Source: a candidate division TA06 bacterium (GTDB lineage Bacteria > Edwardsbacteria > AC1 > EtOH8). From it: a DNA stretch of 42,852 nt. The notes below the pieces were generated by a model. That model was not told the origin of the DNA, ran no database searches, and saw only the letters and a program-made list of their open reading frames with translations. Below, piece after piece: positions 1 through 42,852 of the stretch. The position numbers and the translations under genes were made by a program. The DNA lies in contig JACQXR010000111.1 in NCBI GenBank assembly GCA_016208585.1, positions 1 through 42,852 on the forward strand, in the 5' to 3' direction. How positions within the stretch are numbered: the first letter of the stretch is position 1; each line of letters starts with the position of its first letter.

Positions 1-1
1 G

Positions 2-2350
2 GATCTGATTAACTTCGTCATTACCAATGTCAGGGCCGAGAATGTCTTCAACGCTGCCGCGGACATCAAATGGACCACTTCGGAGGCGGCTACCAGCACT
101 GTCTATTATGACACCCTCACCTCGGTCGGAAAGAAGACTACGGATGCGGATCAGGATATTCCCGCCGGCGAAGTGAAGAGCCACGTCATAACCCTGAAGG
201 GCCTGACGCCCAACCGCCTCTATTATTACGACGTGGAATCCAAGGACCATGCGGGCAATATAGTCCGGGATAACAACGGCGGCCGGCATTATACCTTTAC
301 CACTACCAACAACTGGGACGTGCTTTATGTGGACGGCTCCGGCTATCCCGTTGACGTCAGACCGGCTTATCAGAATGCGCTGGCCAAGTTTAGTTGGGGA
401 TATGACTCCTGGCTTTCCGGAAGATCTGCCGGCGGCCAGCCCGATACCGCCTATATGAACAAATTCAAATGCGTGATCTGGAGCGCCGGCTGGTATCTGG
501 ATCCGGAGGATACCGCTACGGTGAAGAATTATATGAACGGCCCGAAGGCCCTGTTGGGGATGTTTACCCAGGACACGCCCTGGTATTATGGTTCTGGCGA
601 CTACTATGGCGCGGCATTCAAAACATATCTAGAAAACGTCCTGCACACGATCTACCGCAGCGATCCGGTCAGCATAGCCCGTAAATATTACCGGGGCTAT
701 GCCTCTGACCCCATCTCCGACAAGTGGTCCGGAACCAAGGACAGCATGTATATCTATTGCAACGACGGCATGGGCGGCAACGGGGGGAATAAGGAATGGG
801 GCGACTTCATCAAGGCCAATACCAACGGAGTAGGCTTTATGTGCCAGGATTCCTCCAGTTCCAAGAGGGACACCTGCGGCATCCGCTGGACCAGCGGCGG
901 CGACCGATTGTTCCTGTCTACGGCCGAGTTTGCCAACATGAACGACACTTCCTCTACCGGCCCCTGGCAGAGCGCGGATCGGGATACCTTTATGAACAAA
1001 GCCGTGCTGTGGCTTTTGGGCCGCACCGAGGTTAAGCCGGTGATCTCTATTTCCGTGCCGGCCGGAGGTAACACCTATACCAGCAGCCCGATTTCCATAA
1101 CCTGGAGCGTAACCTATGGCGGCAGCCTGGCCCAGGACTCCACCTTCATTTATTACAGCGACAATAACGGCGACGCCTGGTACTTGATTACCAAGGGCGT
1201 CCTGACCTCGCCCTACGCTTGGGATATCACCGCCCGTTTGAACGGCGCCAAGTATAAGATAAAAGTGGTGGTCCGGGATAACGGAACGCCAAAGCTTACC
1301 GGCGAGACGGCCACCGGCGCTTTTACCATCAACCGTTCGGGCAACGATACCAAGGGGCCGGTGATGGTCCGGCATTCAATGAAGACGGACAAAAATCCGG
1401 TTCCGGGAGGCGCCAAGTTCAGGATTGACTGCACTGCCAGCGATTCCTTATTCGGCCTGTCCAACATTCAGGCAGTCAAGTGTTCTCTTACCGGCAGCAC
1501 CGTGACTGCTCCGGTGGTGCAGAATATGAAGGCGACCGATGGAACCTTTAACGCCATCATAGAGCAAGCTTTCGACTCCATTGCCACCGAAACCGGCAGC
1601 TGGTCCTTATCTTACAGGATTTACTTCAGGGCCCAGGACGCTTCGGCGGCCAAGGGGGGAAAGTCGGCCAATAACTGGGGCGGATTGGATAGCAATGATG
1701 TGGTGATTGCCGGCGGTAAAATTCCCAATGCCCAGCCATTAGCGGTAACTTTAACCTTGTTTACCGCCCAAACGGCTCAACCCGGGGTGGTATTAACCTG
1801 GACCACGGCTTCCGAAATCAATTCCTTAAGCTGGCAGGTAGAACGCAGCCTGACGGCAGACGGGGATTACCAGAAGATCGCCGAAATGCCGGCGGCCGGA
1901 AACTCCAACCAGGTTACAGAATACACCTATACCGACCTAACGGCCCTGCCTAACCAGGGATACTATTACAAGTTAGTGAACATCAGCAAGGACGAACCGC
2001 AATCGCGGGTGGTATACGGCCCCATCCACGCTACGGCCGGCGGAATTGCGGCTCCGAAGTTTTTTGCCCTGCAGGAGGCCAGGCCCAATCCCTTCGGCGG
2101 CATGGTGGACATCGGCTACCAGTTGCCGGAGAAGGCCCAGGTTTCGCTTAAGATCTACAACATCGCCGGGCAAGTGGTCCGCACCTTTGAAGAAGGCTTA
2201 AAGGATGCCGATTATTACACGGTCGTTTGGAACGGCAAAGACGACAACGGTAAGATATTGTCCAACGGCGTCTATATCTACCGGTTAAGCGCTAATACCA
2301 TAAGCGGCCGGCAATACCAGACGGCCAAAAAGGTTACCTTGCTGAAATAG
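2..2350 (+). CDS. Secreted surface protein with FlgD-like C-terminal sorting domain (5' truncated)
   Basis: The frame is open from the first bases of the window, so this is the C-terminal 782 residues of a longer protein; the GTG at 173 is an internal valine, not a start. It opens in a fibronectin-III-like domain (tryptophan in IKWTT, tyrosines in YYYDVESKDHAGN). A domain of about 230 residues follows (VLYVDGSG, VIWSAGW, GMFTQDTPWYY), of a kind I associate with extracellular proteins fused to T9SS-type tails but cannot name. Next come Ig/FN3-like stretches, and residues ~687-782 form a FlgD-like domain with PNPF, IYNIAGQVVRT, WNGKDDNGK and NGVYIYRL. That tail matches those of three other genes in this window, so it is probably exported and anchored by the PorU/PorV-like pair at 11-17 kb. 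No catalytic motif was seen. A strong terminator follows immediately. Confidence 0.85.
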   Translation, partial: DLINFVITNVRAENVFNAAADIKWTTSEAATSTVYYDTLTSVGKKTTDADQDIPAGEVKSHVITLKGLTPNRLYYYDVESKDHAGNIVRDNNGGRHYTFTTTNNWDVLYVDGSGYPVDVRPAYQNALAKFSWGYDSWLSGRSAGGQPDTAYMNKFKCVIWSAGWYLDPEDTATVKNYMNGPKALLGMFTQDTPWYYGSGDYYGAAFKTYLENVLHTIYRSDPVSIARKYYRGYASDPISDKWSGTKDSMYIYCNDGMGGNGGNKEWGDFIKANTNGVGFMCQDSSSSKRDTCGIRWTSGGDRLFLSTAEFANMNDTSSTGPWQSADRDTFMNKAVLWLLGRTEVKPVISISVPAGGNTYTSSPISITWSVTYGGSLAQDSTFIYYSDNNGDAWYLITKGVLTSPYAWDITARLNGAKYKIKVVVRDNGTPKLTGETATGAFTINRSGNDTKGPVMVRHSMKTDKNPVPGGAKFRIDCTASDSLFGLSNIQAVKCSLTGSTVTAPVVQNMKATDGTFNAIIEQAFDSIATETGSWSLSYRIYFRAQDASAAKGGKSANNWGGLDSNDVVIAGGKIPNAQPLAVTLTLFTAQTAQPGVVLTWTTASEINSLSWQVERSLTADGDYQKIAEMPAAGNSNQVTEYTYTDLTALPNQGYYYKLVNISKDEPQSRVVYGPIHATAGGIAAPKFFALQEARPNPFGGMVDIGYQLPEKAQVSLKIYNIAGQVVRTFEEGLKDADYYTVVWNGKDDNGKILSNGVYIYRLSANTISGRQYQTAKKVTLLK

Positions 2351-2375
2351 TTTCAGCGGAAACCTAAGTGCTTAG

Positions 2376-2415
2376 TCCTTAGCCCCGCCCTTAAGGGCGG
2401 GGCTAAGGATTTTTA
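2376..2415 (+). terminator. Intrinsic terminator
   Basis: A perfect palindrome at 2377-2408 (16-bp stem with GCCCCGCCC in one arm, extendable by one A-T pair) is followed by ATTTTTAG. It lies 26 bases after the stop codon of the upstream surface-protein gene and separates it from the TonB receptor. Confidence 0.85.
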
Positions 2416-2458
2416 GTATAACTTTTTGAATGGAGAGGGCCAAATAAAAAATAATGAA

Positions 2459-4576
2459 ATGAAAAGATTCATCCCTCAGGCAATGATGTTGGCCGCGGTT
2501 TCGGCCGGTCTCGCAATCTCAGCCGGGGCCGAGGTGCCGGACACAACCAGGACGCCGATATTCCGAATGCGGGGGATAGTGGTTACGGCCAGCCGCACGC
2601 CTGAAGAAATCGCCAAGGCCCCGGCCGCGGTAACGGTAGTTACGGCCCCTGAGCTTGCCCGGCGCCAGCCCCGCGCCACGGCCGAAGTCTTGCGGGAGGA
2701 AACGGGAATTACCGTCCAGAAGACCAACCACAATGGCGGGTCGCCGGTCATCAGAGGAATGATGGGAAATCAGATCCTCCTTCTGGTGGATGGGATTCGG
2801 TTGAATAATGCCATATACCGTTACGGGCCAAACCAGTATCTGAATACCATAGGAGCCGCCGGGCTCAAACGCATTGAGGTGGTGCGGGGCCCAGGCTCGG
2901 CATACTACGGTTCGGACGCCATGGGCGGAGTGGTCAATGCCCTTACCAAAGAGCCCCGGTTCAGTTCCTCGGGGTTATGCCTTGGCGGCCGAGCGGAAGG
3001 GCGATGGAGCTCCACGGATAGGGGAAGCCTTTTTGGCGGCGAGGTTTCCGTGGCCGGCTCCAAAATCGCTCTGGCTTTTGGCGGAACCCATAAGGAGGTG
3101 GGCGACTTTACGGCCGGCCGCGGATTCCAGAGAAGGGATTCCAGCTCCCAGGTCTCTCCCTCCTCGTGGCGGGAGAAAACCTTTGACGCCAAGCTGGCGC
3201 TGATTCCTTTAATGAAGCATCGGCTGGTCGCGGCTTTGCAGGATGTCCGCCAGCGCAATGTGGAGTTTTACCACACTCCGGACCGTCTGGATCCCTATCA
3301 GGACCGGACGCTGGCTTATGTCAAGTGGACCTGGGAAAATCCCCTTTCTTTCCTGGCTCAACTTGAGGCCCGGGCTTCTTGGCAGGTTCAAAAGGAGAAA
3401 TGGACCCGGAAGAAATCCGACCCGGATTATAGTCTTATTTACGGTTCAGCCAATGAGGTTGGAACCCCCGGCGCTTCCTTTCGGACACAAACCAAACCCT
3501 GGAAAAGCGTGGAGTTCACATTGGGGGTGGAGTCCTACCGGGATAAAGTTACCAGTTCCGGTTTTCGGGACAGCACGGTTCTGACCGCCGGCGCCGTGAA
3601 CCGGCGGAGTGCGCGCGGAGACTATAGTAATGCCGTTTTGGAAAACAGGGGAGGCTTTTTCCTATCCCGGGCGCAACCCTTTTCCAAACTTGCTCTTTTT
3701 TCCGGAATTCGCTACGACAGGTTCAAACTTAGTTCTTCCCCGGACTCTTTGGCGGTGCCGTTTGGGATAGTCCAAAAAAACTCCGCGCTTACGGGCGGCG
3801 GCGGAATGCGCTGGGAAATCAAAGGCCCGCTGGCCCTGGCGGCCAATATCGCCACCGCTTTTAGGGCGCCCAATGTGGATGATGTCCTCCGTTTCGGCCC
3901 GGTGGAGAGAACTTGGTTTGAAGTGCCCAATCCCGGCCTCAAGCCGGAGAAGAGCGCCACCGTGGACTATGGCCTGCGCTGGGACGGCCCGGCGCTCGCT
4001 TTAAGCCTGACCTTCTACCATGCCGGCTTGCGGGACCTGATTGACCGCCGGCCTGCAAGTTACAACGGAGATACGCTCTACTCCGGCCGCAGGGTTCAGC
4101 GCCGGGAGAATGTAATCCGGGCGAGAATTGATGGCCTGGAGGCCGAGGTTGAAGTTTTGCTGACCAACGAAGTTAATTTTCGCGGCGGGCTTTCCAGCGC
4201 CTATGGTCAGGATCTGACCGCCGGCGTCCCCTTGCGGCGCATCCCGCCGCTTTCGGGATATGTTGCCTGTCAGATCGCCAAGCCAGATGGACGGCTTTGG
4301 GCCGAAGCCACCGCGCGCCTGGCAGGGGAACAGTCCCGCTATGCCCCGGGAGACCGTTCGGACCTGGATATGCAGCCCGCGCCGGGACGCTATGTGACAC
4401 CCGGTTACGCGATTCTCAACTTCCGTTTCGGCTCCAAAGTTACAAGATTTCTCGAGGCCACCCTGGGAATCGAGAATATCGCCAACCGCAATTACTGGGA
4501 GCACGGCTCGCGGGTTCCGGCCAGCGGAACGAATGTAACCCTTGGGCTGGCGCTATCCGGAGATAGGAATTTCTGA
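2459..4576 (+). CDS. TonB-dependent outer-membrane receptor
   Basis: Beta-barrel receptor for energised uptake of a scarce ligand across the outer membrane. ATG 2459 is chosen because it gives a signal peptide (MKRF, then a hydrophobic stretch ending AISAGAE); the frame also opens at a TTG at 2426, which is less convincing, and a purine-rich GGAGAGG lies rather far upstream. The plug domain spans about residues 40-175 (VVTASRTPEE, PVIRGMMGNQILLLVDGIRLNN, VVRGPGSAYYGSDAMGGVVN). The barrel carries the late signature FRAPNVDDVLRFG...VPNPGLKPEKS and the protein ends in phenylalanine, as expected for a barrel. The DGIRLNNAIYRYGPNQY stretch and the FRAPN/LKPE block resemble haem/haemoglobin-type receptors, but substrate cannot be fixed from sequence. 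At 705 residues it has normal length. No TonB or transport genes adjoin it. Confidence 0.9.
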   Translation: MKRFIPQAMMLAAVSAGLAISAGAEVPDTTRTPIFRMRGIVVTASRTPEEIAKAPAAVTVVTAPELARRQPRATAEVLREETGITVQKTNHNGGSPVIRGMMGNQILLLVDGIRLNNAIYRYGPNQYLNTIGAAGLKRIEVVRGPGSAYYGSDAMGGVVNALTKEPRFSSSGLCLGGRAEGRWSSTDRGSLFGGEVSVAGSKIALAFGGTHKEVGDFTAGRGFQRRDSSSQVSPSSWREKTFDAKLALIPLMKHRLVAALQDVRQRNVEFYHTPDRLDPYQDRTLAYVKWTWENPLSFLAQLEARASWQVQKEKWTRKKSDPDYSLIYGSANEVGTPGASFRTQTKPWKSVEFTLGVESYRDKVTSSGFRDSTVLTAGAVNRRSARGDYSNAVLENRGGFFLSRAQPFSKLALFSGIRYDRFKLSSSPDSLAVPFGIVQKNSALTGGGGMRWEIKGPLALAANIATAFRAPNVDDVLRFGPVERTWFEVPNPGLKPEKSATVDYGLRWDGPALALSLTFYHAGLRDLIDRRPASYNGDTLYSGRRVQRRENVIRARIDGLEAEVEVLLTNEVNFRGGLSSAYGQDLTAGVPLRRIPPLSGYVACQIAKPDGRLWAEATARLAGEQSRYAPGDRSDLDMQPAPGRYVTPGYAILNFRFGSKVTRFLEATLGIENIANRNYWEHGSRVPASGTNVTLGLALSGDRNF

Positions 4577-4607
4577 AGGCGAAAGGGGAGTGCCTGCGCT
4601 GTAGTGT

Positions 4608-4699
4608 AGCTTCTCGGCGCTTCCTGCCCGCCGGCAGGCGGGGAAGACGCTGCTCTTGTGAAGCGAAAGCGGTGGCGCGCCCGGCGCCTTCGGCATGAC
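4608..4699 (-). repeat. Palindromic intergenic repeat of the GTCATGCCGAAG type
   Basis: Read on the minus strand the segment begins GTCATGCCGAAGGCG and ends AAGCGCCGAGAAGCT, the layout of the widespread GTCATxCxGAx...GAAGxATC intergenic repeats. An inner inverted repeat around 4622-4646 (CTTCC...GGAAG with CCCGCC/GGCGGG) adds structure. Variants of the same phrase lie at 25192-25234 and 31771-31813. Confidence 0.5.
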
Positions 4700-4749
4700 G
4701 GCAACTTCAATGACGGCTATGAATTTTATATATTTTTTTGATTTTTTTC

Positions 4750-4778
4750 TTGACAAATAATTTTGGAACTGTTAAACT
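4750..4778 (+). promoter_or_regulatory. Sigma70-type promoter for the protease-like gene
   Basis: TTGACA at 4750-4755, a 17-base spacer and TAAACT at 4773-4778, in an AT-rich stretch about 50 bases ahead of the start codon at 4829. The -35 hexamer is perfect. Confidence 0.7.
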
Positions 4779-4828
4779 ACTGAGGAGCCATAATTATATG
4801 CAAAAACAAATATACGAGGAGACATATC

Positions 4829-5257
4829 ATGGGTTTAGTGAATGCTACAATTATTTTAAGAAATCCGAAAGAAGATGAAATTAAAGAAATGGAGGTTGAA
4901 GCGTTAGTAGATTCAGGAGCATTGCATCTTTGCATTCCAGAGAAAGTTGCTATTCAATTGAATTTGAAAGAATTATGTAAAAGAGATGTTACTACTGCGG
5001 ATGGGAAGGAACATTTATGCTCCTATGTTGGTCCTATTGAAGTAAAATTTGAGAATAGAGGTTGTTTTACCGGAGCGCTTATATTGGGAGACGAAATTTT
5101 ACTTGGCGCAGTTCCAATGGAAGATATGGATGTTTTAATTTCTCCGACGCAGAAAAAACTAATTGTTAATCCCAAAAGTCCGAATATTGCATCTTCAATA
5201 GCAAAAGGATTAAAGAAATTAAAAACATCTAATAAGTCAATGAAGCTGACCGCTTAA
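4829..5257 (+). CDS. Clan AA (retropepsin-like) aspartic protease family protein
   Basis: A 142-residue protein with the layout of the small single-domain clan AA proteases: a beta-rich start, the motif ALVDSGALHLCIP with the catalytic-type D-S-G-A at about residues 27-30, and a later ILGDEILLGAVPMEDMDVLI block resembling the conserved second half, ending in a fairly constant VNPKSP segment. Such proteins should act as dimers, one Asp per chain; substrates are unknown. It has its own promoter, a good ribosome site (GAGGAGA, 8 bases before ATG) and a clearly lower GC content than the flanking genes, suggesting recent gain. No antitoxin-like partner is evident. The lysine-rich C-terminus (IAKGLKKLKTSNKSMKLTA) may be disordered. 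Confidence 0.75.
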   Translation: MGLVNATIILRNPKEDEIKEMEVEALVDSGALHLCIPEKVAIQLNLKELCKRDVTTADGKEHLCSYVGPIEVKFENRGCFTGALILGDEILLGAVPMEDMDVLISPTQKKLIVNPKSPNIASSIAKGLKKLKTSNKSMKLTA

Positions 5258-5443
5258 CTGCACCCGCTAATTTTGTGGTATTTAGAGCATTAGTGATGAG
5301 TTCACTGTAAAAAGTCTTATTTCAAAAAATCGAGCATTGGAAATCCAATAAGTTACAACACCCCAAAATGACAAAAGTAAACTCAGGGATGCTTTCAACA
5401 TTATGTGCCAGTTCCACTACGCGGCAGTTTCTCTCTATCGTTC

Positions 5444-5467
5444 AACGTCAACATTAACGTCAACATT
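5444..5467 (+). repeat. Perfect 12-bp tandem duplication
   Basis: AACGTCAACATT occurs twice in direct succession just before the AAGGAGGG ribosome site of the gene at 5483. The rest of 5258-5443 is AT-rich DNA in which I see no gene, terminator or clear promoter. Confidence 0.7.
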
Positions 5468-5482
5468 TAAGGAGGGATTACC

Positions 5483-8400
5483 ATGAAACATCAAAGAATG
5501 CGGGCAGCTATAACGGGAACACTCGTCTTAACATTCCTTATTTCAGCCGTTCCTTTGGCCGGACAACGGTTGGGCTACAATTCCTTTAATGCCGGAAATA
5601 TTTCATCTTTGTTTTACAATAACGGTTTTATCGGGGATTCCACCAACGCCCTTCCTTCCGGTTGGTGGCCCAGCAACGCCAAAAACTCGTATTTCAGCCG
5701 AGGCGGATTGTGGATCGGCGCCAGCAAAAATGGCGGGGACACTTATTCCGTTTCCACCGGTTGTCCGGGAGAATTTTTTCCTACGGCAGATTGTTCAACC
5801 ATGGTTTCTATCCGTCCCGGCAGCCGGGCGACTCAAGAGTTATGGGCCAGGTTTGACGACGCTAATCCGCTTTACAATCAGGGCGCGATTCTCAATGCGC
5901 AAGTGACGATGCGCGGTTATCAGTGGAGTTTTTCGCCGGTGGACAATTTTTACATCACCGAGTATCAGGTAAAAAATAACGGCAGCAATTATTTATCCGG
6001 CGTCTATGCCGGCTTTTATTATGACGGGGATGTGGTTACGACCCCAGCTGCTGATTCTAAGACCACAAATTACACCGACTTTGATGTTTCTCCCGACGAC
6101 AGCACCGGCCAGCCCCGCAACTTAGTGTGGATGACCGGTGACTCTGCCTGGGCCCAAAGCGTGGTTGGCTTTCCGGTGGGGTATTTGGGAATGCGCCTTT
6201 TGGAAGCCCGCAAACCCAATGGCAGCGCCATCGGCGTCTCATCGGCCAGAAGTTGGAAAATCACGGCGGATCCCGCCAGCGATGCCAATGCGCTGGATCT
6301 CTATAATCGCTATCGGTATTTATCCGCCAACGTTACCGATGCCGACGCCAAGCGGGTGATAAACGATTTTAGAATGACCACGGATTCGATTCACCTCAAA
6401 ATACCCGCCTACCTTATTAAAAATATTGAGGGGGTTTATCGAATAAACGACATCTTGCACGGGGGCACGAACTATTTTACCGGAGGCAGTTTTAATCGGG
6501 CCGGCTGGATTACTTTGGGAAAACCGGCTCCGGATGTGATAAAGGAAGCGTATAATCAATCCACGGACGATATTCAGACCAATGGCGCAGGAGATACCGT
6601 TACCGCGGTTCATGTTTCCAGCGTCCCGCTTGATTCAGTGGCCGGGGTTTGGCTGGCAAATGACGCCTCTCATACCGGCACAAATTATTATACCGGAGGG
6701 AGTTTTACATCCGACGGCTGGATTTATTTGGGAACGCCCATTGAACTCGCTATACTTACGGATTATCCGATTGCCTGGTGGTTTTATAAGGATAATAATG
6801 TTACGGTTTCATTCTGGAATCGGTATTGGAACGAGTCGGATTCCCCCAGCGACAATACCCATGTAACAGTAGGGATGACCACCAATTTCGACGAGGTGGA
6901 AGGCGTATATCTTCAAACAGACAGCCTTCATACCGGAACAAATTATTATACCGGCGGCAGTTTTGACAAAGCCACCGGCGCGATTACTCTGGGGACAGCC
7001 CTTCCAACTTTAGACCCGGTGTGGGTTTGTTATCGCACCTATGCTATCGCCGACTATAAGATGCTTCTTAACGCCGGTCCCTTTGCCTTGGCTCCCAATG
7101 ATTCTATAAAAGCGGTCTACGCTACTGTAGCCGGCCAGACATTAGCCGAGCTTCGGAAAAATTCCGATCTGGCCCAGTATATGTGGGATCATCCGGGCTA
7201 TGTTCCCGCCTCCACCTATGGCTCAATATCGGGAAGAATAAAAAGGACCGACGACGTTACCGGCATTGAAAATGCTTTGGTCAAAATTTTTCAAGCGGGC
7301 CTGGCAAAAGACAGCGCCTGGAGCGCGGTTGACGGCGGATATGCTTTAAACAGCCTGGAGGCGGGCAGCTATGATTCTCTGAGGGCAGCGCGCGCCGCTT
7401 ATGCGGACAGCAACATTACCGGCCCCATTTCGGTAATCGGCTCGAAGGACAGCCTGGGATTTGATCTGGCCTTAAGGTATCAATATGCCACGATTAAGGG
7501 CAAGGTTACCAGAACCGATGGCGTTACCCCCTTGGCCGGCGTTTACCTCGAATTAAAAGGCTCCCAATATCAAAGCGCTTACAGCGATAATGAAGGCGGA
7601 TATATATTTCAATCTGTAAATCCGGCCGTGGGCGATTCGATCGTGGCCTCTTTGTCGGACTATCAGGGGAAGATAGTCCCGGGCGTAGTAACGGCCAACG
7701 ACTCGGTGACCGTGGTAAATGTTCAAATGCAGTATTTGTATGCCAACATCACCGGAAAGATAACCGGCACCGATGGTCTAACGCCGGTGGCCGGGGCTTC
7801 GGTGACGGCCAGCGGAAATAATTCCTACAATACCCTGGCCAATTTCGAGGGTTTTTATGACGTCAAAGGAATGGCGGCGGACACCTATAAAGTGATTGTT
7901 TCGGCCTGGGGATTTGGTTCCGACTCGGCGATGGCCGTAATCGCAAAAGTCGATTCGATATCCCGGATTGATTTTTCTTTGCATCAAGCTTCAGCCGACG
8001 GCTCGATGCGCTGGGCGGATAAAACATCGCTGTCAACCAAACGTTATGGGCTGGGTTCGGCAGCGGTTGGGGGAAAGATTTACGTCATTGGAGGAATGGG
8101 CGAGAATGAGGCGGTATTAGTCACAGTTGAAGAATATGATCCGCTTGCCGATACGGTAAACGGCCTGCCCTGGTCAACCAAGGCTTCCATGCCCGCACCC
8201 CGCTATGGTTTGGCCTGTGTCTCTTTAGGCGATTCTATTATCTATGCCATCGGCGGATATGATGCCTTGGAAAACGCTTTAAGCACAGTTGAGGCTTACA
8301 AACCTAAAACCAATACTTGGCTTGCCGGATTTGCGCCCATGCCTACGCCCCGGGCATATTTGGGGATTGGAGTTCTCAACGACACCATCTATGCCGTGGG

Positions 8401-9472
8401 CGGGGAGAATAATAGCATCGCCGGCCTGGATACCGTAGAAGCTTATGACCCGATAAGCAATTCCTGGACGACGAAGAAATCGCTTTTAGGAGGACCGAAT
8501 TCTGGCCGTTCCGGCTTAACCTGCGCTACTCCCGATAGCGCCGGAATTATCAGGCTCCACGTTGTTGATGGTAAAAAGGTTGACGGAACTTATATGCAGA
8601 CGCATCAGAAATATAACCAGGCTGCCAATACTTGGGTTGCCCGAATGGCGCCGCCGACGCCTCCCATGGCATTTTTAGCCAGCGATGTGATTTACGATAG
8701 CATCTATTGTTTGGGAGGGCGAGACCTTTCCGGCTATTATAACTCCGCCGTTACCTATAACCCTTACAGCAACACTTGGCGGACTGAAACTCCCCTGCCC
8801 AGTCCCAAAGCATATTTTGGAGCAAGGGCAATTGAAGGCAATGGCATTTATGTCATGGGGGGAAAATCCGATGATGTAACCATAGTGGGGACGGTAAGAA
8901 AGGGCTATAGATATGGCTCTATTTCCGGAACAGCAACAGTCAAAATTTCAGGCGCCGCCATCGCCGGGGCGTTGGTGGAATGCGTCCAAGGAGGAAAGAC
9001 TGCCGGCAGCGATTATACCGATAACAACGGTTTTTATGTTCTCTCAAACCTTGAACCGGGGCTTTATAATGTCCGCTTTTATAAGACCGGCGATGTTGAT
9101 AGTACGATTAACAATGTGAATGTGCTTTGGGGGCAGAATACCGTTTTAGATTTTGTCGGCGTGGCAGGTAATAGGCCTACCGAACTTTCCGCTTTAATCT
9201 TTGCGTTATATCCTGCCTACCCAAATCCAGTACGGAACCAGGCCGTTATTGGCTATCAAATTCCGGCCAAGGCATTGGTGAATTTATCGGTTTACAACGT
9301 GCTGGGTCAAAAGGTAAAAACCCTGGTCAACGGCAGTCAGAATGCGGGATGGCATTCGGTGACCTGGAACGGACGGGATAACGGGGGCCGCAAGGTAGCC
9401 AGCGGCATTTACCTGTATCGCCTGACCACCGGCTCCGAAAATGCGGTTAAAAAACTAGTGGTGATAAGGTAG
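5483..9472 (+). CDS. Large secreted Kelch / carboxypeptidase-regulatory-domain surface protein with FlgD-like tail
   Basis: A 1329-residue exported protein. The start is supported by AAGGAGGG seven bases upstream and a signal peptide (MKHQRMRAA, hydrophobic core, cut near PLAGQ). Residues ~30-570 contain three copies of a roughly 40-residue unit (at about 316, 386 and 473) built on (E/A)GV(Y/W)...GTNY(F/Y)TGGSF...LG. Carboxypeptidase-regulatory-like beta domains start near 575, 669, 753 and 1143. Five or six Kelch blades occupy about 842-1130 (IYVIGG, IYAIGG, IYAVGG, IYCLGG, IYVMGG with matching VEAYDP). The last ~90 residues are FlgD-like (YPNPVRNQA, VYNVLGQKVKTL, WNGRDNGGRKVASGIYLYRL). Probable role: surface adhesion or ligand binding; no enzyme motif seen. 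Expected to be a client of the downstream PorU/PorV-like pair. Followed by its own terminator. Confidence 0.85.
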   Translation: MKHQRMRAAITGTLVLTFLISAVPLAGQRLGYNSFNAGNISSLFYNNGFIGDSTNALPSGWWPSNAKNSYFSRGGLWIGASKNGGDTYSVSTGCPGEFFPTADCSTMVSIRPGSRATQELWARFDDANPLYNQGAILNAQVTMRGYQWSFSPVDNFYITEYQVKNNGSNYLSGVYAGFYYDGDVVTTPAADSKTTNYTDFDVSPDDSTGQPRNLVWMTGDSAWAQSVVGFPVGYLGMRLLEARKPNGSAIGVSSARSWKITADPASDANALDLYNRYRYLSANVTDADAKRVINDFRMTTDSIHLKIPAYLIKNIEGVYRINDILHGGTNYFTGGSFNRAGWITLGKPAPDVIKEAYNQSTDDIQTNGAGDTVTAVHVSSVPLDSVAGVWLANDASHTGTNYYTGGSFTSDGWIYLGTPIELAILTDYPIAWWFYKDNNVTVSFWNRYWNESDSPSDNTHVTVGMTTNFDEVEGVYLQTDSLHTGTNYYTGGSFDKATGAITLGTALPTLDPVWVCYRTYAIADYKMLLNAGPFALAPNDSIKAVYATVAGQTLAELRKNSDLAQYMWDHPGYVPASTYGSISGRIKRTDDVTGIENALVKIFQAGLAKDSAWSAVDGGYALNSLEAGSYDSLRAARAAYADSNITGPISVIGSKDSLGFDLALRYQYATIKGKVTRTDGVTPLAGVYLELKGSQYQSAYSDNEGGYIFQSVNPAVGDSIVASLSDYQGKIVPGVVTANDSVTVVNVQMQYLYANITGKITGTDGLTPVAGASVTASGNNSYNTLANFEGFYDVKGMAADTYKVIVSAWGFGSDSAMAVIAKVDSISRIDFSLHQASADGSMRWADKTSLSTKRYGLGSAAVGGKIYVIGGMGENEAVLVTVEEYDPLADTVNGLPWSTKASMPAPRYGLACVSLGDSIIYAIGGYDALENALSTVEAYKPKTNTWLAGFAPMPTPRAYLGIGVLNDTIYAVGGENNSIAGLDTVEAYDPISNSWTTKKSLLGGPNSGRSGLTCATPDSAGIIRLHVVDGKKVDGTYMQTHQKYNQAANTWVARMAPPTPPMAFLASDVIYDSIYCLGGRDLSGYYNSAVTYNPYSNTWRTETPLPSPKAYFGARAIEGNGIYVMGGKSDDVTIVGTVRKGYRYGSISGTATVKISGAAIAGALVECVQGGKTAGSDYTDNNGFYVLSNLEPGLYNVRFYKTGDVDSTINNVNVLWGQNTVLDFVGVAGNRPTELSALIFALYPAYPNPVRNQAVIGYQIPAKALVNLSVYNVLGQKVKTLVNGSQNAGWHSVTWNGRDNGGRKVASGIYLYRLTTGSENAVKKLVVIR

Positions 9473-9491
9473 TCGCAGCTTAAACTGAAAT

Positions 9492-9524
9492 GGCACGGCC
9501 AGAACCTTTTGTTTTGGCCGTGCC
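9492..9524 (+). terminator. Intrinsic terminator after the Kelch gene
   Basis: GGCACGGCCA and TGGCCGTGCC form a perfect 10-bp stem around a 13-base loop, followed by the moderately T-rich GAATTTCTTAATT, 19 bases after the stop codon. Confidence 0.7.
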
Positions 9525-9554
9525 GAATTTCTTAATTATTTGTTGCTTTATCTC

Positions 9555-9583
9555 TTGACAAATGCCGGTTTGTATGTTAAGAT
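9555..9583 (+). promoter_or_regulatory. Sigma70-type promoter of the sortase operon
   Basis: TTGACA at 9555-9560, a 17-base spacer and TAAGAT at 9578-9583, an excellent promoter by spacing and hexamers. Predicted transcription start near 9590 gives a leader of about 185 bases before the ATG at 9776. Confidence 0.8.
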
Positions 9584-9589
9584 ACGGTA

Positions 9590-9761
9590 AATAAGAGGAG
9601 ACGAAATTAGCGCCCGGTACATGTAAGTAAAACAGTTCGGAAACTAAAACTAAGCCGCCAAGGGCGGGGCTGTTTTATAGCAATGATGCCGGTCGTTTAC
9701 CCTTCGGACCAGAGCCAACCTGGCTGGCATCATTTTTAAAAATGATGCCAGTTTTTTATTT
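9590..9761 (+). promoter_or_regulatory. Structured 5' leader with terminator/anti-terminator switch (possible riboswitch or attenuator)
   Basis: An 8-bp stem pairs TAAAACAG (9628-9635) with CTGTTTTA (9670-9677), enclosing a small GTT/AAC hairpin and a GCC/GGC-rich hairpin. Downstream, three segments compete: A, AATGATGCC (9682-9690); B, GGCATCATT (9726-9734); C, AATGATGCC (9741-9749). B with C makes a perfect terminator; A with B would prevent it. Between A and B are further small inverted repeats (GGTC/GACC and GCC/GGC). I compared it by memory with the common riboswitch consensus motifs (c-di-GMP-I and -II, preQ1, fluoride, SAM, TPP, cobalamin, guanidine) and found no match. No leader peptide with an obvious regulatory codon run was noticed. 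Confidence 0.65.
9724..9757 (+). terminator. Conditional intrinsic terminator in the leader
   Basis: A perfect 28-base palindrome at 9724-9751 (arms CTGGCATCATTTTT and its complement) followed by six T residues, placed just before the AAGGAGG ribosome site at 9762-9768. Its position between a good promoter and the gene it serves implies regulated read-through rather than simple gene-end termination. Confidence 0.8.
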
Positions 9762-9775
9762 AAGGAGGTTTTGTC

Positions 9776-11272
9776 ATGCGTAAATTTATTATTTTAGCCC
9801 TGGCTTTGGCCGGGCACGCTTGGGCCCAGCAATGGTCGCCCGCCATCAATCTTATGCCCGGGGATCCCGGATCCTCCTGGACCGCCTCAAACCAAGCCCA
9901 CAGCCTGGCGGTTCGGGGAGATACAATTTATCTGGTCTGGTACAATTCAACCTGGGGACCGGTAAATATGGGACATCAAATATATTATAAAAAGTTTGAT
10001 GGAACCGCCTGGGGCCCGGTCAATATACTAGTAAACGACACCTTAAACTGGCGGAGGCACAGCTGGTATCCCTCGTGCGCGCTGGATGTTGCCGGTAATC
10101 TGCATGTAGTTTGGGAGTCTAACGACTTTGGTCAAATCTCCAGTTACGATATCGCCTACCGAAAGTTGAGCAGTAACGGTTCCTGGAGCGGAATAACCAG
10201 GGTTACTTCCAACAGCTCCCAGGGATATTCCTGGCGGCCGGTGATCGCCTGCGGTACGGATAACCTGATCCACATAGCCTGGCAGGACAACCGGCAGGGA
10301 ACTTATAAAATATTTTACAAATCTTCGACCGGCGGCGGCAGCTGGGGCAATGATCTGTGCCTCAGCCCCCAGGGGGTTTATGCCGGGTTTCCCAGCATCG
10401 CCCTGTCCGGCAGCGAGCCGGCTGTAGCCTGGCAGGATTTCCGGGACGGCGTCCACCAGATATATTTTAAGAAATATTCAGGATCCAGCTGGGGAACAGA
10501 CAGCGCCATCAGCCAGAGTTCTTACGGAGCCTTTGCCCCGTGCCTGGCCGGGGACCAGGCCGGCAACCTGCATGCAGCCTGGGAAGATCTGAGAGACGGC
10601 AATTACGAGATATATTACCGTAAGTTCACCAGCCAGACCCAAAGCTGGGGTAATGTCATCAGGCTGACAAAAGATCCCTATTATTCCCGCCAGCCGTTTT
10701 TACTGTGTCAGGGCGACAGCACGGTAAATCTTTTTTGGTCGGATGACCGCGACGGCAGTTATGAGATATATCGCCGTCAGTCGGTTAACAATGTCTGGCA
10801 GCCCGAAACCACCCTTACCAACTTTGACGGCTCGGCCTCGATGTGTCCTTCGGCCGCGGTAGATTATCTGGGCAATCTGCATCTGGTCTGGTCGGATTTC
10901 GGCGTTTCCTACCAGGCCCCGGATATATTTTACATGTCGGGCGTCTACTCTAAAAAATCATTGTCAGGAAATCAGGCGGCCATTCCTGGATCAGCAGGCT
11001 TGGCCATGCTTCCGGCCATGCCCAACCCCATGCGCGACCGGACTAAAATTGCAATGATGATTATTCAAAGCGGCTGGGCCAGGGTCAGGGTCTATAATAT
11101 TGCCGGACAATTGGTGAAGGAATTGTATCAGGGTCACTTGGCCGGCGGGTTGCATGAATTTGATTGGGACGCTAAAGACGGGAACGGCGCCAGGGTCAGC
11201 AACGGACTGTATCTTACCCGGGCGGAATGTTCGGGAAGCTCAGCTACCGGGAAAATAATGGTGGTGAGGTGA
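9776..11272 (+). CDS. Secreted beta-propeller-like surface protein with FlgD-like tail
   Basis: A 498-residue exported protein. AAGGAGG sits seven bases upstream and the N-terminus is a short signal peptide (MRKFIILALALAGHAWA, then QQW). At least five repeats carry W-x-D-x-R-D-G-x-Y-(E/K)-I-(Y/F) signatures (WQDNRQGTYKIFYK, WQDFRDGVHQIYFK, WEDLRDGNYEIYYR, WSDDRDGSYEIYRR), which looks like a six-bladed propeller similar in layout to BNR/sialidase-type repeats; catalytic residues of sialidases are not evident. The last ~90 residues are FlgD-like (MPNPMRDRTKI, VYNIAGQLVKEL, WDAKDGNGARVSNGLYL). It is the first gene of an operon; the next start lies two bases after its stop. Likely a T9SS-type surface client; ligand unknown. 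Confidence 0.8.
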   Translation: MRKFIILALALAGHAWAQQWSPAINLMPGDPGSSWTASNQAHSLAVRGDTIYLVWYNSTWGPVNMGHQIYYKKFDGTAWGPVNILVNDTLNWRRHSWYPSCALDVAGNLHVVWESNDFGQISSYDIAYRKLSSNGSWSGITRVTSNSSQGYSWRPVIACGTDNLIHIAWQDNRQGTYKIFYKSSTGGGSWGNDLCLSPQGVYAGFPSIALSGSEPAVAWQDFRDGVHQIYFKKYSGSSWGTDSAISQSSYGAFAPCLAGDQAGNLHAAWEDLRDGNYEIYYRKFTSQTQSWGNVIRLTKDPYYSRQPFLLCQGDSTVNLFWSDDRDGSYEIYRRQSVNNVWQPETTLTNFDGSASMCPSAAVDYLGNLHLVWSDFGVSYQAPDIFYMSGVYSKKSLSGNQAAIPGSAGLAMLPAMPNPMRDRTKIAMMIIQSGWARVRVYNIAGQLVKELYQGHLAGGLHEFDWDAKDGNGARVSNGLYLTRAECSGSSATGKIMVVR

Positions 11273-11274
11273 AG

Positions 11275-14200
11275 ATGAGATATAAAATCATCATACCGCT
11301 TTTTTGGGCGCTGGTTACGGCCCCGAATACAGTCTGGGCCGGAGTCAAGGTGTCGGAATCCACCGACCAAGGGATAGTATTGGAGCTTTCCTGTCCCCAG
11401 CCCCAATTTGAAAAGGTTCTAATAAAGGGGACGGAATACTTCAGGGTCACGGCCGCCGGCTGTCCTGGCCTGACCGAACCCGGCCGTCCGGCCTTGCCGG
11501 TAATTGGCGCCATGATACTGGTGCCGCCCAACGCCATTCCAGAGATAGTATCAGCCGAGCCGGCCGAGACCGTGAACTATAAAAAAATACCGGCTCCGGC
11601 TCCCGAAATACTGCTGGACAAGGAAACCGTTCCCGATCCGGTTGTTTACCGGGGAGGCCAGGTTTATCCGGCAAACCTGGTCAGCCTTTCCCGGCCGGTC
11701 AGGGCCGGCCTCCACAAGATGGCTTTCATTTCCTTTAACCCGGTGCGGTTTTATCCGGCCGGCGGTAATTTATCCTATGTAAAAAGCATCAAGGTCCGGG
11801 TTCGATTCAAACCGTCCGGCTTGGGCGACCAGCCGCTGGCACCGGGGAAAGCCGATCAGCTGACCGCCGGGATCGGGATGATCGCCGCCAAGAGCGCCGC
11901 CAATCCAACTCAGATGGCCGGCTGGGCCTCCCGTCCCGCTTCCGGCAAAAAAACAAAGTCAAGCGTCTGGGCCGATACCCTGCCCTATAAAATATTGATA
12001 GAGGAAGAAGGCATTTATAAAATCGGCTATTATGATTTGTTGCAGGCCGGACTCAATCCCGGCTGGTTCGATCCCCGCAGTTATAAATTGTTCAACCAGG
12101 GCCGGGAAGTCCCGATTTATTTCAAAGGCCAGGCTGACGGCGTATTTGACCAGGACGATTATTTTGAATTCTACGGACAGCGCCTGAAAGGCGACAGCAG
12201 TTATTATCACCCTTATTCCCGGGATAACGTTTACTGGCTGGGGGCCGGCGGCAGTTTTGGGGCCAGGATGATCGAGGAGGATGGAAGCCCGTTAAATCAA
12301 AACTATGTCCTGCCAGGCTCCTGCCGGTATAAAATGCATTTGGAAAAGGACAGCCTTTTTTACCGGCTGAACAGTCCTTCCAGCGATCAAACCGATCGCT
12401 GGTTCTGGCAGCGGATAGATAAAAGCGACAGCATGGTTCTAAGTTTTTCTCTGCCCGGCCTTGATAGCGGAGCCATTGACAGCGTCAATCTAACCATAGG
12501 CCTGCACGGCTACACAGAACTTGACGAAGACTCTTTTCCTGGAAACGATCATTGGGCTATAATCACTTTGAACGGCAAATCATTAGATAATTACGTGCGC
12601 TGGGACGGCCAGACTCCGCATATATTTGAAACGAAGTTAGATCCAGATAGGTTGGTTGAGGGCCAAAACCGGCTGGTGCTTAAACACGGTCCGCTGGGCA
12701 CCAGCGACACTTATTTCTTCAACTGGATGGAGGTGGAATATTCCCGGCGCTATGTTGCCAACGGCGGAAGCGTGGCTTTCAAGGCTCCTTCCCAGGGCTC
12801 GGACAGCTTGTTCCGTTATGAAATAAAGGGATTTGAGAATCAGAGCATAGACCTGTATAAGCTGGGGGTCAGTAAAATTACCGGAACCGTGGTGGAGCGC
12901 GATCCTGACGGAATAACCTACCGGCTGACTTTTGAAGACCGGGCCTCCTCCCAAACCGGTTATTATGCCGTGCAAAACGATGACCGGCACAAGCTGAAAC
13001 CCAAGGCCATTGTGGCCAATCATATCCCGGCCCAGGCCCTGACCGATCCCTCCCAGTCCGCCCAATATCTGATAATAACCACGGAAGAATTTTTGGCGCC
13101 GGCCGCAAGGTTGGCCGCCATCCGGGGAACCCAATTTAACGGGTCTAAGGTTGTTCTGGCTTCGGATATTTACGATGCTTTTAATTACGGAATACCCCAG
13201 GACCGGCCGATCAAGGAATTTTTGCGCCAGGCTTTTATGACCGGGCAGGTTCCGCCGGCCTATGTCTTGCTGTTGGGAGGAGGAAGCTGGGATCCCCGCA
13301 ACCTGTCGGGGCATTCTTATTCCGATAAAATTCCGGCGCATTTGACCCGGACCTCTGATTTTGGCCCGACCGCGGACGACAATTATTATGCCGACATATT
13401 GGACGACGATCAATTTCCCTCGCTGCCGGATATCGCGGTGGGCAGGATCCCGGTAAATAACGCTAACGATTGTCAGATCTGGGAAACCAAACAATTGTCC
13501 TACGAGCAACAGCCGCTGCTTGATCAGTGGCAGCGTGATTTTATGCTGATAGCCGGAAGGAATGTGAATTCCGGGGACAATTTCGACGGGGAAAGCAATC
13601 TGCTGGCGGCCTCATTAGATACCAGATACACTGTTTCAAAGGTCTACCACAGCAATCCCGCCACCACCCAGGATTTGATAGATCAGTTCAACGAGGGTTC
13701 TGTGCTGGCAGGATTTAACGGGCACGGTGGCGGTCAGGTATGGTCCCACGACAGTTTTTTCAGACTTGACGAGGTGGCTATGTTCAATAACTGGGGCCGC
13801 TGGCCGTTGGTGGGTTCATTCACCTGTCACAGCGGCGCTTTCGACATTCCTGATACGGTGTCCCTGTCCCAGGCCATGCTATTAAAGACCTATAGCGGTG
13901 CAGTAGGGGTATTTGCCAGTTCAGGGCCATCCTGGGAGAGCGTTATAGAACAGGCATTTTTTGGGGCGGTCGATGATTATGATCTTACAAGATTTGGCGA
14001 TATTTTGATCAGCTCCAAGTTTGAACTGGCCGCTAAGACAGGTATGTCGGTACATGCCGGAGAGATGATAACCAGCTATAATCTGCTCGGGGACCCGGGC
14101 ATGCGCCTGGCTGTTTCCCACCGAAATATTGAAATGACGCTGATCCCGGCTTCGCTTTTGCCGGGAGATTCCCTGACGGTTACCATCAGAGGCGGCTTCA

Positions 14201-16140
14201 AAGCTGGGAGCATCACTTTGCTCTCGCTGTGCGACTCCGTCGGCAATCCGGTTGTTAATTCTTCGCTGTTCTCCGACACGGTCGGCAAAGTTGCAGCCAG
14301 GGTGAAGGTTCCGGACTCCATGTCGACTGGAAAAGCGCTGATGAAGGCCTTTGTCAAAGATGCCGACAGCAGTTGGATTGCCTGCGGGGAGATGGGAATT
14401 AACCGGCCGGTTATTTACGGCATAACCGCCACGCCGGCCCGGCCGGTCAATCTGGTTGACAGCGTTGATATAGTTGCCGGAGCTTCCAGCCTGTGGGGAA
14501 TAGACAGCGTCTGGTGCGAATGGCGCACCTCAACAATCAGGTCTGATACCGGACTTCTCCAGAGCACATTGATGGACAGTTCCGCGCCCGGTTGGTTCAA
14601 ATTACGAACGAAAATCATCAATGTCGGGCCTTCCGACACTGTGCTCAATTACCGGATCTGCCTTTCCGGGCCAGCCGCAGCCAAGTTGGTAAGCAGTTGG
14701 AAACATCATCATCTTTTGACCCGCCCCGACCTGACCCCGAGGGAAAAGATAAACAGTAACGATAACTCATATTTTGGCGGGAAAAGGCGGCTGACCATTT
14801 TTACTGATATCTATAATAATGGAGAAACCAGGGCCGACAGTATCCCCCTTCATTTTTACCGCTATAACAACGAACTTCCTCCGAAGGATTCAGTAACCGT
14901 GATGCTGGATTCAATTTTACCGGGAACTAAGGCGGTGGCGGCTGTTCCCTGGACCCTGGATCCGGGAAAAGAGGCAGATACAATCAAACTGTCCATAGAC
15001 CCGTATGCCAAATCCTGGCCGCCGGAACAGGATACCAGCAATAACCATTTTGCCTCAAACTCTTATGATCTGCCAAAGTACCCGGACGAAAAAGTATACC
15101 GCCAGCTGGGCCTGCTGGGAAGCGTTGACACTGTTTCCTTGTCCAAATATCCGGTCAGGTATTTCCTGCCCGACTCCAGCCTTTTAGACAGTGCCGTGGC
15201 GGTAGTGGGGTATGAACCAGTCAATCAAACTTCGCCCTTAAATCCCGTCCGCCAGCCGGGCCTTAAGCTGATCGGCGACCAACTGCGGGATGTTTATTTT
15301 ATGACCATTACCGATTCAACCCGTGGCTTGTCCAATGGAAAAAAATTATGGATCAGCCTGGATTGGCCCCAGTTGGATGAAATCAGCGATCTGAGCCTGG
15401 TCAACCTTTACCGTTTTAATACCCGCCAGGGTTTATGGCAAAAAGTTCCCGGAGAAGCTGATACGGTTAAAGTATGGGGTTTCTCGGATTCGCTGGGCAC
15501 TTTCATGCCCCTGATCGGAACCGACACCACGGCGCCTTTAATCACCGCCCGACTGGAACAGCAGGCCACGGGTTGGGGGCAAACAGTCAAAGTATCCCGC
15601 CCCCAATACTCGGTATTGATTGAGGACCCCAACGGCATCAATCTGGATTCGGTCTGGGTTAAAAAAGACGTGGCGCTGGTCCCCCGCAATGAGTATAATT
15701 TGCCGACCCAGCCCCAGGATCATACCAGCGTGCCCCTGGCCTATGCCCCGTATCTGACCGACGGCCAGCATACTTTGGAATTCGGGGCCTGCGATAATCT
15801 GGGCAACAGCTCGGCGGTCTCGGTTCAATTGACGGTGGCTGCCGAGTTTGGGCTTTATTACCTGGCCTGTTATCCTACTCCCGTCGACGGGAACTATGCC
15901 ACTTTTTACTTTTTTGTGGGCGATCATGCCGATCAGTATGAGCTTAAAATATATACCGTGGCCGGAAGGCTGATCAAGACCTTCAAAGGCGGGTATGTCC
16001 CGGGCGAAAAGCGGCTGAACTGGAATGTTGATGATGATTCGGGACAAAGGGTGGCCAACGGGGTTTATTTTTATACCGTAGAAGTCTGGTCCGACGGAAG
16101 ATACCAGAAAAAGACCGAAAAACTGGCCGTTTTACGATAA
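11275..16140 (+). CDS. porU: Gingipain-family (C25) peptidase, PorU-like sortase
   Basis: A 1621-residue protein; ATG 11275 follows the previous stop by two bases and gives a signal peptide (MRYKIIIPLFWALVTAPNTVWA). Propeptide-like beta domains come first. The C25 catalytic domain lies at about 600-935, with the catalytic His in FNGHGGGQVW (H817) and the nucleophile in GSFTCHSGAFD (C851), as expected for gingipains and PorU. Ig-like beta domains and a FlgD-like tail follow (IYTVAGRLIKTF, WNVDDDSGQRVANGVYFYTV). PorU in Bacteroidetes is a T9SS cell-surface sortase that removes client C-terminal signals and itself carries such a domain. This copy is longer than usual because of the added Ig-like region. 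Neighbours (a client-like gene before, a PorV-like gene after) support sortase over secreted protease; a secreted gingipain-like protease is the alternative. Confidence 0.8.
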   Translation: MRYKIIIPLFWALVTAPNTVWAGVKVSESTDQGIVLELSCPQPQFEKVLIKGTEYFRVTAAGCPGLTEPGRPALPVIGAMILVPPNAIPEIVSAEPAETVNYKKIPAPAPEILLDKETVPDPVVYRGGQVYPANLVSLSRPVRAGLHKMAFISFNPVRFYPAGGNLSYVKSIKVRVRFKPSGLGDQPLAPGKADQLTAGIGMIAAKSAANPTQMAGWASRPASGKKTKSSVWADTLPYKILIEEEGIYKIGYYDLLQAGLNPGWFDPRSYKLFNQGREVPIYFKGQADGVFDQDDYFEFYGQRLKGDSSYYHPYSRDNVYWLGAGGSFGARMIEEDGSPLNQNYVLPGSCRYKMHLEKDSLFYRLNSPSSDQTDRWFWQRIDKSDSMVLSFSLPGLDSGAIDSVNLTIGLHGYTELDEDSFPGNDHWAIITLNGKSLDNYVRWDGQTPHIFETKLDPDRLVEGQNRLVLKHGPLGTSDTYFFNWMEVEYSRRYVANGGSVAFKAPSQGSDSLFRYEIKGFENQSIDLYKLGVSKITGTVVERDPDGITYRLTFEDRASSQTGYYAVQNDDRHKLKPKAIVANHIPAQALTDPSQSAQYLIITTEEFLAPAARLAAIRGTQFNGSKVVLASDIYDAFNYGIPQDRPIKEFLRQAFMTGQVPPAYVLLLGGGSWDPRNLSGHSYSDKIPAHLTRTSDFGPTADDNYYADILDDDQFPSLPDIAVGRIPVNNANDCQIWETKQLSYEQQPLLDQWQRDFMLIAGRNVNSGDNFDGESNLLAASLDTRYTVSKVYHSNPATTQDLIDQFNEGSVLAGFNGHGGGQVWSHDSFFRLDEVAMFNNWGRWPLVGSFTCHSGAFDIPDTVSLSQAMLLKTYSGAVGVFASSGPSWESVIEQAFFGAVDDYDLTRFGDILISSKFELAAKTGMSVHAGEMITSYNLLGDPGMRLAVSHRNIEMTLIPASLLPGDSLTVTIRGGFKAGSITLLSLCDSVGNPVVNSSLFSDTVGKVAARVKVPDSMSTGKALMKAFVKDADSSWIACGEMGINRPVIYGITATPARPVNLVDSVDIVAGASSLWGIDSVWCEWRTSTIRSDTGLLQSTLMDSSAPGWFKLRTKIINVGPSDTVLNYRICLSGPAAAKLVSSWKHHHLLTRPDLTPREKINSNDNSYFGGKRRLTIFTDIYNNGETRADSIPLHFYRYNNELPPKDSVTVMLDSILPGTKAVAAVPWTLDPGKEADTIKLSIDPYAKSWPPEQDTSNNHFASNSYDLPKYPDEKVYRQLGLLGSVDTVSLSKYPVRYFLPDSSLLDSAVAVVGYEPVNQTSPLNPVRQPGLKLIGDQLRDVYFMTITDSTRGLSNGKKLWISLDWPQLDEISDLSLVNLYRFNTRQGLWQKVPGEADTVKVWGFSDSLGTFMPLIGTDTTAPLITARLEQQATGWGQTVKVSRPQYSVLIEDPNGINLDSVWVKKDVALVPRNEYNLPTQPQDHTSVPLAYAPYLTDGQHTLEFGACDNLGNSSAVSVQLTVAAEFGLYYLACYPTPVDGNYATFYFFVGDHADQYELKIYTVAGRLIKTFKGGYVPGEKRLNWNVDDDSGQRVANGVYFYTVEVWSDGRYQKKTEKLAVLR

Positions 16141-16149
16141 GGAGAGAAG

Positions 16150-17139
16150 ATGAAAAAGATATTATTCATAATGCTGGGATTGGCAATAGCGGCCTCGGTC
16201 AGGGCTGAAAGTTACGGCGGGGAGTTTTTGAATCTAGGTGTGGGGGCCCGGGCCCAGGGTATGGGAGGGGCATACGGACCTTTGGCGAATGATGCCAGCG
16301 CCATTTACTGGAATCCGGCCGGGCTGTCAGGAATAATCCGTCCGGAAATAATGTTCTGCCACACCCAGCTCTTTGGCGGGCTGGCCAATCATGATTTTCT
16401 TGGCCTGGCCTGGCCTTTGAACAAACGACTTAGCCTGGGACTGGGTTGGATCCGGCTGGGGGTGGACGATATTCCCCGTTTTTCCTACAATGTGGGAACC
16501 ATGCCTGAAGGCAGTTTTGGCGACAATGAGAACGCCGTCTACGTCTCGGCTGCTTTCCAAAGAGAAGTCGCTCCTTGGGGCAAGCCATTAAAACTTTCGG
16601 CCGGCGGAAGCGTCAAGCTGATATATAATAAGCTTGATGACCGTCAGGCCAGCGGGCTGGGGCTGGATTTCGGCCTGCAGGCCAAGCTCTGGCTGGCTGA
16701 GTGGCTGGCCGTAAGATCCGCCAACCAGGTGATCGTCGGCATGGAGCCGGCCGTGGTGGAACGGTCAAACTGGGGGACCATAGGGATTAGCCTGGCAGCC
16801 CAGGATATAGGCGGGACCAGCATTTCATGGAATACTTCAAGCCAGCATAACGATATTAAGCCGGCCGGATATAAGGCCGGAATATCGTATGCCCAGCCAA
16901 TTTTTCCCTGGCGCAGTCAGATTATCTTATCTGCCGAAGTCGCAAGCCAAAGCTACCAAAAAGGCCGGCTGGGATTAGAGGTTGACTATCGCAATCTGCT
17001 GACGGCCCGGCTGGGCCGGGATCAAAAGGATCTGGTCTGGGGCGGAGGTGTGACCGTGTGGAGGTTGAAATTCGATTGGGCCTACGCACCCCACCAATTG
17101 GGAAGCACTCATCGGGTGGGCTGCAGCTTTAAACTCTGA
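16150..17139 (+). CDS. porV: PorV/PorQ-like outer-membrane beta-barrel protein
   Basis: A 329-residue protein with a signal peptide (MKKILFIMLGLAIAASVRA) and the N-terminal hallmark of the PorV/PorQ family: FLNLGVGARAQGMGGAYGPLANDASAIYWNPAGLSG. The remainder is alternating beta-strand sequence ending in a basic/hydrophobic residue pattern typical of barrels. In T9SS, PorV carries clients from the translocon to the PorU sortase, so its position nine bases after a PorU-like gene is functionally meaningful. AAGGAGAG upstream supports the start. The operon ends at the terminator at 17169. Related FadL-like barrels are an alternative, but the neighbour makes PorV the better choice. Confidence 0.8.
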   Translation: MKKILFIMLGLAIAASVRAESYGGEFLNLGVGARAQGMGGAYGPLANDASAIYWNPAGLSGIIRPEIMFCHTQLFGGLANHDFLGLAWPLNKRLSLGLGWIRLGVDDIPRFSYNVGTMPEGSFGDNENAVYVSAAFQREVAPWGKPLKLSAGGSVKLIYNKLDDRQASGLGLDFGLQAKLWLAEWLAVRSANQVIVGMEPAVVERSNWGTIGISLAAQDIGGTSISWNTSSQHNDIKPAGYKAGISYAQPIFPWRSQIILSAEVASQSYQKGRLGLEVDYRNLLTARLGRDQKDLVWGGGVTVWRLKFDWAYAPHQLGSTHRVGCSFKL

Positions 17140-17168
17140 TGCCGGTCATCGGAAGGTTTTGGCTCAAA

Positions 17169-17196
17169 GCGCCGCCTTAGGAGGCGGCGCCTTTTT
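17169..17196 (+). terminator. Intrinsic terminator of the sortase operon
   Basis: GCGCCGCCT and AGGCGGCGC form a perfect 9-bp stem with loop TAGG, followed by CTTTTT. Confidence 0.9.
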
Positions 17197-17207
17197 ATGT
17201 TTTATGC

Positions 17208-17236
17208 TTGCAAGCAAAAATTTAGTATGATAAAAT
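17208..17236 (+). promoter_or_regulatory. Probable tyrS promoter
   Basis: TTGCAA at 17208-17213, a 17-base spacer and TAAAAT at 17231-17236. Transcription from here would begin near 17243, consistent with translation from ATG 17293 and not from the ATG at 17197 that abuts the upstream terminator. Confidence 0.6.
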
Positions 17237-17292
17237 GTCCGATGCCTACAGAAACCGGGACCACCGGTCCTAAAACATTGAGCATTAATAAA

Positions 17293-18492
17293 ATGAACGC
17301 CAAAGAACAACTGCAGACCATAAAACGGGGAGCCCTGCATCTGATGCCGGAGGACGCCCTGCTGTCAAAATTGGAGAGGGCCATAAAAGAATCCCGGCCT
17401 TTGGTTATCAAATACGGAGCCGACCCATCGGCTCCGGACCTGCACCTGGGGCACGCGGCCTGCTTTAAAAAACTGAAGGAATTTCAGGAGCTGGGGCATC
17501 AGGTGATTTTCGTGATCGGCGACTTTACCGCCATGATCGGCGACCCCACCGGGCTGTCCGAGACCCGCAAGCCGTTGTCGCGGGAACAGGTCAGGGATAA
17601 CGCGGCCACTTACATGGAACAGGTGTATTTGCTGTTGGACAAGGACAAGACCAAGGTGGTTTTCAATCACGACTGGCTGTCAAAGCTGAACCTGGCCGAA
17701 GTCATCAAACTCAGTTCCAAGTTCACCGTGGCCCGGATGCTGGAGCGCGACGACTTCAGCAAGCGCCATAAAAGCCAGGCCTCCATCGGGGTGCATGAGT
17801 TCCTTTACCCGGTGATGGTGGCCTACGACTCGGTCCACCTCCACGCCGACGTGGAGGCCGGGGGTAACGACCAACTGTTCAACTTTCTGGCCGGCCGGGA
17901 ACTGATGCAGGAACTGGGGATGGAGCCCCAGGCGGTTTTGACCATGCCGATCCTGGTGGGGACCGACGGCTTCAACAAGATGAGCAAGTCGCTAGGAAAC
18001 TACATTGCCATCAAGGACACTCCCAAGGAGATGTTCGGGAAAACCATGTCCATCCCCGATTCCGCAATTTTAACGTACGCTCAGTTGGCGGCCTTTTACA
18101 ACGACGGCCAGCTTAATAAAATAAAGGAACGGCTGGAAGCCCAGGAAAATCCCAGAAACATCAAGTTCCAAATCGCCCGGGATATCACGGCCATCTATCA
18201 CGGGACCCAAAAGGCGGATAAAGCCTCGGCGGAGTTTGACCGGATGTTCAAAAATGGCGGGTTCCCGGAAAACCTGCCGGAATATGATCCCGGAGCCGAT
18301 AAAATATGGATTGTCAAGCTGGTGACAGGATCAGGCTGCGCCAAAAACAGTTCCGAAGCCCGGCGGTTGATAGGGCAGGGCGGGGTCCATCTGGACGGAG
18401 AAAAAATCACCAGCGTTGAAGCCGAGGTGGAAATAAAAGACGGAGCCATCCTTAAGGTGGGAAAGAGAAATTTTGTGAAGCTAAAAAGATGA
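17293..18492 (+). CDS. tyrS: Tyrosyl-tRNA synthetase
   Basis: Class I aminoacyl-tRNA synthetase that charges tRNA-Tyr in the cytoplasm; 399 residues from ATG 17293. This start places MNAKEQLQTIKRG at the N-terminus, as is normal for the family; the frame extends upstream to 17197 but through the terminator of the previous operon. The HIGH-type motif is HLGH (51-54) after YGADPSAPDL, and KMSKS is intact (229-233). The C-terminal S4-like RNA-binding domain is recognisable (SSEARRLIGQGGVHLDGEKI). Its stop overlaps the next gene by ATGA, indicating translational coupling to the damaged gmhB-like gene. Confidence 0.95.
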   Translation: MNAKEQLQTIKRGALHLMPEDALLSKLERAIKESRPLVIKYGADPSAPDLHLGHAACFKKLKEFQELGHQVIFVIGDFTAMIGDPTGLSETRKPLSREQVRDNAATYMEQVYLLLDKDKTKVVFNHDWLSKLNLAEVIKLSSKFTVARMLERDDFSKRHKSQASIGVHEFLYPVMVAYDSVHLHADVEAGGNDQLFNFLAGRELMQELGMEPQAVLTMPILVGTDGFNKMSKSLGNYIAIKDTPKEMFGKTMSIPDSAILTYAQLAAFYNDGQLNKIKERLEAQENPRNIKFQIARDITAIYHGTQKADKASAEFDRMFKNGGFPENLPEYDPGADKIWIVKLVTGSGCAKNSSEARRLIGQGGVHLDGEKITSVEAEVEIKDGAILKVGKRNFVKLKR

Positions 18493-19069
18493 AATTATCC
18501 GACGTTAAAAAATCAGCCTTGAATCGTTTTAGACCGGCGGCATTTATAGACCGGGACGGGACCATCAACTACGATACCAACTACGTCAACCGGCCCGATC
18601 AGCTGAAACTGTTGCCCGGGGCGGCCGCGGGGATCCAGCTGCTGAACCAGAATAATATCTTGACGGTGGCGGCCAGCAACCAGTCCGGGGTGGCCCGGGG
18701 GTATCTGACCCTCAAGACGCTGGAGTTAATCCACCGCAAGCTGGTCCGCCTTTTGCCGGTATCGGGATGGCCTTGGCGGCGCAAAAAGATCTGGGGATAG
18801 ACCTTTCTCGCTCCTACATGGTAGGGGACAGCCAAAGCGACATGGAATTCGCCCGCAACCTGGGGGCTAAAAAAGTGCTAGTCTTAAGCGGCAAATCAAA
18901 CGGCCGGGAGGCCTGGGTTAAAAAGATCAAAGTTGACTGCCTGGCCCAGGACCTGCTGGGGGCGGCCTGGTGGATAGTAGATGACCTGAAATCTAAAAAG
19001 GCCGGCCGAAGTATAAGGCTTCAGGCCGCCGGATGCAAACTGGCAGGCAGAAAGTCAAACCCTGAATGA
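18489..19069 (+). pseudogene. gmhB: Broken HAD-family phosphatase, GmhB/histidinol-phosphatase-like
   Basis: Two frames together give most of a D-glycero-D-manno-heptose-1,7-bisphosphate phosphatase-like protein. The first (18489-18800) has motif I FIDRDGTIN and motif II SNQSGVARG, then runs off into PVSGWPWRRKKIWG. The second frame (from about 18760; ATG at 18767) resumes with GMALAAQKDLGIDLSRSYMVGDSQSDMEFA, the motif IV region. Missing between them are roughly 25-30 residues that normally hold the zinc-binding CxH...CxC loop and the motif III lysine (RKP). So both an internal deletion and a frame change are present. Downstream LPS heptosyltransferase-type genes favour GmhB over the related histidinol phosphatase. 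It is either a true pseudogene or an assembly gap; if translated, the product should be inactive. Confidence 0.75.
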
Positions 19070-19079
19070 TTATAGATAA

Positions 19080-19119
19080 CCAGAGCCAGAAAAGTAGAGG
19101 TTTCTGGCTCTGGTATTAT
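19080..19119 (+). terminator. Intrinsic terminator
   Basis: CCAGAGCCAGAAA and TTTCTGGCTCTGG form a perfect 13-bp stem around an 8-base loop, followed by TATTATTGTT. It lies ten bases after the stop of the broken phosphatase gene. Confidence 0.75.
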
Positions 19120-19159
19120 TGTTGCCGACGGCGGTAAATATTTCAGGAGGAGCAAAGAG

Positions 19160-19918
19160 ATGAAGATCTCGGCCACGGTAATTACTAAAAACGAGGAAGT
19201 TAATATCGAGCGCTGTTTGAAATCCCTCAGTTTTGCCGACGAGATAGTGCTAGTGGATTCCCAAAGCAGCGATCAAACAGTCCGGCTGGCCGAAGCCTAT
19301 GCTTCCCGTGTCATCACCAACCCCTGGCCGGGGCACATCCAGCAGAAAAACTTTGCCATCGGGCAGGCCGCCGGGGACTGGATCCTGTCCCTGGACGCCG
19401 ATGAAGAAATTACTCCGGAGCTCAAAAACGAAATACTGCAGGCCAAACAGAACGGTTTTTACGGCCGGGCCGGGTTTTATTTCCCCCGGCAATCCATGTT
19501 CCTGGGACGGTGGATGAAACACGGAGGATGGTATCCCGATTATCACCTGCGGCTGTTTAAAAAAGAATCCGGGCGTTTTGGCGGGATGAATCCTCACGAT
19601 AAGGTAATTCTGAACGGCCGGGCCGGTCATTTCAAAAATCATCTGCTCCATTATACCTATCCATCTTTAGAATCGTATTTCAGCCGCTTCAATTCCTATA
19701 CCGGGATCGCGGCCCGGGAACTGTTCAACCACGGCCGCCGGCCCTCGCTGGCCCAACTTTTATTCTCGCCGCCGGCCGCCTTTGTTAAGATGTATCTGTT
19801 AAAACTGGGATTTTTGGATGGACTAGAAGGCCTGATGCTGAGCGTCTTTTCGGCCTGCTATGTGCTGGTGAAGGACCTGAAACTTTGGGAACTGGAAAAA
19901 AGCGAAGGCAACGGTTAA
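19160..19918 (+). CDS. Family 2 glycosyltransferase, LPS-core (WaaE/KdtX)-like
   Basis: A 252-residue GT-A fold transferase: N-terminal ISATVITKNEEVNIERCLKSL, VDSQSSDQT, and the metal-binding LSLDADEEI (DxD) near residue 80, with the H-x-x-L-H-Y-T-Y-P-S region after it, which matches the KdtX/WaaE group that adds glucose to the LPS inner core. An AGGAGG-type ribosome site precedes ATG 19160. No transmembrane anchor except a hydrophobic patch near the C-terminus. The following heptosyltransferase-type gene starts two bases after its stop, so the pair probably acts in LPS core assembly at the inner membrane. Sugar specificity cannot be read from the sequence. Confidence 0.85.
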   Translation: MKISATVITKNEEVNIERCLKSLSFADEIVLVDSQSSDQTVRLAEAYASRVITNPWPGHIQQKNFAIGQAAGDWILSLDADEEITPELKNEILQAKQNGFYGRAGFYFPRQSMFLGRWMKHGGWYPDYHLRLFKKESGRFGGMNPHDKVILNGRAGHFKNHLLHYTYPSLESYFSRFNSYTGIAARELFNHGRRPSLAQLLFSPPAAFVKMYLLKLGFLDGLEGLMLSVFSACYVLVKDLKLWELEKSEGNG

Positions 19919-19920
19919 GA

Positions 19921-20946
19921 ATGGGAAAAGAACCAAATAATATATTAGTCATCAAAATGCTGGGAGTGGGTGACGTGGTCTGGACCACGCCCCTGCTGAG
20001 CAATCTGCGGCAGGGTTTCCCTAAGGCTAAAATATCCTTCTTGTGCCGGAGTTTTTGCGCCCCGGTTCTGGCCAACAACCCCGACCTGAACGAGGTCATT
20101 CCCTTTAGTTCCGGGAGCCGCAGGGATCAATTTATGTTCATCAGGGAATTAAGACGTCGGAAGTTTGATCTGGTCATCGATCTTTTCGGATCGCCCCGCA
20201 CCGCTTTTCTGTCGCGGGCCAGTGGGGCCAGGACAAGGATAGGGTTCGATTTTGGCTACCGCCGGCTGTTTTACAACAAAGTACTTTCGGCCAAAGCGGC
20301 CAATCAAGGACACGAAGTAGAGTTCCATCTTTTTGCGCTGAAAACCCTGAGGATCCCCGTCAGATCGAAAGAATTGGTCTTTAATCTAAGACCTGAGGAA
20401 ACAGCCTTCAAAGAGCGGCTTTGGCGCGAGTGGGGCATTAAAGCGGAAGAAAAAATAGTGGGGTTGGCCGCCACCAGCGGCTGTTCCTGCCGCCGGTGGC
20501 CGGAGCAGAATTTTTCGGTTTTGGCCCAAAAGCTGTCCGCTAAGAAAAATATCAGGGTCATACTATTTTGGGGATTGAAATCCGAGCTGGAAAGCGCCCA
20601 AAGGATAGCCAAGGGATCAGAAGCCAAAGTCCAAATAATTCCCAAAACCAGCCTGGGACAGATGGCCGCCCTGCTGGCGGGGTGCGACCTGGTGATCGGC
20701 AATAATTGCGGCCCGGTGCAGATAGCCACGGCTTTCAAAGTTCCCATAATAAATTTTCACGGGCCCACCCGTCCATTGGGCCAGGGGCCGTGGGGAGTGC
20801 CTCATGTAATATTAAGGAATGAAAGCCTGTCCTGCCTGGAGTGCAACAAGACCAACTGTCCTGATCCAAAATGCATGACCGGGATCAGCGTGGGGCAGAC
20901 CATGGAAGCGTTCAACCGTTTGATGCCGGGCCGGCTTGAAAAATAA
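19921..20946 (+). CDS. Family 9 glycosyltransferase (heptosyltransferase-like)
   Basis: A 341-residue GT-B enzyme that likely transfers heptose to lipid A-core. ATG 19921, two bases after the preceding stop, gives the usual N-terminus NILVIKMLGVGDVVWTTPLLSNL. Later features are GLAATSGCSCRRWPEQNF (donor-binding GxxxxxxRWP) and DLVIGNNCGPVQIATAFKVPIINFHGPT; the canonical motif here is usually D/N-(S/T)-GPMHLA, and this copy has NNCGPVQIA. A C-terminal cysteine set, CLECNKTNCPDPKCM, is typical of the family. Its 3' end overlaps the endonuclease III start by 11 bases. Confidence 0.85.
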   Translation: MGKEPNNILVIKMLGVGDVVWTTPLLSNLRQGFPKAKISFLCRSFCAPVLANNPDLNEVIPFSSGSRRDQFMFIRELRRRKFDLVIDLFGSPRTAFLSRASGARTRIGFDFGYRRLFYNKVLSAKAANQGHEVEFHLFALKTLRIPVRSKELVFNLRPEETAFKERLWREWGIKAEEKIVGLAATSGCSCRRWPEQNFSVLAQKLSAKKNIRVILFWGLKSELESAQRIAKGSEAKVQIIPKTSLGQMAALLAGCDLVIGNNCGPVQIATAFKVPIINFHGPTRPLGQGPWGVPHVILRNESLSCLECNKTNCPDPKCMTGISVGQTMEAFNRLMPGRLEK

Positions 20947-21634
20947 AACGCGTACCGATCAAATCAGCCGGGTCCACCGCCGCCTGATAGAATGCTACGG
21001 TCTTCCGGCTCCCAAAACATATCACCGGATACTGGACGCCCTGATAGAGACCATCCTTTCCCAGAACACCAGCGACATCAACAGTCACCGGGCTCACCTG
21101 TCTCTAAAAAAGCGTTTTCCTGGCTGGAAGGAAGCGGTTTCGGCCAGGCCGCAGGCCATTGCAACAGTCATCAGAACCGGCGGCCTGGCCGGGATAAAAT
21201 CCCGGCGGATCTCAAAACTGCTGAAATTGATAAACGAAGAGCAGGGCCTGGTATCATTGGAGTATCTTAAGAAACTATCCCCTGAACAGGCTTACCACAA
21301 ATTATTGTCCTATGACGGAGTGGGGCCTAAGACGGCCGCCTGCACCCTGCTGTTCGGGGCCGGGATGCCGGTGTTCCCGGTGGATACCCACGTTTACCGG
21401 GTCTGCCAAAGGCTGGGCTGGGCAAGGCCAAAGGAAAGCGCTGAAAGTTTCCAGGAACGGATTGGGGTGATCATACCGCCAGCCCAGGTATTCAATTTGC
21501 ATGTGAACCTGATTAGCCACGGAAGGCAGACCTGCCAGCCCCGACTGCCGGACTGCAGCCGGTGCTGCCTCAGAGAATATTGCAAACACCTTAAGGACAG
21601 CAAACCAAAGAACCTAATGGAGGAAAGGCCATGA
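20936..21634 (+). CDS. nth: Endonuclease III-like DNA glycosylase/AP lyase
   Basis: Base-excision repair enzyme for oxidised pyrimidines. The start is a TTG at 20936 inside the end of the preceding gene; no better ATG exists near the conserved N-terminus. The 232-residue protein has the helix-hairpin-helix LSYDGVGPKTA with catalytic Lys132, and Asp150 in PVDTHVYRV, the same 18-residue spacing as in E. coli Nth. The Fe-S cluster ligands follow exactly C-x6-C-x2-C-x5-C (C200, C207, C210, C216). The early QNTSDINS motif is also conserved. Its stop overlaps the next ATG by four bases (ATGA). Confidence 0.92.
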   Translation: MKNKTRTDQISRVHRRLIECYGLPAPKTYHRILDALIETILSQNTSDINSHRAHLSLKKRFPGWKEAVSARPQAIATVIRTGGLAGIKSRRISKLLKLINEEQGLVSLEYLKKLSPEQAYHKLLSYDGVGPKTAACTLLFGAGMPVFPVDTHVYRVCQRLGWARPKESAESFQERIGVIIPPAQVFNLHVNLISHGRQTCQPRLPDCSRCCLREYCKHLKDSKPKNLMEERP

Positions 21635-22365
21635 ACCTGAAATACCAGTCGCTTGCCATCTTGCTTTTTGCCGCCCTTTCTTTATGGGGCTGCCAGGCAA
21701 AACCCCCGGATGAATTCAAGAACAAAGCCCAAAAACCCATCAGTGTTAAGGCTGACAGCGCCGTGGCGGTAAAGCCCGACAGCGCCAGGGTCATACCCAT
21801 TCCTGCGGGCGTGCAGTTCGGTTTTTCCCTGGAATTCCTGGGGGCCGCCCAGCTTGATTTTTACGACGAAAGCGACCGCCACACCGGGCCGGCCACCAAG
21901 GAGGAATATCTTCCCATACTGGAAACAATTCTGGCCCAGCCGGGGTTGCACGAACAGGAGAAGGCCAACCTGGAAGCCCAGAAGCAGAGGATCATCCTGA
22001 CTGGTAGCGCCGCCGAGTTCTTTATAAGCCGGGGTATACCCAATCTACAGTTCAAATCGTCAGCCGAGAAGAAGGAAGCCGGTTTCAAGGGCGGGGATGA
22101 AATAACGATGAACATCAGCAAGACCACGGCCGGCAAATTTTCCCTGACACTCAAGGTCTGGAACCACCAGCAGGCCAAGGAAGCGCAATATGCCATAGAG
22201 GCGGGCGACGAGCAAAGCGGAGAGATCAGCATTTCCTCCACCATGGACGATTTTACCCTGGATTGGGACGAGAACAACGACGGCCAGCCGGAGCGGACCA
22301 TCCAGCCGTTCAAACTTGACAGCATGGCCGTGGTCAAGCCCCCGGTTGCTAAACCTGGGAAATAA
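21631..22365 (+). CDS. Predicted lipoprotein of unknown function
   Basis: A 244-residue protein with a lipoprotein signal peptide: MNLKYQ, hydrophobic core LAILLFAALSL, and lipobox LWGC (Cys21). The mature part begins with a Lys/Pro/Ala-rich spacer, then a mixed domain with no family I recognise. Near the C-terminus DWDENNDGQPE resembles an EF-hand-like calcium loop (D-x-D-x-N-x-D-G), which is suggestive only. It is translationally coupled to nth on one side and lies 16 bases before dinB on the other, an odd partner for repair genes. Confidence 0.75.
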   Translation: MNLKYQSLAILLFAALSLWGCQAKPPDEFKNKAQKPISVKADSAVAVKPDSARVIPIPAGVQFGFSLEFLGAAQLDFYDESDRHTGPATKEEYLPILETILAQPGLHEQEKANLEAQKQRIILTGSAAEFFISRGIPNLQFKSSAEKKEAGFKGGDEITMNISKTTAGKFSLTLKVWNHQQAKEAQYAIEAGDEQSGEISISSTMDDFTLDWDENNDGQPERTIQPFKLDSMAVVKPPVAKPGK

Positions 22366-22381
22366 GGGCCTGGTCATTTTC

Positions 22382-23560
22382 ATGGAACGCCTGATAGCCC
22401 ACGTGGATATGGACTGCTTTTACGCGGCGGTGGAGGTCCTGGACGATCCGGGACTTTTGGGGAGGCCTGTGATTGTGGGGTCGGACCCCAAAGGAGGAAA
22501 GGGACGGGGCGTGGTCTCGGCCTCATCCTACGCGGCCAGGAAGTTTGGGGTGCATTCAGCCATGCCCATCTCCCAGGCCTTCAGGCTTTGCCCTAATGGA
22601 GTATTTCTACCGGGCCGGATGGGCCGCTATGTCGAGGTCTCGGACCAGATCATGGAGATACTTTACGGCTTTACCCCCCAGCTGCAGCAGATCTCGGTAG
22701 ATGAGGCTTTTCTGGATATGACAGGATGCCGGAGGATCTTCGGCGACCCGGAACAAATAGGGAAAAGGATAAAGCAGGCCATCAGGCAGAAGAGCGGCCT
22801 AAGCGCCTCGGTGGGGCTGGGCTCCAACAAGCTGATAGCCAAGATCGCCTCCGACCTCAAAAAACCGGACGGCTTGGTAGTGGTGCCACCCGGCGGCGAA
22901 GCTGAATTCCTAAGCCCCCTGCCGCTGCGCAAACTATGGGGCATTGGCCCCAAGATCGAGCAAAGGATCAGATCGCGCTTCAAGGCGGAGACCATCGGGC
23001 AGCTGGCGGCCATCCCGGAAAGATCTTTGGCCCAAGAGTTTGCGGTGATGGGAGAATATCTGCACCAGAGGGCCAACGGGGTGGATGACGACCCGGTCTG
23101 CGACGAGCGCCAGGCCAAATCCATCAGCCGGGAGAACACCTTTGATGAAGACACCGCCGACAAGGAGATATTGCTTTCCACCCTGCTCTACCTGTGCGAC
23201 GACGCGGCCGGCAGCTTAAGGAACAGCCAGTTTGAAGGAAGGACCATCACCTTAAAACTTCGTTACTCAAACTTTGAGACCCACACCTACGGCCGCACCT
23301 ATTCCCGGCTGCCGGCGGCGGCAGGAGAGATCTTCAAGGCGGCCAAGGCGCTTTTCTTAGACAACTGGCGCAAAGGCCAAGCAGTCAGGCTTTTGGGAGT
23401 GTCGGTCTCTAACTTCGAACAAAAACCGGAGCAGATGGGGCTGTTCACCGGAGATGGCGCCAATGACAGAAAGGCCGAGAAACTGGAAAAGGCGGTGGAT
23501 GCGGTGCGTAAAAAATTAGGCAAAAGGTCCATCGTCCGTGGCGGTACGATGGAGCGATAA
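22382..23560 (+). CDS. dinB: DNA polymerase IV (Y family)
   Basis: Error-prone translesion polymerase, 392 residues from ATG 22382. That start puts MERLIAHVDMDCFYAAVE at the N-terminus, the canonical Y-family opening with the first catalytic Asp; the frame extends upstream only into the lipoprotein gene. ISVDEAFLD carries the catalytic acidic pair. SASVGLGSNKLIAKIASDLKKPDG, the thumb helix-hairpin-helix region (LWGIGPK) and the little-finger domain follow. QMGLF at 351-355 fits the beta-clamp-binding pentapeptide. No LexA box was recognised upstream. Confidence 0.93.
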   Translation: MERLIAHVDMDCFYAAVEVLDDPGLLGRPVIVGSDPKGGKGRGVVSASSYAARKFGVHSAMPISQAFRLCPNGVFLPGRMGRYVEVSDQIMEILYGFTPQLQQISVDEAFLDMTGCRRIFGDPEQIGKRIKQAIRQKSGLSASVGLGSNKLIAKIASDLKKPDGLVVVPPGGEAEFLSPLPLRKLWGIGPKIEQRIRSRFKAETIGQLAAIPERSLAQEFAVMGEYLHQRANGVDDDPVCDERQAKSISRENTFDEDTADKEILLSTLLYLCDDAAGSLRNSQFEGRTITLKLRYSNFETHTYGRTYSRLPAAAGEIFKAAKALFLDNWRKGQAVRLLGVSVSNFEQKPEQMGLFTGDGANDRKAEKLEKAVDAVRKKLGKRSIVRGGTMER

Positions 23561-23585
23561 AACCGGTAATACGGACATTGATAGA

Positions 23586-23640
23586 CACTGATTGTTATTT
23601 ATGTGCCTGGCAGTTAATTGTCGCAAAGTGTCAATCAGTG
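23586..23640. repeat. Inverted repeat CACTGATTG / CAATCAGTG
   Basis: CACTGATTG at 23586-23594 and CAATCAGTG at 23632-23640 are perfect inverted repeats in the 124-base gap between dinB and the next gene. Similar CAGTGT/ACACTG phrases occur between nrdR and nrdD (26068-26125) and after rpsG (around 40212-40255). Confidence 0.5.
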
Positions 23641-23684
23641 CCACAAACATACATGGTTCAGTTTTTACATTTATCAAAAACCCT

Positions 23685-24854
23685 ATGCGAGTACTGCACA
23701 TAGTCACCGCCTTTCCCCGCCACGAGCAGGATGTAATAACCCCCTGGCTGGTGGAGATGCTTAAGAAGCTCAAAGTCCAGGGCGCCGAGGTCGAGGTGTT
23801 CACTTCGTCCTACCAGGGACTGAGCGATCAAACATTGTTCGGAATTCCGGTACATCGGTTTCGGTATTTCTTTTCACCCTGGGAGAACCTGACCCACGAA
23901 GAGATGGCCATAGACCGCATGACGCGTTCGCCGCTGTACAAAATACTGCCGGGTTTCTATCTCATCGGCGGTCTGATCGGTGCACTCAAACTGTGCCGCA
24001 GGAACAAGTACGATGTGATCCACGTCCACTGGCCCATGCCGCACGCCGTGTTCGGCTGGGCGGCCAAGAAGGCCTGCCGGGCTAGGCTGGTGACCACCTT
24101 CTACGGCGCCGAGCTGCGCTGGGTGAAGAACTTACTGCCTTTCCTGAAATGGTTCCTGCGCTGGGCCATAAAAATATCCGACCGGGTGGCGGCCATCTCC
24201 ACCTTCACCGCTTCCGAGGTCAAGAGCATCTCCGATGTTCCGGTGGAAGTGATACCGTACACTGTGGGCTTCCCCACAAATTCAAAATTCAAAATTCAAA
24301 ATTCAAAATTCGGGGAACCAGTAATCCTGACGGTGGGGCGGATGGTGGAACGCAAAGGGGTGCGGTACCTGATAGAGGCCATGCAGCAGCTGCCGCAGGC
24401 CAGGCTGGAAGTGGTGGGAGGCGGCCCACTGCTGGAAGAGCTTCAATCACTGACAAAACATCTGGGAGTGGCGGACCGGGTGCGCTTTGCCGGCAAGATT
24501 TCAGAGCAGGAGCTGATAGACCATTACCGCCGGGCCGCGGTCTATGTCCAGCCGGGCATCATAGACGCGCGGGGCGACACCGAGATGCTGGGGGTGGCGC
24601 TGTTAGAGGCCATGAATTATCATGTCCCGGTCATAGGCTCTGACCTGGGCGGGATTACCGACATCATCATCCACGAAAAGACCGGCCTGCTGGTGCCGCA
24701 GAAGGACCCGCAGGCTTTGGCCCGGGCCATCCAAAGGATACTCAGCGAGAAGGGGCTAGGAACAAAGCTAGCTGATGAAGCCTACCGGCATCTTACCACC
24801 AATTTCAGTTGGGATAATATTGTTTCCAGGTGGATGGCGATTTACCGATCATAA
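23685..24854 (+). CDS. Family 4 glycosyltransferase
   Basis: A 389-residue GT-B glycosyltransferase using a nucleotide-sugar donor. ATG 23685 is chosen because MRVLHIVTAFPRHEQDV is the normal N-terminus; the frame reaches back to 23592 through sequence that looks non-coding. C-terminal donor-binding features: ILTVGRMVERKGVRYLIEA, VVGGGPLLEEL, and the E-x7-E region VALLEAMNYHVPVIGSDLGGITDII. The linker between the two Rossmann halves contains an unusual insert (NSKFKIQNSKF, about residues 199-209) encoded by a 7-base tandem repeat. Likely role: polysaccharide or LPS synthesis. No ribosome site of note precedes the start. Confidence 0.85.
   Translation: MRVLHIVTAFPRHEQDVITPWLVEMLKKLKVQGAEVEVFTSSYQGLSDQTLFGIPVHRFRYFFSPWENLTHEEMAIDRMTRSPLYKILPGFYLIGGLIGALKLCRRNKYDVIHVHWPMPHAVFGWAAKKACRARLVTTFYGAELRWVKNLLPFLKWFLRWAIKISDRVAAISTFTASEVKSISDVPVEVIPYTVGFPTNSKFKIQNSKFGEPVILTVGRMVERKGVRYLIEAMQQLPQARLEVVGGGPLLEELQSLTKHLGVADRVRFAGKISEQELIDHYRRAAVYVQPGIIDARGDTEMLGVALLEAMNYHVPVIGSDLGGITDIIIHEKTGLLVPQKDPQALARAIQRILSEKGLGTKLADEAYRHLTTNFSWDNIVSRWMAIYRS
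24280..24311 (+). repeat. Heptamer tandem repeat inside the GT4 coding region
   Basis: ATTCAAA is repeated four times without error, followed by ATTC. It lies in the coding sequence of the GT4 gene, currently in frame. Because the unit is seven bases, gain or loss of one copy shifts the frame. Confidence 0.85.
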
Positions 24855-25191
24855 GCAATAAGTAATTCATTGTAAACCTTACTAACCACAAAGGGCACAC
24901 CCATTAAAAGGCACAAGTCAAGAGGAAAATAGTTTCCCAAGGGTAAACGCTCAGCGCAGTTTATCCCGGCACGTTACGCCAGAGACCGAGTTACCGCTCG
25001 CGGCAGACGTTCGATGACTACTGGATGCATCTATAGCGGTGTCAGCCGATTCGACTGCACCATACAAAGGGATATATAATATTTATAATGGCCGGCTTTT
25101 TTTGGGGGATAGCTTTTCATGCATTGGCACTGTGGTTTATTTTCAGCGGGTTGAGAGTTCATAGACAACTTAAGTAGGTGCGTTGTGCTTG

Positions 25192-25234
25192 GTCATCGCG
25201 AGAAGGCTGGCGGGGCTGACAGATGAAGCGATCC
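25192..25234 (+). repeat. Palindromic intergenic repeat of the GTCATxGCGAG type
   Basis: GTCATCGCGAG at the left and GATGAAGCGATCC at the right match the GTCATTGCGAG...GACGAAGCAATCC layout of common intergenic repeats, with several substitutions. Nearby CGTTGTGCTTGG resembles ATCGTGCTTGG inside the copy at 31771. Confidence 0.5.
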
Positions 25235-25273
25235 ATGTCTAAAGAAAAACACAAACTGATAAAACAACTTTTC

Positions 25274-25307
25274 AAAGGAAGCGTTATGCGCTTCCTTTTT
25301 AGTTTTT
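25274..25307 (+). terminator. Orphan intrinsic terminator
   Basis: AAAGGAAGCG and CGCTTCCTTT form a perfect 10-bp stem with a 5-base loop, running into TTTTTAGTTTTT. The nearest gene on this strand ended 420 bases earlier, so it either terminates a long 3' tail or an unannotated small RNA. Confidence 0.75.
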
Positions 25308-25524
25308 CCTCAATAATATGGTTATTCTGCCAAAAAACGGGATAAAATCCAAGATCACAACTAAAACTTCAATATAATCATATAACTATATGTAAAATAA
25401 TGACATGGTAATAAAATTCTTAAAAGTTATAATATTTTGTAACACAATGCAACTAACATACCTTGATGCCGTTTAAAGGCTTAAAATCTGCCATAAAAAT
25501 GTTTTAGTTTGTATGATTTTTCCC

Positions 25525-25554
25525 TTGACAAACGCCTACATATAGTGGCATAAT
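25525..25554 (+). promoter_or_regulatory. Sigma70-type promoter of nrdR-nrdD
   Basis: TTGACA at 25525-25530, an 18-base spacer and CATAAT at 25549-25554, 34 bases upstream of the nrdR start. The spacer contains a candidate NrdR box. Confidence 0.7.
25533..25548 (+). promoter_or_regulatory. Candidate NrdR box overlapping the promoter
   Basis: CGCCTACATATAGTGG matches the core of the NrdR palindrome (consensus about ACACTATATATAGTGT) at 11 of 16 positions, including CTA-ATATAGTG, and sits between the -35 and -10 hexamers. A second, weaker AT-rich candidate (around TTCTACAAAATAGAGG, 25563-25578) begins 30 bases later, close to the usual spacing of paired boxes. This fits autorepression of nrdR and control of nrdD. 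Confidence 0.5.
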
Positions 25555-25588
25555 TAGACCCTTTCTACAAAATAGAGGATATCCCCTA

Positions 25589-26056
25589 ATGAAATGTCCA
25601 TCCTGCGGTTTCCCCAAAGACAAGGTGATAGATTCCCGTCTCTCAAAAGACGGGCAGGCTATCCGGCGCCGCCGTGAATGCCTGCAGTGCCGCCGCCGCT
25701 ACACTACCTACGAGTACATCGAGTCCTCCCTGATGATAGTGAAAAAAGACGGACGGCGTGAGTCCTTTGACCGCCAGAAGATCATGTCCGGCCTGCGCAA
25801 GGCCTGCGAGAAGCGGCCCATCGGCATCGACCTGCTGGAGCGTCTGGTGGACAATATCGAGAACGAGATCCAGGCCCAGGGCGTCAGCGAGGTCCAGGCC
25901 CCGCTGATCGGCGAGATGGTGATGAACGCCCTGCAAAAATTAGACGGGGTGGCCTATGTCCGGTTTGCCTCGGTCTACCGCTCGTTCCGGGAGGCCTCCG
26001 ATTTCGCCGACGCGGCCAAGAGCTTTGCCCAGAAAAACGAATCCAAGAAAACCTAA
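25589..26056 (+). CDS. nrdR: Transcriptional repressor NrdR
   Basis: ATP/dATP-sensing repressor of ribonucleotide reductase genes, 155 residues, the usual length. The N-terminal zinc ribbon has C3, C6, C31 and C34 (MKCPSCG...RECLQC). The basic RRRREC and RRRYTTYE stretches match the family. An ATP-cone domain follows at about 49-139 (MIVKKDGRRESFDRQKIMSGLRKAC, ending VAYVRFASVYRSF). GAGGAT gives a modest ribosome site. It is followed after 113 bases by nrdD, the target expected of this regulator, and its promoter carries a candidate NrdR box. Confidence 0.95.
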   Translation: MKCPSCGFPKDKVIDSRLSKDGQAIRRRRECLQCRRRYTTYEYIESSLMIVKKDGRRESFDRQKIMSGLRKACEKRPIGIDLLERLVDNIENEIQAQGVSEVQAPLIGEMVMNALQKLDGVAYVRFASVYRSFREASDFADAAKSFAQKNESKKT

Positions 26057-26067
26057 AGCCCTATTGA

Positions 26068-26125
26068 GACACTGAAGACACTGCGGGGCACCTATTGTTA
26101 GAAAATATCAGTGTAATTCAGTGTC
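26068..26125. repeat. Imperfect inverted repeat between nrdR and nrdD
   Basis: GACACTGAAGACACTG (26068-26083) faces CAGTGTAATTCAGTGTC (26109-26125), pairing over about 15 bases around a 25-base loop. It could be a transcript hairpin tuning nrdR relative to nrdD, or a member of the CAGTGT intergenic repeat family. Confidence 0.5.
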
Positions 26126-26169
26126 CAATCAATTGCATAGAATCAACTTGTAACCAACTAAGGAGCGCC

Positions 26170-28605
26170 ATGAACCCGCCCGATGCCGAATTGTCCGCCA
26201 AAAGCCAGTCGCCCCAGGATTCCGCCGAGATCCCCAGGTTTTTGATGGTGGAGAATGCCAAGGACAAGCCGATAGACTCCGAACCCATAATGCCGTTCAA
26301 CGTGGTCCAGAAGCGCAGCGGCGAGATCGTCAATTTTGACCGGCGCAAGATCACCGAAGCTATCTTCAAGGCGGCCCAGGCGGTGGGCGGGGCCGACCAT
26401 CTGCTGGCCGACGCCCTGGCCGAGCAGGTGGAGCTGCTGCTGCATTCGGCCAAGGGCCAGCATCTGCCCAACGTGGAGGAGATCCAGGACGCGGTGGAGA
26501 AGATCCTGATCGAGCGGGGCCATGCCAAGACCGCCAAGGCCTTCATCCTGTACCGCGACCAGCGCTCCAAGCTCCGCCGCCAGAATTTCAACATCCGCCA
26601 GGTGCAGATGGGCGAAGTGGTGCGGGATTCCGACGCCACCGACCTGGCCCTGTTCATCCAGACCTCCGAGGATAACGTGGCCCAGTGGGACCGGGAGAAG
26701 ATAGTCAAAGCCCTTAAAAAAGAGGCCGGGGTGGCCGAGGACACAGCCCAGAAGGTGGCGGTGGAAGTGGAACAGCAGATCGTAGACGCCAAGGTCAAGC
26801 GGCTGACTTCGTCCTTAGTGCGCGAGTTGGTGGACGCCAAGCTGATAGAATACGGGCTGGAGGAGGCCCGCAAAAGGCATTCTCGGCTGGGCATGCCGCT
26901 GTACGATGTGGAGAAGGTTTTAACCGACCGCAATCGCGAGAACGCCAACATCCCTCACAACCCCGAAGCCACCAACATGACCCTGGCCGAGACTATCAAC
27001 AAGCAGTTCGCCCTGTTCCGGGTCTTTTCCCCCGACGTGGCCGACGCCCACAGCCGGGGCGACATCCATCTGCACGACCTGGGATTCGTCAACCGGCCGT
27101 ACTGTTCGGGACAAAGCCTGGAATACGTCAAGAAGTTCGGCCTGTCCCTGCCCAACGCGCTGTCCATAGCCAAGCCGGCCAAGCACGCCGACACCCTTTT
27201 GGCCCACATGGTGAAAATGTCAGCCGCGCTGCAGGGGCACTTTGCCGGGGCCATCGGCTGGGACGCGGTCAACGTCTTCTTTGCTCCGTTCCTGGTGGGA
27301 ATGTCCGAGCGGGAGATCTCCCAGCTGGCCCAGATGATGATCTTCGAATACAGCCAGCAGTCGGTGGCCCGGGGCGGCCAGGCCATATTCTCCGACCTCA
27401 ACATCTACTGGGAGACCCCCAAGCATTTCGAGCACGTGCCGGCCATCGGGCCGGGCGGCGAGTACACCGGCAAGAAATACGGCGATTACTTGAAGGAATC
27501 CCAGCGCTTTGCCTGGGCCCTGTTCGAAGTTTACAAGGGCGGCGACGGCACCGGGCGGCCCTTCTTCTTCCCCAAGCCCCAGGCCCATATCACCGAAAAA
27601 TTCTTTTTAACCCCGGGGCACCAGGAATACCTGGAGCTGATCTGCTCGGTGGCCGCCGACAAGGGCAACACCTATTTCGTATTCGACCGGGGCGAGACCG
27701 CCAAGATCTCGGAGTGCTGCCGGCTGGCCTTCAAATTAGACGACCGGGACCTGATGGACGCCAACACCCCCTGGAAGATGCGCTATTCGGCCCTGCAGAA
27801 CATCACCGTCAACCTGCCCCGGATCGCCTACCTGGCCAAAGGCGACACCAACCAACTCTACAAAAAAATAGACGAGTTCCTGCACTTGGCGGTGAAAGGC
27901 CACCAGCAGAAGCGCAAGTTCATAGAGAAACTGATGGCCTTAAAAGACCAGGGGCCTTTATCCCTTTTGGCCATGGAGAAGGACGGCGAGCCTTATCTTC
28001 GGATGGGCCGGGTTACCTTCCTGATCGGGATGCTGGGGCTCAACGAAATGGTGCAGCACCACACCGGACAGGAGATGCACGAAAGCGAAGAAGCCTTCAA
28101 GTTCGGGCTGAAGATGATAGCCTACATGCATCTTAAAATCAAGGAACTGGCCAAGGAATACGGCATGAAGTTCGTGCTGGAGCAGACCCCGGCCGAGAGC
28201 ACCGCCTTCCGCTTTGCCAAGTTAGACCTGCAGCAGTTCCCCAAGGACGCCGAGAAGGCGGTCAAGGGCAGCCTCAAGGAGGGCACCGTCTACTATACCA
28301 ACTCCACCTACTTAAACGTGGCCTGCCAGATGAACCCCATCGACCGGGTGAAGCAAGAGGGCAAGTTCCACGACATGATAGAGGCCGGGGCCTTGACCCA
28401 TATCTGGCTGGCGGATTCGCATCCCAAGGCCAGCTCCATCGCCAATTTTGTGGTCAAATCCTTTCGCCAGACCCGCAACGCCCAGATCGCCTTCAGCCCT
28501 GAGTTCACCGCTTGCAACAGCTGCGGCAAGGTCTACCGGGGACTCAAAGACGAGTGCCCCAACTGCAGCCGGAAGACGTTCGAGGGGATCAGGAGGATCA
28601 AGTAG
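26170..28605 (+). CDS. nrdD: Anaerobic (class III) ribonucleoside-triphosphate reductase, catalytic chain lacking its glycyl-radical motif
   Basis: 811 residues from ATG 26170, chosen because AAGGAGC precedes it and the upstream in-frame stretch looks intergenic. Two ATP cones: about 42-135 (PFNVVQKRSGEIVNFDRRKI) and 156-245 (VAQWDREKIVKAL), giving dATP/ATP activity control. The catalytic domain has C312 in NRPYCSGQSL and C516/C517 in ISECCRLAF, then SALQNITVNLPRIA, as in NrdD. A C-terminal zinc ribbon has C782, C785, C796 and C799 (CNSCG...CPNC). The sequence then reads EGIRRIK and stops at 811, exactly where family members continue as R-(I/V)-T-G-Y-F with the radical glycine. That motif is instead found in the separate gene at 31471. 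On its own this chain should be inactive. Confidence 0.92.
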   Translation: MNPPDAELSAKSQSPQDSAEIPRFLMVENAKDKPIDSEPIMPFNVVQKRSGEIVNFDRRKITEAIFKAAQAVGGADHLLADALAEQVELLLHSAKGQHLPNVEEIQDAVEKILIERGHAKTAKAFILYRDQRSKLRRQNFNIRQVQMGEVVRDSDATDLALFIQTSEDNVAQWDREKIVKALKKEAGVAEDTAQKVAVEVEQQIVDAKVKRLTSSLVRELVDAKLIEYGLEEARKRHSRLGMPLYDVEKVLTDRNRENANIPHNPEATNMTLAETINKQFALFRVFSPDVADAHSRGDIHLHDLGFVNRPYCSGQSLEYVKKFGLSLPNALSIAKPAKHADTLLAHMVKMSAALQGHFAGAIGWDAVNVFFAPFLVGMSEREISQLAQMMIFEYSQQSVARGGQAIFSDLNIYWETPKHFEHVPAIGPGGEYTGKKYGDYLKESQRFAWALFEVYKGGDGTGRPFFFPKPQAHITEKFFLTPGHQEYLELICSVAADKGNTYFVFDRGETAKISECCRLAFKLDDRDLMDANTPWKMRYSALQNITVNLPRIAYLAKGDTNQLYKKIDEFLHLAVKGHQQKRKFIEKLMALKDQGPLSLLAMEKDGEPYLRMGRVTFLIGMLGLNEMVQHHTGQEMHESEEAFKFGLKMIAYMHLKIKELAKEYGMKFVLEQTPAESTAFRFAKLDLQQFPKDAEKAVKGSLKEGTVYYTNSTYLNVACQMNPIDRVKQEGKFHDMIEAGALTHIWLADSHPKASSIANFVVKSFRQTRNAQIAFSPEFTACNSCGKVYRGLKDECPNCSRKTFEGIRRIK
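28546..28605 (+). repeat. 60-bp direct repeat, copy 1 (3' end of nrdD)
   Basis: The final 60 bases of nrdD, ending exactly at its TAG, recur without mismatch at 28911-28970, offset 365 bases. Confidence 0.95.
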
Positions 28606-28608
28606 ATT

Positions 28609-28725
28609 GAAGGCAGGAAGCAAAGGCAGGAAGCAAAGGCAGAAAGCAAAGGCAGAAAGCAAAGGCAGAAAACAAAGGCAGAAAGCAAAGGCAGGAAGCA
28701 AAGGCAGGAAGCAAAGGCAGAAAAT
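28609..28725 (+). repeat. 13-bp minisatellite, nine units
   Basis: Nine consecutive units of AAAGGCAGRAAGC (R alternating A/G, a few substitutions) begin three bases after the nrdD stop. A lone related unit, AAAGGCAGAAAGTAAAG, lies just ahead of fusA (around 40561). Short frames across the array are artefacts of the repeat. Confidence 0.95.
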
Positions 28726-28759
28726 GGAGCCGGTAGACAGTAGCCGGTAGGTTAGGCCG

Positions 28760-28813
28760 GAACTCAACCCCAACCCTTCTCTTGGGTAAGAGAAGGGAGC
28801 AAGGGATGAGTTC
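28760..28813. repeat. Palindromic intergenic element
   Basis: Outer arms GAACTCA/TGAGTTC (28760-28766, 28807-28813) and inner arms CCCTTCTCTT/AAGAGAAGGG (28774-28783, 28788-28797) with loop GGGT. The text resembles the CTCACCCCAACCC...GGGTGAGG elements common in many bacteria. There is no T tract, so it is not a terminator. Confidence 0.65.
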
Positions 28814-28854
28814 TAAAGGCTATAAAGCAGGAGCAGGCGTTGCTGGGCGCGTTC

Positions 28855-28909
28855 AGCCCGGCGGTAAGCAAACAAGCCTTGGCAGGTTGTAAACAGGCTA
28901 CCGCAGGTT
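28855..28909 (+). repeat. 21-bp tandem array, left fragment
   Basis: Two to three units, the first of 20 bases and the second of 21 (AGCCTTGGCAGGTTG followed by TAAACA). AGCAAACAAGCCTTG at 28867-28881 is matched at 31031-31045 at the beginning of the larger array, and similarity continues for about 40 bases. The 60-bp nrdD copy begins immediately after. Confidence 0.8.
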
Positions 28910-28910
28910 A

Positions 28911-28970
28911 AAAGACGAGTGCCCCAACTGCAGCCGGAAGACGTTCGAGGGGATCAGGAGGATCAAGTAG
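28911..28970 (+). repeat. 60-bp direct repeat, copy 2
   Basis: Perfect copy of the nrdD 3' end, including the stop codon, outside any gene. The AT-rich restriction-modification module starts directly after it, so the copy marks the left border of that module. From 28606 to 29054 I see only repeats and regulatory DNA. Confidence 0.95.
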
Positions 28971-28987
28971 GAACAATAGAAAAATTG

Positions 28988-28999
28988 TCACCGCGGTGA
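28988..28999. promoter_or_regulatory. Palindromic operator candidate upstream of the methyltransferase
   Basis: TCACCGCGGTGA is a perfect 12-base palindrome 55 bases before the methyltransferase start. TTGTCA overlaps its left edge and TATAAAATAAT follows directly, so a bound protein would cover the likely promoter. Restriction-modification systems are often controlled this way, by the methyltransferase itself or a controller protein; no controller gene is present. Confidence 0.45.
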
Positions 29000-29054
29000 T
29001 ATAAAATAATTCTGCGAACTAACAATAAATATCTGCCCAGATTAAAGGTGTACT

Positions 29055-30266
29055 ATGTTAACAGAAGTTAAGACGAGAGCGATAGAACTTGATTTTACCG
29101 CCCAAAAAGCTTCAGAAGGCCGGGCAGCCATACACGAGTACCCCGCGATGCTGCATTATCTTTTGGTTGATAATTTACTTTCGCTTTATGCGCCCAAAGA
29201 TAGTACAGTTTACGATCCCTTTTGCGGCAGCGGCGTTACGATTATTGAAACTCTTAAAACTTCTAGGAAAGTAATTGGTACTGATTTAAACCCATTGGCA
29301 CTTTTAATAGCCGAAGCCAGGACGCTTAATCTGTATCAGGAAAAAGTTGCAAGTAACCTAAAAAAAATAAAAAACGATTGGGGCAGTAATACTGCCGATG
29401 TGCCGGAAATAACGAATATAGAATATTGGTTTAACCCTGACGTAATAGAAGGGCTAGGAAAAATTAGAAAAAGTTTACGGGCAATAGACGATAAAACTTA
29501 TGGGTTATTTTTCAAAACTGTTTTTTCGCAAACAGTCAGAAATGTTTCAAATAATAAAAAGGGCGAGTTCAAACGCAATCGCATTAACAAAGAAAAATTA
29601 GATATATATAGGCCAAGGGTATGGGAAACCTTTGAACGAATAGCTTTAAAATACAGTCAAATTCTGACTGATCCCCTACTTTACAGGGATTTTAAACTGT
29701 TTAGACATGATGCAAGGCAACCCCTACCTTTCAACGACAAGGTTGATATTGTGATTACTTCGCCGCCATACGGCGATTCAAAAACCACGGTTGCTTACGG
29801 CCAATTTTCCAGTTTTAGCATGGAATGGATTAAAGGTTTGAATCCTTATGGCGACGGCGATTTAACGTTAGATGGCAGGTTGCTTGGCGGCAAAAAGGGC
29901 ATTTTTGGCGCAACACCTTCGGTATCCTTGAAGCAAACGCTGAATAAGATACAGGATGAAAATCGCAAGGAAGAGGTAAACATCTTTTTTTCGGATCTTT
30001 TTTTATCCTGCAATAATATTATAAAGTGTCTTTCCGACCACCCTACGGTTTGCCTCGTGGTCGGCAACAGAACCGTCAACGGAATAACAATTCCAATGGA
30101 CGAAATTGTAAAGGAATTTTTTGAACATTTTGGTTTAAAGCATTTAAAAACATTAGTAAGAAAAATTAATAACAAGCGGATGCCCGCTTTGAATTCGCCA
30201 TCAAACGTTAAGGGCTATTTATCACCAACAATGACGGCCGAATATATAGTTATAATGAAAGGATGA
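29055..30266 (+). CDS. DNA methyltransferase (N4-cytosine or N6-adenine type) of a restriction-modification system
   Basis: 403 residues. The SAM-binding motif VYDPFCGSGVTIIETL (FCGSG at 56-60) is followed by VIGTDLNPLA; the catalytic motif TSPPYGDS lies near residue 235. T-S-P-P-Y is typical of amino-methyltransferases, often N4-cytosine. The order (SAM site first, catalytic motif later) resembles the alpha arrangement. The gene is AT-rich relative to its neighbours and stops one base before the endonuclease start, so the pair is co-expressed. MvaI/BcnI-type endonucleases cut CCNGG-like sites, and the BcnI system uses N4-cytosine methylation, which fits. Sequence specificity is inferred, not shown. 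Confidence 0.88.
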   Translation: MLTEVKTRAIELDFTAQKASEGRAAIHEYPAMLHYLLVDNLLSLYAPKDSTVYDPFCGSGVTIIETLKTSRKVIGTDLNPLALLIAEARTLNLYQEKVASNLKKIKNDWGSNTADVPEITNIEYWFNPDVIEGLGKIRKSLRAIDDKTYGLFFKTVFSQTVRNVSNNKKGEFKRNRINKEKLDIYRPRVWETFERIALKYSQILTDPLLYRDFKLFRHDARQPLPFNDKVDIVITSPPYGDSKTTVAYGQFSSFSMEWIKGLNPYGDGDLTLDGRLLGGKKGIFGATPSVSLKQTLNKIQDENRKEEVNIFFSDLFLSCNNIIKCLSDHPTVCLVVGNRTVNGITIPMDEIVKEFFEHFGLKHLKTLVRKINNKRMPALNSPSNVKGYLSPTMTAEYIVIMKG

Positions 30267-30267
30267 G

Positions 30268-30966
30268 ATGACTTTACAAGAAATTACAAGAAGACTTATT
30301 ACTTTGAATGAACGAGGCTTTATCTCGTCATTGCGGAAGGGATCAACTGGTGTCGGACATACTTTTGAACATGAAATGGGTTTACAAGAAACCAACATAC
30401 CGGTGCCTGATATTGGGGGTAGAGTAGAAATAAAAACAACGAGAAGAGAATCCAAATCGTTAATTACTTTGTTTTGCTTTAATAGGGGCGTTTGGCAAAT
30501 AACGCCACGCCAATTAATTGAAAGATATGGTTATTTAGATGAAAAAGGCAGGAGAGCGTTAAAAAATACAATTTTTTTAGGCGGTGAAAGTTCACAAGGC
30601 TTAAATCTGCGCACAAATGAAAACAATACCATTAGCCTTGTTGATAGAAGCGGCAATATATTGGCAATCTGGGATGTATTTATTTTAGTCGGGAAGCTAA
30701 TGACAAAATTAACCAGGGTGCTTTTTGTTATTGCCGATAGAAGATACAATGAAGGACATGAAGAATTTCATTATAATGAAGCGATGATTTTAACAGAACC
30801 GCAGCATAGGAACTTTATTGAAGCTTTCAATGCCGGAATAGTGGGAATAGATTTAAGAATGCATTTAAAGGAAAATGGTGCGGTTAGAAATCGAGGCACA
30901 GCTTTTAGGATCAGGGAAATAGACATGATAAACTTGTATTCAAATGTGAGAAAGCTTGAAATTTAA
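30268..30966 (+). CDS. MvaI/BcnI-family restriction endonuclease
   Basis: 232 residues, close to BcnI and MvaI in length and order of blocks. N-terminal LNERGFISSLRKGSTGVGHTFEHEMGLQETNIPVPDIGG is followed by RVEIKTTRR, giving a PD-(D/E)xK-like site with Asp48, Glu54 and Lys56. Later matches include SLITLF, IWDVFILVGKL, VLFVIADR, a FHYNEAMIL...EA stretch and a C-terminal RGTAFRIREIDMINLYSNVRKL, which parallels the R-G-x-x-x-R-I end of BcnI. That family acts as monomers on CCNGG-type sites. It is AT-rich and tightly coupled to the methyltransferase, supporting gain as one module. Recognition of a CCNGG-like sequence is inference. Confidence 0.85.
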   Translation: MTLQEITRRLITLNERGFISSLRKGSTGVGHTFEHEMGLQETNIPVPDIGGRVEIKTTRRESKSLITLFCFNRGVWQITPRQLIERYGYLDEKGRRALKNTIFLGGESSQGLNLRTNENNTISLVDRSGNILAIWDVFILVGKLMTKLTRVLFVIADRRYNEGHEEFHYNEAMILTEPQHRNFIEAFNAGIVGIDLRMHLKENGAVRNRGTAFRIREIDMINLYSNVRKLEI

Positions 30967-31017
30967 AAACAGCCGATAAATTTTGCGGCAATTAAACAAT
31001 TTTACACTCTCTAAATA

Positions 31018-31248
31018 AGCCCTGGCGATGAGCAAACAAGCCTTGACAGGTTATAAACAGGCTTCCGCGGGTTCTGAACTGACACCCGCAGAGTTTGAAT
31101 AAGCATCCGAAAGTTCTGAACTGACATCCGCAGGGTTTAAATAGGCTTCCGTGGGTTCTGAACAGTCTACCGGAAAGTTTGAACAGCCTACCGGAGAGTT
31201 TGAATAGCCTACCGGAGAGTTTGAACTGGCATCCGCGGGTTGTAAATA
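31018..31248 (+). repeat. 21-bp tandem array, eleven units
   Basis: Eleven consecutive imperfect units of exactly 21 bases, such as GCCTACCGGAGAGTTTGAAT plus A. The 5' half of each unit varies in a patterned way (CTTCCGCGGG, CATCCGCAGG, CTACCGGAGA) while the 3' end is AAACA, GAATA or GAACT. The minus strand has an open frame of repeated heptapeptides over it, which I treat as a by-product of a 21-base period. Starts 52 bases after the endonuclease stop. Confidence 0.92.
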
Positions 31249-31262
31249 AGCCTTCGTAACAC

Positions 31263-31454
31263 GTAATGGCCGAATTTATCGGCCCCAACAGTAAGGACAC
31301 GGCACGCCGTGTCCCAACAGGATATAAAGCCTTAAAAACTAAAGTAAGGACATGGCACGCCATGTCCCGACAATACAGTAAGAGCCGATCTGTCGGCCCC
31401 AACAGGTATAAAGACTCAATAACCAACGTAATGGCCGATTTATCGGCCCCAACC
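31263..31454 (+). repeat. Five covarying hairpin modules
   Basis: Modules at 31263, 31291, 31344, 31378 and 31428 share GTAAK, a stem of 5-7 bp, a loop of about 4 bases, a closing arm, then CC(A/G)ACA. Stem arms differ between copies with compensating changes: GGCCGA/TCGGCC, GACACGG/CCGTGTC, GACATGG/CCATGTC, GCCGA/TCGGC. The last ends three bases before the ribosome site of the glycyl-radical gene. Confidence 0.85.
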
Positions 31455-31470
31455 AAAGGAGATGGAAAAC

Positions 31471-31758
31471 ATGGAACTGCAGGAACTGAAGGACAAGCTG
31501 ACCTCGGAGAAACAGTCCTACGAATTCAACGAAGAGGACGGCGGGGTCTACATCCGCAACAAACGCTACGACACCAAGATCCACGCTACTTACGATGCCA
31601 TCGCCAAACACGAATGGAACACCATCAAGGCCCAGTCCGTGGGCGGCCGCGACGTCAACCACATCACCCGGGTAACCGGCTACTTTACCATCGTGGAAGG
31701 ATGGAACAAGGGCAAGATCGGGGAACTGCGGGACCGGTATAAGTCGCAGGTGAAGTAG
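31471..31758 (+). CDS. Stand-alone glycyl-radical domain protein, probable second chain of class III ribonucleotide reductase
   Basis: 95 residues. AAAGGAG ends nine bases before ATG 31471, so that start is preferred over the ATG at 31462, which abuts the ribosome site. Residues 64-90 read HITRVTGYF (radical glycine G70), then EGWNKGKIGELRDRY, the conserved C-terminal tail of NrdD, in which the same N-x-G-K-x-x-E-L-x-x-R follows R-(I/V)-T-G-Y. The first ~60 residues are charged, with EEDGGVYIRNKRYDTKIHATYDAIAKHEW, and contain no zinc ribbon. The large NrdD chain at 26170 lacks just this motif. The gene is followed by redoxin and NrdG-like activase genes. Inference: it docks into the catalytic chain and carries the radical, as YfiD/GrcA does for damaged pyruvate formate-lyase. 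A repair spare part is the alternative, but no full-length NrdD is seen here. Confidence 0.8.
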   Translation: MELQELKDKLTSEKQSYEFNEEDGGVYIRNKRYDTKIHATYDAIAKHEWNTIKAQSVGGRDVNHITRVTGYFTIVEGWNKGKIGELRDRYKSQVK

Positions 31759-31770
31759 GGACTGGAAGTT

Positions 31771-31813
31771 GTCATTCTGAGCAGGGCATCGTGCTTGGCA
31801 GGTCGAAGAATCC
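31771..31813 (+). repeat. Palindromic intergenic repeat of the GTCATTCTGAGC type
   Basis: GTCATTCTGAGC at 31771-31782 and GTCGAAGAATCC at 31802-31813 match the widespread GTCATTCTGAGCG...CGAAGAATCT element almost exactly. Confidence 0.7.
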
Positions 31814-31943
31814 ACTTTTAACTGAAGGGATCCTTCGGTTTGTAAAGCAAGCAAGGCTTCTCAGAGCCTGCACTGAGATTGGCTATTATTTTGCACCGAA
31901 GTGATGACACCGTCAAAAGTATGAAACTATTAAGAGGGTAATA

Positions 31944-32249
31944 ATGCAAATAAAAGTATTCGGGCGGCCCAGCTGCCAGGTCTGCAAACAGGCCATCGAA
32001 AAAGTAGGCTATTTTTTGGACAAATGGAAATACACGGAACAGGTGCCGGTCAACTATTTCGACATGGATACGCTGGACGGCCTGACCGAGGGAGCCTTTT
32101 ACGAGGTTTCCGACATTCCCACGGTGGTGCTGGAATATAAGAAAGAGGAGTTGGACCGCTGGGTCAAGCGGCCGCCGCTTTCCAAAGAGCTCAAGCCCCA
32201 TCTGGACAAGGCCTTTAAAGGTGAGGCCGGCCCGGACGAGGAAGACTGA
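31944..32249 (+). CDS. Glutaredoxin/NrdH-like redoxin
   Basis: 101 residues with a thioredoxin-fold start: MQIKVFGRPSCQVCKQAIEK, active-site pair C11-x-x-C14, and a cis-proline region DIPTVVLEY at Pro59. The C-terminal third is charged and probably an added helix. Some class III reductases (for example the Neisseria bacilliformis type) take electrons from thioredoxin-like proteins instead of formate. Its place between the glycyl-radical gene and the activase suggests it is the reductant for this enzyme. GAGGG gives the ribosome site. Confidence 0.78.
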   Translation: MQIKVFGRPSCQVCKQAIEKVGYFLDKWKYTEQVPVNYFDMDTLDGLTEGAFYEVSDIPTVVLEYKKEELDRWVKRPPLSKELKPHLDKAFKGEAGPDEED

Positions 32250-32274
32250 TTACGGTTGTGATGCAATAGGGACT

Positions 32275-32293
32275 ACAATTGGTACACAATTGT
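32275..32293. promoter_or_regulatory. Palindromic operator candidate upstream of the activase gene
   Basis: ACAATTG, five bases, CAATTGT: a perfect 7-base inverted repeat 77 bases ahead of the activase start. It could be a protein-binding site; no regulator can be assigned. Confidence 0.4.
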
Positions 32294-32296
32294 TTG

Positions 32297-32340
32297 GCCA
32301 ATAGTATCACCACCGTATAACCACTGTATGGACTATTGCC
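32297..32340. repeat. Long inverted repeat upstream of the activase gene
   Basis: GGCCAATAGT and ACTATTGCC can pair (one bulged C) around a 25-base interior. It lacks a T tract. It may be an RNA hairpin in the leader of the activase gene. Confidence 0.4.
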
Positions 32341-32369
32341 GGACATGCATTAATGCTTCGTAAGGTAAG

Positions 32370-33092
32370 ATGGAAATAAAAGGTTTCATAGAGACATCGC
32401 TGATTGACTGGGACGGCAGGCTGGTCTCAGTCTTTTTTTTGCCCGGCTGCAATTTTCGCTGTCCCTTTTGTCACAACCACCGGTTGTGGAAGGAGCCGCA
32501 GAAGATCGCGACCGTTCCCTGGCAGAGGGTCAGCGATTTCCTTAAAGGCAAGAAAGGCTGGATCGACGGAGCGGTGATCACCGGAGGCGAGCCCACCGTC
32601 CATGACGACCTGCCCCAGTTCATCCAATCCATCCGGGAGCTGGGTCTTCTGATAAAACTGGACACCAACGGCGCCAATCCCGAAATGCTGCAATTGCTGT
32701 TGGACAAGAAATTAGTGGACTATGTGGCCATGGACCTGAAGGCTACCCTGGATCCGATATACAGCCAGGCGGCCGGGACCAAGGTCAACCTGGACGACAT
32801 CAGACGCTCGATAAAAATACTGATGACCGGCAAAACGGATTACGAATTCCGCACGACTTTAGTGCCCGTGTTTCACAGATTAGAGAACGTCAAACAGATG
32901 GGCAAAAGCATCAAGGGGGCCCAAAAGTGGGCGCTGCAGCAGTTCGTGCCCCAAAACTCGGAGCAGGAGACGCTCAGGAACATCTGGCCCTATGCCGAGG
33001 AGTACCTGGTGAAAATGCAGCAGGAGGGAAGCAAATGGGTGGAAAGCTGCATTTTGCGGGGGATAAGCGAGATCGCCGCCGAACAGTTCTAA
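32370..33092 (+). CDS. nrdG: Anaerobic ribonucleotide-reductase activating protein, radical SAM
   Basis: 240 residues. The radical SAM cluster motif is C27-x3-C31-x2-C34 in LPGCNFRCPFCHNHRLW, followed by the SAM-binding GGEPTVHDD and KLDTNGANP. The family forms a glycyl radical on its partner from SAM. The length and sequence order match the longer NrdG-type (anaerobic RNR activating protein) group better than the short E. coli NrdG, but pyruvate-formate-lyase activases are close relatives. Context decides: nrdD, a glycyl-radical chain and a redoxin lie just upstream. AAGGT gives a weak ribosome site. Confidence 0.88.
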   Translation: MEIKGFIETSLIDWDGRLVSVFFLPGCNFRCPFCHNHRLWKEPQKIATVPWQRVSDFLKGKKGWIDGAVITGGEPTVHDDLPQFIQSIRELGLLIKLDTNGANPEMLQLLLDKKLVDYVAMDLKATLDPIYSQAAGTKVNLDDIRRSIKILMTGKTDYEFRTTLVPVFHRLENVKQMGKSIKGAQKWALQQFVPQNSEQETLRNIWPYAEEYLVKMQQEGSKWVESCILRGISEIAAEQF

Positions 33093-33742
33093 TTTCCTTC
33101 CTCCGCTTTCTCTTTGAAGAGAAAGCTTCAAAGTCCTCCACGGGCGGATCCGCTCGTGCCAAAGGCAGACCAGCCTATATGGTTTTACTTGCCCACGGCC
33201 CCGCTGTAAGCGGAGCCTCGCCGTCCTCCTTCGTTCCCACTACGGGGGGCAGGTCGGCGGGGCGTGGTGGTGGCCGGCTATAGGGACATACTTACGGTGG
33301 CGGAAGAACTTTCGCTCAGCGCTGCTTTGAAGTCATAATATCCAGCTGCCTGAATTTATTGACCCGAAAATAAGGCATAATACTGGCAACAAATTCTTTA
33401 CCTGACTTTCAGTCGGCTAAAACGGCAGCCTTTGCTAGGCAAGCACCGCTGAAAGCGAACCTGGGACCACTTCCTGCCTGACGACATCCATCCCCAGTAC
33501 GGGAAGGGAGTGAGGCTATGTTTGTCGCCCCGCCTTTAAGCGAAGCGGCTATACTTCAGCCCCGATAAAGCCCCGCCTTGGCGGGGCCGGGGCGTATGCC
33601 TTGCTTTCCGCGCAGCTGGGCTTCGGCGTGAGCTCAGCCGAACGGCGGTAAAGACTTCTTGGCATACTTTATTAGTCATAAGAAAGTATGATAAAGAAAA
33701 TAGCAGAGCGTCTTTCGGATAAAACTTTGAACCAGTACATCA
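33093..33742. other. Intergenic region rich in small palindromes
   Basis: About 650 bases between convergent nrdG and metH with no convincing gene. Inverted repeats include GCTTTCTCTT/AAGAGAAAGC (33105-33126), GCCCCGCC/GGCGGGGC (33570-33587) and CATACTTT/AAAGTATG (33663-33690). None has a T tract. An open frame that overlaps nrdG and reads into this region has low-complexity sequence and is not accepted. Confidence 0.5.
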
Positions 33743-33776
33743 AAATAAAAGCCGCCCCTTTGACGGGGGCAGCTTT
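33743..33776 (-). terminator. Intrinsic terminator of metF-metH
   Basis: On the minus strand AAAGCTGCCCC and GGGGCGGCTTT form a stem (with a G-U pair) followed by TATTTTG, 20 bases after the metH stop. Confidence 0.8.
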
Positions 33777-33796
33777 CTTGTCGCCGGTTTATAGGT

Positions 33797-36700
33797 CTAA
33801 CCCTTGTTGAAGATGATGGCGCTGGTGGAGAACTCCGGATCCATCTGGTGCGATTCGCTTAAAGCCACTTTTATCCTTTTTGGTTTCAGCACTGAAAATA
33901 TCTTTTCCTGCTGGGAAAGTTTTGGCCAGACCGGGTAGCCGGGGCTGAGTCTGATAGTATTTTTCCATCCCGCCAGTTTGTTTACTTTGGCGTTGCTCCA
34001 TTTGGCCAGGGCCTCGGTCAGCTCGGCGGCCAGGCCGTGCAGCAAAAATTCCTTCTGCACTTTTCCGTCTTGGTTGAACTTGCGGCAGCGCTTGCTGACT
34101 TTTTTGCCCAGGGTCACTAACTGCAGGACCACGGTCAGTTCTTCTTGGGAACCGGAAGGCCAGCTGTCGCGGATCTTGTCCGAAAAAGTTAAAGTCATCC
34201 ATTCCTTCTTGGACTTGGGCTTTAAAATTACCAGCTGCGAACCCTTCCATCTGGCCCGGTAAAACCCGTAAACGGTCTTGGGTCTAAGTATGTCCTTTTT
34301 AATGGCCATCTCCCAAAGCTCGTTGAAGGCGGTCTCGGCTGAACTTGTCTGCCGTTCGGCCTTAGTTTTGTCTGCTTTCCCCGAGACCATCTGCCAGCGC
34401 GACTGGTACAAGGCCCGGCGGTTCAGATGATCCAGCAGAAGGTGGAGGGGGATTTTTTTCTCTATCTTGCTTCCCTCAAAGGGGAGTTTTTGTTTGGCCG
34501 GCCTCTTAACCGACAGTTCTCGGGGGCGTTTGAAGGGGGCTTCTTTGCCGGGTGAAGCAGGTTTAAAAGGTTTAGTAGGTTGAAGAGGTATTTTGAGAGT
34601 CAGCTTGTTGTTTTCCACAGGCTGCGGGATAGCCTCTGTCTCCGAGGGTTTGGCCGGGGTGGTAAGCTGCTGCATCACTTTAAACCCGTCCATAGCGTCC
34701 TTGGCGTAATGGACCGCCGGGTAAAGCGGGCGCATGGTCTTTTCCAGGTAATCGGAGCTCAAAGCCGCGCCGCCGCAGATCACTGGCAGGCTTAAGCCCT
34801 GGGCCTTGAAAACCTCAAGATACTCGGTCATGGCCTTGACCGATTCCACCAGCAGGCCGGAAAGCCCCACGGCGGTGGGTTGATGCTCCTTGACGGCATT
34901 GATGATCTGCTCGGCGCTCTGCTTGACTCCCAGGTTGATCACCTTGAAGCCGTTGGCCTCCAGGATCATGGCCACTAAGTTCTTGCCGATGTCGTGGATG
35001 TCGCCCCGGACCGTGGCCAGCACTATGGAACCGCGGGCTTCGTTCTTCTTTTTCCCCAGCATTGGTTTCAGGAAATCCGAGGCGCTGCGCATCACCTCGG
35101 CCGAGCGCAGCACAAAGGGCAGCTGCAGCTTGCCCTGGCCGAACAATTTTCCTACCTTATCCATGGCCGGGAGCAGGTCTTCCCGGATGATGTAAAGGGG
35201 AGTCTCTTCCTTCAGCAGGGCCTTCAGGGTCTGCTCCAATCCCTGGCTGTCGCCCGACAGCACGTGCTGTTCCAGCCGCTGGGCCGGGGGCACAAAATTC
35301 TGGTGAGCCACGCTTTCCTCCCCGATCTTGTGATGGGAGAAGAAGGCCAGCAAAGACTCCAAAGGCGGCTTGGACCCGGACTGCCGGTTTAGTAGCAGGT
35401 CGTCGCAGAGCTTTACCAGCTGGGGCGGGATCAGGTGCAGGGGCATGATGCGCCCGGCGTGCATGATGGCGGCGTCCAGGCCCTTTTCAATGGCCCGGCG
35501 CAGGAAAACAGAATTCAAGGACTTGCGGGCCTGGGGCGACAGACCGTAGGAGACGTTGCTTATTCCCAGGATGGTGTGGGAACTGGGGAATAGGGATTTA
35601 ATCTTTGTGATGGCGTCTAAAGTCTCTTTGGCAGAGGGTTTTAATGATTCGTCCCCGGAACCCAGGCTGAAGGTCAGAAAGTCGAACAGCAGGTCCTGCT
35701 CGGACAATCCGCATTCAATGGCCATCTGGTAAAGGCGCTGGGCGGCGGCAATCTTCCGGTCCGCGGTGGAAGCCATGCCCTGCTCGTCTATGGTCAGGCA
35801 GACTACCGCCGCGCCGTACTGCCGGCAAAGCTCGAATGTCTCCCTGGCCCTTTTCCCCCCGTCCTCCAGATTGACCGAGTTGACGAGACAGCGCCCGGCC
35901 AGTCGCTTCAAGGCTTCCTCCACCGCTTGAGGGCTGGTGGAGTCTATCATCACTGGGAGCTGCAGCCGGGTGTTGAGCCTGGAACAAAAGACCTGGTAGT
36001 CCAAAACCTCCGGCCGCCCGGCCGCCGCCAATGAAAGATCTATGGCATGGGACTGCTCGGCCTGCTGTTCCAGGGCCGCTTTCATCATGCCTTCGTAGTC
36101 GTCCTTCTGCAGGCATTCCCTAAAAAGTTTGCTGCCCGTCACATTGGTCCGTTCACCGATGATCAGCGGCTTGGGCTCGGTCTTTATATCCTGGGCCTGA
36201 TAGAGCGAGGAAATGCGGGCCGTTCTTGTTTCCAAGGGCTTCCGGGCCGGGATATCTTTTAAGGCCAAGGCCAGTTCCCGGATATGCCCGGGGGTGGTGC
36301 CGCAGCAGCCGCCGGCGATGTTCAATCCCACCGCAGAGGCGAAGTTTTTCATCTGCCCGGCAAAATCTTTGGGTGCCAGGTCGTAAACTGTCCGGCCGTC
36401 AACCAATTTGGGCAGGCCGGCGTTGGGCATCAAAAATAAAAGTTTTGATGAATGCCGGGCCAGGTAGTAGACCGCCTCAGTCAGCCCTTTAGGCCCCAGG
36501 CTGCAGTTGATCCCGATGGCGGCCAGGGGCAAGGGTTCCAGCGCGGCCAGCGCCGCTGCGATGTCGCTGCCCAAAAGGATCCGGCCGCTCTGGTTGATGG
36601 TCACCGAGCCGATGATGGGCCGGAACTGATCTTGTTCTTTGAGCGTCCGGTCAATCGCTATTACCGCAGCCTTGAGTTGGAGCAGGTCCTGGCAGGTCTC

Positions 36701-37180
36701 CACTATAAAGCAGTCGGCTCCGCCAGCCAGCAACCCCTGGGCCTGGGGCAAATAACTCTGCACTAATTCGTCGAATGATATCTGTCCCAGACCGGGCAGG
36801 CGGGAGCCAGGCCCCAGGGAGCCGGCCACGCACCTGGGATCATCTGATTTTGAGAATTCACCGGCCGCCTGCTTAGCCAACTGGGCCGCTTCCCGGTTCA
36901 ACTCAAAACATTTTTCGGCCAGACCGTGTTCGGCCAGGATGTGCCGGGCCCCGCCGAAACTGTCGGTCTCGATGATCTGGGCGCCGGCCGCCAGATAATC
37001 TTTATGGATATTTAAGATGACCTCGGGCCGGGAGAGACATAAAAACTCATGGCAGCCTGGATGGCCGCCGTAATCCTCGTCCTTTAAGCCGACCGCAAAA
37101 AGCTGGCTGCCCATGCCGCCGTCCATTATCAGGATCCTTTGGCGGGAGTTTTCCAGAAAGCCTTCCGGGTTCTGTTTCAT
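33797..37180 (-). CDS. metH: Cobalamin-dependent methionine synthase
   Basis: 1127 residues, all four MetH modules. Homocysteine domain (about 1-310) with zinc ligands C226 in GINCSLGP and C292/C293 in GGCCGTTP. Methyltetrahydrofolate domain (about 335-600) opening IIGERTNVTGS. Cap and B12 domain (about 640-845) with the axial-ligand motif GDIHDIGKN, His729. A Pro/Lys-rich linker (about 845-905) leads to the reactivation domain, which has RLSPGYP (1077-1083) and a late S-E-S-H-Q-M-D-P stretch. It methylates homocysteine using methyl-THF made by MetF, whose gene overlaps by four bases upstream. Reactivation uses SAM and reduced flavodoxin. Slightly shorter than the E. coli enzyme (about 1227). 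Confidence 0.95.
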   Translation of the reverse strand: MKQNPEGFLENSRQRILIMDGGMGSQLFAVGLKDEDYGGHPGCHEFLCLSRPEVILNIHKDYLAAGAQIIETDSFGGARHILAEHGLAEKCFELNREAAQLAKQAAGEFSKSDDPRCVAGSLGPGSRLPGLGQISFDELVQSYLPQAQGLLAGGADCFIVETCQDLLQLKAAVIAIDRTLKEQDQFRPIIGSVTINQSGRILLGSDIAAALAALEPLPLAAIGINCSLGPKGLTEAVYYLARHSSKLLFLMPNAGLPKLVDGRTVYDLAPKDFAGQMKNFASAVGLNIAGGCCGTTPGHIRELALALKDIPARKPLETRTARISSLYQAQDIKTEPKPLIIGERTNVTGSKLFRECLQKDDYEGMMKAALEQQAEQSHAIDLSLAAAGRPEVLDYQVFCSRLNTRLQLPVMIDSTSPQAVEEALKRLAGRCLVNSVNLEDGGKRARETFELCRQYGAAVVCLTIDEQGMASTADRKIAAAQRLYQMAIECGLSEQDLLFDFLTFSLGSGDESLKPSAKETLDAITKIKSLFPSSHTILGISNVSYGLSPQARKSLNSVFLRRAIEKGLDAAIMHAGRIMPLHLIPPQLVKLCDDLLLNRQSGSKPPLESLLAFFSHHKIGEESVAHQNFVPPAQRLEQHVLSGDSQGLEQTLKALLKEETPLYIIREDLLPAMDKVGKLFGQGKLQLPFVLRSAEVMRSASDFLKPMLGKKKNEARGSIVLATVRGDIHDIGKNLVAMILEANGFKVINLGVKQSAEQIINAVKEHQPTAVGLSGLLVESVKAMTEYLEVFKAQGLSLPVICGGAALSSDYLEKTMRPLYPAVHYAKDAMDGFKVMQQLTTPAKPSETEAIPQPVENNKLTLKIPLQPTKPFKPASPGKEAPFKRPRELSVKRPAKQKLPFEGSKIEKKIPLHLLLDHLNRRALYQSRWQMVSGKADKTKAERQTSSAETAFNELWEMAIKKDILRPKTVYGFYRARWKGSQLVILKPKSKKEWMTLTFSDKIRDSWPSGSQEELTVVLQLVTLGKKVSKRCRKFNQDGKVQKEFLLHGLAAELTEALAKWSNAKVNKLAGWKNTIRLSPGYPVWPKLSQQEKIFSVLKPKRIKVALSESHQMDPEFSTSAIIFNKG

Positions 37181-38139
37181 ATTATCCCTTTTTGTTTCAG
37201 ATTGGAAAGCACTCCGGCCACGGCCTGGCCCTTGCCCATGGTGTAAAAATGGAGGCAGGGGACCTTCTGTTCATACAACCCGGCGCAGAGCCCAGTGGCA
37301 AAATCCACTCCGGCCCAGCGGGCCGAGGCCGGATCAGGCGCGCTCAATATCCGCTCCACCAAGCCTTGAGGCAGGTTGACGTGGAAGTCGCGGGGGATGG
37401 CGGTCAGCTGGCGGGGGCTGGCGATGACCTTGACGCCGGGGATCACCGGAACGTTGATGCCCTCGGCCCGCACCCGGTCCAGGTAGTTCTTGAATATTTC
37501 GGCCGAGAAAACCATCTGGGTGATGATGTAAGAGGCGCCGCGGGCGATCTTCTCCTTCAAATGCCTGATGTCCTCGTCCAGATTGGGGGCCTCGTAATGT
37601 TTTTCGGGGTAGCCGGCCACCCCAATGCAGAAGTTGGTGGGGTCGGCCACGTCCAGCTCTTCCAGGTATTTTCCCTTATTAAGATTGGCTACCTGCTCCA
37701 CTAATTCCGAGGCGTAGCGGTGGCCGTCTTTCTCCGGCTCAAACTCGCCGATGCCCGGCGGGGGATCGCCCCGCAGCGCAAACAGGTTGGTGAAGCCCAA
37801 ATAATGGAAGTCTATCAGCGCGTCCTCGGTCTCGTATTTGTTGAACCCGCCGCAGATCAGGTGGGGCACGGTCTCGATCTGGTACTTGTTGGCCAGGGCC
37901 GCGCAGATGCCCACGGTGCCAGGCTTCTTGCGGCGGGGGATCTTTTTGATGACCTCGTCCACTTCCTCGTAGACGATGCTCTGCTGGTGGTAGGTGACAT
38001 TGATGAACGAGGGGTTGTAGGGCTTGAGCAGATCCACCGCTTGGTAGATGCTCTGGATGCTGTGGCCTTTTTCGGGCGGGGTGATCTCCAGGGAAACCAG
38101 GGTCTTTTTGCGGTTCTGCAGGTATTCGGTGATGTGCAT
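37177..38139 (-). CDS. metF: Methylenetetrahydrofolate reductase
   Basis: Flavoprotein that makes 5-methyl-THF for MetH. I start it at 38139 (MHITEYLQNRKKTLVSLEITPP), giving 320 residues; the frame also opens at a TTG at 38160. Family features: SLEITPPEKG near the N-terminus, YHQQS, LFALRGDPPP (FAD/folate region), and AGYPEKH with a following ASYIITQMVFSAEIF. The stop overlaps the metH start as ATGA, so the two are translationally coupled. No SAM riboswitch was recognised upstream; a pair of direct repeats lies there instead. Confidence 0.93.
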   Translation of the reverse strand: MHITEYLQNRKKTLVSLEITPPEKGHSIQSIYQAVDLLKPYNPSFINVTYHQQSIVYEEVDEVIKKIPRRKKPGTVGICAALANKYQIETVPHLICGGFNKYETEDALIDFHYLGFTNLFALRGDPPPGIGEFEPEKDGHRYASELVEQVANLNKGKYLEELDVADPTNFCIGVAGYPEKHYEAPNLDEDIRHLKEKIARGASYIITQMVFSAEIFKNYLDRVRAEGINVPVIPGVKVIASPRQLTAIPRDFHVNLPQGLVERILSAPDPASARWAGVDFATGLCAGLYEQKVPCLHFYTMGKGQAVAGVLSNLKQKGII

Positions 38140-38220
38140 TGTTATTTGATAAGCTCTCAAGTGGTTTAGGGGGATTACCTTTATAAGGAAGGCAGGAATA
38201 CAGGAAGGATAGTTGAATTT

Positions 38221-38248
38221 GTGCTACGAATTATAAAATCGTGCTACG
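38221..38248. repeat. Direct repeat GTGCTACG, 20-base period, upstream of metF
   Basis: GTGCTACG at 38221-38228 and 38241-38248. Two turns of the helix apart on the same face, about 80-100 bases before the metF start, it is a plausible regulator-binding site; no factor is known. Confidence 0.4.
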
Positions 38249-38272
38249 GTCTATGCGGAAATAAAAGGCAAG

Positions 38273-38767
38273 TTACTTGCTATTGTCAAACCGATGGATT
38301 GGTCCATGCCAACCGCCGCAACCATTAGACAAGTCTTCAAAATTACCTTGTGTGTAGTCTGAAATAATTTTACGCCAAAATGCCTGGGCCGGTTTGTTTT
38401 CTTTGCCCACGGCTATTTCCCAAGTGCCGTGAAACTTATCTAACAGACAAAACGCGGCTTGTTTACTTATTCCGGTAAGACGATATTTTTTCAAAATAAA
38501 GAATTCAGCCATGCTGTAATCTACATGTTTCCCCGAATTGCTATGCTGGTTAATTAATGCAAAACCAGCCAAGTTCTCGTTAACTTTAAAAAGAAACGGA
38601 AAGCGTCCTTTTTCTATCCAGTAGTGATCCAGGTAATTGTAATTAAACAAACCGTGGGCGTCTAAAGGGATAGGCTCATATTCCGTTAAATCATACAAAT
38701 ACAATTGCATTAAATTCCGAATGATTGGTTTGTCGGAAAGAGAAGCTTCAACTATGTCAACTTGCAT
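38273..38767 (-). CDS. GNAT-like acetyltransferase
   Basis: 164 residues resembling predicted GNAT acetyltransferases: an N-terminal VEASLSDKPIIRNLMQLYLYDLTEYE helix, a central MAEFFILKKYRLTGISKQAAFCLLD that fits the acetyl-CoA site (R-x-x-G-I/G), and KENKPAQAFWRKI near the C-terminus, the usual N-x-x-A-x-x-F-(W/Y) motif. AGGGA precedes the start. It has its own promoter and is AT-rich compared with its neighbours, so probably recently gained. The substrate is unknown. Confidence 0.75.
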   Translation of the reverse strand: MQVDIVEASLSDKPIIRNLMQLYLYDLTEYEPIPLDAHGLFNYNYLDHYWIEKGRFPFLFKVNENLAGFALINQHSNSGKHVDYSMAEFFILKKYRLTGISKQAAFCLLDKFHGTWEIAVGKENKPAQAFWRKIISDYTQGNFEDLSNGCGGWHGPIHRFDNSK

Positions 38768-38864
38768 AAGGAATTCCCTATGTAAATGTTTTGTCCCGTT
38801 TTGGAGAGAAAAAAAATAATGAAAACTGAAACAGCCCAGAAAAGGCTCCGCCGTATAATTCTTA

Positions 38865-38894
38865 ATGATATAATATAGCTTTCGGCTATGTCAA
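38865..38894 (-). promoter_or_regulatory. Sigma70-type promoter of the GNAT-like gene
   Basis: On the minus strand TTGACA (38894-38889), an 18-base spacer and TATCAT (38870-38865), about 100 bases ahead of the start codon. Confidence 0.7.
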
Positions 38895-39013
38895 GCATAA
38901 AATGAGCTTTGGGTGGGCTTTTTGGGGTTAAATTGGGGGTAATGCGGCAATTTCCGATTATTTACAGGTTTTGTATGATTTTTTAATTGTAAAATTTTAA
39001 TTGTTAAAACATC

Positions 39014-39043
39014 TTGACATTTATGCTGTAAATATTATATAAT
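39014..39043 (+). promoter_or_regulatory. Consensus sigma70-type promoter of the str operon
   Basis: TTGACA at 39014-39019, an 18-base spacer and TATAAT at 39038-39043: both hexamers perfect, with A/T-rich tracts upstream like an UP element. Predicted transcription start near 39050, leaving a leader of about 110 bases. The rest of the 38768-39162 gap holds no gene. Confidence 0.85.
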
Positions 39044-39084
39044 TAACATTTCAGTCTTTTACAAAAATTTTTGACAAAATATTT

Positions 39085-39112
39085 CCGTTTTCGTCGCGGC
39101 GATGAAAACCGG
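39085..39112 (+). promoter_or_regulatory. Hairpin in the rpsL leader
   Basis: CCGTTTTCGTCGC pairs with GCGATGAAAACCGG (one bulge, small loop), then GGTGTTTTTGTCTTT follows after eight bases. It may be an attenuator or a ribosomal-protein target; the T-rich stretch begins too far from the stem for a standard terminator. Confidence 0.4.
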
Positions 39113-39162
39113 ACGGGGGTGTTTTTGTCTTTAAAAATTACCTTATAGGGCAAGGAGAATTA

Positions 39163-39549
39163 ATGCCAACCATCAGCCAACTGATCCGCAGCGGGCGCAA
39201 TTCCAAACGCAAGAAGACCAAGGCCCCGGCCTTGAATTCCTGCCCCCAGCGCAAGGGCGTGTGCCTCCGGGTCTACACCACCACCCCTAAAAAGCCCAAC
39301 TCGGCTTTGCGCAAGGTGGCCAAGGTTCGCCTGACCAACGGATTCGAGATCCTGTCCTACATCCCGGGCGAGGGGCACAACCTGCAGGAGCACTCCATCG
39401 TCATGGTGCGGGGCGGCCGCGTCAAGGACCTGCCCGGCGTGCGCTATCACATCGTGCGCGGCACCCTGGATACCTCCGGGGTGGAGGGCCGCAAGAAGAG
39501 CCGCTCGCTGTACGGCGCCAAACGGGTCAAGGCCGGCGCCAAGAAGTAA
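39163..39549 (+). CDS. rpsL: 30S ribosomal protein S12
   Basis: 128 residues; part of the decoding centre. [34 protein letters not shown] and [11 protein letters not shown] are diagnostic. The lysines tied to streptomycin sensitivity are unchanged (K43 in TPKKPNS and K88 in GGRVKDLPG), with D89 present. AAGGAG precedes the start. Confidence 0.98.
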
Positions 39550-39701
39550 CCTGCCTCAGCCACAGAGACACCCTTCAATTCATCAGGATAAACTCCGGCA
39601 CAGAGGTGCTTCCAAATGCGAATCGTGAATTGTAAATCGTGAAATGTGGCTCCCCGGTAAAAAATCCAAATAGAAATCAGAATATTAGGAACTGATATAA
39701 A

Positions 39702-40172
39702 ATGCCAAGAAGAAAAAGAGTCATCAAACGCGAGGTCCTGCCGGATCCCAAATACCACGATACCATGGTCACCATCTTCATCAACAACATCATGAAGTGC
39801 GGGAAGAAGAGCGTGGCCGAGAAGATCTTCTACCAGGCGGTGGAGCTGGTGGAACAGAAGCTGAAGCTTCCGGGGATCGACGTCTTCAAGCAGGCCCTGA
39901 ACAACATCAAGCCGGTGCTGGAGGTCAAGCCTCGCCGGGTGGGCGGCGCCACCTACCAGGTGCCGATTGAGGTCAAGCCCGAACGGCGCACCGCCCTGGC
40001 CATCCGCTGGATGATCGCCGCGGCCAAGGCCCGCTCCGAAAAGACCATGCGCGATCGCCTGGCCGGGGAGATCATGTCGGCCAACAAGAACGAGGGCGGG
40101 GCCGTCAAAAAGAAGGAAGACACCCACAAGATGGCCGAGGCCAACAAGGCTTTCAGCCACTACCGGTTCTAA
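39702..40172 (+). CDS. rpsG: 30S ribosomal protein S7
   Basis: 156 residues; binds 16S rRNA and nucleates the 30S head. [53 protein letters not shown] and [13 protein letters not shown] are characteristic. It follows rpsL after 152 bases that contain two AATCGTGA repeats typical of short intergenic repeats. Confidence 0.98.
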
Positions 40173-40587
40173 AGCCCGACCTGTACCGAGACTGCACCAG
40201 GGATTTTTAACGGACACTGACTGCGACAGGCTCAGTCGAACGAATTACACTGACATTGCTTTGACATTGGCTTCACCCCAAGTTTATTACCAATAACAAA
40301 ACGTTATAAAATCATTTCCCGCAGTGTTTGTTCGCTTACGCTTCTTGCTTGCCTTCCCTTGGGGGCCATAGCTTTAGCGAAGGTATCAGTGTCTAAAAAG
40401 TACCGGATCCCGTTCGGATGAAAAAAGATTTTTGACTTTTAAAAAAATTAAGATTTGTAAAATGAGAAACCTGACGCCATTTGTAATTCCCGACGAAAAA
40501 AGATAACTTTCAGCCCGCCGCCTTCCTTCAGGCGTTGGTTGAAGGGATGGCGGACGGTTAAAGGCAGAAAGTAAAGTTGGAATACAG
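40173..40587. other. Intergenic leader between rpsG and fusA
   Basis: 415 bases, unusually long for the str operon. It contains a CAGTGT/ACACTG-type repeat region (40212-40255), the GACAGGCTCAGTCGAAC palindrome-like phrase, an AT-rich stretch with TTGACT (40432) but no good -10, a hairpin CCGCC...CCTTC...GAAGG...GGCGG (40515-40553), and a lone unit related to the 13-bp minisatellite near 40561. No gene seen. Confidence 0.5.
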
Positions 40588-42666
40588 ATGACCCAGGCTT
40601 CTTCGTTAAATAAGACCAGGAACATCGGCATCATGGCCCATATCGATGCCGGTAAGACCACCACCACCGAGAGGATCCTGTTCTACACCGGCAAGGTGCA
40701 CCGGATCGGCGAGGTCCACGACGGCGCCGCCACCATGGATTGGATGGAGCAGGAGAAGGAACGCGGCATCACCATCACTTCGGCCGCCACCACCTGCGCC
40801 TGGAACGGGCACCGCATCAACATCATCGACACCCCGGGCCACGTGGACTTTACGGTGGAAGTGGAACGCTCTTTAAGGATTTTAGACGGGGCCGTGACCC
40901 TGTTCTGCGCGGTAGGCGGCGTGGAGCCGCAGTCGGAGACGGTCTGGCGCCAGGCCGACCGCTATCATATTCCCCGGATCGCTTTCATCAATAAAATGGA
41001 CCGGGTGGGAGCCGATTTTGACGACGCGGTGGGGATGATGCGGGAACGGCTGGCCGCCAAGGCGGTGCCCATCCAGATGCCTTTAGGCAGCGGCGAGACT
41101 TTTTGCGGCGCGGTGGACCTGGTCAAAATGCAGGCGGTGAGCTACAGTGGCGTCGAGGGCGAAGAGCCAAAACCTGGCCCCATCCCCGAAGAACATCAGG
41201 CCCAGGCCCGGGCCGCCCATAATTTCCTGGTGGAACAGGTGGCCGAGTACAACGAAGAGGCGCTCAACCTGTATGTAGACGGGAAGCCCATCCCGGCACA
41301 GCTCCTGATGAAGGCCATCCGCCGGGGGACCCTGGACATAAAAATTTTCCCGGTGCTGTGCGGGTCGGCCTTCAAGAACAAAGGGGTGCAGCCTCTTTTA
41401 GACGCGGTAGTGGATTACCTGCCGGCCCCCACCGACCTGCCTCCGATCTCCGGACTGAATCCGGACACCGGCCAGCGCGAAGAACGTCACGACGACTCGA
41501 CCGAACCCCTGGCGGCGCTGGTCTTCAAGATTGCCGCCGATCCCTACGTGGGAAAGATTTCATATATCCGCATTTACTCCGGCGCCATCGAAGCCGGCCA
41601 GGCGGTGTATAACAGCAACCTCGGCAAGCACGAGCGGATCAGCCGCCTGCTTTTAATGCATGCCAACAAACGGGAGGACGTGGACAAATTAGAGGCCGGA
41701 GACATCGCGGCCGCGGTGGGTTTGAGGGACAGCAAGACCGGCCACACCCTGTGCGAAAAAAAACATCCCATCATTTTGGAATCAATGAAATTTCCCGATC
41801 CGGTGATTTCGGTGGCCCTGGAGCCCAAGTCCAAAGCCGATGAAGATAAATTAGGCAACGCTCTTTCAAAATTATCCGAGGAAGACCCCACCTTCAAGGT
41901 CAAGACCGATGAGGAGACCGGACAGACCATCATCTCCGGCATGGGCGAGCTGCACCTGGAGATCATCGTAGACCGGATGCTGCGGGAATTTTCGGTGCAG
42001 GCCAACGTGGGCAAGCCCCAGGTCAGCTACCGCGAGACCGTCCGCAAAAAGGCCAAGGCCGTGGGCAAGTTCATCCGCCAGAGCGGCGGCCGGGGGCAGT
42101 ACGGGCACGTGGAGATTATACTGGAACCCCAACAGCCGGGCCTGGGTTTCGAATTTTCCAACGATATCATCGGCGGCGCCATCCCCAAAGAATACATCAA
42201 CTCGGTGGAGAAGGGGGTCAAGGAAGCCCTGGAGGCCGGGATCCTGGCCGGGTATCCGGTGGTGGACGTCAAAGTATCGCTGATAGACGGCTCCTATCAC
42301 GAAGTGGACTCCTCGGACATCGCCTTCAAGGCCGCCGGCTCGCTAGCCGTCAACGAGGCCCTGCGCAAGGCCGGCTCGGTGCTTCTGGAGCCGGTGATGA
42401 GCGTGGAAGTAGTGGTCCCGGAACTCTACATGGGCGAGGTGATCGGCGACATCAACGCCCGGCGGGGCAAGATACTGGGATTAGTAAAGCGCAAGGACGC
42501 CCAGGTGATCGCCTCGATGGTCCCGCTGTCCGATATGTTCGAGTATGCCACTAGGCTTAGATCCTTGACCCAGGGTCGGGCCATCTATACCATGCAGTTC
42601 CATCATTACGAAGAAGTTCCCCGCTCAATTTCCGAAGAGATCATGGCTAAAAGCGGCGGGAAATAA
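40588..42666 (+). CDS. fusA: Elongation factor G
   Basis: 692 residues; translocase GTPase. P-loop [13 protein letters not shown] near residue 17, switch-region [19 protein letters not shown] and NKMDRVG are intact. Domains II-V follow, with [14 protein letters not shown] and QYGHVEI in the C-terminal half. Only a weak ribosome site (TTGGAATACAG) precedes ATG 40588. Order rpsL-rpsG-fusA-tuf is the classic str operon. Confidence 0.98.
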
Positions 42667-42726
42667 AACCCCGGCACGATAATCATAACCCAAGATTTCA
42701 AAATCCCAAATATAGGAGAAACCATC

Positions 42727-42852
42727 ATGGCCAAGCAGAAATTCGAGCGAACCAAGCCGCATGTCAATATCGGGACGATCGGGCATGTGGACCACGGCAA
42801 GACGACCCTGACCAGCGCCATCACCAAATATTTGTCGGAACAGGGGCTGGCC
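42727..42852 (+). CDS. tuf: Elongation factor Tu (3' truncated by window end)
   Basis: The first 42 codons are present: [20 protein letters not shown], then [16 protein letters not shown], including the P-loop [16 protein letters not shown] precedes the ATG at a good distance. The gap to fusA is 60 bases with no terminator, so it is probably co-transcribed. Confidence 0.97.

Follow-up and report, generated by a model that had tools for sequence, protein, structure and literature searches.

The attenuators of the trp and his operons contain four RNA segments that pair in mutually exclusive combinations (1:2, 2:3, and 3:4), with the 3:4 hairpin forming a terminator before the first gene. In transcription-terminating riboswitches and orphan riboswitch candidates, a closed domain overlaps the antiterminator arm and the family occurs at more than one locus; by definition, the aptamer of a riboswitch binds its ligand in a protein-free manner (PMC10043782). 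Antitermination systems of the BglG/LicT, ANTAR, and LoaP/RfaH types would suit a leader whose termination is relieved only by a factor. For the type IX secretion system (T9SS) of Porphyromonas, the regulators named in a review are PorX, PorY, and SigP, all of which are proteins (PMC7463736). Among the open papers searched, none described leader-RNA control of porU.

Here we describe a leader RNA that precedes a T9SS-like operon of Candidatus Edwardsbacteria. The window, i.e., the whole stretch of DNA analysed, comprises 42,852 nucleotides of contig JACQXR010000111.1. The leader resembles the trp and his attenuators in its exclusive pairings and in the position of its 3:4 terminator, but it has no conserved leader peptide, and its targets are sortase genes rather than biosynthetic genes. 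It resembles riboswitches in its closed domain overlapping the antiterminator arm and in its occurrence at more than one locus, but it matches no known class, holds a candidate aptamer only, and is found in one phylum at about two copies per genome. The system under its putative control is of the same kind as that controlled by PorX, PorY, and SigP, which regulate transcription as proteins, whereas the leader is RNA. Sequence comparison establishes four complementary segments whose pairings are mutually exclusive, conserved, and covarying, and whose architecture recurs at two unlinked loci. The resulting candidate switch is defined by 17 leaders at two loci, with its antiterminator and terminator part backed by covariation, and is well supported as a previously undescribed transcription attenuator without a match in Rfam or in the papers searched.

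The leader and its operon

The leader, its promoter, the operon, and the terminator of the upstream gene are all on the plus strand. The first gene of the operon (9776-11272) encodes a 498-residue protein with a signal-peptide-like start and a C-terminal FlgD_ig or T9SS-tail-like domain. The second gene (11227-16140) encodes a PorU-like C25 sortase, which scores 321 bits against NF033707, under the 420-bit cut-off of that model, and the third gene (16150-17139) encodes a PorV/PorQ-like protein, with scores under the curated cut-offs. The gene upstream of the leader (5483-9472) encodes a 1329-residue protein with Kelch repeats, carboxypeptidase-regulatory-like domains, and a T9SS-type C-terminal tail. 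Its own terminator (9491-9525), present in both congeners too, shields the leader from upstream transcription.

A sigma-70-type promoter is located at 9555-9583 and is aligned in both congeners. The boxes TTGACA (9555-9560) and TAAGAT (9578-9583) are separated by a 17-nt spacer, and a TG lies upstream of TAAGAT. The transcript is expected to start near 9590, which corresponds to a leader of about 185 nt up to the ATG at 9776. The switch does not include the ribosome-binding site of the first gene, AAGGAGG (9762-9768), and control would therefore act on transcription. Because only 22 nt separate the terminator from the start codon and the upstream gene is terminated on its own, the transcript of this promoter must cross the terminator to reach the operon.

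Segment 1 (9610-9635) is complementary to segment 2 (9670-9696). The outer arm of segment 1 (9610-9619) is the 5' strand of helix P1 and pairs with 9687-9696; it is followed by the conserved strand CAUGUAAG (9620-9627; consensus AAnGU(C/A)AG) and by the inner stem P2 with its variable tip (9628-9677). P2 is an 8-bp stem formed by TAAAACAG (9628-9635) and CTGTTTTA (9670-9677), and its tip is not conserved. Residues 9682-9696 of segment 2 contain both the 3' strand of P1 and the antiterminator arm, so the closed domain overlaps the antiterminator strand. Segment 3 (9722-9734) is the left arm of the intrinsic terminator and is common to terminator and antiterminator, while segment 4 is the right arm. 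The terminator hairpin (9722-9753) is perfect and is followed by TTTTATTT; together with the U tract, the element extends to 9760.

The initial annotation had reported the promoter, the 8-bp stem, two copies of AATGATGCC (9682-9690 and 9741-9749), and the perfect terminator, and we find all of them where it placed them. It had also proposed that the left arm of the terminator, in the stretch GGCATCATT (9726-9734), can pair with the upstream copy instead. This pairing is longer than claimed, with 13 continuous base pairs between 9682-9694 (AAUGAUGCCGGUC) and 9722-9734 (GGCUGGCAUCAUU). The P1 helix and the second locus described below are additions to that annotation.

Predicted terminating and read-through folds

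Residues 9600-9765 fold at -56.5 kcal/mol, compared with a mean of -40.4 kcal/mol for shuffled sequences (z -4.0; reached by 0 of 200 shuffles), and z values across the leaders of the window and the two congeners range from -4.0 to -4.7. Within the upstream leader, the terminator arm finds its best partner at -21.3 kcal/mol, a value that none of 300 dinucleotide shuffles reaches. In 12 of the 17 leaders, no more than 3 of 300 shuffles match the 2:3 duplex, and in two others 8 and 9 do; in the three GC-rich leaders of genera g2 and g3 it is no better than shuffles.

These results support the leader as a putative four-segment attenuator, in which 1:2 and 3:4 would form in the terminating state and 2:3 in the read-through state. 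Pairing 1:2 is completed before segment 3 is transcribed. According to the predicted energies, all 17 leaders favor the terminating over the read-through fold, by 2-25 kcal/mol, and we read the switch as off by default and opened via segment 1. We infer this direction of control from modelled folds; the hairpin itself would presumably terminate in vivo.

The energies also bear on the alternative of a genuine riboswitch whose class is undescribed, in which the AAnGUCAG strand, together with segment 1 and the 3' strand, would build an aptamer and a ligand would shift the balance between 1:2 and 2:3. Such a riboswitch would account for the closed domain that overlaps the antiterminator arm and for a short conserved core that surrounds a variable tip and is common to two loci of related function. 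However, the core is short and simple beside most aptamers, the energies predict the terminating state for the RNA without ligand, and no Rfam family matches, making a riboswitch possible but unlikely. In particular, no family reached its gathering score for the window or 15 related loci, and nothing credible appeared at E values up to 10.

Leaders at a second sortase locus

A PorU-like gene is present in all ten genomes of the phylum examined. A covariance model built from the three congeneric leaders (R1) retrieves the leaders themselves and, in the same three genomes, weak matches immediately before a second C25 peptidase gene (E 0.08-0.47). This gene stands alone, unlinked to the window operon, and adjoins a prepilin peptidase gene (L063-L065, L070, L071, L073-L075). 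We refer to the window-type operon as locus A and to the stand-alone gene as locus B. The hairpin, segment 2, and the terminator are found upstream of the locus-B gene in genera g1, g4, g3, and g2, and a leader of the same architecture precedes the stand-alone PorU gene in 10 of 10 genomes of the phylum.

A second model (R2) was built from 16 leaders, with the G003 leader held out. On the training genomes, R2 identifies two loci in every g1 and g4 genome and a single locus in G004 and in G006, and it recovers the held-out G003 leader at the orthologous position (E 0.62 across the genome and 0.018 within the locus). When built from locus A alone, a third model (R3) retrieves locus B from no genome but G003. 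In their 5' halves, the locus-A and locus-B leaders resemble each other beyond shuffles (about 0.02 or less) for G000, G002, G003, G004, and G006, and not beyond shuffles for G001 and most of g4. Judged by these comparisons, the sequence kinship between the leaders of the two loci is moderate and their common descent is likely. The predicted control is wider than one operon, in that two unlinked T9SS sortase loci share the architecture.

At locus A, four genomes of genus g4 have a promoter and a leader before the same operon, and the architecture is the same while the sequence is largely different (segments 1-4: GTCAGTATC, GATACTGGC, GCCGGTATC, and GATACCGGC). Weak U tracts occur in the g4 leaders at locus A and in the G003 leader at locus B. 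In genus g2, the leader is absent before the window-type operon, where the promoter directly precedes the reading frame (L045 3793-3910, L047 4324-4440); this genus thus has no attenuator at the window-type operon, yet retains one at the second locus. The g3 contig stops short of the position of the locus-A leader.

Outside the phylum, R2 gave four weak matches in 376 genomes (E 0.005-0.018), no more than chance predicts, and no C25 sortase gene is evident beside them. Cloacimonadota and other distant PorU loci that we examined have no such leader. A search of ten genomes with a bipartite DNA pattern returned mostly unrelated sites. A long hairpin with a U tract at G009:C9:80655-80835 (L066) weakly matched R1 (E 0.054) and was not confirmed by R2; it sits downstream of genes that by eye resemble metK and ahcY, and is probably a chance match or an ordinary terminator.

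Covariation of the alternative pairings

In the two congeners, the leader precedes the same gene at 76-78% identity. Promoter and terminator are conserved, as are the 3' strand and some 30 nt of the 5' strand; the tip varies, and the interior of the domain is poorly conserved except for the short AAnGUCAG strand. Segments 2 and 3 read GATGCC/GGCATC in the window, GATACC/GGTATC in G002, and GATGCC/GGTATC in G001. In the predicted duplex, these changes are compensatory and exchange a G-C pair for an A-U pair via the G.U form.

A whole-leader MAFFT alignment over both loci misplaced the 5' ends, and pairs were therefore counted in hand-aligned segments. The set contains nine distinct rows in a hand-chosen register; the locus-B rows of g4, which have a bulge in the terminator arm, were excluded. 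Standard pairs occupy 97.8% of the 2:3 cells, compared with 16-39% when one segment is slid along the other, and 3:4 is paired in 100%, the rows being related and the counts therefore non-independent events. Three of the ten positions of 2:3 have changed on both sides, and the covariation score is reached by 4 of 500 shuffles. In most leaders, segments 2 and 4 are unlike each other and both are complementary to segment 3, as a switch requires.

This retention of pairing argues against a constitutive partial terminator or a 5'-UTR-derived sRNA, with constant read-through and no regulated switch. An sRNA gene is suggested by the cassette of own promoter, strong fold, and terminator, and the main product would then be a short RNA, but a plain sRNA would not need a segment 2 that stays complementary to the terminator arm while the sequence changes, and the cassette precedes two sortase loci in the same sense. 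We consider an sRNA or partial terminator improbable.

Where 2:3 departs from Watson-Crick pairing, nearly every case is a G.U pair, and this speaks for RNA. Repeated sequences of the GAUACCGGC type could instead be operators bound as DNA by a dimeric regulator, considering that a perfect palindrome and imperfect copies lie downstream of a strong promoter. However, G.U mismatches between the copies are meaningful in RNA only, most leaders have a U tract after the palindrome, and the copies are located about 90-160 nt past the start, all of which makes DNA operators barely plausible.

Overall, the initial annotation, which saw the architecture of a riboswitch or attenuator and could match the aptamer part to no known class, is borne out with regard to the missing class and to a terminator/anti-terminator leader of a T9SS-like operon, whose structure is conserved with covariation in relatives. 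Its reading of the upstream domain as an aptamer is unsupported; the predicted energies favor termination without a ligand, and the interior of the domain is poorly conserved.

Candidate agents acting on segment 1

On the segment-1 strand, AAnGU(C/A)AG is the only sequence common to nearly all leaders. We propose, with a probability of about 0.6, that the leader is a cis-acting attenuator that is off by default and is opened by a trans-acting factor on this strand. A long imperfect hairpin of segments 1 and 2 would form first on the nascent RNA. This would occupy segment 2 and leave segment 3 to pair with segment 4, forming the intrinsic terminator immediately ahead of the operon. If 1:2 is prevented or opened, 2:3 would form, the terminator would be blocked, and the polymerase would enter the sortase genes. 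The candidate agents on segment 1 are an RNA-binding protein, a ribosomal subunit, or a ligand; a protein or a ribosomal subunit acting around AAnGUCAG appears a better candidate than a small ligand.

A purine-rich, Shine-Dalgarno-like block lies near the 5' end of the window RNA (9595-9601), without a start codon at a usable distance; at p about 0.05 per leader, the block is suggestive only. Most related leaders likewise have a purine block 19-28 nt upstream of the AAnGUCAG strand, with weak statistics, and it could be a landing site for a ribosome or a protein. Together with the four-segment architecture and an AUG within AAUGUCAG in several leaders, this block is what a trp-like attenuator would present, in which a ribosome translating or stalled on a leader peptide covers segment 1. 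However, neither a start codon nor a reading frame is conserved among the 17 leaders: other leaders have ACG or AAG in place of the AUG, and AUG-UAA is found in the window's genus. A leader-peptide mechanism is therefore very improbable, and a ribosomal subunit bound without translation may be the agent.

Known trans-acting factors were searched for in the ten genomes. In contrast to what BglG/LicT and LoaP/RfaH systems would predict, the CAT_RBD domain of the BglG/LicT type is absent from 10 of 10 genomes, with positive controls, and each genome has a single NusG, with no second paralogue of the LoaP/RfaH type. CsrA is likewise absent from all ten, with positive controls. The ANTAR search gave no match in these genomes, and the control genomes were equally silent.

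A bolder reading is that the leaders form a new RNA sensor class, confined so far to Candidatus Edwardsbacteria, that couples an envelope or secretion signal to both type IX sortase loci by antitermination, with a small ligand or a dedicated RNA-binding protein as signal receiver. We advance this reading tentatively, as more doubtful than probable. If the signal is found, it would reveal how a lineage outside Bacteroidota times its type IX sortases, a system for which the review names only protein regulators (PMC7463736).

The two sortases fit the PorU family to different degrees. The locus-B protein scores 583 bits against NF033707 in G001, above the cut-off of 420 bits, compared with 321 bits for the protein of the window. 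The locus-B gene is the better PorU fit, and the PorU-like protein of the window appears as a diverged second copy.
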